A stretch of DNA of 54,275 nt, taken from positions 1-54,275 of the forward strand of contig CAJXYM010000009.1 in the NCBI GenBank assembly GCA_913063045.1. Direction: 5' to 3'. Within the stretch, counting starts at the first letter, position 1; every line of letters begins with the position of its first letter. Made by a program: the position numbers and the translations under genes. The notes beneath the pieces were generated by a model. It worked only from the letters and a program-made list of their open reading frames with translations, was not told where the DNA came from and did not search any database. This DNA is from an uncultured Flavobacteriales bacterium (GTDB lineage: Bacteria > Bacteroidota > Bacteroidia > Flavobacteriales > BACL11). This document shows, piece by piece, positions 1 through 54,275 of the stretch.

Positions 1-1079
1 TCAATATCTTCAAAACTTAAACCTAAGTGAAGTGGTAAAGACAGTATATTTTTAGAAAAATATTCAGATTTTGGTAATTTAGCCTCAGAGTAGAAAACTT
101 CATAGTCAGTATTTTGACGATAGTGGACACCTGGAAAGATCTTGTTAGCAGACAAATAATTTATCAGTTCTTCTCTACAATTAACTACTACTTGAAAGAT
201 ATGTCTTGATGTTTGTCCTGACTCATGCTCAATATACTCAACTTTGCCTTTTAAGTTATCTATGTAACGACTTACCAAATCTCTTCTATATTGATTATCC
301 TCATCTAAATACTTTAGTCCAACTATTCCAAGAGCTGCCATTATTGAGTTTCCATGGTATTTGTAGCCTACTTGATCCACGCTATAGTCCCATTTATATG
401 ATCCTTCATTGCTCCTACTAAAAGTATCTTTGTTAATACCGAGCCAGGCAAGCTCCCTTGCTTTCTTGTCATCTTCCGCGTTATTAAAACAAATCATGCC
501 GCCATCAGCAGTTGGCAAGTTTTTGACAGCTTGAAAAGAGAAAACACTTACATCAACATCAAAACCAACATGTTGCCCATTAATCTTACTACCAGCCATA
601 TGGGCAGCATCTAGAATGACTTTTATATTATTATTTTTGGCAATTTGTATAATTTCAATTAGATTTTTAGTATTACCACCCATACCAACAAAAATAATTG
701 CCTTAGTATTTTTATTGATTTTATCTTTGACAGATTGCGGGTCTAGATTAAGGGAATCATCAATATCCGCAAAGCAAGGCTTTAGATTTTCATAAAGAAT
801 TGCTTGATTGGTAGAAACAAAAGTAAATGGTGTAGTTATAACCTCGTCACCATCATCCCAATTATACTTCTCTTTTAATATTTTAACGGCAAGATGCAAG
901 CCAGCTGAAGCTGAGCTTAAGAAATGAGCGTGATTTAAGCTAGTATAAGTTTTCCAATGATCTTCAAACTCAATAGTTTTATAACCCATCCCTGTCCAAC
1001 CAATGTCTAAACATTCTTTAATTTCAGACAAGCATTCTTCAACTCGATATTTTGGCTTTAAAACTTGAATATTTTTCAT
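1..1079 (-). CDS. DegT/DnrJ/EryC1/StrS-family PLP sugar aminotransferase (3' end outside window)
   Basis: The frame is open from an ATG at 1079 to the left edge, about 359 codons, so the C-terminus is missing. It begins MKNIQVLKPKYRVEECL and keeps the family core: a substrate-binding SAGLHLAVKIL segment, a TPFTFVSTNQAI block, DAAHMAG (cofactor-binding Asp), and the PLP lysine at residue 186 in FSFQAVKNLPTADGG. Members of this family transfer an amino group from glutamate to a keto-sugar nucleotide in the cytoplasm. It is the last visible gene of a minus-strand run after rfbA and rfbC, 11 nt behind rfbC, so a dTDP-keto-deoxysugar is a likely substrate (inference). The exact sugar cannot be read from the sequence. 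Confidence 0.88.
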   Translation of the reverse strand, partial: MKNIQVLKPKYRVEECLSEIKECLDIGWTGMGYKTIEFEDHWKTYTSLNHAHFLSSASAGLHLAVKILKEKYNWDDGDEVITTPFTFVSTNQAILYENLKPCFADIDDSLNLDPQSVKDKINKNTKAIIFVGMGGNTKNLIEIIQIAKNNNIKVILDAAHMAGSKINGQHVGFDVDVSVFSFQAVKNLPTADGGMICFNNAEDDKKARELAWLGINKDTFSRSNEGSYKWDYSVDQVGYKYHGNSIMAALGIVGLKYLDEDNQYRRDLVSRYIDNLKGKVEYIEHESGQTSRHIFQVVVNCREELINYLSANKIFPGVHYRQNTDYEVFYSEAKLPKSEYFSKNILSLPLHLGLSFEDI

Positions 1080-1090
1080 ATAATATTTTT

Positions 1091-1645
1091 TTAATTAAAT
1101 TTTTTTTTCATCATATCGAACGAAGGCAATTGGCGGTCTTTTTCTGAAATTTGTAATATTTCATGAGGCATCCCCCAATTAATATTCAGCTGCTCATCAT
1201 CAAAAGAGATACCCATTTCATGTTCAGGTGCATAGTAATTATCAACCTTGTAAGAAAAGGTTGCGCTATCACTCAATACAACAAAACCGTGCGCAAAGCC
1301 ATGTGGTATAAATAACTGATACTTATTTTGTGCTGTTAGCTTTACAGATACATATTGGCCAAAGGTGGTGCTTGATTTACGTATATCAACTGCTACATCC
1401 ATTACGCTTCCCTCAGTGACTCTTACGAGTTTAGCTTGAGTATAAGGAGGCAATTGATAATGAAGACCTCTTAGTACGCCTTTGAAAGATTTGGATTCAT
1501 TGCCCTGTACAAAGTTAACTTTGTGTCCAATCGCCTCTTCAAGCAGATCCTGTCTAAATGTTTCTAAAAAGTAACCCCTGCCATCATCATGCATAGTAGG
1601 CTTAATGAGTATTACATCTGCAATTGACTGAGCAATGAACTTCAA
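1091..1645 (-). CDS. rfbC: dTDP-4-dehydrorhamnose 3,5-epimerase family protein (RmlC/RfbC)
   Basis: This 184-residue protein has the usual RmlC length and a cupin-type sequence. The catalytic histidine region GVLRGLHYQ is present (H62), with the upstream GRGYFLETF block, the sugar-binding [13 protein letters not shown] segment and the YYAPEHE motif. The family epimerises C3 and C5 of dTDP-4-keto-6-deoxyglucose. It overlaps the rfbA stop by 4 nt, so the two are probably translationally coupled. No rfbB or rfbD is visible, and the next gene is an aminotransferase. The product may therefore be an amino-deoxysugar rather than L-rhamnose, and the enzyme could be a 3-epimerase or isomerase variant. 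Confidence 0.93.
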
Positions 1646-2523
1646 ATTACTTCCTCTGCACGCTTAAGTAAGTATTGACCGTATTGATTCTCAGCTATGG
1701 GCCTGGCTAATTCAATGAGTTGCGCTTTATTAATATAGCCTTTTTCAAAAGCAATCTCTTCGATACAGGCTACTTTTAATCCCTGTCTTCTCTCAATGAT
1801 TTCGATATAGGTTGAGGCCTCTAAAAGGCTCTCAGGAGTTCCTGTATCGAGCCAAGCATATCCTCTTCCCATAAGCTCAACAGTTAGTCGATCTTCACTC
1901 AAAAACATCTGATTGATAGTGGTAATTTCTAACTCACCTCTATCAGATGGTATAACTTCAAAAGCTTTTTTAACCACATCATTAGGGTAGAAGTAAAGAC
2001 CAGTAACTGCATAGTTACTTTGTGGGTTTTTTGGCTTCTCTTCGATACTAAGTCCTTTGCCATTTTTATCAAAATTAACTACCCCATAGCGCTCAGGATC
2101 TTTAACATGATAACCAAATACAGTTGCCATGTTTTTATCTTTAGCATTTGACACAGCGTTAGCCAACATATCAGTTATACCCTGACCATAATAAATGTTG
2201 TCACCTAGTATCAAACAGACATCATCATCATCAATAAAATCTTTGCCTAATATAAAGGCTTGAGCTAATCCGTCAGGAGAGGGTTGAACAACATAGCTAA
2301 ATTTCATACCAATATCTGCCCCACTTCCAAAAAGTTGCTTAAATTTTGGTAAGTCTTCAGGAGTAGAAATAATCAAAACTTCTTGTATGCCAGCCAACAT
2401 TAAAACTGATAGTGGATAATAAATCATTGGTTTGTCATAAATGGGCATTAACTGTTTAGATATAGTCTTAGTAATAGGATACAGCCTTGTACCAGAGCCA
2501 CCTGCCAAGATAATCCCTTTCAT
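1642..2523 (-). CDS. rfbA: Glucose-1-phosphate thymidylyltransferase (RmlA/RfbA)
   Basis: With the chosen ATG at 2523 the protein begins [16 protein letters not shown], the family's nucleotide-binding signature, and is 293 residues, the usual size. Other family marks are [36 protein letters not shown] and VEEKP-like [20 protein letters not shown]. It makes dTDP-glucose from dTTP and glucose-1-phosphate and is allosterically controlled in characterised members. An in-frame ATG at 2547 overlaps the upstream glycosyltransferase stop as ATGAGTAA and would add MSKIQKSV; this coupled start cannot be excluded. A still longer frame from 2607 would sit inside the upstream gene and is unlikely. Confidence 0.95.
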
Positions 2524-2539
2524 TACAGATTTTTGTATT

Positions 2540-3265
2540 TTACTCATTAGTTGTCCAATAGTCTTTAATCCATGGAGATGGCTGAATATGTCGATACCAT
2601 TTTCCACTAAGCCCTATAATTGCTTCTGGCGGGTTGGGCAAACCATGAAATAAAATAACTCGAGCCCCATTGGGTATTGAAGGGGGTAGGAACCAAGATT
2701 TAAACCAGGACGGGCAACATTTATACTTAAAGCTTGGGACCCAGTCATCTGGCCAAAATTCTAATTTACCTAGTTTATCAATTTCTCTTGACAGGTAAGC
2801 CTGTTCATGACGCACTTCATTTTTTACTTGTTCAAAATTTTTCTCAAAGTAGTCCAGTATCTGAGAATATTGTCCAATTTCAAAGCGAAATACTGATGAG
2901 TTTCCCTCTTTTTTCTTTGAGTTTTTCTTGTCATGAGAAATTAAAAAATCTCCAGGTCGATTAAAAAAAACATCCAACTTTCCAACAATAACTACGTCTA
3001 AGTCGAGAAAAAGAGTTTTGCCAGAAAGGCCACCAAAGCCTTTTTTAAATACTGTGAGTTTCCTCCAGCCACGCTCTGGTGAGTCTGATGGAAGCTCTAG
3101 TTCTGGAAGTTTTTGTATCTCTATTTCGGGCCTAATATCTTTACTATCTTCAGTGAAGCAGACAAATCTAAAATCAGCATCCATATTCCGTGAAACCATT
3201 GAGTAAAGCCGATTTACATAATCTGCTGGGAACTTATCACCCCATTTCATACAAATAACATTCAT
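2540..3265 (-). CDS. Putative glycosyltransferase with DxD motif
   Basis: This 241-residue soluble protein begins [21 protein letters not shown] and carries a clear [11 protein letters not shown] segment, a DxD-type metal and sugar-nucleotide site typical of GT-A glycosyltransferases, followed by SVFRFEIG and late [10 protein letters not shown] blocks. The pattern resembles small proteobacterial glycosyltransferases related to GT8 and similar families, although I cannot name a family with certainty. It is the first gene of the minus-strand rfbA-rfbC-aminotransferase run and ends in the ATGAGTAA overlap that could start rfbA. It likely adds a sugar to a lipid-linked glycan on the cytoplasmic side. 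Donor and acceptor are unknown. Confidence 0.75.
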
Positions 3266-3735
3266 AACATTATTAGAACTAGTGATTCTGGTTCATAGTA
3301 AGAATTATTAATACTAGAATTCAAATCAAAAGCGCTTAGTAATGTTTTTTTGCTAAAGTTGAGTCTGCTATTCATTTGCTTAAATTAATAATAATATTTT
3401 AATTATAGAGCATCATTAATTAAGAAAAATAAAAAAAGAAAACTATAAGTTTATTTTAAGATAAATTAATTAAAGTATTTAAACTTTAGTTAGGAGTTGA
3501 CTCATCTATTTGAGATAAAGCAACCTAAAGAAAAAACAATTAAATATTTGAAAATAAACTACCACTTAAAATAAGGGTTATTTCAAGTATATTTCTTTGT
3601 GTAACAAAGTTATCTACCTGTTCAAAAAATATTTCGATAATACGTTAAGAGGTAATAAACAATAATTGCACATTAGTAACTAAGTATTCTTCTCAACAGT
3701 ATAATCTTTTGGAAATAACGTTAATAATAAATAGC
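3266..3735. other. Divergent intergenic region between the rfb-like operon and galU
   Basis: This 470-bp AT-rich region separates two divergent transcription units and should contain both promoters. I see no coding frame with recognisable content. No JUMPstart-like element (the conserved leader of many polysaccharide operons) was found on either strand. A TATAAT lies at 3700-3705 on the plus strand, and its complement ATTATA at 3402-3407 could be a minus-strand -10 box without a convincing -35. Confidence 0.6.
3700..3705 (+). promoter_or_regulatory. Candidate -10 box for the galU operon
   Basis: A perfect TATAAT hexamer lies 30 nt before the galU ATG at 3736. No good -35 hexamer is seen at 16-18 nt upstream; the TTGCAC at 3666 is too far. 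If this is the -10 box, transcription would start near 3712. That leaves the alternative TTG codon at 3709 outside or at the very edge of the message and supports the ATG at 3736 as the galU start. Confidence 0.35.
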
Positions 3736-4572
3736 ATGAAAATCAATAAATGTTTATTTCCAGTAGCTGGCTATGGTACTCGCTTCCTTCCTGCTACCAA
3801 AGCTATTCCAAAAGAAATGCTACCTATACTTACAAAGCCACTTATTCAATATGGAGTTGAGGAGGCCATTAGTGCTGAGATTTATAATTTGGCTCTGGTT
3901 ACCAATGTAAATAAAAAAGCTATTAAAAATTATTTTGAGGCACATGCTGAAATTGAAAATAGTATCAAAGGTACCGCTAAAGAAAATTTACTTGATGAGG
4001 TAAATTATATTTCTGAAAGGTGTGATTTTAGCTACATTAATCAAGAGCAGATGTTGGGCTTAGGCCATGCAATTAATACTAGTAAGCCACTTATTGGTAG
4101 TGATGCTTTTGCAGTTATTTTGCCAGATGATTTATGTATTACACAGGGTGACACAGTTCTTATGCAGATGTCCAAGCTACATAATCAATATCCTGATTCT
4201 TGTATAGTTGCAATAGAGGAGGTGCCTTTTGAGGAGGTTTACAAGTATGGCATAATTGATGGAAAATTAATAGCTGGATCAACTGATGTATACCAAGTTA
4301 ATAATATGGTTGAAAAACCAAATAAAGAAGATGCTCCATCTAATTTGGCAATTATTGGTAGGTACATCCTTACTCCAGAAATCTTTTCAGTACTTGAAAA
4401 AACCCAGCCTGATAAAAATGGAGAAATTCAGATTACTGACGCACTTATGACGCTTGCTAAACAAGGTAAAGTAATAGCTTATAAGTTTCAAGGGAAAAGA
4501 TATGATTGTGGAAGTATTAAAGGTTTTTTAGCGGCTACTAATTATCTTGCTAAATGGCATAATTTACTTTAA
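3736..4572 (+). CDS. galU: UTP--glucose-1-phosphate uridylyltransferase (GalU)
   Basis: The 278-residue protein starts MKINKCLFPVAGYGTRFLPA, immediately followed by TKAIPKEMLPI, the GalU signature. LGLGHAI, ILPDDL and VEKPNKEDAPSNLAIIGRY are also present, and GEIQITDA near the C-terminus is typical. It makes UDP-glucose, the substrate of the following ugd gene. The start was set at 3736; a TTG at 3709 would add nine residues not found in the family and lies only a few bases behind a TATAAT. It is the first gene of the long plus-strand polysaccharide block, with 70 nt to ugd. Confidence 0.95.
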   Translation: MKINKCLFPVAGYGTRFLPATKAIPKEMLPILTKPLIQYGVEEAISAEIYNLALVTNVNKKAIKNYFEAHAEIENSIKGTAKENLLDEVNYISERCDFSYINQEQMLGLGHAINTSKPLIGSDAFAVILPDDLCITQGDTVLMQMSKLHNQYPDSCIVAIEEVPFEEVYKYGIIDGKLIAGSTDVYQVNNMVEKPNKEDAPSNLAIIGRYILTPEIFSVLEKTQPDKNGEIQITDALMTLAKQGKVIAYKFQGKRYDCGSIKGFLAATNYLAKWHNLL

Positions 4573-4642
4573 TTCTTTCACACACTTAAATTTTTTAAAT
4601 TTTTGCTCTTAAGCATTATTGGTAATTTATTATGGAGACTAA

Positions 4643-5809
4643 ATGAAAATCGCAATTGCTGGAATAGGTTATGTAGGGTTATCTAACGCGATGCTTTTAT
4701 CTCAAAAAAATGAGGTGGTTGCTCTAGATATTGTGCCCGAGAAAGTAACACAGCTTAATAATAAGATTTCTCCAATTCTAGATAATGATATTGAAGATTT
4801 TTTATTAAATCAAAATCTTAATTTTATTGCAACACTTGATAACTCAGAAGCTTATAAAGGAGCTGATTTTGTCATTATTGCGACACCAACAGATTATGAT
4901 CCAAAAACTAACTACTTTGACACTTCTTCTGTAGAAGCTATTATAAAAGATGTCGTAAAAATTAATCCAAGCGCTATGATGATTATTAAATCTACCGTTC
5001 CAGTTGGCTTTACTAAGAGCGCCAGAAATATTTTTAAAACTAACAATATTATTTTCTCGCCTGAGTTCTTAAGAGAGGGCCGTGCACTTTATGATAATCT
5101 TCATCCATCTCGTATAATCGTTGGTGAAAAGTCTGATAAGGCCAAGCAATTTGCAAATCTTTTACTGGAAGGGGCAGTGAAAAAAAATATTGATGTTTTA
5201 TTTACAGGTTCCACAGAAGCCGAATCAATAAAACTCTTTAGCAATTCTTATCTTGCAATGAGAGTTGCTTACTTTAATGAGTTAGATTCTTATGCTGAGG
5301 CTCATAATCTTAATTCTAAAAAAATTATTGAAGGTGTTGGTTTGGATCCTAGAATTGGTTCTCATTACAATAATCCATCCTTTGGCTATGGAGGTTATTG
5401 CCTTCCAAAAGACACCAAACAACTGAAAGCAAATTATATAGATGTCCCAAATAATCTTATTACTGCTATTGTTGACTCCAACTCAACTAGGAAAGATTTT
5501 ATAGCAGATTCAATAATTAAAAAAAATCCAAAAATTGTTGGTGTATATAGACTTATTATGAAATCTGGTTCTGACAACTTTAGGGCTTCTTCTATTCAGG
5601 GTATTATGAAGCGTATTAAAGTCAAAGGTGTTGAAGTAGTAGTATATGAGCCTGAACTTTTAAAAGATGAATTTTTAAATTCAAAAGTGATTAAGGATTT
5701 AGAGCACTTTAAAAAAATTTGTGATGTAATTATCTCAAATAGAATGGTCCCTGAGCTTGAAAATGTTTTAAAGAAAGTTTATACAAGAGATTTATTTAAT
5801 TCAGACTAA
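4643..5809 (+). CDS. ugd: UDP-glucose 6-dehydrogenase, short form
   Basis: This protein has 388 residues, the length of the E. coli-type enzyme. It has the N-terminal NAD-binding [10 protein letters not shown], the TPTDYD block, [28 protein letters not shown], and the catalytic cysteine in [14 protein letters not shown] near residue 250. It oxidises UDP-glucose to UDP-glucuronate with two NAD+. GalU upstream supplies the substrate, and the UDP-glucuronate 4-epimerase-like gene at 6692 would convert the product to UDP-galacturonate. A second, distantly related UDP-sugar 6-dehydrogenase is encoded at 10293. In that one the sequence fits a UDP-HexNAc enzyme better, so the two are not redundant. 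Confidence 0.95.
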
Positions 5810-5834
5810 CTAGGTAAATAAAAATTTTAATTCC

Positions 5835-6695
5835 ATGAAAATATTAGTAACAGGCGGGGCGGGGTTTATTGGCAGTCACTTATGTGAGGAGCTGATTAAA
5901 GATGTTGATAATTATGTAGTATCTTTAGATAATTATTCTTCAGGAAGTGTGGATAACCATATTAAAGGTGTTAAGTATATTCAGGGAGATTCAATTGATA
6001 TTGATGACCTGGTAGATTTTGTTCCCAATATAGTATATCACTTAGGAGAATACTCGAGAGTTGAGCAAAGTTTTGCAGATATTGATATTGTTTGGAAATC
6101 AAATAATAATGGTATTTTTTCAGTTTTAAAATTTTGTTTAAAGAATAAATCAAAGTTAATTTATGCAGGAAGTAGTACTAAGTTTGGTGATGGTGGACTT
6201 GGGAAGTCTCAAAGTCCATATGCATGGATTAAAGCATCAAATACTGAGCTTGTTGAAAACTTTGGAGAATGGTTTGGTCTTTCCTATGCGATTACTTACT
6301 TTTATAATGTTTATGGGGGCAGAGAGATTTCCCATGGTAAATATTCAACATTAATAGCTATCTTTACGGCAAAGTATAAAAAAGGAAGCCCTTTGCCAGT
6401 TGTATCGCCAGGGACTCAGTTAAGAAACTTCACTTATATTGATGATATTATCTCTGGTTTAATTCTTGTTGGTAGAAGTGGATCGGGAGATAATTATGGT
6501 ATTGGTTCTTCAAAAGCCCATTCAATTCTAGAAATTGCTAAACTATTTGGCTCGGAGATTGAAATGTTCCCTGAAAGAAAAGGTAATAGAAATAGTTCAG
6601 CAGTTATATGTGACAAAACAAGAGAACTAGGTTGGAATGAAACAAAAAAAATTGAAGACTATATTAATTCTATAATTAAGAGCTCAAATAAATGA
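5835..6695 (+). CDS. NAD-dependent epimerase/dehydratase (extended SDR), substrate unknown
   Basis: This 286-residue SDR begins MKILVTGGAGFIGSHLCEEL (TGxxGxxG cofactor motif). It has the catalytic serines in YAGSSTKFG and the YxxxK pair in SPYAWIKASN. It is shorter than typical UDP-glucose 4-epimerases, and the usual AAQ/AA block after beta-4 is replaced by HLGEYSRVEQSF, with glutamate-tyrosine where most epimerases have alanines. YNVYGGREISHGKYST and RNFTYIDDIISGL are conserved sugar-nucleotide binding regions. It lies 25 nt after ugd and overlaps the next epimerase by ATGA. A role in nucleotide-sugar epimerisation or dehydration is likely, but the substrate cannot be assigned. Confidence 0.82.
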   Translation: MKILVTGGAGFIGSHLCEELIKDVDNYVVSLDNYSSGSVDNHIKGVKYIQGDSIDIDDLVDFVPNIVYHLGEYSRVEQSFADIDIVWKSNNNGIFSVLKFCLKNKSKLIYAGSSTKFGDGGLGKSQSPYAWIKASNTELVENFGEWFGLSYAITYFYNVYGGREISHGKYSTLIAIFTAKYKKGSPLPVVSPGTQLRNFTYIDDIISGLILVGRSGSGDNYGIGSSKAHSILEIAKLFGSEIEMFPERKGNRNSSAVICDKTRELGWNETKKIEDYINSIIKSSNK

Positions 6696-7711
6696 AAATC
6701 CTCGTTACAGGATCTGCAGGTTTTATAGGTTCAGCACTTTCTATTGAATTGCTTAAGCTAGGAAATAAAGTTGTAGGGGTGGATAATCATAATGATTATT
6801 ATGATCCAGCACTTAAAGAATCTCGTTTAGAGCGTCACCTTGACCATCCAAACTATACTCATTTTCGGATGAATATTGATGATCAAAAATCCATTGAGAT
6901 TCTATTTAAAGATCAGAAATTTGATATTGTAGTTAATCTTGCAGCTCAAGCTGGAGTTCGATATTCAATAGAAAACCCTCATGCCTATATTTCAAGTAAT
7001 TTAGTTGGTTTTGGAAATATCCTAGAAGGATGCAGAAATACTAAGGTTAAACATCTTATATATGCATCATCGAGTTCTGTTTATGGACTTAATACAAAAC
7101 AACCATTTTCAACTAAGGACTGTACAAATCATCCTGTAAGTTTATATGCAGCTACAAAAAAAGCTAATGAGCTAATGGCCCATACTTATTCTCATCTGTA
7201 TCGATTGCCAACAACAGGCTTAAGATTTTTTACAGTTTATGGGCCTTATGATAGGCCAGATATGGCATTACAAAAATTTACTACTGCAATTATATCTGGT
7301 GACCCAATTAAACTATTTAATTATGGAAAGCATAAAAGGGATTTCACTTACATAGATGATATTATTGAAGGAATTATCAGAGTTATTGGCCAGCCAGCAA
7401 CAATAAATGAAAATTGGGATGGTGGTAATCCTGATCCTTCTTCTTCAAGTTCGCCATATAAGCTTTATAACATTGGTAATAATAATCCATTAGAACTAAT
7501 GGATTATATTCAAGTATTAGAGTCAGAGCTTGGTAAGATTGCCAAAAAAGAACTTCTACCAATTCAACCAGGCGATGTTCCTGAAACTTTTGCTAATATT
7601 GATGACTTGACTTTAGATTTCAACTACAAGCCTAGAGTTAAAATAGAAGATGGTATGAAAAACTTTGTGGATTGGTACATAAAGTATTATAAAATCAAAC
7701 TAGATTTTTAA
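6692..7711 (+). CDS. UDP-glucuronate 4-epimerase-like SDR
   Basis: This 339-residue extended SDR begins MKILVTGSAGFIGSALSIEL. It has the family-specific DNHNDYYDPALKESRL, AAQAGVRYSIENPHAY, YASSSSVYG, and YxxxK in SLYAATKKANELMAHTYSHL, followed by LRFFTVYGP and RPDMALQKFT. These are characteristic of UDP-glucuronic acid 4-epimerases (Cap1J/LpsL type), which convert UDP-GlcA to UDP-GalA. Ugd, two genes upstream, would supply UDP-GlcA. Translation probably couples to the previous gene through the ATGA overlap. An RfbB-like dTDP-glucose dehydratase role is less likely from these motifs. Confidence 0.88.
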   Translation: MKILVTGSAGFIGSALSIELLKLGNKVVGVDNHNDYYDPALKESRLERHLDHPNYTHFRMNIDDQKSIEILFKDQKFDIVVNLAAQAGVRYSIENPHAYISSNLVGFGNILEGCRNTKVKHLIYASSSSVYGLNTKQPFSTKDCTNHPVSLYAATKKANELMAHTYSHLYRLPTTGLRFFTVYGPYDRPDMALQKFTTAIISGDPIKLFNYGKHKRDFTYIDDIIEGIIRVIGQPATINENWDGGNPDPSSSSSPYKLYNIGNNNPLELMDYIQVLESELGKIAKKELLPIQPGDVPETFANIDDLTLDFNYKPRVKIEDGMKNFVDWYIKYYKIKLDF

Positions 7712-7726
7712 TGCATTTAATATTAA

Positions 7727-9235
7727 ATGTTATTTAGTTCGCTCGAGTTCATTTTCTTTTTTCTCCCTATCACGCTAATTGGGTTTCACTTAATTGGGAG
7801 GCAGGGATTTAAGCGAACTGCTATTGCCTGGTTGATAGCGGCATCACTATTTTTCTATGGTTGGTGGAACCCTCCATACTTAGTGATTTTATTGATGTCT
7901 GCTGTCTTTAATTATGGGACTGGATCTTTTATAAATAAAGCATCAAAGCAATCTTATAAAAAAACACTTCTAGTCATTGGCATTGTTTTTAATTTAGGAA
8001 TGTTGGGCTATTTTAAATATGCGAACTTCTTTATTTATACTGTAAATGATATTGGTGGAAATAATATTGTTTTGGAGCAAATTATTCTACCTTTAGCAAT
8101 ATCTTTTTTTACATTTCAGCAAATTGCATATCTTGTAGACGTTAGAAATGATAAAGCTGAAGATTATTCTTTTCTTCACTATAGCCTTTTTGTTGTTTTC
8201 TTTCCTCAATTAATTGCTGGTCCAATTGTTCATCACAAAGAAATATTTCCTCAATTTATAAAAGATTCTTTCTTTAAAATAAATTCAAAAAATTTAGCGA
8301 TTGGGTTAACTATTTTTGTAGTGGGCTTATTCAAAAAAGTTGTTTTAGCTGATGGAATATCAATATATGCTACTCCAGTATTTAATGCAGCAGAGCTAGG
8401 GTTAACGTTAACCTTTTTTGAGGCATGGTTTGGAGCTTTAGCATATACATTTCAACTATATTTTGATTTTTCAGGATATTCAGATATGGCAGTTGGCATC
8501 GGTATGATGTTTGGTATTCGCCTCCCAATTAATTTTAATTCTCCTTATAAGTCTCTATCAATTATTGATTTTTGGAGAAGGTGGCACATTACTTTGTCTC
8601 GTTTTTTAAAATATTATTTGTATATTCCTCTCGGTGGAAGTAAAAAAGGGAAGACTCGTCGATATGTTAATTTAATGATAACTATGCTTTTGGGTGGCTT
8701 ATGGCATGGGGCAGGCTGGACATTTATATTGTGGGGAGGACTGCATGGCTTTTATTTAATAATTAATCATGGATGGAGATCAATTTTTAAGAGCAAGACA
8801 CAAAGTAAATTTATTTCAACCTTCTCTTGGTTCATCACTTTTCTTGCAATAGTTATCGCATGGGTCCCTTTCAGGGCAGAAACTATTGAAGGTGCTAAGA
8901 GAATGTTAAGTGGAATGATTGGACAGAATGGTATTTCACTTCCTAGACAATTGAAGCCTTTAGGAGCTTATATTGAAAATAATATTTTGGGTACACAAGT
9001 ATTATTCAATGATTTAGGTACATTTGGATCAAATAAAGGCCTAGTTTTTCTTGCTATATTATTTTTTATAGTTTTGATTCCAAAAAGAATCTCTTATTTT
9101 TCTCAGTATGAGATATTGCTGGAGAAAATAAAATTAGGAGCAAGTCATGCTTTTATTTCGGCTTTATATTTTTATATTGCAATTATTTTTATTTATTTCG
9201 GCTTTAAGACTGAATTTTTGTATTTTCAATTTTAA
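7727..9235 (+). CDS. MBOAT-family O-acyltransferase (AlgI/DltB-like)
   Basis: This 502-residue polytopic membrane protein begins MLFSSLEFIFFFLPITLIGF and contains many hydrophobic helices. The MBOAT hallmarks are here: YFDFSGYSDMAVGIGMMFGI, INFNSPYKSLSIIDFWRRWH, and the catalytic histidine in LLGGLWHGAGWTFILWGGLH. The family moves an acyl group, usually acetyl, across the inner membrane for attachment to extracellular polysaccharide, as AlgI does for alginate. It precedes, by 8 nt, a membrane-anchored SGNH-like protein that would be the natural acyl-accepting or transferring partner. It probably O-acetylates the polymer made by this locus. Confidence 0.92.
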   Translation: MLFSSLEFIFFFLPITLIGFHLIGRQGFKRTAIAWLIAASLFFYGWWNPPYLVILLMSAVFNYGTGSFINKASKQSYKKTLLVIGIVFNLGMLGYFKYANFFIYTVNDIGGNNIVLEQIILPLAISFFTFQQIAYLVDVRNDKAEDYSFLHYSLFVVFFPQLIAGPIVHHKEIFPQFIKDSFFKINSKNLAIGLTIFVVGLFKKVVLADGISIYATPVFNAAELGLTLTFFEAWFGALAYTFQLYFDFSGYSDMAVGIGMMFGIRLPINFNSPYKSLSIIDFWRRWHITLSRFLKYYLYIPLGGSKKGKTRRYVNLMITMLLGGLWHGAGWTFILWGGLHGFYLIINHGWRSIFKSKTQSKFISTFSWFITFLAIVIAWVPFRAETIEGAKRMLSGMIGQNGISLPRQLKPLGAYIENNILGTQVLFNDLGTFGSNKGLVFLAILFFIVLIPKRISYFSQYEILLEKIKLGASHAFISALYFYIAIIFIYFGFKTEFLYFQF

Positions 9236-9243
9236 AAAGATAT

Positions 9244-10296
9244 ATGACATATAGAAGTTACATTAAAAGTTTTCTGATTTCAGTAATTCTTATTTTAATA
9301 GTTGACATCATATTATTGATTCTAATAGATCCTTACAGGACTTTTAATTTAATTAAGAAAAATCATAATCTTTATTCAACTGATCTCAAAATGAGTACAT
9401 ATGGAATTTTGAATAATGCACCCTATGACTCTATTATCCTTGGCTCTAGTATGCTTCATAGCATGGACCCACTATATGCTAATTCTAATTTGGGAGGACA
9501 ATTCATAAATATTTCTTTATCGAATGGTGCTTTGTCCTATAGATCTCAAGTTCTAGAATATGCTTTAAGTAAGAAGAAATTAAAACATGTAATCTTTAGT
9601 GTTGATGCTTTTAGAGAGTCTGAGAAGAGATTTGACAAAGGAGAGGGGTTTAATAAATTTTATATTGGTTTTCGATATTTAAAGTATCTTCATTGTTATG
9701 TTATAAGTTGCTCAAATTTTAAAGATATTAATAATCTTGTAGAGTGGCCAAAATCATATGAAAACTATTTTGGAAGTGTTTTAAGTGCTCAAAGAAAAAA
9801 AGCTCTAAAAAAAATGATTAGCGATATAAATTCTCCTAATGATGATTATGATATTACTAAAATTTCTAAAGCTTATGATCAGATAATTTTTGATAAGTAT
9901 TTATTAAGATTAATCAATCAATATCCTGAAACAAACTTCCACCTAATATTTCCACCATATTCAAGAATGAAGTATGCAGTTCTTAAACAAAAAGAAAATA
10001 ATTTCGATTTATATAAACGTAGAATAGATATGATTGTTACCCAATTAGAAAAATATAGTAATGCAAAAGTTTATGGATTTGATGACTTGCCTTTTTTAGA
10101 TGATTTATCTAATTATATGGATGGTATTCATCATCATCCTAAATTTAATTATTTACAGATTGACCTTATTAAAAATAAGCAATCTATAATATCACTAAGT
10201 AATTTAGAAACATATTTGTCTCTTATTGAAAATCTAGCATATTCATTAGATTTAGAAGAGACCTTATTAGATTTAAATAGAATGGTTGAAGAATGA
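9244..10296 (+). CDS. Membrane-anchored SGNH-like protein, probable O-acetylation partner of the MBOAT protein
   Basis: The 350-residue protein has one N-terminal transmembrane segment (about residues 9-30, [20 protein letters not shown]) and a periplasmic domain. An SGNH-like nucleophile block is seen in [16 protein letters not shown] (about residues 60-75), and a C-terminal DxxH in [13 protein letters not shown] provides candidate Asp and His. This arrangement resembles the DltD and AlgJ/AlgX partners of MBOAT acyltransferases, and it sits directly behind one. I infer that it helps transfer acetyl groups to the glycan. It overlaps the next gene by ATGA. Overall similarity to a named family is not certain. 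Confidence 0.7.
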
Positions 10297-11555
10297 AAAA
10301 AATAGCAATAATTGGGCTTGGTTACGTTGGACTTCCTTTGGCAGCAGAATTTGGGAAAAAGCGAAAAACTATAGGCTTTGATATTAATCAAGAAAGAGTA
10401 AACGCCCTAAATATGGGTTTTGACTCTACTCTTGAAGTATCTAAAAAAGAGATTAATCAGTCAATTAATTTGAGTTTTACAGCTGACTCTATAGATATTA
10501 AAGACTGTGAGGTCTATATTATTACTGTTCCGACCCCTGTAGATCAAAATAAGGTACCAGATTTAAGTCATCTTAAAGAGTCTAGTAAACTTGTAGGGCG
10601 TATTCTTAAAAAAGGTGATATTGTTATTTATGAATCAACTGTATATCCCGGAGCTACTGAAGAAATATGTGTACCAATTCTTGAAAAAATATCTGGCTTC
10701 AAATTTAATGTAGATTTTTATTGTGGTTACTCCCCTGAAAGAATAAATCCAGGAGATAAAAAACATCGTCTTCCTTTAATAAAAAAAGTTACTTCAGGCT
10801 CAACACCTGAAGTGGCAGATATTATTGATAATTTGTATAAAGAGATAATCACGGCAGGAACTCATAAGGCAAGTAGCATTAAAGTTGCAGAGGCTGCTAA
10901 GGTTATTGAAAATACTCAACGTGATGTTAATATTGCTCTTATTAATGAACTTGCTCGTATCTTTAATATATTAGATATTGATACTGAGGCAGTATTAGAA
11001 GCTGCTGGCACAAAATGGAATTTCCTTCCATTTAGCCCTGGTTTAGTTGGAGGTCACTGTATAAGTGTTGATCCATACTACCTAACTCATAAAGCGATTG
11101 AAGTTGGTTATAAACCTGAAATGATTCTTGCAGGAAGAAGATTAAATGACAATATGGGGGTATATATTGCTGATCAGGTAATAAAACTAATGTCTAAAAA
11201 ACTTATCCCTATTCTTAATGCAAATTTACTAATTATGGGCTTAACTTTCAAAGAAAATTGCCCAGACTTGAGAAATACGCGAGTAGTCGATGTGGCTGAA
11301 CACTTTAAAAGTTATAATTGTAATGTTGATATATTTGATCCATGGGTAGACAAAAAAGAAGCAGATGATATTTTTGGCATTAATATTCTTGAATATCCTG
11401 TTGAGGGAAAATATGACGGAATTATATTAGCTGTCGCTCATGATGAATTTAAAGAGATGTCAGTAGAGCAAATAAAGACTTTTGGAAGGGTTAACCATAT
11501 AATTTATGATGTTAAGTATTTACTTGATGCTAGCGAAGTTGATGGAAGGCTTTAA
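10293..11555 (+). CDS. tviB: UDP-N-acetyl-hexosamine 6-dehydrogenase (TviB/WbpO-like)
   Basis: This 420-residue nucleotide-sugar dehydrogenase begins [20 protein letters not shown]. It has [44 protein letters not shown] and the catalytic cysteine in [15 protein letters not shown]. The spacing and the SPERINPGD block match Vi-antigen TviB and WbpO-type enzymes that oxidise UDP-GlcNAc or UDP-GalNAc to the uronic acid, rather than the UDP-glucose enzymes. The directly abutting tviC-like 4-epimerase reinforces this, since the pair occurs together in Vi antigen and related capsules. The start ATG overlaps the previous stop as ATGA. Confidence 0.9.
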
Positions 11556-12593
11556 ATGACTAAATTTGAAGAATTTTCAGAAAATTTATCAAAACATCAA
11601 AGTGTTTGGTTAATAACCGGGGTAGCTGGCTTTATTGGTTCAAATTTATTAGAAAAACTACTAATATTAAATCAAAAAGTTATTGGATTAGATAATTTTG
11701 ATACTGGCTTTCAATCCAATATAGATCTTGCTATTAAAGATGCAGAAAAACTTTCAGGGAAGCCTCTTAGTGCTAATTTCAATTTCATTAATGGCGATAT
11801 AAAAAACCTAAAAGATTGTCAACTAGCATGTACTGGTGTCGATTATGTTCTTCATCAGGCTGCATTGGGCTCTGTACCAAGATCAATCGATGATCCAATA
11901 AACACTAATAGTGCGAATATTGACGGCTTTTTAAATATGTTAGTTGCCAGTAAAGACGCAAATGTAAGGCGTTTTGTTTATGCCGCTTCTAGTTCTACCT
12001 ATGGTGATCATCCTGATCTTCCAAAGGTTGAAGAAAAAATTGGTAATCCTCTAAGCCCTTATGCTGTTACAAAGTTGGTAAATGAGCTTTATGCTCAAGT
12101 ATTTGCAACAACATATGGGTTTAAGACAATAGGTTTGAGGTATTTTAATATCTTTGGTAAAAGACAAAGCCCTAATTCCGAATACGCAGCTGTTATTCCA
12201 AAATGGATTGGTGCTATCTTAAATGAAAAAGATGTTTTTATTAATGGTGATGGAACAACGAGTAGAGATTTCTGCTATATTGATAACGCAGTTCAAATGA
12301 ATTTATTAGCAGCAAAAACTGAGAATGAAAATGCCATTGACCAGGTTTATAATGTTGCATTGAATGATCAAACTAGTCTTAATGAGCTTTATCAAATGAT
12401 AGAAGAGAGGCTAATTGACAAAAAACAGGGACTTAATAAAAAATCTCCTATAAAACTTGATTTTAGAATTGGAGATGTGAAGCATTCAAGAGCTAACATT
12501 GAAAAAGCTAAAGCATTATTGGGTTACCAACCAAACTTTACTATAACTCAGGGGCTAGATAAAACTATTAATTGGTATGTTCAAAATCTATAG
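11556..12593 (+). CDS. tviC: UDP-N-acetyl-hexosamine(uronate) 4-epimerase (TviC/WbpP-like)
   Basis: This 345-residue extended SDR has a leader [20 protein letters not shown] before [15 protein letters not shown], typical of TviC/WbpP. It continues with [44 protein letters not shown], the YxxxK pair in [14 protein letters not shown] and [10 protein letters not shown]. These family members interconvert UDP-GlcNAc/GalNAc or their uronic acids. It starts on the base after the tviB-like stop, so the two form a unit yielding probably UDP-GalNAcA or UDP-GlcNAcA for the polymer. Confidence 0.9.
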
Positions 12594-12602
12594 TATGAAC
12601 AT

Positions 12603-13424
12603 ATGAAGCAAATAGTATTACTAACTGGAAGTGAGTTGCGACACATATTTTTTAGAAAAGTAATTTCAGCAGATAAAAACATAAATGTATTAGCTTCATA
12701 TTGTGAAGGTAATGAGGAAAGTCTATTTGAAAGGATTGCTATTAATAAATCTGCGTCTAAATTACTTATAAAGCATGAAAACTTAAGATCTCAAGCAGAG
12801 AATTTTTTTTTCTCTCAAACTTGTAATTCAACTGAAGATTTCTCAAATTTAATACAAATTAAAAAAGGTGATGTTAATAATAAGATAGTTTTTGAGGAAA
12901 TAATTAAATTAAATCCTGATTTGATTGTTAGTTATGGATCTTCAATAATTAATAAAACTTTGATTGATAAGTTTTCTGGAAAATTTATTAATATCCATCT
13001 TGGTCTTTCTCCATACTATAGGGGAAGTGGGACAAATGTATGGCCCTTGATTAATAAAGAGCCTGAATATGTTGGGACAACTTTTATGCACATAGATAGT
13101 GGGATTGATACTGGAAAAATTATTCATCAAATACGTGCTGATATTGAGTCAGGAGACGATCCTCATAGTATTGGCTGTAAACTTATAATCAAAACTTGTG
13201 AAGTTTGCAAGGAATTAATAAGTCAATTTGATAGGCTTGAGTCTCACCAAAGTAGAAGTATTAAAAATGGCAGGCTTTATCTTAGGAGGGATTTTGATAA
13301 TAAAGCATGTAAAGCGCTTTATTTAGCATTTTCTAATAATATTGTAGAAGACTATATTAAAACAATGAGTAAACGTAAAGAAAAAGCTCCTATTTTTCAT
13401 AATAATAGAATCTCAATAGGCTAA
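12603..13424 (+). CDS. Formyltransferase-family protein (methionyl-tRNA formyltransferase-like fold), probable sugar N-formyltransferase
   Basis: This 273-residue protein has the N10-formyl-tetrahydrofolate transferase core: LNPDLIVSYGSSIINKTLID, then the catalytic N and H in FINIHLGLSPYYRGSGTN, and the catalytic D in HIDSGIDTGKIIHQ. These correspond to the N-H-D triad of the family. It lacks the C-terminal tRNA-binding domain of Fmt, and it sits between nucleotide-sugar and nonulosonate genes. I infer that it formylates an amino sugar of the polysaccharide, as known for N-formyl amino-dideoxysugars. The long N-terminal part before the core (about residues 1-95) is divergent. Confidence 0.8.
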   Translation: MKQIVLLTGSELRHIFFRKVISADKNINVLASYCEGNEESLFERIAINKSASKLLIKHENLRSQAENFFFSQTCNSTEDFSNLIQIKKGDVNNKIVFEEIIKLNPDLIVSYGSSIINKTLIDKFSGKFINIHLGLSPYYRGSGTNVWPLINKEPEYVGTTFMHIDSGIDTGKIIHQIRADIESGDDPHSIGCKLIIKTCEVCKELISQFDRLESHQSRSIKNGRLYLRRDFDNKACKALYLAFSNNIVEDYIKTMSKRKEKAPIFHNNRISIG

Positions 13425-13426
13425 AA

Positions 13427-14356
13427 ATGAAAGTTATTATGTATCATTATGTTCGTGAATTCTCTCCCAAAATGCCATATTTTAAATATTTGAATATTGA
13501 AAACTTTATAAAACAGCTTGATTATTTTGAAGATGAGTATGGCTTTCTTAGTAAACCTGAGTTTGAAGAGGTAATTTTCAATAAAACTAAAAGTACTCCA
13601 TCAAAAAAAATAGTTTTGACATTTGATGATGGTCTATCTGATCACTATAAATATGTTTATCCAGAATTAGTAAGACGTGGGCTATGGGGAATTTTTTATA
13701 TTCCTGCTAAGCCATATTTAGAAAAAAATTTCCTGGGTGTTCATTTAATACACTCACTAGTTGGCTCTATCCCTGCAGCTAAACTTTTAAGTCAATTAGA
13801 GTCAAAAATAACAGAGGAAATGTTGACAGACCTAATACGTAACGATTTTTCTGAAGAAACTTACGTAAATCAAAAAAACCCTGCATCAATTGATAAGTTT
13901 AAAAGAATTCTCAACTACTTCATAGATTATAAATATCGTGAAGGAATTTTGTCTGAGTTAGTCTCAGTGAATAATATAGATGATGATGTAGATAGTTTTT
14001 ATTTATCAGTAAATCAAATTAGAGAAATGCATGATAATGAAATGATAATAGGCTCTCATTCGGTCAATCATCCGGTACTTAGTAAACTAAATTATAGTGA
14101 GCAAAAATTTGAAATATTTGAATCATTAAATTTTATTGAGCTAACTTTAGGGCAAAATATCATAAGAACATTTTGTTTCCCTTATGGGGGGAGTAGGTCT
14201 TATAACAAAGACACCCTTGCTCTTTTAAATGATTCTGGTTATGACTTTTCCTTTAGTGTAGATTATAGAGATGTAACTAAGGAAGATTTATTGAACAATA
14301 TTCAAAGTTTACCTAGGTACGATTGTAATTTCTTTCCGCATGGAGAGGCAAGTTGA
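13427..14356 (+). CDS. Polysaccharide deacetylase-family (CE4/NodB-like) protein
   Basis: The 309-residue protein has the CE4 motif 1 in IVLTFDDGLSDHYKYV (catalytic and metal-binding Asp pair) and motif 2 in IIGSHSVNHPVLSKL (metal-binding histidines), followed by FCFPYGGSRSYN (motif 3 arginine region is weaker). No signal peptide is visible at MKVIMYHYVREF, so it is likely cytoplasmic, unlike peptidoglycan deacetylases. This suits removal of an N-acetyl group from a precursor sugar, which could expose the amine for the formyltransferase encoded 2 nt upstream (inference). An insertion of about 90 residues separates motifs 1 and 2. Confidence 0.85.
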   Translation: MKVIMYHYVREFSPKMPYFKYLNIENFIKQLDYFEDEYGFLSKPEFEEVIFNKTKSTPSKKIVLTFDDGLSDHYKYVYPELVRRGLWGIFYIPAKPYLEKNFLGVHLIHSLVGSIPAAKLLSQLESKITEEMLTDLIRNDFSEETYVNQKNPASIDKFKRILNYFIDYKYREGILSELVSVNNIDDDVDSFYLSVNQIREMHDNEMIIGSHSVNHPVLSKLNYSEQKFEIFESLNFIELTLGQNIIRTFCFPYGGSRSYNKDTLALLNDSGYDFSFSVDYRDVTKEDLLNNIQSLPRYDCNFFPHGEAS

Positions 14357-14389
14357 AAACTTTTAATTTATTTACATGATGAAATTACT

Positions 14390-15379
14390 ATGTTAATTGC
14401 TGAAATCGGACAAGCCCATGACGGTAGTCTTGGTATTGCACACTCTTATATCGATGCATTATCAAATACTGGTATTGATGCAATCAAATGGCAAACCCAT
14501 ATTGCTTATGCCGAAAGTAGTTTATTAGAGCCATTTCGTGTAGATTTTACCTACGAAGATAAAAGCCGTTTTGATTACTGGAAGAGGATGGAGTTTTCAT
14601 TAGATCAATGGCTTGGAATTAAAAATCATTGTGAATCTGTTGGTCTAGAATTTATCTCTTCCCCTTTTAGCAATTGCGCTGTTGATTTATTAGAAAAAAT
14701 TGGCGTAAGTAGATATAAAGTTGGATCTGGAGAGGTCAATAATTTATTATTACTCGAAAAGATTGCAAGAACTGGAAAGCCAACAATTATATCATCTGGA
14801 ATGAGCTCCCTAGATGAGTTAGATATTACAGTTAAATATCTGACTGGAAGGGTTCATATAAGTGTTTTACAATGTTATACAGCCTACCCAACAAAGTCTT
14901 CACAATGGGGCTTAGGTTTGATAAAAATCTTAAAAGATAGATATAATATTCCAGTTGGTTTTAGTGATCACTCCGGAGATATATATGCATGTATGGCTGC
15001 TGCTGCATTGGGAGCAGAGATACTGGAATTTCATGTTGTATTTGATAAAAGATCCTTTGGGCCCGACTCATCTTCATCACTAACAATTGATCAGGTATCA
15101 CAGTTAGCCATTGGTGTGAAAGATATTCAATTATCTATTCAAGATAATAAAAATAAGGACATTCCAAAATCCTTAAAGCATACCAAAAAAATTTTTGGTA
15201 AAAGTTTAGCTGTCAATAAAAAATTATTAAAAGGCCATATTATTGACTTTGAAGATCTTGATTCAAAAAAACCAATGGGGAGTGGTATTGATGCTTCGAT
15301 GTTTGAGTCAGTTTTGGGCTCTAGATTAGTTAGAGATATAAATGAATGGAGTTTTATTACTAAAAATGATATTGAATAA
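14390..15379 (+). CDS. neuB: Nonulosonic acid synthase (NeuB family)
   Basis: This 329-residue protein begins MLIAEIGQAHDGSLGIAHSY, followed by IDAIKWQTH, the NeuB phosphoenolpyruvate-binding barrel start. It has FISSPFSNCAVDLLEKIG, YKVGSGEVNN, PTIISSGMSSLDEL, LQCYTAYP and GFSDHSGD. The C-terminal part (about 265-329, KSLAVNKKLLKGHIIDFEDLD) is a SAF/antifreeze-like domain. Family members condense PEP with a six-carbon amino sugar to make sialic, legionaminic or pseudaminic acids. The following hydrolysing UDP-HexNAc 2-epimerase argues for a ManNAc-type or legionaminic-type substrate. Which nine-carbon sugar is made cannot be read from the sequence. Confidence 0.92.
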   Translation: MLIAEIGQAHDGSLGIAHSYIDALSNTGIDAIKWQTHIAYAESSLLEPFRVDFTYEDKSRFDYWKRMEFSLDQWLGIKNHCESVGLEFISSPFSNCAVDLLEKIGVSRYKVGSGEVNNLLLLEKIARTGKPTIISSGMSSLDELDITVKYLTGRVHISVLQCYTAYPTKSSQWGLGLIKILKDRYNIPVGFSDHSGDIYACMAAAALGAEILEFHVVFDKRSFGPDSSSSLTIDQVSQLAIGVKDIQLSIQDNKNKDIPKSLKHTKKIFGKSLAVNKKLLKGHIIDFEDLDSKKPMGSGIDASMFESVLGSRLVRDINEWSFITKNDIE

Positions 15380-16529
15380 AAAAAGAAAAGTTTGTGTGGT
15401 TGTTGCTAGTCGTGCAAATTATGGGAGAGTTAAATCTCTAATGACTGCCATCAAAAATCATGAAAAGCTTGAACTGCAGTTAATTGTTGGTGCTTCTGTA
15501 ATGTTGCACCGTTTTGGTAACTCAATAGAAATAATTAAGCAGGATGGCTTTATTCCAGATAAAGTTTTATATTATATAGTTGAAGGGGAGACTTTAACTA
15601 CTCAGGCAAAATCTACAGGGCTTGGTATTGTAGAGATGTCGACAGCTATGGAAGAATTAAATCCAGATGTTGTTGTAACTGTAGCTGATCGATTTGAAAC
15701 TATGTCAACAGCTATTGCATCTGCATATTTAAACATTCCATTAGCACATATTCAAGGTGGTGAAATAAGTGGAAATATTGATGAGAAAGTAAGACACGCT
15801 ATAACTAAGCTTTCAGATATTCATTTTCCAGCAACTGAGAAATCTAGAAATAGACTTATAAAAATGGGAGAAATGCCAAATTATGTTTTTAATTATGGAT
15901 GCCCAGGAATGGATACATTGCGGTCAAACAATTTGAATATTGATTTAAAAAAAATGAATAAATATATGGGAGTTGGATGTTTTATTAATTGGGAAGAGCC
16001 ATATATTTTGATGGTTCAACATCCCGTAACAACTAGTTATGGACAAGGTAATATGCAAGTAATGGAGACTTTAAGGGCACTAAGTAAATTAGATAAATAT
16101 CAAAAAATTGTTTTATGGCCAAACATTGATGCTGGGACTGATGACGTTTCAAAAGGTATAAGGGTTTTTAGAGAAAATAACTCTAAAGAAAATTTTCACT
16201 ATTTTAAAAATTTCTCACCAGAAGATTATGCCAAAATTCTTAGTAATGCAAAATGTGCTGTTGGAAACTCATCATCATTCATTAGAGAGGGTTCTTTTTT
16301 AGGAGTTCCAACAGTTATAGTTGGGGATCGTCAGCAAGATAGAGAGCACGCTGAAAATGTTATCTTTGCCGACTATGATGAATCAGATATTACTAGTAAG
16401 ATTGCATTGCAATTAAACCATGGCAAGTTTACAAGTAGTGACTTATTCGGACTCGGAAAGTCAGGAGAGAGTATTGCTAAGACATTAGCAAATTTAGATT
16501 TAAATATTAATAAAAGAATGACATACTAA
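15366..16529 (+). CDS. neuC: Hydrolysing UDP-N-acetyl-hexosamine 2-epimerase (NeuC/LegG-like)
   Basis: The protein begins MILNKKRKVCVVVASRANYG, aligned with the family's short N-terminus before the SRANYGRVK loop. Other marks are LGIVEMSTAMEELNPDVVVTVADRFETMSTA, AHIQGGEISGNIDEKVRHAITKLSDIHFPAT and GNSSSFIREGSFLGVPTVIVGDRQQDREH. The family hydrolyses UDP-GlcNAc (NeuC) or UDP-diacetylbacillosamine (LegG) to the free 2-epimer for NeuB. An in-frame ATG at 15342 would add eight residues and lengthen the overlap with neuB to 38 nt; the chosen start overlaps by 14 nt. Translational coupling is likely either way. Confidence 0.92.
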   Translation: MILNKKRKVCVVVASRANYGRVKSLMTAIKNHEKLELQLIVGASVMLHRFGNSIEIIKQDGFIPDKVLYYIVEGETLTTQAKSTGLGIVEMSTAMEELNPDVVVTVADRFETMSTAIASAYLNIPLAHIQGGEISGNIDEKVRHAITKLSDIHFPATEKSRNRLIKMGEMPNYVFNYGCPGMDTLRSNNLNIDLKKMNKYMGVGCFINWEEPYILMVQHPVTTSYGQGNMQVMETLRALSKLDKYQKIVLWPNIDAGTDDVSKGIRVFRENNSKENFHYFKNFSPEDYAKILSNAKCAVGNSSSFIREGSFLGVPTVIVGDRQQDREHAENVIFADYDESDITSKIALQLNHGKFTSSDLFGLGKSGESIAKTLANLDLNINKRMTY

Positions 16530-16539
16530 GGAATAAACT

Positions 16540-17415
16540 GTGAAAAAGTGTTTTATTTGTGATTGTAAAGAATTGCTGGTTGTTTTCAATGGAAAAATAA
16601 GAAGTGGAGCATTTGGCAGAATGACAACTGAGGATTATAAGGTTTTTGAATGCTTAGGCTGTGGTGTAAAATTTTTGGATAAATTTTTAAACCAAGATTT
16701 TTATACCTCAATTGAGTATAGAGAAAATTATAATGATTCATCAAGTGTTGATACCTATCATCAAATTCATGATAATGGTGAAACTGATAAAGTATATAAA
16801 ATAGGTCTTGATAATTTTAGAAATAAAAAAGTTGCTGACTTTGGAACTGGTGGAGGAACTTTTTTAGATGTTGTTAGTGCAGTTGCAAAAAAAACATTTG
16901 CTATTGAGCCTGCGGGCTTCTTTCATAGTGATTTAAAAGTAAAACACAAAGTGTTTTCATATGGATCTGAACTTGTTCATAGTGGAGAGACTATTGATAT
17001 TGCTACTTCTTTTGATGTTCTGGAGCATGTAGAAAGTCCACTAGATTTTTTAAAGGAAATAAACTCATCACTTATTGATGGTGGTGTAATGTATTTAATG
17101 ACGCCTAATTTTAATGAAATATTAAATGATTTTGGATTAGAAGAGTTTGAAAAATTTAATTATAGAACAGCACATTATTATTATTTTTGTGAAAAATCAA
17201 TTGGAAATTTACTAAAGTTAGCAGGGTTTAAAAACTTTAAAATTAGCTTTCATCATAAATATGATGCTTCTAATTTGTTGTACTGGTTAAAAGATGGAAA
17301 GCCAACTGGAAAAAATAAGTATAATTTTTTTGATAGTGACTTTAATAGCTACTATAAAAATTATTTAATTAGTAAAGGCAAAGCAAGCCACTTGTGGATT
17401 AGAGCTGAAAAGTGA
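16540..17415 (+). CDS. Class I SAM-dependent methyltransferase with N-terminal zinc-binding Cys pairs
   Basis: The 291-residue protein opens with MKKCFICDCKELL and FECLGCGVKFL. These two CxxC pairs are likely a zinc ribbon, followed by a Rossmann-type SAM domain with VADFGTGGGTFLDVV (motif I, about residue 100) and ATSFDVLEHVESP (post-motif region). This architecture is frequent among sugar C- or O-methyltransferases. The start is a GTG, supported by AAGGA eight bases upstream. It ends in a GTGA overlap with the cytidylyltransferase gene. It may methylate the nonulosonic acid or another precursor. The target is not known. Confidence 0.83.
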   Translation: MKKCFICDCKELLVVFNGKIRSGAFGRMTTEDYKVFECLGCGVKFLDKFLNQDFYTSIEYRENYNDSSSVDTYHQIHDNGETDKVYKIGLDNFRNKKVADFGTGGGTFLDVVSAVAKKTFAIEPAGFFHSDLKVKHKVFSYGSELVHSGETIDIATSFDVLEHVESPLDFLKEINSSLIDGGVMYLMTPNFNEILNDFGLEEFEKFNYRTAHYYYFCEKSIGNLLKLAGFKNFKISFHHKYDASNLLYWLKDGKPTGKNKYNFFDSDFNSYYKNYLISKGKASHLWIRAEK

Positions 17416-18107
17416 AAATTTTAGCAATTGTACCTGCAAGATCTGGTTCTAAAGGAATTAAAAATAAAAATATCATTGATGTATGCTCTAAGCCATTAAT
17501 AGCATATTCTATTGAACATGGTGTCGCGTTAAAATCATTAGATTTAGTGGACGAAGTTATTGTTTCAACTGATTCTCAAGAAATTGCAGATATATCAATA
17601 AAATATGGTGCTAGTGTGCCATTTATTCGACCAAAAAAAATTGCTAATGACAATGCGAAGTCTATTGATTTTTATTTTCATGCGATTAGTTTTTATGAAA
17701 AAAAAAATATTTACTTTGATGCTATATTATTGTTACAACCAACATCGCCTTTAAGACCAATGAGCGCACTTAAAAACTCAATAGAACTGTTTATTAACTC
17801 TAAATCTGATAGCTTAATTAGCGTTTATCAAGAGGATTATATTAACAAGTTGGTGATGTATACGAGCATTGATGGGGAGGTTCTCATACCAAGAGATATA
17901 AACCATAATAAGGGTGTAAGGCGACAAGAGCACGGAAAAACTTTAATTAGAAATGGTGCTATCTATATAACAAAAGTGGATTACATTAAAAAAAATAAAA
18001 GGATTATTTCCGAAAAACCACTATTTGTGAAAATGAATAGAAATGACTCGATAAATATTGATACTGAAGAGGATTTAGATTTAGTTCGAAGGCTATTATG
18101 CAAATAG
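17412..18107 (+). CDS. neuA: Acylneuraminate (nonulosonate) cytidylyltransferase, NeuA family
   Basis: This 231-residue protein begins MKILAIVPARSGSKGIKNKN, the CMP-NeuAc synthetase signature (nucleotide-binding RSGSKG). It continues with SIEHGVALKSL, VSTDSQEIADIS, LLLQPTSPLRP and RNGAIYITK, and ends with INIDTEEDLDL. It activates the NeuB product as a CMP-sugar for transfer. The GTG start overlaps the preceding TGA as GTGA. neuB, neuC and neuA thus lie within one run, interrupted only by the methyltransferase. It overlaps the following dehydrogenase gene by 10 nt. Confidence 0.92.
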   Translation: MKILAIVPARSGSKGIKNKNIIDVCSKPLIAYSIEHGVALKSLDLVDEVIVSTDSQEIADISIKYGASVPFIRPKKIANDNAKSIDFYFHAISFYEKKNIYFDAILLLQPTSPLRPMSALKNSIELFINSKSDSLISVYQEDYINKLVMYTSIDGEVLIPRDINHNKGVRRQEHGKTLIRNGAIYITKVDYIKKNKRIISEKPLFVKMNRNDSINIDTEEDLDLVRRLLCK

Positions 18108-19030
18108 GATTATTGGAGTCACAGGACTTTTCAGAAGAAGTTTTAGAGTCTCTTAAGAAAATTGGCGATGTCTCCCTTTTTGACTCTAAAGATTTGGACG
18201 CTTTTATATTAGATAAAGAGGTGTTATTTATTCGTCTCAATTATTATATATCTTTAGAGTTTTTAACAAAAGCAAAACAATTAAAATACATTTGCACTCC
18301 TACTACAGGCTTAAATCATATAGATTTAATAGAATGTCAAAAGAGAAATATTAAAGTCGTATCCTTAAAAGATGAATATCATTTTTTAAAGACTATAAGA
18401 GCTACTCCTGAGCATACTATTGGCTTAATAATAGGACTTTTGCGCAACTATGCGCAAGCTATAAATGTAGGCTCTATAAAAGAATGTAATAGAGAATTGT
18501 ATAAAGGCGAGGAGTTATATCAAAATAATGTTGGAATAATTGGTTTTGGTAGGGTTGGAAAAATTTTATCAAGTTACTTAGAGGTATTTGGCGCTAAAGT
18601 TTTATTTTATGATATTGATGAAAAGATAGAGGGTGATGGTCATGCAGTTAAAGTTAATTCTATTAGAGAGTTAATTGACCACTCGAAAATAATAGTATTA
18701 AGCGCGTCTTATTCGATTGAGTTTGATGGATTTATAGATAAACTTTTATTAGGTATGATGAGAAATCGTTATTTTATAAATATTGCGCGGGGTGAGCTAG
18801 TTGACGAGAGTCATCTCTTAGAAAAAATTAAAGAAGGGTTTTTTAAAGGAGTTGCACTTGATGTAGTGAGGAATGAAACTAACCCTTTAGAATATGATAA
18901 GTGGATTAATGTCGATAGCAGTATTAATTTTATACATACGCCTCATATAGCAGGTGCGACATATGAATCGATGCAAAAAACAGAACAGTTTATTTTCCAA
19001 AAACTATTACTAGATGTTAAAAATAATTAA
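18098..19030 (+). CDS. NAD-dependent D-2-hydroxyacid dehydrogenase-family protein
   Basis: This 310-residue protein has the family's split substrate domain and a central NAD domain with VGIIGFGRVGKILSSYL (about residue 145). The catalytic Arg lies in FINIARGELVDESHL (about 228) and the catalytic His in FIHTPHIAGATYES (about 281). The family reduces 2-keto acids or oxidises D-2-hydroxyacids. Its position between neuA and the FkbH-like gene suggests a dedicated hydroxyacid, perhaps a glycerate-type acyl group or a modified ulosonic acid (inference). A general serine-pathway role (SerA) is unlikely because the ACT region is absent and the operon is specialised. Confidence 0.85.
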   Translation: MQIGLLESQDFSEEVLESLKKIGDVSLFDSKDLDAFILDKEVLFIRLNYYISLEFLTKAKQLKYICTPTTGLNHIDLIECQKRNIKVVSLKDEYHFLKTIRATPEHTIGLIIGLLRNYAQAINVGSIKECNRELYKGEELYQNNVGIIGFGRVGKILSSYLEVFGAKVLFYDIDEKIEGDGHAVKVNSIRELIDHSKIIVLSASYSIEFDGFIDKLLLGMMRNRYFINIARGELVDESHLLEKIKEGFFKGVALDVVRNETNPLEYDKWINVDSSINFIHTPHIAGATYESMQKTEQFIFQKLLLDVKNN

Positions 19031-19040
19031 CTAAATTATA

Positions 19041-20867
19041 ATGATAAAACTTGTAATATGGGATTTAGATGACACTTTTTGGGCTGGAACTCTTGCAGAG
19101 GGTACAGTTGAGATTATTGATTCAAATATTGAAATTGTCAAAATTCTAAATAAACGTGGAATTGTAAATTCTATTGTATCAAAAAATAACTTTAAAGATG
19201 TAAGGACCTTTATGGAGAGTGAAGGTATATGGGACTTATTTATATTTCCAAGTATATCCTATGAGCCAAAAGGGAAAATTGTAAAAGATACTATCAAAAA
19301 ATTTCAATTAAGGCCAAACAATACTCTTTTTATAGATGATAATTTTTCTAATCGAAAAGAGGTTGAGTTTTATAATAACAAAATAATTGTTAAATCTGAA
19401 AAATTTACCTCTGATATGTTAAATTTCTCAAAACTAAAAGGATCAGAGGATTCATCTTTAATAAGATTTAATCAATATAAAGCTTTAGAGATTAAGTATA
19501 TTGATCAAAAAAAATTTTCTGACAATATATACTTTTTAGAACAGTCAAATATCAAAATAAATATTAGAAATGCTATTCTTTCTGATTTAGCTAGGGTTGT
19601 TGATTTAATAAATAGAACAAATCAGCTCAATTACACTAAAAATAGAGTTTCAGAAGAAGAGGTCCGAGGTTTAATTGAGATAGATTCTGTTACAAGCAAA
19701 GTAATACATGCAAAAGATAAATATGGTGACTATGGAGTGGTCGGATTTTATGCTATTGAAAATAAACAAGTTTCTCATTTTTTATTTTCATGCAGAATTC
19801 TAAATTTAGGTATAGAACAATTTATTTTTTCATACTTAAATTTTCCAAATATTAAAATAATAGGAGAAATAGTAACTAAATTAAATCCTATTGATACTCC
19901 AAGTTGGATTTTTCTAGATGATGAGGATGAGCACAAGTTTATTAGTCATAATAAGAATCAAAAAATAGTTTTGTTTAAGGGTGGCTGTGATATGACAGGA
20001 ATGCTTCATTACCTTTCTTCAAGTAATGATGTGAAGATAATTGAAGAGACCAATTATGTTGCAAAAAATAACATATCTATCCACAATGACCATACAGTAT
20101 CGCTATTAAACGTTAAAGTATTGAACACAATTCAGAAAGCGGATTTGATAAAAAAAATTCCATTTATCGATAATAAATTTTTTGAAACTGAAGTTTTTAA
20201 TTCTAATTATGACGTTCTGGTCTTCAGTGTTCTTATGGATTATTCGCAAGAAGTTTATAGAGAAAGAAATAGTGGTATTAAAATCATATTTGGTGGTGGC
20301 AATAAATCACTTTCCGATACCTCACAATGGCAATATTTGCTTGAATTGTATAAAAAAAGAAGCATAAGTGAGATAAATCTAGAGTTTTTAAGCTTTTTTA
20401 AAAGAAAATATGAACATTTGGGAAAAATCTCTGTAAATGACTTTGCTAGTAATTTATCTTTAATTAGAGATGCAATACCAAATCACATTCCAATAATTTT
20501 CTTGAATGGAGCAGAAATTGAGGTTGAGTCTATAAATCACGATTCCAGTGCAGAATTAGATCGATTTAAATCAATGAATAATGAGCTAGATTTATTTATT
20601 CTGAGCAACAAAAATTGCTATTTAGTGGATGTTAGAAAAATAATAATTGATCGCGCTGAAATCTTGGATAATATTAGACATTATTCTCCTCAGGCATATT
20701 TTAAAATTTCGGAAGAGCTCTCAAAGGTAATTAAGAAGATATATCCTGTTAATATGTATGTGCCATTGATTGCTAAAATTAAATTAAATTTGAGAAATGT
20801 TAAATTCTTATCACCTGTTTATAATTTTTTAGGAAAACTAAAAAATAAATTTATTTTAAAATTATGA
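19041..20867 (+). CDS. FkbH-like HAD-IIIC/GNAT protein with C-terminal SGNH-like domain
   Basis: This 608-residue protein begins MIKLVIWDLDDTFWAGTL, the DxDxT catalytic motif of FkbH-type HAD-IIIC enzymes. VSKNN and FIDDNFSNRKEVE complete the HAD domain (to about residue 150). A GNAT-like region with DLARVVDLINRTNQLNYT follows (about 175-310). The C-terminal half carries KIVLFKGGCDMTGMLHYL (about 310) and RHYSPQAYFKISEEL (about 549), which look like the first and last blocks of an SGNH-like fold. Known FkbH proteins load a glyceryl group from 1,3-bisphosphoglycerate onto a carrier. The better-known polypeptides place the SGNH-like part first, so this order seems rearranged (inference). No acyl-carrier-protein gene is visible nearby. 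Confidence 0.78.
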   Translation: MIKLVIWDLDDTFWAGTLAEGTVEIIDSNIEIVKILNKRGIVNSIVSKNNFKDVRTFMESEGIWDLFIFPSISYEPKGKIVKDTIKKFQLRPNNTLFIDDNFSNRKEVEFYNNKIIVKSEKFTSDMLNFSKLKGSEDSSLIRFNQYKALEIKYIDQKKFSDNIYFLEQSNIKINIRNAILSDLARVVDLINRTNQLNYTKNRVSEEEVRGLIEIDSVTSKVIHAKDKYGDYGVVGFYAIENKQVSHFLFSCRILNLGIEQFIFSYLNFPNIKIIGEIVTKLNPIDTPSWIFLDDEDEHKFISHNKNQKIVLFKGGCDMTGMLHYLSSSNDVKIIEETNYVAKNNISIHNDHTVSLLNVKVLNTIQKADLIKKIPFIDNKFFETEVFNSNYDVLVFSVLMDYSQEVYRERNSGIKIIFGGGNKSLSDTSQWQYLLELYKKRSISEINLEFLSFFKRKYEHLGKISVNDFASNLSLIRDAIPNHIPIIFLNGAEIEVESINHDSSAELDRFKSMNNELDLFILSNKNCYLVDVRKIIIDRAEILDNIRHYSPQAYFKISEELSKVIKKIYPVNMYVPLIAKIKLNLRNVKFLSPVYNFLGKLKNKFILKL

Positions 20868-21787
20868 AGAAAACTATTTTAATTACAGGTGGAGCTGGAT
20901 TTATTGGGTCTCACTTAGTTGATAAACTTGTACAAGCCAACAATATTATTGTAATTGATAATCTGTCAACTGGCTATTTGAAAAACTTAGATAATGTCTT
21001 TGATAAAATCCGATTTATCAAAAATGATGTTGAGAATTTTGATTTCTCTGGTCTTGGAAAAATTGATGTTATTGTTCATCTATCTGCTCAAACATCAGTT
21101 CCATTATCTATTGAGAATTTTAAAAAAAGTAGTTGTCAAAACGTATTGAGCTCACTAAATGTAATTGATTTTTCTAGAATAAATAATATTCCAATTGTTT
21201 ATGCATCTTCATCGGCAGTTTATGGCAATCTTCCACTTGGTGATGACTCAATAAGTGAAATTGATTTAATAAGTCCATATGCTGTTGATAAATACTTGAT
21301 GGAAAAGTATCTTGATATGTCACATAAGTTATATGGCTTGTCCAGTATTGGTCTAAGGTTTTTTAATGTTTTTGGCCCCAGACAAGACCCAACTAATCCA
21401 TATTCTGGAGTAATTTCACTTTTTATAGATCAATTAACTGCTGGTAAAAAAATTATGATTAATGGAGGACACCAAACTAGAGATTTTGTTTATGTCTTGG
21501 ATGTAGTAGAGGTGATAAAGAAATCAATTGCTCTGGTAACTAATCAACCAATTTATGAGACAGTAAATGTCTTATCTGGGAATTCATATTCAATTGATGA
21601 ACTTGTTAATATTTTGGCAAAACTCACAAGATCTAACCCACAAATTGAAAGGAAATTGCTTCAAAAAGGTGATCCTGAAAAATCGGAAGGAACCTTTAAA
21701 AAAATGTTTAAATTATTTGAACTTAACACAAAAAATTTTACACCCCTTGAGTTAGGCTTAAAAAAAATCATTGATAATATTGCCTAA
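20864..21787 (+). CDS. NAD-dependent sugar epimerase/dehydratase (UDP-glucose 4-epimerase-like SDR)
   Basis: This 307-residue extended SDR begins MKKTILITGGAGFIGSHLVD. It has VIDNLSTGYLKNLDN, HLSAQTSVPLSIENF, YASSSAVYGNLPLGD, the YxxxK pair in SPYAVDKYLMEKYL and FNVFGPRQDPTNPY. It most resembles the GalE/WbpP-like epimerases. It overlaps the FkbH-like gene by ATGA and shares its TAATG stop/start with the FAD oxidoreductase gene, so these three proteins are likely made together. Four SDR epimerases are encoded in this block, pointing to several different uronic or amino sugars in the product. Confidence 0.85.
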   Translation: MKKTILITGGAGFIGSHLVDKLVQANNIIVIDNLSTGYLKNLDNVFDKIRFIKNDVENFDFSGLGKIDVIVHLSAQTSVPLSIENFKKSSCQNVLSSLNVIDFSRINNIPIVYASSSAVYGNLPLGDDSISEIDLISPYAVDKYLMEKYLDMSHKLYGLSSIGLRFFNVFGPRQDPTNPYSGVISLFIDQLTAGKKIMINGGHQTRDFVYVLDVVEVIKKSIALVTNQPIYETVNVLSGNSYSIDELVNILAKLTRSNPQIERKLLQKGDPEKSEGTFKKMFKLFELNTKNFTPLELGLKKIIDNIA

Positions 21788-23025
21788 TGGAAAAATATGA
21801 CTGGATTATTATTGGCGGTGGAATTTCTGGAATTACTTCGGCAGAGATCCTAACAAGAGAGGGTTTTTCAGTATTATTGCTAGAAAAAAATGACTCTTTA
21901 GCATCGGAAACCTCAAAAGTTTTCCATGAGTGGCTCCATACTGGTGCTTTATACACTCTTGCCCCTGATAAGTTAAATACAACTAGATATTTGTTAGGTG
22001 CAATTGATGATTTGCTGGAATTTTATCAATCTTTCCCTGGGATGAATTTAAAGCCTTCAGATTCTGGCCTTGAAATTATAAATAATGGCTGGTTTAATAA
22101 TAAAAATATTGAAATGCATTATAGAAACAGAAAATTTAATCCCGTATGGCTAGCCATGATTTCTCGATCTGCAAGTATAGTTCAAAAAATTAACTCACAC
22201 GACTGGCTCAGAAGAAAAGCTGGTTCAATTTATGGTGAGACTAGGTTGAGCAGAAGGCGATGGGTCACTAAAATTCCTGAGTTAATAAAGTCAGATCAAA
22301 AATTTATTAAAGTACAAAGCCCAGATGTAACAATAAATTCAAGAGAATTAATTACAGATATTTTAAATCAAGCTATAGATAATGGACTAGTTATCAAAAC
22401 AGGTGAAACTGTTTTATCTGTTTCTAATAAGAATAATGAGGCTAGTGTTTATTCTAATCAAAATACATATTTTGGTAAAAATGTCTTAGTATGTGCTCCT
22501 AACTTGATTGAAGCCTTATTTAATAAAAAAATTAAAATTTCTTATGCTCCGATTGCTGTTGTTTCCGGGGTTCCTGATACTGCTAGTAATTTTGTTGAAT
22601 TAGATTGTTATACTAAAAATTGTATTAATTTATTAACTAAAGGTAATGGTATTGGTTTAGCTGGTGGTATATCAGTTAAAAAATCAGATGTTGAGTCCTA
22701 TACAAAATATGTGGTTAAGCAGCAAGTTAAAAAGCATCCATCAATTAAGTTAATAGATAAGTATGTTGGCCTTAAAAAAGAGATAGTATCAAAGAGGCAA
22801 GATCGTAACTATTTGTATCACATAGAGCAAGAAGATAGCAAAATATGGTCTTTAGTCCTTGGCAAATTTACACTAGCATTTAGTTCAGCTCCAGAATTAA
22901 TTCGAAGAGTTTATGGTAGAAATCCAAAGAAAGTTTTTCAAACATCGCAATCAAATGAAGTAAATTCATATATTAGTAAAACATCATGGCAAGAAATTGT
23001 AGATGTTAATAAAAAGGAGAAATAA
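21787..23025 (+). CDS. FAD-dependent oxidoreductase (DAO-type fold)
   Basis: The 412-residue protein starts MEKYDWIIIGGGISGITSAE with the GxGxxG dinucleotide motif and LLLEKNDSLASETSKVFHEW, typical of the glycine-oxidase/D-amino-acid-oxidase superfamily. A later NVLVCAPNLIEALF segment and a C-terminal WSLVLGKFTLAFSSAPELIRR complete the fold. Its start codon overlaps the epimerase stop as TAATG. The aminotransferase gene begins 3 nt after it. I infer that it oxidises an intermediate of the same sugar pathway, creating a keto group that the aminotransferase then aminates. No specific family name is recognisable, and the substrate is unknown. Confidence 0.75.
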   Translation: MEKYDWIIIGGGISGITSAEILTREGFSVLLLEKNDSLASETSKVFHEWLHTGALYTLAPDKLNTTRYLLGAIDDLLEFYQSFPGMNLKPSDSGLEIINNGWFNNKNIEMHYRNRKFNPVWLAMISRSASIVQKINSHDWLRRKAGSIYGETRLSRRRWVTKIPELIKSDQKFIKVQSPDVTINSRELITDILNQAIDNGLVIKTGETVLSVSNKNNEASVYSNQNTYFGKNVLVCAPNLIEALFNKKIKISYAPIAVVSGVPDTASNFVELDCYTKNCINLLTKGNGIGLAGGISVKKSDVESYTKYVVKQQVKKHPSIKLIDKYVGLKKEIVSKRQDRNYLYHIEQEDSKIWSLVLGKFTLAFSSAPELIRRVYGRNPKKVFQTSQSNEVNSYISKTSWQEIVDVNKKEK

Positions 23026-23028
23026 AAA

Positions 23029-24075
23029 ATGGGAATGATAAAACTTCCACAAAAATCTATCAAATTTTTTGAAAAAAACTTTAATTTAATTTTTGAAAGT
23101 GGTAATCTTGCTGAAGGTCCTTGGAATAAGGAAATTTGTGCTTGGGCTACTAACTATACTGGAGCTTCATTTTCGGAGGTTTTTAATTCAAATGGCTCAG
23201 GAATTTTTTCCATATTATCTGTATTGATGAAATTTAGAGGAAAAACTGATTTCTTTATTCAAAGTAATACAATGTATGGTGTTAAGGCGATGGGTAATGC
23301 TTCGGGACTAAATTTTTTAGGTTCGGTGCCATGCAGTTTTGAGACGCTTATGCCAAGTGTTGAACAAGTATTAGATTTTTTGCAAAATTTAAAAAATCCA
23401 AATAGCTCAGTTTTTCTACTAACGCATATTGGTGGATGGGTTAATCCTGATATAGAAAAAATAATTGAGGTATGTGATCAATATGGTGTTGTTGTTGTGG
23501 AGGATTGTGCTCACAGCCTTGGAGCAACATTAAATGGAAAGCATACTGGTAGTTTTGGAATTGCGGGAGTCTATTCGCTTTATGCAACTAAGGCAGTTCC
23601 TGTTGGCGAAGGTGGAATTATGATTACAAACGATCAGGAGTTGTCAGATTTAGTTTCTCGCTTCATCATATATGATCGTTTTCAGCAGGAAATGGATCTT
23701 GGTGTAAACCTAAGGATGTCTGAATTAAACGCATTATTAGCATATGCTGTGTTACTTTATACTGAGGATATAATCAAAGATAAACAAAAAGCTGCAAAGA
23801 TTTACATGAATGCATGTGATAAAAAAAATTTACAATATATTGATCCATTTTCTAATGGCCAAAGATCTAACTTGTATAAATTTATTTTGCTACGCAATGA
23901 TCAGAGTTTAGTTTCACTAGACTCTATAACGAGTAGAACATCACCAGTTTATGATTATTCCTTAGGCGAAGATCCTGAAAATGTAAGTTCAAGTCATATT
24001 TGCCTCCCAATATGGTACATGCTTGATAAGAGTGTTATCGATGAGACTGTAAGTCAGATAAAAAATGTAGGTTAA
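23029..24075 (+). CDS. DegT/DnrJ/EryC1/StrS-family PLP aminotransferase
   Basis: This 348-residue protein has VFNSNGSGIFSILSVLMKF (substrate and cofactor loop), VVVEDCAHSLGATLNGKHTGSF (PLP-pyridine Asp) and the PLP lysine in YSLYATKAVPVGEGG. It is divergent and its C-terminal domain is shorter than usual; typical members run to 360-390 residues. AAAAGGAG, 9 nt before the ATG, is the strongest Shine-Dalgarno seen in the block. It is linked to the FAD oxidoreductase, epimerase, FkbH-like and 2-hydroxyacid dehydrogenase genes, so I place it in the same uncharacterised pathway, adding an amino group to a keto intermediate. Confidence 0.85.
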   Translation: MGMIKLPQKSIKFFEKNFNLIFESGNLAEGPWNKEICAWATNYTGASFSEVFNSNGSGIFSILSVLMKFRGKTDFFIQSNTMYGVKAMGNASGLNFLGSVPCSFETLMPSVEQVLDFLQNLKNPNSSVFLLTHIGGWVNPDIEKIIEVCDQYGVVVVEDCAHSLGATLNGKHTGSFGIAGVYSLYATKAVPVGEGGIMITNDQELSDLVSRFIIYDRFQQEMDLGVNLRMSELNALLAYAVLLYTEDIIKDKQKAAKIYMNACDKKNLQYIDPFSNGQRSNLYKFILLRNDQSLVSLDSITSRTSPVYDYSLGEDPENVSSSHICLPIWYMLDKSVIDETVSQIKNVG

Positions 24076-24078
24076 TTA

Positions 24079-25152
24079 ATGCACATTGTTCATGTTTTAA
24101 ACAAGGCTTCGGTAACCTCAAGTGCCATTAATGTAATGAATTGTTCTGTGAACCGAGGATGTTCAGTTTCATTGATCACTTCATCAATTGAGCCCGAGGC
24201 ATTAAGAGCGATTTCATCAAAACTAGATATCTACATTCTTAAAAATAATTTAACGTCACTAGAAGGGTTAAATGAGTTATACCTTCTAGTCAAAAAAATT
24301 AATCCTAGCATTCTTCATTCACAACATGCTAAAACAGGAGCAATAATTTCTATTATTGCAAAATTATTAAGAATACCTTCTCTTATTGAAAATGGAGCTA
24401 AACGAGACAACTATAATTTTGTTAATCGCATTCTGTTTACTTTTGCTGAAATGATGTCAACTCAAACAGTATATGTTTCTAATTCAGTAAAAAAATCACT
24501 ATCGAGTTTTGAAAAAAAACTTGTTAAATTTTCTAAATCTAAAGTTATTTATTATGGGATTGATGTTCCACTTATAAAAATATCTAAGGTTGATAGCTTA
24601 AGAACAAAATACTCCATTAGTAAAGACTCCATCCTCATATGCCATACTGGCCGTTTTGTTGAGGTTAAGAGGCAAGTAGAAATTTTGAATATTTTCTCTA
24701 AAATCATTAAGATATATAATGGAAACGCTAAATTGTTAATGTGTGGAGATGGACCTTTAAAGTCTAGGTTGGTTAATGAGGTGGAAAGATTAAAGATAAA
24801 TGATTATGTTATTTTTACTGGGATGATTAATAGAGATGATATCTATACATTATTGTCTATTTCTGATTATTTTATTATGCTATCAAAGACTGAAGGCCAT
24901 AGTCTTTCTCTATTAGAAGCTATGGCTTACGATGCCACCCCAATTTTAAGTATGATTGACTCTTTTATTGAAACTGTACCTGATGATATTGCTATATATA
25001 TCCCTCAAGAGGGCTTGGAAGACTCAAAATTAGAGAGTAAGCTATTGTCTACAAATAAAAAAAGTGCTCAAGACTATTACAAGTCGAGGTACAACGAAGG
25101 TATTATGATTGACAGTTATCATAAACTTTATCGCGAATTAATAGTCCGATAA
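24079..25152 (+). CDS. GT4-type glycosyltransferase (GT-B)
   Basis: This 357-residue protein has a GT-B layout: N-terminal MHIVHVLNKASVTSSAINVM and ILHSQHAKTGAIISIIAKLL, then the C-terminal donor domain with ICHTGRFVEVKRQVEILNIF, LLMCGDGPLKSRL and the EX7E-like TEGHSLSLLEAMAYDATP block. Such proteins use NDP-sugars with retention. It is the first glycosyltransferase gene of the plus-strand block and follows the aminotransferase by 3 nt. The linkage formed cannot be deduced. Confidence 0.88.
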   Translation: MHIVHVLNKASVTSSAINVMNCSVNRGCSVSLITSSIEPEALRAISSKLDIYILKNNLTSLEGLNELYLLVKKINPSILHSQHAKTGAIISIIAKLLRIPSLIENGAKRDNYNFVNRILFTFAEMMSTQTVYVSNSVKKSLSSFEKKLVKFSKSKVIYYGIDVPLIKISKVDSLRTKYSISKDSILICHTGRFVEVKRQVEILNIFSKIIKIYNGNAKLLMCGDGPLKSRLVNEVERLKINDYVIFTGMINRDDIYTLLSISDYFIMLSKTEGHSLSLLEAMAYDATPILSMIDSFIETVPDDIAIYIPQEGLEDSKLESKLLSTNKKSAQDYYKSRYNEGIMIDSYHKLYRELIVR

Positions 25153-25199
25153 ATATATATTAAACTATAATTCTTTATGGCCTTTATATTTAACACTTT

Positions 25200-26312
25200 A
25201 TGATTTCGCAGAACAAGGTTTGGATGCTAATTCCGACTTATCACCCAGTTTTTGGCGGCGCCCAAAGTCAGTTGAAGTTATTATCTGGGTTAATTATAGA
25301 GGATGGTCGCGAAGTTGAAATTGTAACTAGAAGGCATGTACCTGTTCATAAGAACTTATTAAGCAATGAAATTGTCAATAATGTAAGAGTTTCTAGAGTT
25401 TTCTCAAGGGGATTATGGAAATTTGGGGCAATTAATTTCATTTTTTTTTCATTAATACATATTTTAAAAACCTCTAAAAAAAATCAAAATTATCATGTCC
25501 ATTCAACTGGTTCTGCATTGCTTATAGCTTTTATTGCAAATATAATTAGACCAGGCAAGATAGTCTTAAAATTTAGATCTGGAGCAGATACTTACCAAGA
25601 AGAGAAATCAATTTTTGACAAGTTCATCAATATTTTAATTAAAAAAGTTCATACTTTACTAGTTTTAAATGATGAGACGAGTGACTTGTTAACTAAAAAA
25701 TTTTCAAAATCTAATGTTGTTAAATTTAATAATAGTGTAGATACTGATATTTTTAAGCCTTTAAAAAACTATCTTCAGACAAAAATTGAATATAAAAATA
25801 GTAATATTATTTATACAGGTAGATTAGAAGAGAGTAAAGGGGTGCTTCTTTTGTGCAATGCGTTTGAGAGATTACATGCCAAGCACAAAGATATATCATT
25901 GGAATTAATAGGTTCTGGAAGTCTTGAAGGCTATGTTCTAGATTTAAGTAAAAAGTTAAATAATTCGATTAAGGTTTCGACCAGTACAAATATTGTCAAA
26001 TCTTATCAAAATGCAGATATATTTGTTTTAGCTTCCTTTTCGGAAGGAATGTCAAACTCATTGCTTGAGGCCATGGCTTGTGGTTTGATTGTAGTGTCAT
26101 CAAATGTTGGTGCAGCTCCAGAAATTATAAATCATGGAGACAATGGTTTTTTATTTGAAAATAAACATCTTGAAAATTTAGTAGAGACAATTGAAAGTGT
26201 GCTGATGGAGAATTACGACACCAAGAAAATCAGAGAACAATCTGTTAAAACAATGCTTACCTTTTTTTCAAATAAATACTTAATTACAAATATAAATAAA
26301 ATTTATATTTAA
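25200..26312 (+). CDS. GT4-type glycosyltransferase
   Basis: The 370-residue GT-B protein begins MISQNKVWMLIPTYHPVFGG with a glycine-rich acceptor loop GGAQSQLKLLSGL. The donor domain has NIIYTGRLEESKGVLLLCNAF, LELIGSGSLEGYV and the EX7E-like ASFSEGMSNSLLEAMACGLI, with APEIINHGDNGFLF typical of GT4. A 47-nt AT-rich gap with a TATAAT at 25166-25171 precedes it, so an internal promoter is possible though no -35 is evident. It sits directly before the flippase gene wzx. The transferred sugar is unknown. Confidence 0.9.
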   Translation: MISQNKVWMLIPTYHPVFGGAQSQLKLLSGLIIEDGREVEIVTRRHVPVHKNLLSNEIVNNVRVSRVFSRGLWKFGAINFIFFSLIHILKTSKKNQNYHVHSTGSALLIAFIANIIRPGKIVLKFRSGADTYQEEKSIFDKFINILIKKVHTLLVLNDETSDLLTKKFSKSNVVKFNNSVDTDIFKPLKNYLQTKIEYKNSNIIYTGRLEESKGVLLLCNAFERLHAKHKDISLELIGSGSLEGYVLDLSKKLNNSIKVSTSTNIVKSYQNADIFVLASFSEGMSNSLLEAMACGLIVVSSNVGAAPEIINHGDNGFLFENKHLENLVETIESVLMENYDTKKIREQSVKTMLTFFSNKYLITNINKIYI

Positions 26313-26320
26313 TTCTATAT

Positions 26321-27763
26321 ATGTATTCTTGGTTTAAAAAATTATTGGAAGATAGTGTTGTATATGGTTTAACTCCCGTTTTATCAAAAGCGATGTCTTT
26401 TCTTCTACTACCAGTATATACGCGATATCTTTCACCAAGTGAATATGGAATTCTAGCAATACTTTTAGCAATTTCGATTATCAGTAGTACGATATGTAGC
26501 CATGGAATGGCTAGTGGAGTTTTTAAATTTCATTCTTATAAAAGAATAGATACTTCTCTTAATCCCGTAAATTTACCATCTTTATACAAATCAACAGCAG
26601 TAATAGCAACGCTATTAGTGTCTTTAATAGTGCTGCTTATATTGGTTTTTTACCGTCAAACTTTGTCCTTGCAATTTTTTGATGGTACTGACATAGTTAA
26701 TGAATTTACAGCTATTTTGTTGTATTCTTTTTTATCTTGCAATTTATCAGTGCATTTTGCTATATTTAGAGCTAAAAGAGAAAAAAAGAGGGTTGTAACA
26801 CTAAATTTTGTAAGAATGATTGTGTCAATACTGGTAACTTTATTAATGTTAATATACTATGGTCAGGGATTATATGGCTATATTATTGGTTTAGTTTCAG
26901 GTGAATTAATTGTGTTAATAATATTAAGCCCAGTTATATCAAAACTTTTTAGAGAAGGGTTTAATTTAAAGAAATATTTTGAATTAGTTAAGTACTCTAT
27001 TTCATTTGTGCCGCATAGACTTATGGGGATAGTAATGATGTATGTTGGTATATACTTCATCAACATACATGCTGGGACAAATGAGCTAGGTTTGTATTCA
27101 ATTGCAGAAAAAATAACACTTCCAATGATGATAATAATTGGCTCGGTACAGCAAGCATGGGCTACAATTAAATTTGAAATTATTGCAGCTGAAAAAAAAC
27201 CGTTTGAAGTAATTTCGAAAATCTTGTCTGGCTATATTCTAATTTTGATTGTTCTTTATGTTTTAGTTTCATTGTGGGGTGGTTTTTTACTTCCGATACT
27301 AGTAAGTGATGTTTTTAGGGAAGCTTCTTATTACATCCCATTTTTAGCTCTTATTCATATATCTAATGCTGTTTATTTTATTTATGCATCCGCTATTGAA
27401 GTCGGAAAATCTACGTATCTGCTTCCATTATCTAGCCTTTCTGGACTAGTGACAACAACTTTTTTATCTTATAAATTCATACCCATTTATGGTCCAGCTG
27501 CTGCTGCTTTGGCTTTATCATTTGGATGGATTACTATGGCATTAGTAGTCAACCTAATCTCTAAGAGGCAGATAAAAATTAAACTTAAATATCTAGTAGT
27601 GCTTTTTTCAACCTTAGTGCTTATATTGGTTTTTAAATATGTATCCCCCCATGATGTTTATCTTTCTATTATTGGAACACTAATATTTTTATTGTTATTC
27701 ATAGTTTTTTTTAGAAGAGATATAGTTTATTTGTTAAGATTATTAAATGAAAAAAATACTTAA
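26321..27763 (+). CDS. wzx: Wzx-type lipid-linked oligosaccharide flippase
   Basis: This 480-residue protein consists almost entirely of hydrophobic segments (about 12-14 helices). It begins MYSWFKKLLEDSVVYGLTPV, then SKAMSFLLLPVYTRYLSPSEYG, the N-terminal signature of the polysaccharide transporter (PST/MATE-like) family. Conserved charged residues between helices, such as FRAKREKKR, are also present. It would move undecaprenyl-linked repeat units to the periplasm. The coding end overlaps the next gene by 17 nt. A second flippase of a different subtype is encoded at 42168-43715. Confidence 0.9.
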   Translation: MYSWFKKLLEDSVVYGLTPVLSKAMSFLLLPVYTRYLSPSEYGILAILLAISIISSTICSHGMASGVFKFHSYKRIDTSLNPVNLPSLYKSTAVIATLLVSLIVLLILVFYRQTLSLQFFDGTDIVNEFTAILLYSFLSCNLSVHFAIFRAKREKKRVVTLNFVRMIVSILVTLLMLIYYGQGLYGYIIGLVSGELIVLIILSPVISKLFREGFNLKKYFELVKYSISFVPHRLMGIVMMYVGIYFINIHAGTNELGLYSIAEKITLPMMIIIGSVQQAWATIKFEIIAAEKKPFEVISKILSGYILILIVLYVLVSLWGGFLLPILVSDVFREASYYIPFLALIHISNAVYFIYASAIEVGKSTYLLPLSSLSGLVTTTFLSYKFIPIYGPAAAALALSFGWITMALVVNLISKRQIKIKLKYLVVLFSTLVLILVFKYVSPHDVYLSIIGTLIFLLLFIVFFRRDIVYLLRLLNEKNT

Positions 27764-29216
27764 ATCAGTAAGCTTTAATAATAATGAGATTGATCAAATA
27801 GCAAAAACTATAGATCAAATGAAGCCTACATCAAAAGAACTATCTAATTTAATACCAATCTTTCTAGAATCTATGAAAACTTCCGTAATAGATGATATTT
27901 TTTTAAAAAAATCAATAAATAGTCAGTATCAATCTAAGAATCTAATAATTTTAAAGATAAAAAATTTTTTCTTCTATCTTTTTAAATCTCTAAGAACCTT
28001 TAGATTATTATCTCAAAACAATGTAATCAATCAATGTGATATTGTGTTTTATCCTGTCCAGCCAACACATGTACTAGTTGCCTCCCCAGTTATTCATTAC
28101 CTGATAAATAAGGGGATAAAGGTGGAAGTAGTTGTTGATAGAGAAAAAATATACCACCTTTTAAAGCAGGAGAATATCCAATCTATTTTCATAAAGAAAA
28201 AAAATTTATCTCTATTTATCGACTCATCTTTAAAAGGTGAAATTAGTAATGCTTTATTGCTTTTAAGTAAGGCTAATTATCGAGATCAAAACTATAAAAA
28301 TCGAGCAAAAGATATTATAGAAATCTTGCATAATAAAATTAACTCGTTTGCCACTATTTTGGCTACTTACAGATTTATAGAATCAAGTTTAAATCCTAAA
28401 GTAATTATTGTGGGTAATGATATTACTGAAGTGGGTAGAGCTATTTCAATGTTAGCTTCTAAAAATATTGTAACCCACTCAATAATGCATGGAAATGTTT
28501 CTGGATGGAATGCGCACAAGTTTCATTCTGCTAATATAATTCATGTTTTTGGTGAAAGTTCATACAATAGTTTGATTGATTATGGAATAAATAAAAAAAA
28601 TATTTGTATATCTGGGGCTCCTCATATAACCATACCTAAACCTAACATTAAAATATCCCAATTACTTAGAAAAAAAGGCTTTTCAAAGTATATACTTGTA
28701 GCATTATCGGGCCCTGGCTTTACTGTAACTGAATCAAATCATATCAAGATAATTGATGAAATTCGAATTGCAGCAAATCAAATTAAAGGGTGTTTATTTA
28801 TAATAAAGCTACATAGAAAAGATGATGATAAATATTATAATAATATGCCATTAAATGTAGCTATTTTTGATAATACTTCTAGATATTTGCCGCAATCAAT
28901 CAATGAAATTATTTTACAGAGTGAGGCTGTTTTAACTGGCGGATCAAGTGTGGGTATTGAAGCAATCGCTTTAAATAAACAAGTAATTACCATTGATATG
29001 ATGGAAGAGCTTACAGAAGTATCATTTATTAAACATGGGTTTACGAAGCATGTTACGGAGAATGGAAAATTATCAAATGTTATTAGTAATGTATTTTTAA
29101 ATGATAATAATGGTAATTCTAAAAAAAACTTAGATACCTCAACTATTTTTAAAAGAACTGGATCTGAGGCTTCAGAGTTCATAGCCAAAAGAATTATTAA
29201 AGATGTAAATTTATGA
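27747..29216 (+). CDS. Putative GT-B-fold surface-polysaccharide biosynthesis protein, family not recognised
   Basis: The 489-residue protein has no transmembrane region beyond a short hydrophobic stretch near 70. Its C-terminal half resembles TagF/CDP-glycerol-transferase or sialyltransferase-like GT-B proteins in outline: HSIMHGNVSGWNAHKFHSAN, then GINKKNICISGAPH, LVALSGPGFTVTESNH, FIIKLHRKDDDKYY and SEAVLTGGSSVGIEAIALNK. The last resembles the donor-binding block SDWSGAALEYSFG of the gene at 47699. It sits between wzx and glycosyltransferase genes, with 17-nt and 4-nt overlaps. A transferase for a CMP- or CDP-activated donor, such as the nonulosonate made upstream, is an attractive but unproven guess. 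Confidence 0.6.
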   Translation: MKKILKSVSFNNNEIDQIAKTIDQMKPTSKELSNLIPIFLESMKTSVIDDIFLKKSINSQYQSKNLIILKIKNFFFYLFKSLRTFRLLSQNNVINQCDIVFYPVQPTHVLVASPVIHYLINKGIKVEVVVDREKIYHLLKQENIQSIFIKKKNLSLFIDSSLKGEISNALLLLSKANYRDQNYKNRAKDIIEILHNKINSFATILATYRFIESSLNPKVIIVGNDITEVGRAISMLASKNIVTHSIMHGNVSGWNAHKFHSANIIHVFGESSYNSLIDYGINKKNICISGAPHITIPKPNIKISQLLRKKGFSKYILVALSGPGFTVTESNHIKIIDEIRIAANQIKGCLFIIKLHRKDDDKYYNNMPLNVAIFDNTSRYLPQSINEIILQSEAVLTGGSSVGIEAIALNKQVITIDMMEELTEVSFIKHGFTKHVTENGKLSNVISNVFLNDNNGNSKKNLDTSTIFKRTGSEASEFIAKRIIKDVNL

Positions 29217-30346
29217 AAAGAATATTATTTATTCAAGATATTAAAAAGGGAGGTGCATACGAGAGTCTTATGCAAATTAGCAATTCTCTTGGACAAGAGT
29301 TCGACTTGTATTTTTGCTTTAAGAGTAGTAAGAAGTTCCAATCTAGTTCAATTAATAATTCTTATGAATTAAATATAAGGAATTGGATTAATTATATGGG
29401 AGGCAATAGCAAAACCAAGTTTTTAATTAAACTGCCTGGAATAGTATTATTACAAATTTTCACAATCATTAAATTAATGATAATTATTAAAGAAAAAAAA
29501 ATTGATGTTGTCCATACTAATTCAAGATATTATTTGGAGGGAGCGATAGCGGCAAAATTGTTATCAGTAAAACATATTTGGTCAATTAGAGAGTTAGTAT
29601 TAAATAATAATTATTATAAGAGTAATATTGTTAGAAACTTTATTTTCACAACAATAATAAACGGATTTTCTGATACCGTATTATGTAACTCGAATGCAGC
29701 ACTTGAGCAGTTGTTGAAAATTGGGATTAAAGAATATAAAATTAAAAAAATTTTTAACTTAGTTAAAGTTGTTAAAAAAGAAAATCAGAAACAAATAAAA
29801 CATCTTCTACCAGCTCAATTTAAAGATCGAATTATTGTAGCTATAATTGGCTGGATATCACCAATTAAGAGAGTAGAGATTTTTCTCAATTTAGCAGCTG
29901 AGTTCAAAAATAGCCGAGTTCTTTTTGTAATTATTGGTGAACATACTAAAAGAGATGAGGCATATTATTTAAGTATTAAAAATAGAGCCGATAGTTTAAG
30001 AAATATTGAAATGATTGGCCATATTGATAGAATAGTTGATTATATTGGATCAATTGATATGTTGATTCATTGTTGTGACTGTGAGTCTTTTGGAAGAGTC
30101 GTGGCTGAAGCTCAGCTACATAATGTGCCTGCAATAGTGTTCAAGGGCTCTGCAGTTTCAGAATTAGTGGTTGACCAAGTTACAGGATATGTAGTGGATA
30201 ATTTTTCAGACTTAAAGCATAAGCTTAATTTACATATTGACTATATGATTGATAATAAAAAACCAGCAAGTTTTAATAATATTGAAAATTATATGAATCA
30301 CTTAGACCATTCAAAATTAATTCAACAATATAGAGATATTTACTAA
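29213..30346 (+). CDS. GT4-type glycosyltransferase
   Basis: This 377-residue protein begins MKRILFIQDIKKGGAYESLM (acceptor loop GGAYESL) and has VVHTNSRYYLEGAIAAKLLS. The donor domain shows VAIIGWISPIKRVEIFLNLA, VLFVIIGEH and CCDCESFGRVVAEAQLHNVP, the E-x7-E catalytic block in a GT4 context. It overlaps the previous gene by ATGA and is followed after 3 nt by another glycosyltransferase gene. It is likely one of the enzymes extending the lipid-linked repeat unit. Confidence 0.88.
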   Translation: MKRILFIQDIKKGGAYESLMQISNSLGQEFDLYFCFKSSKKFQSSSINNSYELNIRNWINYMGGNSKTKFLIKLPGIVLLQIFTIIKLMIIIKEKKIDVVHTNSRYYLEGAIAAKLLSVKHIWSIRELVLNNNYYKSNIVRNFIFTTIINGFSDTVLCNSNAALEQLLKIGIKEYKIKKIFNLVKVVKKENQKQIKHLLPAQFKDRIIVAIIGWISPIKRVEIFLNLAAEFKNSRVLFVIIGEHTKRDEAYYLSIKNRADSLRNIEMIGHIDRIVDYIGSIDMLIHCCDCESFGRVVAEAQLHNVPAIVFKGSAVSELVVDQVTGYVVDNFSDLKHKLNLHIDYMIDNKKPASFNNIENYMNHLDHSKLIQQYRDIY

Positions 30347-30349
30347 AAA

Positions 30350-31501
30350 ATGATAAAAAGGATACTAGTTATTACCTATGAAATGCCACCTCAGCATTCG
30401 GGTGCTGGTATCGATATTAAAAGAACATATGAGGCCATTATAGATGCGCACCCTAATATTTATGTGGAAATTTTATGTCTCAAAGGGCCTAGTGAAATTT
30501 CAGATTTCTCAAAAAACATCATAATTAAAAGATCTCTTAGCCGTTGGGATACAAAAAAAATTATTAATATGCTAATTGATTTTTTTAAGGTAATGCGATC
30601 TTTAGTAAAAGCTGATGTTGTTCATTTCAATGCATTATATCCAATTGGGTTGCTTGTAATTCCAATTGCTAATTTTTTAAGAAAAAAAACTATTTTACAA
30701 CTTCATTGCATGGGTGTAGATGATCCCAAGACTGTATTGTTAAAAAAACATGGAAAGTTACTATCTTTTTTTTATAAAAAAGCACAATATTTCAAAACAT
30801 ATAGCAAAGCTCAGTCAGACGCACTATTAGAATCTGGCGTTAATAGAAATAGGATTCTAGAGATCCCTCCATATATAGATAATATTTTTTCCTCCCCTAT
30901 GGACTCTCTTAGTAAGGATGAGTTTAAAAAATCTATTGGTTTAAATTCTGATTCAATTGTTTTAACAACAATTGGCCGTATAGGTCATCGAAAAGGCTCG
31001 GATATTGTGTTAGACACATTTAGTGCTCTAAACGATAAAATTCCAAAATTAGAGTTACTTATGGTTGGCCCACACAATAAGAATGTATCGTTAGACTATT
31101 CAGAAGATTTAAAATTAAAAATACAAAAAAATACAAATGAAAATATCAATTATTTGGGAGAGCGAAAAGATGTAAATAAAATACTGCAAATAACTGACTA
31201 TTTTATTTTGCCTTCTAGAGGAGAGGGTTTTGGAATAGTTAATATTGAAGCATTAGCATGTGGTGCAATAGTTGTGGTGTCAAACTTAAAGGGTATTTTT
31301 GATACTATTATTGATCACGGTAAAGATGGACTGATAGTTACTACTTTTGACTATTCAGATTATGTTGATGCCATACTTTTTCTTTATAACGATATTAATA
31401 TAAGAGAAAAAATTGTAAAAAATGGTTTTAAAAAAGTTCAAAAAAAATATGTTAAAGAAGTAACATTAAAGCCCTATATAAATTTTATTTTTGAGAATTA
31501 G
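30350..31501 (+). CDS. GT4-type glycosyltransferase
   Basis: The 383-residue protein begins MIKRILVITYEMPPQHSGAG and has VVHFNALYPIGLLVIPIANF. Its donor domain includes LTTIGRIGHRKGSDIVLDTF, LLMVGPHNKN and the EX7E block PSRGEGFGIVNIEALACGAI, with GKDGLIVTTFDYSDYVDAI. All are standard GT4 features. It lies 2 nt before the polymerase-like gene, so its expression is linked to Wzy. Donor and acceptor sugars are unknown. Confidence 0.9.
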   Translation: MIKRILVITYEMPPQHSGAGIDIKRTYEAIIDAHPNIYVEILCLKGPSEISDFSKNIIIKRSLSRWDTKKIINMLIDFFKVMRSLVKADVVHFNALYPIGLLVIPIANFLRKKTILQLHCMGVDDPKTVLLKKHGKLLSFFYKKAQYFKTYSKAQSDALLESGVNRNRILEIPPYIDNIFSSPMDSLSKDEFKKSIGLNSDSIVLTTIGRIGHRKGSDIVLDTFSALNDKIPKLELLMVGPHNKNVSLDYSEDLKLKIQKNTNENINYLGERKDVNKILQITDYFILPSRGEGFGIVNIEALACGAIVVVSNLKGIFDTIIDHGKDGLIVTTFDYSDYVDAILFLYNDINIREKIVKNGFKKVQKKYVKEVTLKPYINFIFEN

Positions 31502-31503
31502 TT

Positions 31504-33933
31504 ATGATAGGTAGCCTTTCATTTACTAGAGATATCCTATCACTTATTACTATTTTAGGAGTCATATTTGGGAATTCAATTCTCTATGGTTCGCAAACAC
31601 TATCATTTTTCATATTCGCTTCATCTATAGCCATATTTTCAATATATATATTTATTAATATTGAAAAAATTATAAGGAAGCCTTTCCCTCCTCACTTCTC
31701 GCTCTTTATAGTATTAATTTTCTTCATTGTTATTTTTCAACACATAGTCCTCGCAAACAACTTCATCGTAAATGAATTGATCAGAGTTTTATATCTATTT
31801 GCAGGAAGTTTAATTATTGCTTCAATATATTATGCGGAAAATTCTGTTAAACGCCTTGCTCAATTAATCCTTTTTTCTATACTAATACTCAATATAGTAA
31901 CAATTCTTGAATTTTTTATTCAATACGAAGGATCTTTTCAAGTTGAAGTGGATGGTGTATTTAAATCGGGTGATCTAAGCTCTCTTGGCCCTTCACTTAC
32001 ATCTGATTCAATTTTAGTTTCTTTATTGCTTCTGTTCTATATTGTTGAAAGAGATATTAAAAATAAAAATATTGCCAATATTCTTTATTTAATATCAATT
32101 CTGGGAATTTTATTGACATCCTCGAGGTTTGGAATCGCTTTATCTTTATTTCTTTATTTAATTTTCTTATTGAAATACAGGCTAACCTTTTTAAATATTT
32201 TTTTATCAATATTTGTTATTTATATATTTTTCGTAAGCCAAGCTCAAATACTAAAGGTGAGATTTTCACAGCCTATTGCTGGGTATCAGTCGGATGAAAA
32301 AGTTGCTTCTCAATTGGATGAAAAAGTTGCTTCTCAATTGGATGAGATAGAGGTAGTAAGAATTCCTATAAATAATTTAGAAAAAATAATCAAACAAGAT
32401 TTACTCTTTTTTGACGAAATTTCAACTACCATCTCTAATGAGATTGACGAGGGTTTAACTATCGTTCTGGAAGCTATGGATTCTCAAAATATAATAGCTG
32501 ATGAAGAAACAATTATAAATTTAGTTGACCGAGTAATTAGACTTAATCATAACAGTTTAATGCAAATTGATCCAAGTAGTTTAAAAAATTCTATTTCATC
32601 TTCTTTAAATGAGCAACTTTATAATGAGTCTATAAATGTCCCTTATAATCTTATTAATATAGATCCTGAAGTCACTCCAACTATCATTAATTCAACTTCT
32701 GCACATAACATGGATAATACTAACTTGATTGAATCTGATGCAAAAATTAAGCTAGCTGCTCAACAAGAAATTAAGCTAGCTGCTCAACAAGAAATTAAGC
32801 TAGCTGCTCAACAAGAAATTAAGCTAGCTGCTCAACAACTAACTCTAGAGAAAAGTCTTGTTAACGCATGGTCTAATAATAATAATTTTCCTTATGAAGA
32901 TTATTCTAGTAGTGGGTTAAGTATTAATTCAGCTATTAATACTACTGACTTAGGTTCTATTAATACTACCTGGTTGCCAATACTGGGAGAGATTTATACT
33001 GTTTCATTCGATTTAACTTTAAATAGTGGTTTGCCACCCAGGATTTATGTTGAATCATCAGAATCATGGGGTGAAGGAAGAGTGTTTGAAACAAAACCGG
33101 GCATTCAGTCATATACTTGGAAGGCCGAGGCTTCAGAAGTAATGTATTTGAATTTTTCAGTAACTGAAGACGTGCCAACTAATTTCTCTGTAGAAGACTT
33201 TAAACTATATAAAGGGGGTAATCTAGATCTCTTTAATGCAAGAGTTCAACAGGAAGCTAAGCTAGCTGCTCAACAAGAAAAAATTATTGATCAAGCTATT
33301 ATGTCTCCTCAAAAACGAAAAATTATGAACCAAGTTAATTTTAGACTAGAGGAGGCCTATAGAAGCGTAATTGATATGCACGGAAACCCTTTAGAAGAGA
33401 AAAGGATGATGAATTTGATTAGTCAGAGTCTTTCTCAAATTCAAAATTATAACTTAGATCCAAATTTACCAGAAATTGATGGAAGAGTTGTGCACTGGTT
33501 AGTCGCAATCGATATGTTTTTAAACAGCCCAATGAAAGGAGTAGGCTCAAGGGATAAATTTAGTGAAAATTTTTATTTAATGCAATATAAGTACAATACC
33601 AGAAAAGCAGTCTTTTGGACTTCAAATGGATATAAAAAATTTGTCACTAAAAGATATGGAACTAATCGAAGCCCACATAGCACTTTATTTGGCCAGTTAG
33701 CAATATTTGGTATTTCTTCAATATTTTGGTCAGTCTTTCCCCTTTATTACATATATTGCTGGAGCAAGAAAACTCGCAAACATATTCTGGATATTGAGCT
33801 TATTTCCTTTGGGCTAATTCTATTCTTATTAGTTTTAAGAGAGATTCATACTCACAAATTTTTCCTAATAGTTATGATTCTACTTATGTTTATCTTTTAT
33901 GAAAATCGCAAAAAAGACTATAGTATTAATTAA
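31504..33933 (+). CDS. Wzy/O-antigen-ligase-like protein with a giant repeat- and CBM-containing loop
   Basis: This 809-residue protein has about nine N-terminal transmembrane helices (residues 1-258), including LTSSRFGIALSLFLYLIFLL. A loop of roughly 460 residues follows. After it come the catalytic-type RSPHSTLFGQLAIFGISS (about 720) and two or three final helices, the outline of Wzy_C/WaaL polymerases and ligases. The loop contains two DEKVASQL repeats (from about 263), an acidic helical stretch, four IKLAAQQE repeats (about 414-446), a jelly-roll-like domain (about 447-575; KSLVNAWSNNNNFPYEDYSS, EIYTVSFDLTLNSG, NFSVEDFKLYKGG) similar to CBM4/9-type modules, and a fifth KLAAQQE. Usual loops are about 100 residues. 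It would polymerise or transfer the glycan in the periplasm. Confidence 0.82.
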   Translation: MIGSLSFTRDILSLITILGVIFGNSILYGSQTLSFFIFASSIAIFSIYIFINIEKIIRKPFPPHFSLFIVLIFFIVIFQHIVLANNFIVNELIRVLYLFAGSLIIASIYYAENSVKRLAQLILFSILILNIVTILEFFIQYEGSFQVEVDGVFKSGDLSSLGPSLTSDSILVSLLLLFYIVERDIKNKNIANILYLISILGILLTSSRFGIALSLFLYLIFLLKYRLTFLNIFLSIFVIYIFFVSQAQILKVRFSQPIAGYQSDEKVASQLDEKVASQLDEIEVVRIPINNLEKIIKQDLLFFDEISTTISNEIDEGLTIVLEAMDSQNIIADEETIINLVDRVIRLNHNSLMQIDPSSLKNSISSSLNEQLYNESINVPYNLINIDPEVTPTIINSTSAHNMDNTNLIESDAKIKLAAQQEIKLAAQQEIKLAAQQEIKLAAQQLTLEKSLVNAWSNNNNFPYEDYSSSGLSINSAINTTDLGSINTTWLPILGEIYTVSFDLTLNSGLPPRIYVESSESWGEGRVFETKPGIQSYTWKAEASEVMYLNFSVTEDVPTNFSVEDFKLYKGGNLDLFNARVQQEAKLAAQQEKIIDQAIMSPQKRKIMNQVNFRLEEAYRSVIDMHGNPLEEKRMMNLISQSLSQIQNYNLDPNLPEIDGRVVHWLVAIDMFLNSPMKGVGSRDKFSENFYLMQYKYNTRKAVFWTSNGYKKFVTKRYGTNRSPHSTLFGQLAIFGISSIFWSVFPLYYIYCWSKKTRKHILDIELISFGLILFLLVLREIHTHKFFLIVMILLMFIFYENRKKDYSIN
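32292..32339 (+). repeat. Two identical 24-bp tandem repeats inside the polymerase-like gene
   Basis: Two exact in-frame copies of a 24-bp unit starting GGATGAAAAAG encode DEKVASQL twice. They lie just after the last N-terminal helix, at the beginning of the large loop. Perfect identity between copies suggests recent slippage or expansion, and 24 bp keeps the frame. Confidence 0.92.
32744..32839 (+). repeat. Four 24-bp tandem repeats inside the polymerase-like gene
   Basis: Four consecutive 24-bp units beginning AAATTAAGCTAGC encode IKLAAQQE-type octads. The first three are identical and the fourth differs at its last base (32839). A fifth, slightly diverged copy lies 414 bp downstream at 33254-33277. 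The octad is Ala/Gln/Lys/Glu-rich and could form a helical stalk. Confidence 0.93.
33254..33277 (+). repeat. Dispersed fifth copy of the 24-bp repeat
   Basis: This copy encodes AKLAAQQE and differs from the tandem unit at two bases near its start. It sits immediately behind the carbohydrate-binding-like domain, so that domain is flanked on both sides by copies of the same repeat. Confidence 0.85.
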
Positions 33934-34156
33934 TAATAATTTAAATCCAAATAGAGCTTTTAATCCACTCTTTTAATTTTTCTAATAGGAAGTTTCACCA
34001 TAATATTTTGACTTTACGATTTGATTTCTTTTCAAGTAACTGAAGTTATTAATATAGAATACGTTTGAATTATAGTTTATTCAATCAAAAATTAATCTGA
34101 TAGAAGGTTATTTCCTTAACTTATTGAGTCACATGATTTGTTAAAATATAGGCTTT
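33934..34156. other. Intergenic gap within the plus-strand block
   Basis: This 223-bp AT-rich stretch is by far the largest gap between galU and 40973, and it probably separates two transcription units. TTGAGT at 34124-34129 is followed after 17 bp by TATAGG at 34147-34152, but this would start transcription on the next gene's start codon, so I do not call it. No strong hairpin with a T-run and no coding frame was seen. Confidence 0.5.
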
Positions 34157-34816
34157 ATGGAGTTAAATTCTTTAAATAGCATGATAAATAGCAATCCATT
34201 TATTATAGAAGTAACTGGGATATCTGGAATTGGTAAGACTACATTTATTAATAACCTTGAGGGAAAATATATTCCTTATTGCTCTATTAAAAGTAGGCAC
34301 AAATTTTTTGCTTTTATTAGTTTTTTTCTTTTAAAAATAGTTTCAATTAGACAAATTATTTGGATGTTTAATTGTAGTATCTCTTCCAATCATATTTCAA
34401 TAATATTTAAACTAAATATTTTTAGAAATTTGCTGCTAAAGTTTATTAGATTTGAAGCAGCATTTCATGCTTCAGCCTCTTTATCAAGAATTGTATTAGT
34501 TGATGAAGGAGTTTCACATATCCCCTTTTTAATACAAGATAGTAAAAATCTAGATAAAAATCTAGATTATTTTTTTACAGAGTTCAAAGCATTTCTTAAT
34601 CAGATTAGCTTGGTTGTAATTGATAATGATATAAGTGATGAAGTAATTTGTAATAGATTATTACTCAGAGGTCATAAAAGACTTGCTGGATACTCCACGA
34701 AAGAATTTAAATTATTTATTAAAAATAATAGAAGTACGTTAAATAAAATAATCAATGAAGAGAGTAGGTTTCAGAAAGTTTCTACTATAAAATCACTTAA
34801 TGCTAGAAATTTATAA
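34157..34816 (+). CDS. P-loop kinase-like protein (thymidylate-kinase-like fold)
   Basis: The 219-residue protein carries a Walker A motif in EVTGISGIGKTTFINNL (about residues 16-32). IVLVDEGVSHIPFLIQ is a DE-type Walker B-like segment, and VICNRLLLRGHKRLAGYS is a candidate lid region rich in Arg. This pattern is typical of the nucleoside/nucleotide kinase-like family, though the substrate is not recognisable. It overlaps by 17 nt a second, larger P-loop gene, so the pair likely acts in one process. A small-molecule or sugar kinase linked to polysaccharide assembly is one possibility. dTMP kinase itself is unlikely given the sequence and location. Confidence 0.65.
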   Translation: MELNSLNSMINSNPFIIEVTGISGIGKTTFINNLEGKYIPYCSIKSRHKFFAFISFFLLKIVSIRQIIWMFNCSISSNHISIIFKLNIFRNLLLKFIRFEAAFHASASLSRIVLVDEGVSHIPFLIQDSKNLDKNLDYFFTEFKAFLNQISLVVIDNDISDEVICNRLLLRGHKRLAGYSTKEFKLFIKNNRSTLNKIINEESRFQKVSTIKSLNARNL

Positions 34817-36179
34817 TCAACTTTTTACACAACTTAATGCAGATAAGATAAGTTATTGTTCTTGGAAGAATAATCACTTGCTACTTAGGGCATGCAATGG
34901 GGATGGCGATATTGACTTGCTTGTTAGTCCCGCTGAACACAGTAAATTCAATCGTATATTGCGTAAGCTTGGCTTTATTATGGTGAAAAGTGCAATCTCA
35001 GAGTATCCATCTATTCAGCATTACTATTGTTATGATGCTTTAACAGATCATTTTGGTCATCTACATGTTTATTTTAAACTTATAACTGGAGATAGCCATT
35101 TAAAAAATTATAGAATTCCATTTGAAAGAAAAGTTCTAGCTAATTCTATTTTTAATGAAAGTGGCGTTAAAGAAGCTCACCCAAATCACCAGCTTGAGTT
35201 ATATAAAATTAGAAACCATATAAAGGCATCATCTTTTTTAGGGCGTTTCTTGTTAAAACGAGAAGAAGAGGATTATCAGCTTGAATTAAATTATATTTTG
35301 TCAAATATCGATAAAAATATCTCTCATGTTGAGCTTTTATTGACTAATTTTTCTAAGAAAATACCTAATAAGCCAATTATTTCTAGTTTGATCTATGCAA
35401 TTCTTAATTTATGGATTTGGAAAAGAGATGTAGGTATTCTAGAAAGAGTTTCTCAAATATACCTTCGTATTTTAAATAAATTTTTTTTCCATCGAAAAAA
35501 GACAATTAATGGGGCAATAATATCTATAGTTGGGCTAGATGGTTCTGGAAAAAGTAGTTCTGTAAATGAATTAAATAAATGGCTAGTTAAAGAGTTTACC
35601 TCTAAGAAATTTCACTTTGGTCGGCCCCCACCGATATTTATCACTTATCCATTTAGACTTTTATTAAAACTACGTAAGTTATTTAAAAATAGCAATTCAG
35701 TTGCATCGCTTAAAGATACATCTAACTCTTATATGAGCCTACTTTCTAAAATTCGATACTTAGTGTTGGCGTTTGAACGTGCATCACTAATAAAAAAAGC
35801 ACATAGATTTGCATTAAATGGCGGTATTGCCATTCTTGATCGTTATCCCTCAAATAATTTAGGAAAAATGGATAGCAAAAGAATTTCTGACGAAAAGTCT
35901 TTTATTGGAATAATTGAGTCTAACTTGTATGATCGTATGAAAATTACAGATGTTTTAATTAAGTTAAATGTTGATGTTGAGGAAGCAGTTGTACGAAACA
36001 AATTAAGAAATAAAAAAGATAAGGAGACTGATAATGAAATTAGAATTCGTTTTGAAATTAACGCTAAATTAGATTATGAGGCATTAATTGAGTATGAAGT
36101 AGATTCAATGCAGTCTATAAATGAGGTGCATCAGCAAATTAAAAACTTAATTTGGGGTTATATCATTGCCTCTAATTAA
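34800..36179 (+). CDS. Two-domain protein: nucleotidyltransferase-like N-terminus fused to thymidylate-kinase-like P-loop domain
   Basis: The 459-residue protein opens with KISYCSWKNNHLL and NGDGDIDLLVSPAEHSKF (about 35), a DxD metal-binding pattern of minimal nucleotidyltransferases, followed by GHLHVYFKL. After a linker, the C-terminal domain begins AIISIVGLDGSGKSSSVNEL (Walker A about 244). It includes AILDRYPSNNLGKMD, equivalent to the DR(Y/F) motif of thymidylate kinases, and a basic RNKLRNKKDKE lid. Similar fusions occur in polysaccharide loci, but no activity is established to my knowledge. It overlaps its neighbours by 17 and 14 nt. Phosphorylation or nucleotidylation of a sugar or glycan is inferred only. 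Confidence 0.68.
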   Translation: MLEIYNQLFTQLNADKISYCSWKNNHLLLRACNGDGDIDLLVSPAEHSKFNRILRKLGFIMVKSAISEYPSIQHYYCYDALTDHFGHLHVYFKLITGDSHLKNYRIPFERKVLANSIFNESGVKEAHPNHQLELYKIRNHIKASSFLGRFLLKREEEDYQLELNYILSNIDKNISHVELLLTNFSKKIPNKPIISSLIYAILNLWIWKRDVGILERVSQIYLRILNKFFFHRKKTINGAIISIVGLDGSGKSSSVNELNKWLVKEFTSKKFHFGRPPPIFITYPFRLLLKLRKLFKNSNSVASLKDTSNSYMSLLSKIRYLVLAFERASLIKKAHRFALNGGIAILDRYPSNNLGKMDSKRISDEKSFIGIIESNLYDRMKITDVLIKLNVDVEEAVVRNKLRNKKDKETDNEIRIRFEINAKLDYEALIEYEVDSMQSINEVHQQIKNLIWGYIIASN

Positions 36180-37320
36180 AAAAATAATATTTCATATTGG
36201 TGGTGAAGATGTTCGAATGCGTATTCCTATTTTAAAGAAAATGATAAAAAATGAATTCTTAGTTGCTGCAATAGGATGTAATGACCATAAAGCATTTAGC
36301 AAACATGGAATCAAATATTTTAATTACCATTTAAATCGGTCTATTAGTTTGCTTTCTGATATACGCTCAAAACATCAATTAACAAAGATTTTTAAAAATG
36401 AAAATCCAGATTTAATCCATTTATTTGATACAAAACCAGGGGTGCTATTCCCTAAGGTGGCAAAAAATTCTGGTATCAAGCATGTTGTTAGAACAGTCAC
36501 AGGAATGGGTTATATTTTTTCCTCCAGCTCTATTTTTATTAAAATGTTGAGGCCTCTTTATAGGTATGTTCAAAAAAAAGCAATTTTTTATACTGATGCA
36601 GTAATATTTCAAAATATTGATGATAAAAAATACTTTGAAAAATATAATTTAGTTCATAAAAATAAAAGTTATTTAGTAGCAAGTTCAGGTATCGATGTTG
36701 AGTCATTTATATCTGATAAACCAAGTAAAGACGGCCAAGATAAATTACGATCTGATTTGGGTTATAAAGATAATCATATTGTGGTTACCTTAGTTGCTCG
36801 ATTAATCAAAGATAAGGGTGTAATGGAGTTTTTGAAAGCTGCTAGACTATTGTCTAGTTACTCAAATATCAAATTTTTAGTGGTTGGACCAATCGCAGGA
36901 GAGGGATTTCAAGCGATTTCAAAATCTAAATTAGATTCATATGCTGATTGTGTAAATTATATTGGTTCAGTTGATAATGTTGCAGAGATATTATCTATTT
37001 CAGATATATTTGTTCTTCCTACATATTATAGAGAGGGTTTGCCACGTATTTTATTAGAGGCAGGGTCGCTTGGGCTTCCAATTATTGCTACAGATATGCC
37101 TGGATGTCGAGATGTTGTTAGGCATAATTGGAATGGCCTTCTTATTCCGATTAGAGATCCTATTGCCCTTGGAGAAGCAATAAAAAAATTATCACACAAT
37201 GCTGCTTTAAGGCAAGCAATGGGAAATAGAAATCCATCTTTCATTAAAGATAACTTTGATTTATCAATTGTTGCTGATGCTTATGCAGCTATCTATAGGG
37301 ACTTACTAAATCATGCCTAA
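36166..37320 (+). CDS. GT4-type glycosyltransferase (CapM/PglA-like)
   Basis: This 384-residue GT-B protein begins at a TTG, giving MPLIKKIIFHIGGEDVRMRI. The family core starts at once, and the first in-frame ATG (36217) would remove part of the first strand, so the TTG is preferred. LFDTKPGVLFPKVAKNSGIK and VRTVTGMGYIFSS are typical of PglA/CapM-like enzymes that add the second sugar to a lipid-linked primer. The donor domain has VTLVARLIKDKGVMEFLKAA and the EX7E block REGLPRILLEAGSLGLPI. The nearby initiating transferase gene at 38461 fits that role. Confidence 0.9.
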   Translation: MPLIKKIIFHIGGEDVRMRIPILKKMIKNEFLVAAIGCNDHKAFSKHGIKYFNYHLNRSISLLSDIRSKHQLTKIFKNENPDLIHLFDTKPGVLFPKVAKNSGIKHVVRTVTGMGYIFSSSSIFIKMLRPLYRYVQKKAIFYTDAVIFQNIDDKKYFEKYNLVHKNKSYLVASSGIDVESFISDKPSKDGQDKLRSDLGYKDNHIVVTLVARLIKDKGVMEFLKAARLLSSYSNIKFLVVGPIAGEGFQAISKSKLDSYADCVNYIGSVDNVAEILSISDIFVLPTYYREGLPRILLEAGSLGLPIIATDMPGCRDVVRHNWNGLLIPIRDPIALGEAIKKLSHNAALRQAMGNRNPSFIKDNFDLSIVADAYAAIYRDLLNHA

Positions 37321-38464
37321 ATTCATACCTTTTTCAATTCCAGATATTGATGACTCTGAAATTAATGAAGTTGTTGACACCCTTCGAACTGGTTGGTTAA
37401 CGACAGGTCCTAAAGTCAAGTTATTTGAATCAAACTTTGAACAGTTTATTGGTCCTGAAGTCCAAGCTGCTTCGGTCAATTCAGCAACAGCTGGGCTTCA
37501 TTTATCTCTTGAGGCTCTTGGTATTGGAGTAGGAGATGAAGTAATTCTTCCTAGCCTTACCTTTACAGCTACAGCGGAAGTTGTGAGTTATTTAAATGCT
37601 GATGTAAAGTTAGTGGACATAGATTCTAAAACCTTAAATATAGATATTAATAAAATTCGACTCGCAATTACTCCAAAGACGAAGGCTATTATAGTAGTGC
37701 ATTATGCTGGATTAAGTTGTAATATGGATGAAGTATTGTTGTTGGCGAAGGAGTTTCAATTAAAAGTAGTTGAAGATGCTGCGCATGCTTTGCCGTCATT
37801 TTATAAAGCAAGTATTATTGGATCTTTGCATTCTGATGCAACAGTATTTAGCTTTTATGCTAATAAAACAATGACTACTGGAGAAGGTGGAATGGTTGTT
37901 TCTCGGAATAGCGATTTGATAAAGAGAATTAAAATAATGCGTCTGCATGGTATTGATAGAGATGTATTTGATCGATTTCAATCTAAGAAACCTACTTGGT
38001 TTTATGAGGTAGTTGCCCCTGGGTTTAAATATAATATGACTGATATTGCAGCTGCAATAGGAATTCATCAGCTAAAAAAGCTACCTAAATTTTTAGAAAG
38101 AAGACAGTTTTTGGTCGAGCGTTATCTTACTAAATTAGTTGATTTGCCTTTGATTTTACCGCCTGACGATATTCATGGTGGAGGACATGCCTGGCATTTA
38201 TTTGTAATTCGGATCAATACCGATGCTAAAATTAATCGAGATGATTTGATTCAATTTCTAAGCGATAAAGGCGTTGGAACAAGTGTTCATTATATTCCGT
38301 TGCATCGGCAGCCTTTTTGGAAAAATAAATATAATTTAACAAATAGTATGTTTCCAGAGGCCGACAAAGCTTATTTATCCATGGTGAGCATACCTTTATA
38401 TACTGCTATGACTAATGAGCAGCAGGATTATATTATTAGAACTTTACATGAGGCTTTTGAGTGA
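37313..38464 (+). CDS. DegT/DnrJ/EryC1/StrS-family aminotransferase (PglE-like)
   Basis: This 383-residue PLP enzyme begins MPKFIPFSIPDIDDSEINEV and has RTGWLTTGPKVKLFE, AASVNSATAGLHLSLEAL, ILPSLTFTATAEVVSY, VEDAAHALPSF and the PLP lysine in FSFYANKTMTTGEGGM. It matches UDP-4-keto-6-deoxy-HexNAc aminotransferases such as PglE/PseC/WbpE-type enzymes. It overlaps the preceding gene by 8 nt and the sugar transferase gene by GTGA. The dehydratase gene at 39060 would make its keto-sugar substrate, yielding UDP-4-amino-4,6-dideoxy-HexNAc (inference). Confidence 0.92.
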   Translation: MPKFIPFSIPDIDDSEINEVVDTLRTGWLTTGPKVKLFESNFEQFIGPEVQAASVNSATAGLHLSLEALGIGVGDEVILPSLTFTATAEVVSYLNADVKLVDIDSKTLNIDINKIRLAITPKTKAIIVVHYAGLSCNMDEVLLLAKEFQLKVVEDAAHALPSFYKASIIGSLHSDATVFSFYANKTMTTGEGGMVVSRNSDLIKRIKIMRLHGIDRDVFDRFQSKKPTWFYEVVAPGFKYNMTDIAAAIGIHQLKKLPKFLERRQFLVERYLTKLVDLPLILPPDDIHGGGHAWHLFVIRINTDAKINRDDLIQFLSDKGVGTSVHYIPLHRQPFWKNKYNLTNSMFPEADKAYLSMVSIPLYTAMTNEQQDYIIRTLHEAFE

Positions 38465-39054
38465 TTAAGCGATTGTTAGATTTATTAGTTGCTTTTACTG
38501 GGATAATTTTTTTAAGCCCATTTTTTATATTATTTGCTTTATGGATTAAATTAGATTCTCACGGGCCAATATTTTTTCGACAAGTTCGAGTAGGGTTAAA
38601 TGGAGAAAATTTTAAAATACATAAGTTTAGATCTATGTACATAAACTCTGAAAGTAAAGGAAAATTAACAGTCAGAGATGATGTCAGAATTACAAGGTCT
38701 GGTAAATTTATTCGGCGATTTAAGGTTGATGAATTACCTCAGTTATTTGATGTTTTAATTGGTAGGATGAGTCTAGTAGGTCCTAGGCCTGAAGTCCAAG
38801 AGTTTATTAATGAATACCCTCCAGATATTAGAAAAAAAATTCTGTCTATAAGACCAGGCATTACTGATATGGCTTCGATTGAAATGATAGATGAGAATGA
38901 AATTTTAGGAAATTTTAAAGATTTCAAAAAAGCATATATAGAAACTATATTGCCTACCAAACAAAAGCTCTATCTTGACTATGTTGAGAATCATAATATT
39001 TGGATGGATATTCATATTATTTTATTAACTATTAAAAAAGTTTTTTCCCGATAA
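38461..39054 (+). CDS. Undecaprenyl-phosphate initiating sugar phosphotransferase (PglC-size)
   Basis: This 197-residue monotopic-type transferase has one N-terminal hydrophobic segment (LLDLLVAFTGIIFLSPFFIL). It has the family blocks GPIFFRQVRVGLNG, FKIHKFRSM, VRDDVRITRSGKFIRRFKVDELPQLFDVL and MSLVGPRPEVQEF with the catalytic Asp-Glu pair. The length is that of PglC, lacking the extra helices of WcaJ/WbaP. It loads the first phosphosugar on undecaprenyl phosphate at the inner membrane. The start is a GTG overlapping the aminotransferase stop (GTGA). It ends 5 nt before the dehydratase gene. Confidence 0.95.
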   Translation: MIKRLLDLLVAFTGIIFLSPFFILFALWIKLDSHGPIFFRQVRVGLNGENFKIHKFRSMYINSESKGKLTVRDDVRITRSGKFIRRFKVDELPQLFDVLIGRMSLVGPRPEVQEFINEYPPDIRKKILSIRPGITDMASIEMIDENEILGNFKDFKKAYIETILPTKQKLYLDYVENHNIWMDIHIILLTIKKVFSR

Positions 39055-39059
39055 TTCTT

Positions 39060-40973
39060 ATGATTAATAGATTAACTAGTTTATCAAACAATTCTAAAAA
39101 GCTAGTTCAGATACTAACTGATTCTACTGCTGTAATTGTAATATTATTGCTTTCATTCTCAATTAGATTGGGGGTTTGGTATTTTCCTGGTAGTGATTTG
39201 CTATGGTTAATATTTGGCTCTCCTATTTTTGCTATTCCTATCTTTTGGCGTTTTAGTCTTTACCGATCAGTTATTCGATTCATTGGCTTTAAGAGTCTAT
39301 GGCAAGTAGTTCAAGCAGTATCACTATATGCCCTAGTTTGGGGGATTTTTGGATTTATGGCTTCATTAGATGGTATACCTAGGTCTGTAATCTTAATTAA
39401 CTGGATTCTTTCTATACTAATAATTTGTGGTCTGCGTGTAATTGCCCACTGGTTATTAAATAGAGAAAACTTACTTAAAATAAATTCTTCCGATGGCACT
39501 AATCGAAAAGTTACTTTAGTCTATGGCGCTGGGGAAGTAGGAATGCAATTAGTATTAGCCTTAAAGCATTCGTCTGAATATCTCCCTATCGGCTTTATTG
39601 ACGACTCTATTGAGCTATATGGAAGACAAATTCAAGGCCTTGAGGTCTATTCTTTAATCCAAATCACTGATTTAATTGATAAATATAAAGTTGACGAGAT
39701 TTTGATTGCTCAGCCACCCACTTCACGTGCAAAGAGACGAGTCCTTCTAGATAAATTAGAGTTGTTTCCAGTTCTTGTTCGTATTTTGCCAGGTTTAACA
39801 GAGCTTGCTGAAGGCAAGGTTAATATTAGTGATTTGCGTGAAGTAGATATTAAAGATTTGCTTGGAAGGGACTCAGTTAAGCCCCAAGAGGAGCTATTAA
39901 GTAAAAACATAAATGATAAAGTTGTTTTGGTAACTGGCGCTGGTGGTTCAATTGGTGCAGAACTATGCAGACAAGTAATTATTTTAGAGCCCACATGTTT
40001 AATATTATATGAAATGAATGAATTGGCACTTTATAACATCGAAAAAGAGCTTTCTAAGATTAATACTAACCTTATTGATATTTATCCAGTCTTAGGCAGC
40101 GTTAATAATAAAAACCGCCTTATAAAGGTTTTTAAAAGGTTCAGAGTAAATACTGTTTATCATGCTGCAGCATATAAACATGTTCCAATGGTTGAGTTTA
40201 ATAACACTGAAGGTGTTGAAAATAATATATTTGGAACACTATATTGTGCGCAAGCTGCCATTCAAGAAGGGGTTGAGACATTTTTGTTAATTTCAACTGA
40301 CAAAGCCGTTCGGCCAACCAATACAATGGGCGCAACAAAGCGAATTGCTGAGTTAATACTTCAAGCATTATCAAGTAAAAATTTTGGAATTAAGTTTACT
40401 ATAGTACGTTTTGGTAATGTGCTGGGTTCTAGTGGGTCAGTAATACCATTATTTAAGAAACAGATTAAAGATGGAGGACCTCTAACCGTAACGGATAAAA
40501 ATATTTATAGATATTTTATGACCATACAGGAGGCAGTTGAGTTAGTAATTCAATCTGGAGCCATGGGGACAGGGGGTGATGTTTTTGTTCTAGATATGGG
40601 AGAGCCTGTCCTTATTAGTGATTTAGCTAAAAAAATGATACGTTTAAGTGGACTTAATGTTAAAGATGAGTTTAATCCTGAAGGTGATATTGAGATTAAA
40701 TTCACAGGGCTTAGGCCTGGGGAAAAGCTTTATGAAGAATTATTAATAGGCAGTAATGTTAGTGATACAGATAACCCACTTATTATGCGTGCTAAAGAAG
40801 AAATGATGTTGTGGGAGGATTTAGAGCCAATTTTGCTTGATCTAAAGGATTCAGTTCAAAAGTGCGACTATGAGCTAATTCGAAGACTTCTAGTTAAGAC
40901 TGTTCCTGACTTTAAGCCTCAGATTGGTATTACAGATGTATTATATGAGACGCCAAAATCTTTTAGAAAGTAA
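39060..40973 (+). CDS. Membrane UDP-HexNAc 4,6-dehydratase (WbpM/PglF/CapD family)
   Basis: This 637-residue protein has four N-terminal transmembrane helices (about residues 15-130). A first Rossmann-like domain starts at VTLVYGAGEVGMQLVLAL, and the SDR domain starts at VVLVTGAGGSIGAELCRQV (about 288). The catalytic region reads LLISTDKAVRPTNTMGATKR, with Met replacing the usual SDR Tyr, as in WbpM/FlaA1 enzymes. These proteins convert UDP-GlcNAc to the 4-keto-6-deoxy sugar. With the aminotransferase and the PglC-like transferase it forms an initiation module. A gap of about 270 bp and an opposing gene follow, so this ends the plus-strand block. Confidence 0.95.
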   Translation: MINRLTSLSNNSKKLVQILTDSTAVIVILLLSFSIRLGVWYFPGSDLLWLIFGSPIFAIPIFWRFSLYRSVIRFIGFKSLWQVVQAVSLYALVWGIFGFMASLDGIPRSVILINWILSILIICGLRVIAHWLLNRENLLKINSSDGTNRKVTLVYGAGEVGMQLVLALKHSSEYLPIGFIDDSIELYGRQIQGLEVYSLIQITDLIDKYKVDEILIAQPPTSRAKRRVLLDKLELFPVLVRILPGLTELAEGKVNISDLREVDIKDLLGRDSVKPQEELLSKNINDKVVLVTGAGGSIGAELCRQVIILEPTCLILYEMNELALYNIEKELSKINTNLIDIYPVLGSVNNKNRLIKVFKRFRVNTVYHAAAYKHVPMVEFNNTEGVENNIFGTLYCAQAAIQEGVETFLLISTDKAVRPTNTMGATKRIAELILQALSSKNFGIKFTIVRFGNVLGSSGSVIPLFKKQIKDGGPLTVTDKNIYRYFMTIQEAVELVIQSGAMGTGGDVFVLDMGEPVLISDLAKKMIRLSGLNVKDEFNPEGDIEIKFTGLRPGEKLYEELLIGSNVSDTDNPLIMRAKEEMMLWEDLEPILLDLKDSVQKCDYELIRRLLVKTVPDFKPQIGITDVLYETPKSFRK

Positions 40974-41247
40974 TATAATTTTATATATCTTATTGAAGCA
41001 ACAAAAGCTAGTAATAATGTAAATACTTTTGAGAATGCAGCTCTCTGAAGAATAGGATTTTTGTGTTTAAACCAACAGCTAATTTTTCAAAACTAGAGCC
41101 TATCTAATACCTCTTCATTAGTATTTCTACGACCACTTATAATTGAATTATAAACTTATTATTTAAGCTGAATAATTAGTTATTTATTCTATGATTTCTT
41201 TGATTTTCTGAATATAGATAACTTTTGTGTTTTGTGCATTAATGTAA
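40974..41247. other. Convergent intergenic region
   Basis: These 274 bp lie between the 3' ends of the plus-strand block and a minus-strand methyltransferase gene. A perfect 8-1-8 palindrome, TTATAATT-G-AATTATAA, is at 41137-41153. It is AT-only apart from the centre and is not a convincing terminator. No GC-rich hairpin with a T-run and no supported gene is visible. Confidence 0.5.
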
Positions 41248-41850
41248 CTATATTTTTTTTATTGAGTAGACTTTTACTCTTCCATTATCTGTGTTACTAA
41301 TTTCATCAATAGTGTGCTTATATTTAATAAGATTTATAATATCATGTGAATATTTCCTATCTGGATCATTATAAAAAGTATCAGTTATTATTACTCCATT
41401 CTTTCTTAAATTATTTTTAAAATAATAATTTATTGTTTCTTTTAAGATAGTTGGTTCTATATTTTGAGTAAAGTCAATAATAATAATAGCATCGTATTTA
41501 CCAGTTAATTTATCTACTGAAAAATTAAATTGATTAGTTATAATTGGCGGCCCTTTATTCAAAAAAAATGAGAAAAAATGAAGCCCTCTTATTACATTAA
41601 TATGTTTATCATAACCATATTTTTTTTTAAATGGAAGTCTTCTTATTATATCTCCAGTACCACATCCAATATCAATAACAGACTCCATATCTTTATTTTG
41701 TTTCAGATATCTTACTATGTCAACAGCATATTTTCTTTGTATAAAGGGCACGCAGTTCCAACTATCATATTTAAATATTAATTGAGGTATACGATTAAAT
41801 TGATAAATTGTTAGTTTTAGAATTATTTTTATAATTAGTGTTTTCAACAT
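41248..41850 (-). CDS. Class I SAM-dependent methyltransferase
   Basis: The 200-residue protein has an N-terminal hydrophobic stretch (MLKTLIIKIILKLTIYQF), and motif I is seen in MESVIDIGCGTGDIIRRLPF (about residue 60). IDFTQNIEPTILKETINYYF and NGVIITDTFY fit the later strands of the fold. It is short for the class. Its codon composition is even more AT-rich than the neighbouring genes, by inspection. It is separated from the next minus-strand gene by 317 bp, so it may be its own transcription unit. The methyl acceptor is unknown, but the context suggests a cell-surface glycan. Confidence 0.75.
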   Translation of the reverse strand: MLKTLIIKIILKLTIYQFNRIPQLIFKYDSWNCVPFIQRKYAVDIVRYLKQNKDMESVIDIGCGTGDIIRRLPFKKKYGYDKHINVIRGLHFFSFFLNKGPPIITNQFNFSVDKLTGKYDAIIIIDFTQNIEPTILKETINYYFKNNLRKNGVIITDTFYNDPDRKYSHDIINLIKYKHTIDEISNTDNGRVKVYSIKKI

Positions 41851-42167
41851 TATGAAATTTGTTTAAAATTTAAGAAAATTTGTAACTACAATTTTGATAA
41901 TCGATTCCAAGAAATAATATTATACCTTTCCATAGGGCTAGAATTTGATTTCAGTTTTTTAAATTATTGAAATGGAAAAAAAGCTTTTTTCAGAAGAGGA
42001 GGGGCATATAAGTATTAAACATACTCCTAATATAAATCCTAAAGAGGCTATTAAGTTATGCATAACTATATCTCAGTAAACCAGACCTGAATAATCTTAA
42101 GAATTGGAAATATAATTATTCTTCGAACAACTTTAAAACAAAACCCAAAAAATCCTAAGTTATAGAA
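41851..42167. other. Intergenic region between two minus-strand genes
   Basis: This 317-bp AT-rich stretch contains only one short plus-strand open frame (41972-42079), described separately. No RNA gene, clear hairpin or promoter pair was recognised. The minus-strand promoter of the methyltransferase should lie here. Confidence 0.45.
41972..42079 (+). pseudogene. Possible small ORF or gene-start remnant (35 codons)
   Basis: An ATG-initiated frame encodes 35 residues, MEKKLFSEEEGHISIKHTPN followed by INPKEAIKLCITISQ. Its composition is mixed and soluble, unlike random AT-rich translation, and GAAGAGGAGG lies inside rather than before it. It is opposite in strand to both neighbours. It could be the 5' scrap of a lost gene or a chance frame. 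No family was recognised. Confidence 0.2.
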
Positions 42168-43715
42168 TTAATCTTTCAAGGGATTATTAGGCCTTATTAA
42201 ACCAAAATAAATTATATAAATAACAACTGACTCAAATAGTATTAATAGAAAAATACTATTAACAAAACTAAAGTTAATATTTAATAAGAGTAATAATAAC
42301 CCTAAAATTATTGTAAGTAAAATAATAAAAATCTTTAAATTACTTTTATTTAGTGGTAATAATTTAAATTCTCTATACAAGTAAATTCCTAGAAAAAAAT
42401 CTGAAATAATTATTACTAAATAAAAAAATCCAACAACACCAAGTACACCAAAAAAAGTAGCAATAAACTCTGAAAAGAGCAATAAAGTAGTTAAAGATAA
42501 AGAGATAATAACTATTTCAACATTTTGTTTTCCTTTCATTTGAGTAACTAACGAAGTTGGACCAATTATTAAAGTTAAGGAAAGATAAGCAAGCATTATC
42601 ATTACAAATTCGCTGTTTTCTTTATATTCGCCACCAAACAAAAAATTCATTATATATTCAGAAAAAATAGCTAAAAATATAATCAAAGGATAAGAGCAAA
42701 CAACTGTCCATTTTGCTAGCAATTTATAAGTTTCTAAAAACATATCTGTTTTTTCTTCAATTGCCATCTTAGAAATAAAAGAGCTGTTGATAGCAGATTT
42801 TATCAATAGTCCAATAAATAGTAATTTTAATGAAACAGAAAAGTACGCAACAGACTCAATACTTATATAATCATGTAATAAAAATATTGCCAATCTATCT
42901 CTAAGGATCCAAACTACAATTAATAAAGTTGAATATGCAGCAAAAACTTTGATATTTTTTGAAACCTCTTTTTCTTTATTGGAAGAAAATTCTAGAGTAT
43001 TTATACTTTTTCTAATATAAGAATAAAATATTAAACAACCTAGAAATACTGAAAACATAATTCCTCCAAGATATACGTATAAAACATTCATTAGAGAAAC
43101 ATCATTTAATGATATTAGATAAATAAGGCCAATTAAAGCAAAGATATTTGGATAAACTTCATTAACAAAATTGAACATTTTTGTGTTTTCAGCTGCTCTA
43201 AATGTGACTGATAATAAGTACATACATGATGTGAACAAGATAAGTGCTAGAACAATTGCAATATCCCAAGATACTCCAGTGATATCTTCAAAAAAGAATC
43301 CTAAGGACTTGGATGGGTAAAAAAAGATAACAAGAAAAACCAATAAGTACAGCATTAGCATTAATAAAACTACCTTTAATAATAATAAAAGGGCATTTTT
43401 ATGATCACCAATATTTACAAATTTTGGAAAATATCTTTCTATAACACTTCTTGCTCCACCAGATACAAAATTAGTTATGATAACAACAGCGCCAAGAACT
43501 AAAGCAAATTGAGCATAGTCATAAACTGACAATATTTTAATAATTATGATATCAATAATAAATTTCATTAATGAGCCAAAAGACCCATAAATAAGGGTTT
43601 TAAAGGCATTTTGCGCAAGTTTTTTATTTTTATTATTAAGTGGATTCTCAGAAAAAAACTTAGATACTTTATTATTGCTAGCTAAAATCACTTTTCTTAT
43701 TGAAGAAAAACTCAT
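42168..43715 (-). CDS. Second polysaccharide flippase (Wzx/MATE-like)
   Basis: This 515-residue protein is largely hydrophobic with about 12-14 helices. It begins with a basic cytoplasmic tail and then AFKTLIYGSFGSLMKFIIDI, ISVYDYAQFALVLGAV and GARSVIERYFPKF, the PST-family N-terminal pattern. It is not closely similar to the flippase encoded at 26321, by inspection. It shares an ATGA overlap with the upstream deacetylase-like gene. A second flippase in the same window implies either another glycan or another lipid-linked substrate. Confidence 0.87.
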   Translation of the reverse strand: MSFSSIRKVILASNNKVSKFFSENPLNNKNKKLAQNAFKTLIYGSFGSLMKFIIDIIIIKILSVYDYAQFALVLGAVVIITNFVSGGARSVIERYFPKFVNIGDHKNALLLLLKVVLLMLMLYLLVFLVIFFYPSKSLGFFFEDITGVSWDIAIVLALILFTSCMYLLSVTFRAAENTKMFNFVNEVYPNIFALIGLIYLISLNDVSLMNVLYVYLGGIMFSVFLGCLIFYSYIRKSINTLEFSSNKEKEVSKNIKVFAAYSTLLIVVWILRDRLAIFLLHDYISIESVAYFSVSLKLLFIGLLIKSAINSSFISKMAIEEKTDMFLETYKLLAKWTVVCSYPLIIFLAIFSEYIMNFLFGGEYKENSEFVMIMLAYLSLTLIIGPTSLVTQMKGKQNVEIVIISLSLTTLLLFSEFIATFFGVLGVVGFFYLVIIISDFFLGIYLYREFKLLPLNKSNLKIFIILLTIILGLLLLLLNINFSFVNSIFLLILFESVVIYIIYFGLIRPNNPLKD

Positions 43716-44467
43716 AGTATTAAATTTTTAAAATAATAGATAGACTTGTAGAAAATTTTAAAGACGTGATCGCCTATACCTAATTTTCTATCTTTATAAT
43801 ATTCTTCAATTTTATTAAAATCTAGAATTTTATTATTGTATTTCTTAATATTTTTATGAAGGCTCTTTATATCTTCTTGAGTCCACTTATTATGATGAAG
43901 ACATACTGTCCAAAGTCCAAAAGGTAATTTTCTAAATCTCCATAATTGCTGAGGTACCCAAAATAACCCATAATAATTGTAAGGAAGTAATGTAAATGTG
44001 TCACTAACACTCCTGAAGCCATTTACTCTTAATGCTTTTAAGGTATTAAAATCAAATGAGTGGGCAGGTGCAATCCAAACTTTAGGTTTTTGACAATTAT
44101 ATGAAGAAAAAATATCTAAAGCACTTTTTATTTTATTAATCTGCTCATTTTCAGGTATACCTGCAAATTCACTAAAATTGTTTAGCCCAACAATCCCAGC
44201 ATTTTTAGTTGTATAAACATGTGTATAGCCATGAAGCGCAATTGTCCAACCTTTTTTTTCCCATTTTCTTACACGACTCCAAAAATATTCCTCATCAACA
44301 TCATTTGTAAACATAATATTTGGATCTTTACATCTAGGTACTATAGCAACTATTGGTTTAATATTATTTGAGTCAAGAAGTTCTTCAATTAAATTCCATA
44401 TATTCCAATTCATAAATGGAGAGATATCATCAAATCTTAATAAATATTTTGCAGAAAATATTGACAT
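43712..44467 (-). CDS. DUF2334-like polysaccharide deacetylase-fold protein
   Basis: The 251-residue protein begins MSIFSAKYLLRFDDISPFMN, with the FDD metal-binding pair. TIALHGYTHVYTT supplies the histidine pair (HGYTH), and KVWIAPAHSFDFNTLKALR resembles later motifs. This is the arrangement of DUF2334/CE4-like carbohydrate deacetylases. No signal peptide is visible. It lies 4 nt after the methyltransferase gene and overlaps the flippase gene by ATGA, forming a three-gene unit. It probably deacetylates a sugar precursor. Its partner enzyme and substrate are unknown. Confidence 0.78.
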   Translation of the reverse strand: MSIFSAKYLLRFDDISPFMNWNIWNLIEELLDSNNIKPIVAIVPRCKDPNIMFTNDVDEEYFWSRVRKWEKKGWTIALHGYTHVYTTKNAGIVGLNNFSEFAGIPENEQINKIKSALDIFSSYNCQKPKVWIAPAHSFDFNTLKALRVNGFRSVSDTFTLLPYNYYGLFWVPQQLWRFRKLPFGLWTVCLHHNKWTQEDIKSLHKNIKKYNNKILDFNKIEEYYKDRKLGIGDHVFKIFYKSIYYFKNLIL

Positions 44468-44471
44468 TGCT

Positions 44472-45245
44472 CTATCTCTTAAATTCCTTATTGCTCATCA
44501 AAACAACCCTTGATCTAAAAGTCGAATAAAACCTTGATATGATATTTAATATATATTTATTATTTAAAATTTTTGGTAATTTTCTACTATGTTTAATCCA
44601 TGGGCCTTCAATAAATTCAACATAATTGAATGCTTTATAAAAATGATTTTTTAAATCTTTTTTTGACATGTAATTTGTTCTATTATTTAAAAAGTTAAAG
44701 TTTTCTTGGACTAATTCATAAATAGTTAAATCTTTTTGTTCTCTGATTCTAAATCCAATAATCGCCCAAAAGTAAAGCCAGATTTTATGACTCAATATAG
44801 AAGAGAAAGGAACTTTTATATGTCCTTCAAAAATTCTAAATTTAGAAGGAAATACATGTATTACACATCCATTATCATTTAATATCCTACTTTGTTCAAT
44901 AAGTGTTTCACTATAATTCATAACATGCTCAAAAACTTGTTCAGAATATATCAGATTGAAACTATTATCATTGTAAGGTAGTTCGTAATCACCATCTTGA
45001 GGAATCAATTTTAAAAAATCTTGATCATGATTATTATTCATAGTATTATCACTATTTTGATAATCAAGAATACCTTCTTTAAATTTAAAATCACATCCGA
45101 AAGCATCATAATTTAGACTCCTAAAGCTGCGAACTTTATCTCCACTTCCACATCCAAAATCTAATATCTTACAATCTTTCAGATTTATCTGATAGTCTGA
45201 CAAAATCTTTTCATATCTACTAATTAATTTATTTTTTTCAATCAT
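44472..45245 (-). CDS. Class I SAM-dependent methyltransferase
   Basis: This 257-residue protein has motif I in CKILDFGCGSGDKVRSFRSL (about residue 25), FGCDFKFKEG (motif II) and SFNLIYSEQVFEHVMNYSET (motif IV/post-I region). That is the methyltransferase-11/23 pattern common among polysaccharide-locus methyltransferases. It is the first gene of the minus-strand trio with the deacetylase-like protein and the flippase. A role in methylating a glycan terminus is plausible but unproven. Confidence 0.83.
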   Translation of the reverse strand: MIEKNKLISRYEKILSDYQINLKDCKILDFGCGSGDKVRSFRSLNYDAFGCDFKFKEGILDYQNSDNTMNNNHDQDFLKLIPQDGDYELPYNDNSFNLIYSEQVFEHVMNYSETLIEQSRILNDNGCVIHVFPSKFRIFEGHIKVPFSSILSHKIWLYFWAIIGFRIREQKDLTIYELVQENFNFLNNRTNYMSKKDLKNHFYKAFNYVEFIEGPWIKHSRKLPKILNNKYILNIISRFYSTFRSRVVLMSNKEFKR

Positions 45246-45292
45246 TTACAACTCCTTCTGGTTTTGTTGCACTGAAATTAATAACATTAAAA

Positions 45293-45744
45293 CTAAAATG
45301 AATCTGAAAAACTTTTGCGTGTGTAATTCTCTAAACATGCACTCGCTAATCTACTCAACGGTCGCGGAATAGTTTCGCTCGTTCCTGTTTGTGACCACCC
45401 TAAATCCGATGGTTTTTTTTAGCGGTATTTCCACGACCACCTTTTTGGATTTCAAGTATTCCAATATCAAGTTTCTTTTTTCCATTGACAACATTATATC
45501 CATCCGACTTCTTATCAGTTAGATATTCAATACTATCATCAACAATTGGTTGATTGAAGTTAATCATTAGTTTGTGACCAACTTGTTTCTCTATCTCATC
45601 CCTGTTCTTACCAAAAGTAGGTTGCACTTCAATAGACTTTATCATTCCCGATAATAGTTCAGTAGTAGGGTTGTCAAACTTCTTACTTATATCATCACCA
45701 AATTGAATAATTACGAGAAGACTATAGTAAAAAACACTATGTAC
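45293..45744 (-). pseudogene. Decayed gene fragment, possibly the C-terminus of a serine-type site-specific recombinase
   Basis: The frame is open from 45744, with coding-like content before the first ATG (45645): FGDDISKKFDNPTTELLSGM, then IEVQPTFGKNRDEIEKQVGH and INFNQPIVDDSIEYL. It stops at 45400. Adding one A to the run of eight A at 45413-45420 would continue the frame as KKKPSDLGWSQTGTSETIPR to a stop at 45293-45295. There is no start codon upstream, so the 5' part is gone. The pattern of IEV..., NFN-PIV-D and DGYNVVNGKKK recalls the tail of large serine recombinases, a tentative resemblance from memory. Its GC content is visibly higher than the flanking DNA. Confidence 0.4.
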
Positions 45745-45776
45745 TCAGTTTTTTTAGTGAATAAAAAATTAATGTA

Positions 45777-47324
45777 TCATTCATATAACTTTCTTTCAAC
45801 TACCTTTCCAAGATTCTCAGAGTAGTAATGAATATTTTTCCTATATGGAAGTTTGAAGTTGTACGCGCAATTTAAAGCAAATCTTATTGAATTAACAGTT
45901 GTTTTTGGTAGGTCATATTTTTCAAAGCAGCTTTGAGGCGCCTTTATTGCATTGAAAATACTACCTGTAAATAGGTTTTTTTCATGTTCAGAAAGATTTA
46001 AATTAAAAAATTCTCTTAAACCGTGGTCGCCCTGGAAAATAACTATCGCTTCTGGATCAATTTTATTAATTTTTTGCATAAATACTTGTATCGTTTTTAT
46101 TGCACACTGGTAAGAGGCTTTATAACCTTCCAATCTTTGATTGTAGTAATTAGTTGTATCACATTCACTTGTAGATAGATATGGTTGATGTGGAATATTG
46201 TGATGAATGTAAGCAAAAAATGGCATTTTTGGGATGCCATTTTTGTCGATGTATTCTATAAATGGCCCAATTGTGTCCTGAGATTTAGTATTCTTGAAAA
46301 AACGTATAGTAAATTTAGGAAAAGGCGTCGTCAAAAAGAAATTCCATACGTTTAAAGAGGGTATGAAAAAAGCACTTTTCAAAAATTTTCGGTGTGTATT
46401 TACACAAATCCATCTTGCTGTTGGAACGCAATTAAAGTTTTCACCTGCTGCCCAATAAAACGAACTATTTACTTTTTTTAAATATGAAAGTAAAGGAATT
46501 TCATTTTTCATGTCATACATCATTTTCGGATAGTAAGAGGAGCTATCTGTAAATCTAGGTGAATTTGGGTTCTTATGATAGTCAAGAAGCATCATTGATG
46601 TCACTGAAAACTTTGTCTCACTATAAGACGAATGACTTTTGTCAATGTATCTTAATTCAACATTTGATAATTTATCTATTATTGCATTTTTTGAAGCAAT
46701 ATTAAGTGGTTCAAGTGATTCTAAGCTAGCCATTGCATCAAGAATAATATAATATATATTCCGTTTTATTTGAATTTTATCTTGAACTATAAGATCACTA
46801 TTAAATTCATATGAATTTATTGTTTTATTACTAGTTCGTTCTAAAAGATAGCTAGCTAATGGAATACACGCACTAATTAACATGAGAATAGAAAATATAA
46901 GGATCATTCTCAATGAGAAGTCATTATATTTTGCCCCAAATACAATAATTCCAAAGCAAAAAAACTCTAAAATTATAAATATTGTAATTCCTATTCCCCC
47001 TCTATAGCTATATTTTAAGAACAAAAACTCTTGAATTAGATCAAAAAATGGAATGTAAAGAAAATTTAAATAGAAAGCAAAACAAACAAAAGGAAATAAA
47101 ATTATATTTTTCTTAAAAAATCGCTTAATTATTGTTTCTATACTAAATGAGCTAATGAAAATTAGAAGAAGAAGAGTTAACAACGTAACAAAAATTTCTA
47201 ATACATTATATCCACTCAATTGATTTAAATTTGATGGGGTTAGATAACTAAAAAAGGGTACAAAATATATTAATAATCCAATGACTGTTGTTGATAGTCT
47301 GCTAGTGAGATTTAACATAAACAT
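45777..47324 (-). CDS. Membrane-bound sulfatase/alkaline-phosphatase-superfamily protein
   Basis: The 515-residue protein has about five N-terminal transmembrane helices (residues 10-165) and a periplasmic catalytic domain. YYIILDAMASLESLEP supplies the first metal-binding Asp, SSYSETKFSVTSMM the nucleophile region with Ser/Thr, FAYIHHNIPHQPYL the His cluster and AIVIFQGDHGLREFF the terminal Asp-His pair. This is the layout of phosphoglycerol or phosphoethanolamine transferases and related sulfatase-family enzymes. It probably modifies or trims a surface glycan or lipid. It pairs with the small protein gene 59 bp upstream. Confidence 0.85.
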   Translation of the reverse strand: MFMLNLTSRLSTTVIGLLIYFVPFFSYLTPSNLNQLSGYNVLEIFVTLLTLLLLIFISSFSIETIIKRFFKKNIILFPFVCFAFYLNFLYIPFFDLIQEFLFLKYSYRGGIGITIFIILEFFCFGIIVFGAKYNDFSLRMILIFSILMLISACIPLASYLLERTSNKTINSYEFNSDLIVQDKIQIKRNIYYIILDAMASLESLEPLNIASKNAIIDKLSNVELRYIDKSHSSYSETKFSVTSMMLLDYHKNPNSPRFTDSSSYYPKMMYDMKNEIPLLSYLKKVNSSFYWAAGENFNCVPTARWICVNTHRKFLKSAFFIPSLNVWNFFLTTPFPKFTIRFFKNTKSQDTIGPFIEYIDKNGIPKMPFFAYIHHNIPHQPYLSTSECDTTNYYNQRLEGYKASYQCAIKTIQVFMQKINKIDPEAIVIFQGDHGLREFFNLNLSEHEKNLFTGSIFNAIKAPQSCFEKYDLPKTTVNSIRFALNCAYNFKLPYRKNIHYYSENLGKVVERKLYE

Positions 47325-47383
47325 GTTTTTAGTCAGAGAATAAAGCTTTTATTTTTACTAAGATATTTAGAATAAATGAGATA

Positions 47384-47611
47384 TTAATCTTTATCAATCT
47401 TTTGTTCACTTGATTTTTTTTTACCAAAAAAAGCTTTGACTTTGTGCCAATATATAGATAAAAAAGATATAGTAGCTGCTGCACCCCCAACCAAGCCTTG
47501 AATAAGAATACTTCCCGTGCCAGGATCGAGGTATGCGTATACTGGATTAGTATATGAAAACAATCCAAAAATAAGAAATAAATATTGTGACTTTGATTTA
47601 AATGGAACCAT
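47384..47611 (-). CDS. Small membrane protein with YLDPGTGS motif
   Basis: This 75-residue protein has a predicted signal peptide (FLIFGLFSYTNPVYA, cleaved before YLDPGTGS), then YLDPGTGSILIQGLVGGAAA, a transmembrane segment, and a Lys-rich tail (KVKAFFGKKKSSEQKIDKD). Small proteins with the YLDPGTGS start are found beside membrane sulfatase-family or glycosyl genes in many bacteria; the function is unknown to me. It is upstream of the sulfatase-like gene and divergent from the gene at 47699. An overlapping frame at 47329-47568 has no such features and is not a gene. Confidence 0.75.
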   Translation of the reverse strand: MVPFKSKSQYLFLIFGLFSYTNPVYAYLDPGTGSILIQGLVGGAAATISFLSIYWHKVKAFFGKKKSSEQKIDKD

Positions 47612-47646
47612 TAATACCCTTAATTAAATATTTAACCAATACAAGC

Positions 47647-47660
47647 ATTATAGTTATAAT
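47647..47660. promoter_or_regulatory. Candidate back-to-back -10 boxes (divergent promoters)
   Basis: The perfect palindrome ATTATA-GT-TATAAT holds a TATAAT on each strand between the divergent genes starting at 47611 and 47699. For the minus strand, TTGCTT (47674-47669) lies 16 bp from its -10. For the plus strand, TTAACC (47632-47637) lies 17 bp from its -10. Both start codons are about 36-39 nt away, a normal leader length. Confidence 0.4.
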
Positions 47661-47698
47661 ATTTTTTTAAGCAATCTTCAAAAAAAACAATTTTTTTT

Positions 47699-48823
47699 AT
47701 GCTAAAAACTTTAAATTATATTTTGCAAGCAAATGAATTTTTGCGCTTACCAAAGAAAATGCGACGAATTGTTTTCTATTCTGAGGGGAAAAACTATTGG
47801 CCACTTTTTAAAGGCTTAATTGATGGGATTCTTGATCAATCAGATTTAAATATTTGTTACATAACCTCAGATAAACTTGATCCAGGTTTTAAGTATAGTG
47901 GTAATCTCTTCAAATCATTTCTTATTGATGATAGCTATGTCCGTAATTGGCTTTTCAAGAATATGCAGTCGGATATATTGATCATGACAATGCCCGATCT
48001 TAATAATTATCAAGTAAAAAGATCTAAATACCCTGTTCATTATATTTATTTGCAACACAATTTAATGAGCCTCCATATGTCCTATCGACAAGGTGCATTT
48101 GATTGGTTTGACACGGTGTTCTGCGCAGGCCCTCATCATGTCCAAGAAATTCGTTGTCTTGAAGAAAAATATAACCTACCACAAAAAAAAATACTAAAGC
48201 ATGGTTATGCGAGATTGGACTCTATTATTAAGCATAAGCAACTAAAAAAAGTTGACACGAGTTCTACACACGCTTTATTTGCCCCATCATGGGGCCATGA
48301 TGGTGCGATTGAGATGGGTTTAGGAGGTCAAGTTGTTGAGAAGCTTTTGTCGTTTGGGTATAAAGTTACATTTCGTCCTCACCCTGAAACTTTAAAATCT
48401 TCTGCAAAAATAATTAATAAAATAGTTAGTAAGTACACAGAAAATAAAATGTTTAAATATGAAAAAAGTGTCTCTTCATTGGAATCTTTTTATCAGTCTG
48501 ATTTTATGATTAGTGACTGGTCAGGTGCTGCACTAGAATACTCATTTGGGCTAAAAAAACCAGTAATATTTCTTGATTTACCAAAAAAAATTAATAATCC
48601 AATGTATAAAGAAATTGATATTATTCCTCTAGAAGTTTCAGTTAGAGAGGACATTGGTGTTGTTACTAGTGTTGACCAAATAACTACTTCATTAATTAAT
48701 TCCCTGCCTTATGGCCAAGTAAACCCTGAAGAATATGTGTTTAATATTGGAAAGTCTGATTTTTATGGTGTGAAATATATATTAAAAATGACTGATGATC
48801 TAAAAAATAAAAAATCAGAATAA
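47699..48823 (+). CDS. CDP-glycerol glycerophosphotransferase-like (TagB/TagF-type) protein
   Basis: The 374-residue GT-B protein has IVFYSEGKNYWPLFKGLIDG, PVHYIYLQHNLMSLHMSYRQ, LFAPSWGHDGAIEMG, VTFRPHPETLKSS and MISDWSGAALEYSFGLKKPV. These are the signature blocks of the Glyphos_transf family (GN motif region, RPHP, and the final Ser/Gly-rich donor site). It transfers a polyol-phosphate from a CDP-activated donor to a glycan in characterised relatives. It is an isolated plus-strand gene between minus-strand units. No CDP-glycerol synthesis gene is present in the window. Confidence 0.85.
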   Translation: MLKTLNYILQANEFLRLPKKMRRIVFYSEGKNYWPLFKGLIDGILDQSDLNICYITSDKLDPGFKYSGNLFKSFLIDDSYVRNWLFKNMQSDILIMTMPDLNNYQVKRSKYPVHYIYLQHNLMSLHMSYRQGAFDWFDTVFCAGPHHVQEIRCLEEKYNLPQKKILKHGYARLDSIIKHKQLKKVDTSSTHALFAPSWGHDGAIEMGLGGQVVEKLLSFGYKVTFRPHPETLKSSAKIINKIVSKYTENKMFKYEKSVSSLESFYQSDFMISDWSGAALEYSFGLKKPVIFLDLPKKINNPMYKEIDIIPLEVSVREDIGVVTSVDQITTSLINSLPYGQVNPEEYVFNIGKSDFYGVKYILKMTDDLKNKKSE

Positions 48824-48845
48824 ATTTAAATTGCATTAAATTTTT

Positions 48846-49634
48846 TTATTCAGCAGTTTGAGTTTCAGGATGATTGCTGTAATTATCGCCATATAAATCT
48901 TTTAAAATTTCAAATGTGAGATCTCCTCCTCCACCCTCAAAAATAATCTTTCCAGCTGAAATTCCAAGAAGTCTATCAGCAAATTTCTTAGCTAAATCAA
49001 CTTGATGAAGACTTACAACTACAGTGATAGACTTTTCAATACATATATCATTTAAGAGCGAAAGTATTTTTACTGAAATTGCAGGATCAAGACTTGCTAC
49101 TGGCTCATCTGCTAATATAATATCTGGCTCTTGAGCAAAAGCTCGCGCAATACCTACACGTTGCATCTCGCCTCCACTAAGATTTGAGACTCGTTCTAGT
49201 GATTTATTTAAAAGACCAACTCTATCAAGAGCCTCTAATGCAATAATTTTATCTTTTTTAGACCACGGCATTAAGCATTGTAAATTACCATGATGAGCGA
49301 CCCTACCAAGTAAAACATTATGAAGTGCAGATTGTCTTCCAATTAGTTGATGTTGTTGAAATATCATAGCAGTTCGTCTTTGATGAGAGCGCCATGATTT
49401 TTTATCAGACAACTTACCATGTTTTTTAGTTGAAATTGAACCAGTGGATAAAGGAACAATACCATTTAAAGTTCTTAACATAGTAGATTTACCAGCTCCA
49501 GAGGGGCCAATTAAAACTGTAAGCTGTCCATCATAAATTTCAATATCACTTGCTTGCATCCCAATTACACCATTTGGGTATTGCACACTTGCATTTTTTG
49601 CACTTAAAAAAATTATTGGCTTTATTGTATTCAT
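48846..49634 (-). CDS. phnC: Phosphonate-type ABC transporter ATP-binding protein (PhnC)
   Basis: This 262-residue ABC ATPase has Walker A in TVLIGPSGAGKSTMLRTL, a Q-loop in MIFQQHQLIGRQSALHNVLL (the HQLIGR and LLGR segments are typical of PhnC), the signature LSGGEMQRVGIARAF, Walker B in DIILADEPVASLDP and the H-loop in VVVSLHQVDLAK. It energises uptake with PhnE and the binding protein PhnD. It is the last gene of the minus-strand operon phnD-phnE-sat-phnC, 35 bp after sat. The substrate (phosphonate, phosphite or another small oxyanion) is not determined by this subunit. Confidence 0.93.
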   Translation of the reverse strand: MNTIKPIIFLSAKNASVQYPNGVIGMQASDIEIYDGQLTVLIGPSGAGKSTMLRTLNGIVPLSTGSISTKKHGKLSDKKSWRSHQRRTAMIFQQHQLIGRQSALHNVLLGRVAHHGNLQCLMPWSKKDKIIALEALDRVGLLNKSLERVSNLSGGEMQRVGIARAFAQEPDIILADEPVASLDPAISVKILSLLNDICIEKSITVVVSLHQVDLAKKFADRLLGISAGKIIFEGGGGDLTFEILKDLYGDNYSNHPETQTAE

Positions 49635-49669
49635 TATTTGTTATATTAAAGTTTATTAATAATAGTAAA

Positions 49670-50740
49670 TCATTTCACAAACATATTGCTTGAGTATATC
49701 GCTTCAACAACCTCAACGCGCATTAGATGTTGAGGTGGCCTAAGTCCACTAGAAAGCAAAGAACGAATTTCTGTTCCACTAACCTTTTCAATAGAATCTG
49801 GATCACTTGAAATGTGATCACATTCATTCTTATTAGTTATGCTATTACAGACCCAGCAAAAATATGGCTCTTTATATTTTATAATTTTTATTCCTAATGC
49901 ATCTTCATATTTTTTGCATAAGTCCTGAGAATCATACTTACCATAATAACTATTAACTCCGGCATGATCTCTTCCAATAATGATGTGGGTACATCCATAG
50001 TTTCGACGTATTAATGCGTGAAATAAGGCTTCACGTGGTCCAGCATATCGGCCAGATATTGTTAATGCACTTAATACAACTCTATTCAAAGGATAATACT
50101 TAGATATTAAGGCCTGATAGCCATTAATTACAGACATTGGTAGAAAATCTCCTGGTTTCTTCTGACCTAATATCGGATGGATTAATAATCCATCATAGGA
50201 TTCTAGCGCCTTTTTCTGTAACCATTCATGAGCACAATGTGGAGGATTTCGAGTATGAAATGCAGCTACTGTAGACCATTTTTTTTCTTTGAATATATAT
50301 CTTGTTTGACTAGGAGTTAACTCATACTGTGAAAGTTTGTGAATTAGCTTTTCCTTTATTGTTACTCTACCACCAATAAAAATTTCTTTAGTTTTATAAA
50401 AGGCATTAACTCCAGGATGCATAGAATCATCCGTGCCATATATTTTTTTTGCACATTTTTTTTTATCACAAGAAAATATGCTTTCGACTAGAATCTCACC
50501 AATTAAATTATTATCAAATAGTAATTTAACTTTAGAATTTATTTTAAGTTTATCAGCATCTTCTTTTGATAAATCAAGGAAGATGGGAATGCTGAAGATA
50601 TTTCCATCAGGAAGTGTATATTTATCTATTACGCTATAAAACTCTTTTTCAGTCATAAAGCCACTAAGTGGATGATATGAACCATTGGTAATTTTATCTA
50701 CCTCAAAAAATTGATTTTGGCTTAATAATAATTCCTTCAT
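49670..50740 (-). CDS. sat: Sulfate adenylyltransferase / ATP sulfurylase
   Basis: This 356-residue homo-oligomeric-type ATP sulfurylase has GSYHPLSGFMTEKEFYSVID, YGTDDSMHPGV, the active-site block HTRNPPHCAHEWLQ, GRYAGPREALFHALIRRNYG, GRDHAG, the cysteine set CWVC-x7-C-x-H and KVSGTEIRSLL. It makes adenosine-5'-phosphosulfate from ATP and sulfate, or the reverse in sulfur oxidisers. The active-site motif starts with His where well-studied enzymes (yeast Q195) have Gln contacting sulfate. It lies between phnE (18 bp) and phnC (35 bp), inside a transporter operon. The start ATG has no long alternative. Confidence 0.92.
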   Translation of the reverse strand: MKELLLSQNQFFEVDKITNGSYHPLSGFMTEKEFYSVIDKYTLPDGNIFSIPIFLDLSKEDADKLKINSKVKLLFDNNLIGEILVESIFSCDKKKCAKKIYGTDDSMHPGVNAFYKTKEIFIGGRVTIKEKLIHKLSQYELTPSQTRYIFKEKKWSTVAAFHTRNPPHCAHEWLQKKALESYDGLLIHPILGQKKPGDFLPMSVINGYQALISKYYPLNRVVLSALTISGRYAGPREALFHALIRRNYGCTHIIIGRDHAGVNSYYGKYDSQDLCKKYEDALGIKIIKYKEPYFCWVCNSITNKNECDHISSDPDSIEKVSGTEIRSLLSSGLRPPQHLMRVEVVEAIYSSNMFVK

Positions 50741-50758
50741 CTTAATTAAATTTAGAAA

Positions 50759-51565
50759 TTATTTTAATCGATTACGCAATGATGATCCTGATAAATCAAT
50801 TGCAGTTACCATCACTAAGATTATAATAAGAATTGCAGAAACTTCATCATATCTCATCAGTCGCAAAGATCCAATTAATTCAGCACCTATTCCACCTGCA
50901 CCTACCATCCCCATAACAGTTGAAGCCCTAAAATTATATTCCCATCTATAAATACAAAGATCAGCCCCCTGTGAATAAAGCTGTGGCAAAATTGCATATC
51001 TAATAACCTGAAGACTGGATGCTCCAGTTGCTTGAGCAGCTTCAATAGGATGTATATCAAGGTGCTCTATTTGCTCAGCAAAAAACTTCCCCATCATTCC
51101 TGCAGAGTGAAGACCTAAAGCCAGCACTCCAGGCAGGGCTCCAAAGCCAACTGCAGCAACGAAAATTATCCCCATAATCAACTCAGGAATAGCTCGTAAA
51201 AAATTAAGGATTACTCTACTTGCTAAATATATAATTCTATGAGGAGCTGTATTTTTAGCTGCCAATAACCCTAATGGAAAAGATAATATAAGAGCAAATG
51301 CTGTACCAGCGATACTCATAACAAAAGTATCTAGTAATGGTCGCATCCATTTGCTTATCTCATTAAAGTTTGGTGGAATCATCTCTTTAAACAAAATACC
51401 AATTGACGGTATTCCTTCAAGCATTCTTTCTTTATCAAAAAAATCAACCAAGTAGAAGCAAGCTAAAATAATCCCAACAAATCCAATAGTTTGAAAACTT
51501 TTTTTAACAAGTGATTTTCTTTCAGTTGCTAATATGTTTTGGATAATCGAGTTAGATTCTTTCAT
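50759..51565 (-). CDS. phnE: Phosphonate-type ABC transporter permease (PhnE)
   Basis: This permease begins at ATG 51565 (MKESNSIIQNILATER) and is 268 residues. A TTG at 51574 would add three residues but is less likely. It has about six helices, with the inner-membrane coupling block EAAQATGASSLQVIRYAILP (EAA loop) and PELIMGIIFVAAVGFGALPG. The typical PhnE end region YRWEYNFRASTVMGMVGAGG is present too. It forms the channel for the PhnD-bound substrate. A 178-bp gap separates it from phnD upstream, so a separate promoter or a processed leader is possible. Confidence 0.94.
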   Translation of the reverse strand: MKESNSIIQNILATERKSLVKKSFQTIGFVGIILACFYLVDFFDKERMLEGIPSIGILFKEMIPPNFNEISKWMRPLLDTFVMSIAGTAFALILSFPLGLLAAKNTAPHRIIYLASRVILNFLRAIPELIMGIIFVAAVGFGALPGVLALGLHSAGMMGKFFAEQIEHLDIHPIEAAQATGASSLQVIRYAILPQLYSQGADLCIYRWEYNFRASTVMGMVGAGGIGAELIGSLRLMRYDEVSAILIIILVMVTAIDLSGSSLRNRLK

Positions 51566-51743
51566 ATTTTCCAATTTTTAAAATAGAGTTATACACAATT
51601 ACTGTTAACTTCAAACATAAGTTTAGACATTAATAATATTTAAATAAAAACAATATAAATACTGAAATTGTACTTATGATTATGAACTAGTGTAACTAAA
51701 TTAATTAATGATTGACTCACAGCTAACTTGAATAGTTAAAAGT

Positions 51744-52586
51744 TTAATCTATACTTAATAATGTTCTTGTTGTTCTAACAACGTCGTAGTCAGCATCAGT
51801 AACGGGCATAAATCCATCAGCTTTAAGAGGTTTAGTAATTTCAGGGTCATCTAAATCATAAAACGCTTGCTTGATTTTTTCCTTTAATTCAGAATCTAAG
51901 CTTGATTGCATTGTCCAAGGATAATTTGGAAATGGGTTAGATATAGCAATGACCTGAACTTTATCTAAGCTAATTAATCCTCTTTCAACTAAATGTTCAA
52001 AAATTTTCTTGCTTAATCCACCTGCATCAGCATTTCCATTTTGAACATTTAAAGCAACTGCATCATGAGAGCCCAAATAAACAGCTTTATAGTCATCAAT
52101 ATCTAATTTAGCATTTAAAAGTAAATGAGCTCTTGGAATAAGATGACTTGATGTTGAGGCTGGATCGCCATAAGCCATAGTCTTGCCTCTGACATCATAA
52201 ATATTACTAATCATACTGTCATTATTAACAATAATAACACCGTGATACATCATTGAACCTTTTTTCATTTGAGCAGCAAAAGCTTCAATCTCAGATCTTT
52301 CTTTTGCCATAACATAAGATAATGCTCCAAAGTATGCGAGCTCTAGTCTGCCAAACCTCATTGCTTCAATCATTGAAGAGTAGTCAGTTGTTACCACTAA
52401 TTCAATTTTCTTATCTAGACGATCTTCTAAGTAAAGCTGTAATTTTTTATTTTGCTTAATTAATTCTGATGCATTCTCATCAGGCAGAATAGCTACTCGT
52501 AAAACATCAGGGTTAGTTTTGTTCGCTCCATAAATACTGCTTGATATTAAAGTGCAGATTGTGAAAAAAAGTATTGAAATTTTCAT
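51744..52586 (-). CDS. phnD: Phosphonate-type periplasmic substrate-binding protein (PhnD)
   Basis: The 280-residue protein has a signal peptide (MKISILFFTICTLISSSIYG). The PhnD family core follows: LRVAILPDENASELIKQNKK, LVVTTDYSSMIEAMRFGRLE, LAYFGALSYVMAKER, GKTMAYGDPASTSSHLIPRA and AVALNVQNGNADAGGLSKKI. The DPASTSSHL loop binds the oxyanion in relatives. Ligands known for the family include phosphonates, phosphite and other oxyanions. The start codon touches a 30-bp inverted repeat, so expression could be controlled at this point. Confidence 0.93.
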   Translation of the reverse strand: MKISILFFTICTLISSSIYGANKTNPDVLRVAILPDENASELIKQNKKLQLYLEDRLDKKIELVVTTDYSSMIEAMRFGRLELAYFGALSYVMAKERSEIEAFAAQMKKGSMMYHGVIIVNNDSMISNIYDVRGKTMAYGDPASTSSHLIPRAHLLLNAKLDIDDYKAVYLGSHDAVALNVQNGNADAGGLSKKIFEHLVERGLISLDKVQVIAISNPFPNYPWTMQSSLDSELKEKIKQAFYDLDDPEITKPLKADGFMPVTDADYDVVRTTRTLLSID

Positions 52587-52665
52587 AGTTAGATAATAGT
52601 TTGTTATATTAAATTAAAGTTGGGATTTTAATATAAATTTAATACAACAAACTATTATTTAACTA
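52586..52665. repeat. 30-bp inverted repeat abutting the phnD start
   Basis: Arms at 52586-52615 and 52636-52665 match at 28 of 30 positions in inverted orientation with a 20-bp spacer. The lower arm ends at the first base of phnD's ATG on the minus strand. In the phnD message the region would fold into a long AT-rich hairpin covering the whole ribosome entry zone, and no Shine-Dalgarno is visible. It could be an operator, a translational control hairpin or the remnant of a small mobile element. Confidence 0.85.
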
Positions 52666-52982
52666 ATGCAATTAATTTGAATCTTTGTTAAAAAACACAT
52701 TTAAACTTTAATTCTAGCTTATATAAAATTCGGTTGATGTTCTTAAGATATTTGTTAAAGTATTTCTCCAATTTTTCATAAAAAGTGTCTTTTTGAACTA
52801 GAAGTTAATTCTACTACTGAAGTTCTTCAAAAGTATAGTATTTGATTGAGAACTTACCTATCTTGACAGGGAAGACTTTGTCTCTTATCGCTTTATTTGG
52901 GTTATACATGAGACCGTTAGACTTTATCTCAATATTGAACTCTAGGCAGGGTATTAAGATGGGTAAACTTGTACGAGCGAAA
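52587..52982. other. Region between phnD and glmS
   Basis: This 396-bp region holds the inverted repeat next to phnD and, from 52688, a decayed minus-strand reading frame that abuts glmS. No intact gene or RNA was found. The site directly downstream of glmS is the classical Tn7 attachment position in other bacteria. No Tn7 end or tns gene is visible here. Confidence 0.6.
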
Positions 52983-52984
52983 TC
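52688..52984 (-). pseudogene. Decayed reading frame directly behind glmS
   Basis: From inside the glmS stop codon one frame reads DFARTSLPILIPCLEFNIEI, then NGLMYNPNKAIRDKVFPVKI and YYTFEELQ. It meets three stops close together (TAG TAG AAT TAA, 52816-52805), and in the same frame continues LLVQKDTFYEKLEKYFNKYL and ILYKLELKFKCVF to a stop at 52688-52690. The protein-like composition on both sides of clustered stops suggests a decaying gene whose 5' part is missing at the glmS boundary. The family was not recognised. Chance cannot be ruled out for a 99-codon stretch. Confidence 0.35.
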
Positions 52985-54275
52985 ATTCCACTGTAACTGA
53001 CTTTGCTAAATTTCTTGGTTTATCAACGTCAGTTCCTTTTATCAAAGCAACATGATAGCTAAGAAGTTGTAATGGAATTGTAAAAATTATTGGGGCTGTT
53101 ATTCGTCCTAAGTTTGAAGTGATTGGAATAACTTCCATCGCCTTCATTGATTGTACTTTTGAATTTTCATCTTCAAAAACAATCATCTGAGATCCTCTAG
53201 ACTTAACTTCTTGTAAGTTTGACTTAAGTTTACTTAACAGTTCATCATTTGGTGCAATTGCAATGACAGGCATATTTTTATCAATTAGTGCGATTGGCCC
53301 ATGTTTTAATTCTCCTGCTGGATAAGCTTCAGCATGAATATAACTAATTTCTTTTAACTTAAGCGCCCCTTCCAAAGCTATAGCATGCATTGTCCCTCTT
53401 CCTAGAAAGAGGGCACTACTTGTATTCTTAAAGCGAGTTGCTAGTTTCTTAATTTGAATTTCTTGAAGTAATGCCTCATTAATAAGTCCTGGAAGTCTTT
53501 TTAAGCCATCAATAATTTCACACTCTTGCTTTGTGTTGATTGTTTTTTTTAATTTACCAATAGAGCACGTTAATAAAGCTAGAGCTACTAGCTGGGTAGT
53601 AAAAGCTTTTGTGCTTGCCACTCCAATTTCAGGTCCAGCATGAGTTAAAAAAGATAAATCAGAGAGTCTTGTAAGGCTAGATTCTGGAGAATTAGTTATA
53701 CAGAGAGATATAGTATTACTGTTTATTTTTTTTGCGGCCTTTAGGGCTTCTACTGTGTCAGCAGTTTCTCCACTTTGTGAAAGAGTTAACAATAGAGTGC
53801 CATCTAATATGATGGGCCGACGATATCGGTATTCGCTTGCTACTTCAACACTACATGTTATTTTTGCTATATCTTCAAGCCAATACTTGGCTACCAAACC
53901 AGCATGATAACTAGTGCCACAAGCAACAATTTGTACTTGTTTAATTTTATGAAATATTTGTTCAGCTTTAAATCCAAAAGCTGAAATTAAAACAGAATTA
54001 GTTGTTATACGTGATTCCAGTGTGTCCCTAATAGCTTGTGGCTGCTCAAAAATTTCTTTTTGCATAAAATGATTATAATTACCTAGGTCGACTTGACCTG
54101 CTTTGAGCTTTGAAGTCTTAATTGGGCGGTCAACCAAGTTACCATCTAAATCAAAAATAGTGATTTTGTCAATTTTTATTTCAGCAATATCACCATCTTC
54201 TAGAAAAATAAATTTATTAGTTACAGATAGAAGTGCCATTTGATCTGATGCAATATAATTCCCATTTTTTCCAAT
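52983..54275 (-). CDS. glmS: Glutamine--fructose-6-phosphate aminotransferase (GlmS), N-terminus beyond window
   Basis: The coding frame runs through the right edge; residues before the internal Met at 54239 read IGKNGNYIASDQ, the end of the glutaminase domain. Thus the ATG at 54239 is not the start. The visible part has QKEIFEQPQAIRDTLE, the SIS isomerase domains with VACGTSYHAGLVAKYWLE, TLSQSGETADTVEALKAAK and GVASTKAFTTQLVAL, and the typical C-terminal KGTDVDKPRNLAKSVTVE. It makes glucosamine-6-phosphate, the entry to UDP-GlcNAc used by the amino-sugar genes in this window. The N-terminal glutaminase domain with its catalytic Cys is outside. Confidence 0.96.
   Translation of the reverse strand: MGKNGNYIASDQMALLSVTNKFIFLEDGDIAEIKIDKITIFDLDGNLVDRPIKTSKLKAGQVDLGNYNHFMQKEIFEQPQAIRDTLESRITTNSVLISAFGFKAEQIFHKIKQVQIVACGTSYHAGLVAKYWLEDIAKITCSVEVASEYRYRRPIILDGTLLLTLSQSGETADTVEALKAAKKINSNTISLCITNSPESSLTRLSDLSFLTHAGPEIGVASTKAFTTQLVALALLTCSIGKLKKTINTKQECEIIDGLKRLPGLINEALLQEIQIKKLATRFKNTSSALFLGRGTMHAIALEGALKLKEISYIHAEAYPAGELKHGPIALIDKNMPVIAIAPNDELLSKLKSNLQEVKSRGSQMIVFEDENSKVQSMKAMEVIPITSNLGRITAPIIFTIPLQLLSYHVALIKGTDVDKPRNLAKSVTVE

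Follow-up and report, generated by a model that had tools for sequence, protein, structure and literature searches.

The open reading frame at 31504-33933 (+) of the window, the 54,275-nucleotide stretch of DNA analysed here, encodes a membrane protein that we place in the Wzy_C family/superfamily as a divergent member, and its catalytic loop carries an insertion several hundred residues long. On balance we think that the protein is probably a Wzy polymerase bearing an inserted periplasmic beta-sandwich module on a helical arm, with the module likely engaging either glycan or a partner. This is an unusual domain arrangement within a known enzyme family, for which no relatives have yet been found.

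Family assignment and membrane topology

The frame is uninterrupted from its ATG start through 809 aa, with zero internal stops. Hydropathy resolves 12 membrane segments, nine of them followed, after a gap of ~480 residues, by the remaining three; both helix sets are thus of the normal kind described in an earlier reading made from the sequence alone (the sequence-only reading). A single large loop follows helix 9, towards the C-terminus, which gives the protein the ~10–12-helix topology of the superfamily. The features of the enzyme itself are as follows.

31504..33933 (+), entire gene, Wzy_C-family membrane protein (O-antigen polymerase/ligase superfamily), placed by ORF, profile search and alignment
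31504..32253 (+), N-terminal membrane portion, residues 1-250, nine predicted helices (hydropathy, hhalign)
32125-32127 (+), R208 of the TSSR motif, inside the N-terminal membrane portion (hhalign)
33472..33681 (+), catalytic portion of the periplasmic loop with GR, PMKGVG and PH (profile and alignment)
33484-33486 (+), R661 of the GR motif (alignment)
33676-33678 (+), H725 of the PH motif (alignment)
33682..33900 (+), C-terminal membrane helices, three predicted (hydropathy)

The Pfam Wzy_C profile (PF04932) matched the C-terminal part with an E-value of 4.8e-6 and 26.9 bits, and the full-length protein with 22 bits, both below the curated cut-off of 31.7. The low score is attributed to the insertion, which splits the profile region, and because the cut-off is missed we claim membership only at the superfamily level, from motifs. 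NCBIfam and PDB sequence searches with the 809-aa protein found nothing. We therefore rely on the motifs and on a comparison set of 16 Wzy_C proteins, some from the bin and the others from its relatives. Compared once by hhalign, the core without its insert aligned to this set with an E-value of 5.3e-5 (probability 67%), over a span that takes in the SR motif of the membrane helix (R208), the arginine of the loop (R661) and also PxxGVG. A second alignment with relatives showed the Arg, P, G and G to be invariant and placed H725 on their PHN/PHS histidine, so that R208, R661, P676xxGVG and H725 all have aligned counterparts in the relatives. H725 is the candidate catalytic histidine in RSPHSTLFGQ picked out by the sequence-only reading, whose Wzy/ligase-like identification is likewise borne out by the motifs and the alignment to 16 relatives, with weak Pfam support. 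In a survey of GT-C enzymes, two arginines bind the lipid-donor phosphates and a histidine is proposed to activate the acceptor (PMC10920833). Because the Arg, Arg, PxxGVG and His motifs align, the enzymatic core looks intact.

Size, place and parts of the insertion

In the 16 relatives, 78–93 residues separate the membrane helices flanking the catalytic loop, compared with ~480 here. The loop is thus ~five times the family length, as its earlier description as several times the usual size had implied, and with 78–93 residues taken as normal the excess comes to ~380–400 residues. The spacing of R208 and R661 (453 residues here versus ~75 at the equivalent positions in the relative L005) gives an insertion of ~380 residues by the Arg–Arg measure. 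The insertion sits between the two conserved arginines, just ahead of the second, R661, and its position-specific GC (0.447/0.309/0.211) is as in translated sequence. Its parts are listed below.

32292..32345 (+), array 1 (DEKVASQL), 24-bp units, 2.2 perfect copies (Tandem Repeats Finder, 100% match)
32347..32736 (+), acidic segment, residues 282-411, mostly predicted helical (model of low confidence, pLDDT 44)
32744..32838 (+), array 2 (IKLAAQQE), 24-bp units, 4.0 perfect copies (Tandem Repeats Finder, 100% match)
~residues 406-458 (+), long predicted helix that includes array 2 (repeat finder, models)
32842..33228 (+), predicted beta-sandwich (jelly-roll-like) domain, residues 447-575 (model, Foldseek)
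33254..33279 (approx.) (+), fifth copy (AKLAAQQE), in frame (repeat search)
33280..33471 (+), predicted helical linker back to the enzyme, residues 593-656 (loop model of low confidence)

An internal duplication of two helical parts was considered and rejected, as 157 of 2,000 shuffles score as high.

The 24-bp repeats

Tandem Repeats Finder and a repeat search recovered every copy that the sequence-only reading had located, namely two of DEKVASQL, four of IKLAAQQE and a fifth KLAAQQE. The fifth copy starts 438 nt after the start of copy 4, and array 2 and copy 5 flank the domain. The longest exact run at an offset of 24 is 71 nt; shuffling the gene's codons 2,000 times never gave one above 15, so the repeats are not due to chance. 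They are real and probably recent, since their identity reaches synonymous positions. The same reading had the loop built of such repeats, which overstates their share: they make up ~170 nt of a loop of ~1,440 nt. A match to DUF2345 was rejected because it covers the repeats only.

In a model of the whole loop (pLDDT 44) the repeats again form a single long helix. The hydrophobic moment of the octad repeat peaks at ~90 degrees per residue with almost none at 100, and this calculation showed no stripe of hydrophobic residues at the angles usual for a helix or a coiled coil; a straight or simple amphipathic or coiled-coil stalk is therefore doubtful on these sequence properties. The periodicity bears on the idea that the loop is a molecular ruler, in which the number of repeats in the helical arm sets chain length, by analogy with the coiled coil in WbdD. 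Perfect in-frame repeats lying within a predicted helix between enzyme and domain are what such a ruler would call for, and the WbdD coiled coil is an established O-antigen length ruler (PMC11231755). However, WbdD serves ABC-transporter pathways and separates polymerisation from termination, the octad is not a regular coiled coil, and copy-number variation was not observed. We regard a ruler as quite improbable.

A tandem-repeat scan across the bin (1,369,340 bases, some of its contigs being of other origin) found arrays in ~two dozen ORFs, with 31504-33933 among the cleanest. Others include a 674-aa ORF in which LKIQEA / SNQELLKIQE units form a very long array in frame (L129 3896-4494, contig C34), an in-frame ETPAAE array of 18-bp units at 94% (L104 17549-17810, contig C12) and an in-frame EEKIVLDLGQEVE array of 39-bp units at 93% (L075 18813-18986, contig C4). 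This abundance of in-frame arrays in the bin, together with an insert shared by no relative, would fit a tolerated, non-adaptive expansion made of slippage repeats and a captured, functionless domain. An open frame of ~400 residues with coding-type composition and a foldable domain nevertheless suggests selection, and we hold such an expansion to be distinctly unlikely.

Predicted fold of residues 447-575

AlphaFold2, run without an alignment on residues 438-592, returned a helix (2-23 in model numbering), eight strands and a second helix (137-154), with pLDDT 62 and pTM 0.53. The model supports a helix–sandwich–helix arrangement. Searched with Foldseek against the PDB, it matched CBM-type structures, namely CBM4 (1gui), CBM22 (4xuo) and a porphyran-binding CBM (8xmz), and also a hyaluronan-binding module (4d0q), all at TM-scores of ~0.4. 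Sandwiches other than CBMs, such as Cry domains, GOLD, CUB and TNF-like folds, score alike; TM-scores are mostly 0.3–0.5, and all these matches are at the level of fold, from a single-sequence model of low confidence. Against viral models the matches were phage neck-passage, tail and CenC-like proteins. Sequence searches with the domain gave no Pfam match up to an E-value of 10, hence no CBM family, no significant PHROG and no PDB sequence match. Of the CBM-like jelly-roll that had been proposed, the beta-sandwich thus stands as a prediction: the model, which sets it between two helices, supports a sandwich of the broad class that includes CBMs and does not single out a CBM.

A module of this class might serve purely in protein–protein docking or scaffolding, with a Wzz-like regulator, the flippase or an exporter as its partner and no glycan binding. 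Many of the matched sandwiches (GOLD, CUB, TNF-like) do not bind glycans, and in the enterobacterial common antigen system Wzy is documented to form a complex with Wzz (PMC10030265). Against this, CBM-type folds are prominent among the Foldseek matches, the domain has several aromatic residues (4 Trp and 7 Tyr out of 129) and there is no known partner. A docking role without glycan binding therefore strikes us as unlikely.

Gene cluster context

Two further genes of the cluster bear on whether the protein is a polymerase or a ligase.

26321..27763 (+), Wzx-type flippase (Polysacc_synt), same gene run (profile search, hydropathy)
38461..39054 (+), initiating phosphoglycosyl transferase of the cluster (profile search)

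The protein at 31504-33933, encoded four genes past the flippase, is the sole Wzy-like membrane protein among the window ORFs. Given a flippase and an initiating transferase in the cluster and no other Wzy-like protein, this context makes a polymerase more likely than a ligase. The cluster carries genes of the NeuB, UDP-GlcNAc 2-epimerase and cytidylyltransferase families, and from these nonulosonic-acid genes it appears to make a nonulosonic acid. No terminator gene was seen among the window genes examined, and a PADLOC search gave no match.

Several neighbouring genes are recorded here as observations in their own right. Beside the polymerase gene, at 34157-36179, are two P-loop-like ORFs, one a small NTPase-like protein and the other with weak similarity to thymidylate kinase and nucleotidyltransferase. 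A second flippase-like protein with 14 predicted helices and a weak Polysacc_synt match lies just outside the cluster at 42168-43715 (-), and at 48846-52586 (-) phosphonate ABC transporter-like genes, of which 48846-49634 is PhnC-like by similarity, are interleaved with an ATP sulfurylase gene.

Origin of the contig

The contig is filed in a bin whose lineage looks like Flavobacteriales, judging by its relatives, among them genomes of 0.2–0.6 Mb that resemble insect symbionts. The glmS gene of the window (52983-54239, -) is ~55% identical to gammaproteobacterial glmS and ~46% identical to that of the genus to which the bin is assigned. Proteins of bona fide bin contigs are typically 72–80% identical to a same-genus genome, whereas no protein on this contig reaches 60% against that genome, of which ~47% was sampled. 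For these two reasons the contig is probably misbinned and proteobacterial; transfer of the entire stretch, glmS included, is a less likely alternative. Contig C19, which carries a glmS end at 17368-18024 (L114) that is 94% identical in protein to the window glmS, also looks misbinned.

This apparent misbinning weakens an argument of the sequence-only reading, which had taken the absence of Wzz from the window as a pointer to chain measuring by the loop. That argument carries little weight if the contig belongs to another organism. Wzz-family ORFs are present in the bin, on contigs with Bacteroidota-type genes, as judged from their sequences; we rejected them as evidence on this host, since the contig of the window looks proteobacterial.

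The apparent misbinning also raises the question of an assembly or binning artefact that joined two genes or strains at the repeats. An identical stretch of 23 nt is common to copies 3 and 5 and could mislead short k-mers. The frame, however, holds through every junction, an ordinary short read exceeds the whole array (95 nt) in length, and both halves of the enzyme fit one family by hhalign. We judge an artefactual fusion very improbable.

Search for relatives and precedents

No close relatives of the protein or its insert were found in genomes of the lineage to which the bin is assigned (52 of the family, 396 of the order and 395 of the phylum). One set of weak matches from these searches was read and attributed to chance, and another consists of short stretches with E-values of 0.003–0.009. 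A peptide-pattern search over 85k genome species gave no relatives, nor did viral contigs, phages and plasmids, and the repeat dimer occurs in no other of the 396 genomes and in none of the viral contigs. Given the apparent misbinning of the contig, the searches by lineage probably looked in the wrong phylum, and the missing relatives are weak evidence. Literature searches turned up no Wzy protein that contains a CBM or a large insert. Insertion into the catalytic loop, as opposed to a terminal fusion, was seen neither in the papers searched nor in the relatives inspected, where the long proteins are extended at the C-terminus and have normal loops.

A proposed role for the inserted module

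We propose that the cluster is of the Wzx/Wzy type and serves a surface polysaccharide, that this protein would be its Wzy polymerase, and that the presumably periplasmic catalytic loop of the protein gained a single beta-sandwich domain together with helical segments. This domain would project into the periplasm on a helical arm formed in part by the four identical 8-residue repeats, and would most likely engage the growing or incoming glycan or, less likely, a partner protein. The sequence-only reading had suggested tethering of the growing chain, a processivity clamp or the measuring of chain length, and these are candidate roles. As each repeat is 24 bp, the length of the arm could change without a frameshift, by whole repeats of 8 residues (~12 Angstrom if helical), and the domain could be deleted in frame if array 2 recombined with copy 5.

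Chain-length control in Wzy systems is usually put down to Wzz, a protein of its own. A polymerase with a putative glycan-binding domain inside its catalytic loop would allow acceptor recognition, processivity and chain length to be studied in one protein. A bolder version, with an arm that binds glycan and is tunable in length, the 24-bp repeats fixing how far the domain lies from the active site, is in our view a long shot; if true, slippage at the repeats could let chain length evolve, and recombination between the repeats on either side of the domain could remove it in frame.

Comparison with known systems

The protein shares with the Wzy_C family (PF04932; Wzy polymerases and WaaL ligases, of GT-C type) the helix sets on either side of one large periplasmic loop and the Arg, Arg, PxxGVG and His motifs, and differs from it in the length of that loop, in scoring below the Pfam cut-off and in the insertion between the two arginines. 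Seven Wzy_C proteins with C-terminal TPR-like domains, examined in the 52 family genomes, also carry an extra domain and total 650–780 aa, but theirs is added at the C-terminus and leaves the loop normal, whereas here the addition is inside the loop. One 617-aa Wzy_C frame among the relatives contains masked sequence.

The nearest functional parallels come from other pathways. In WbdD-type terminators a helical spacer sets chain length, and the CBMs of Wzt recognise the O-antigen end (PMC11231755). Both belong to ABC-transporter O-antigens and act on the cytoplasmic side, and the WbdD coiled coil comes with a terminator enzyme; here the octad lacks coiled-coil periodicity and no such enzyme accompanies it among the window genes examined. 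EmbC of Mycobacterium tuberculosis is a GT-C polymerase whose jelly-roll carbohydrate-binding subdomain binds its glycan (PMC3044687). It is of another GT-C family, its domain is C-terminal and binding has been demonstrated, whereas the domain described here is known from a predicted model. The parallels with EmbC and WbdD are analogies and not evidence of homology. Lastly, WadA, a GT25 fused to an O-antigen ligase, is another ligase-superfamily protein built of several modules (PMC9938171, PMC10920833), although its cytoplasmic glycosyltransferase is fused at the N-terminus, while the module of the present protein is inserted in the catalytic loop.
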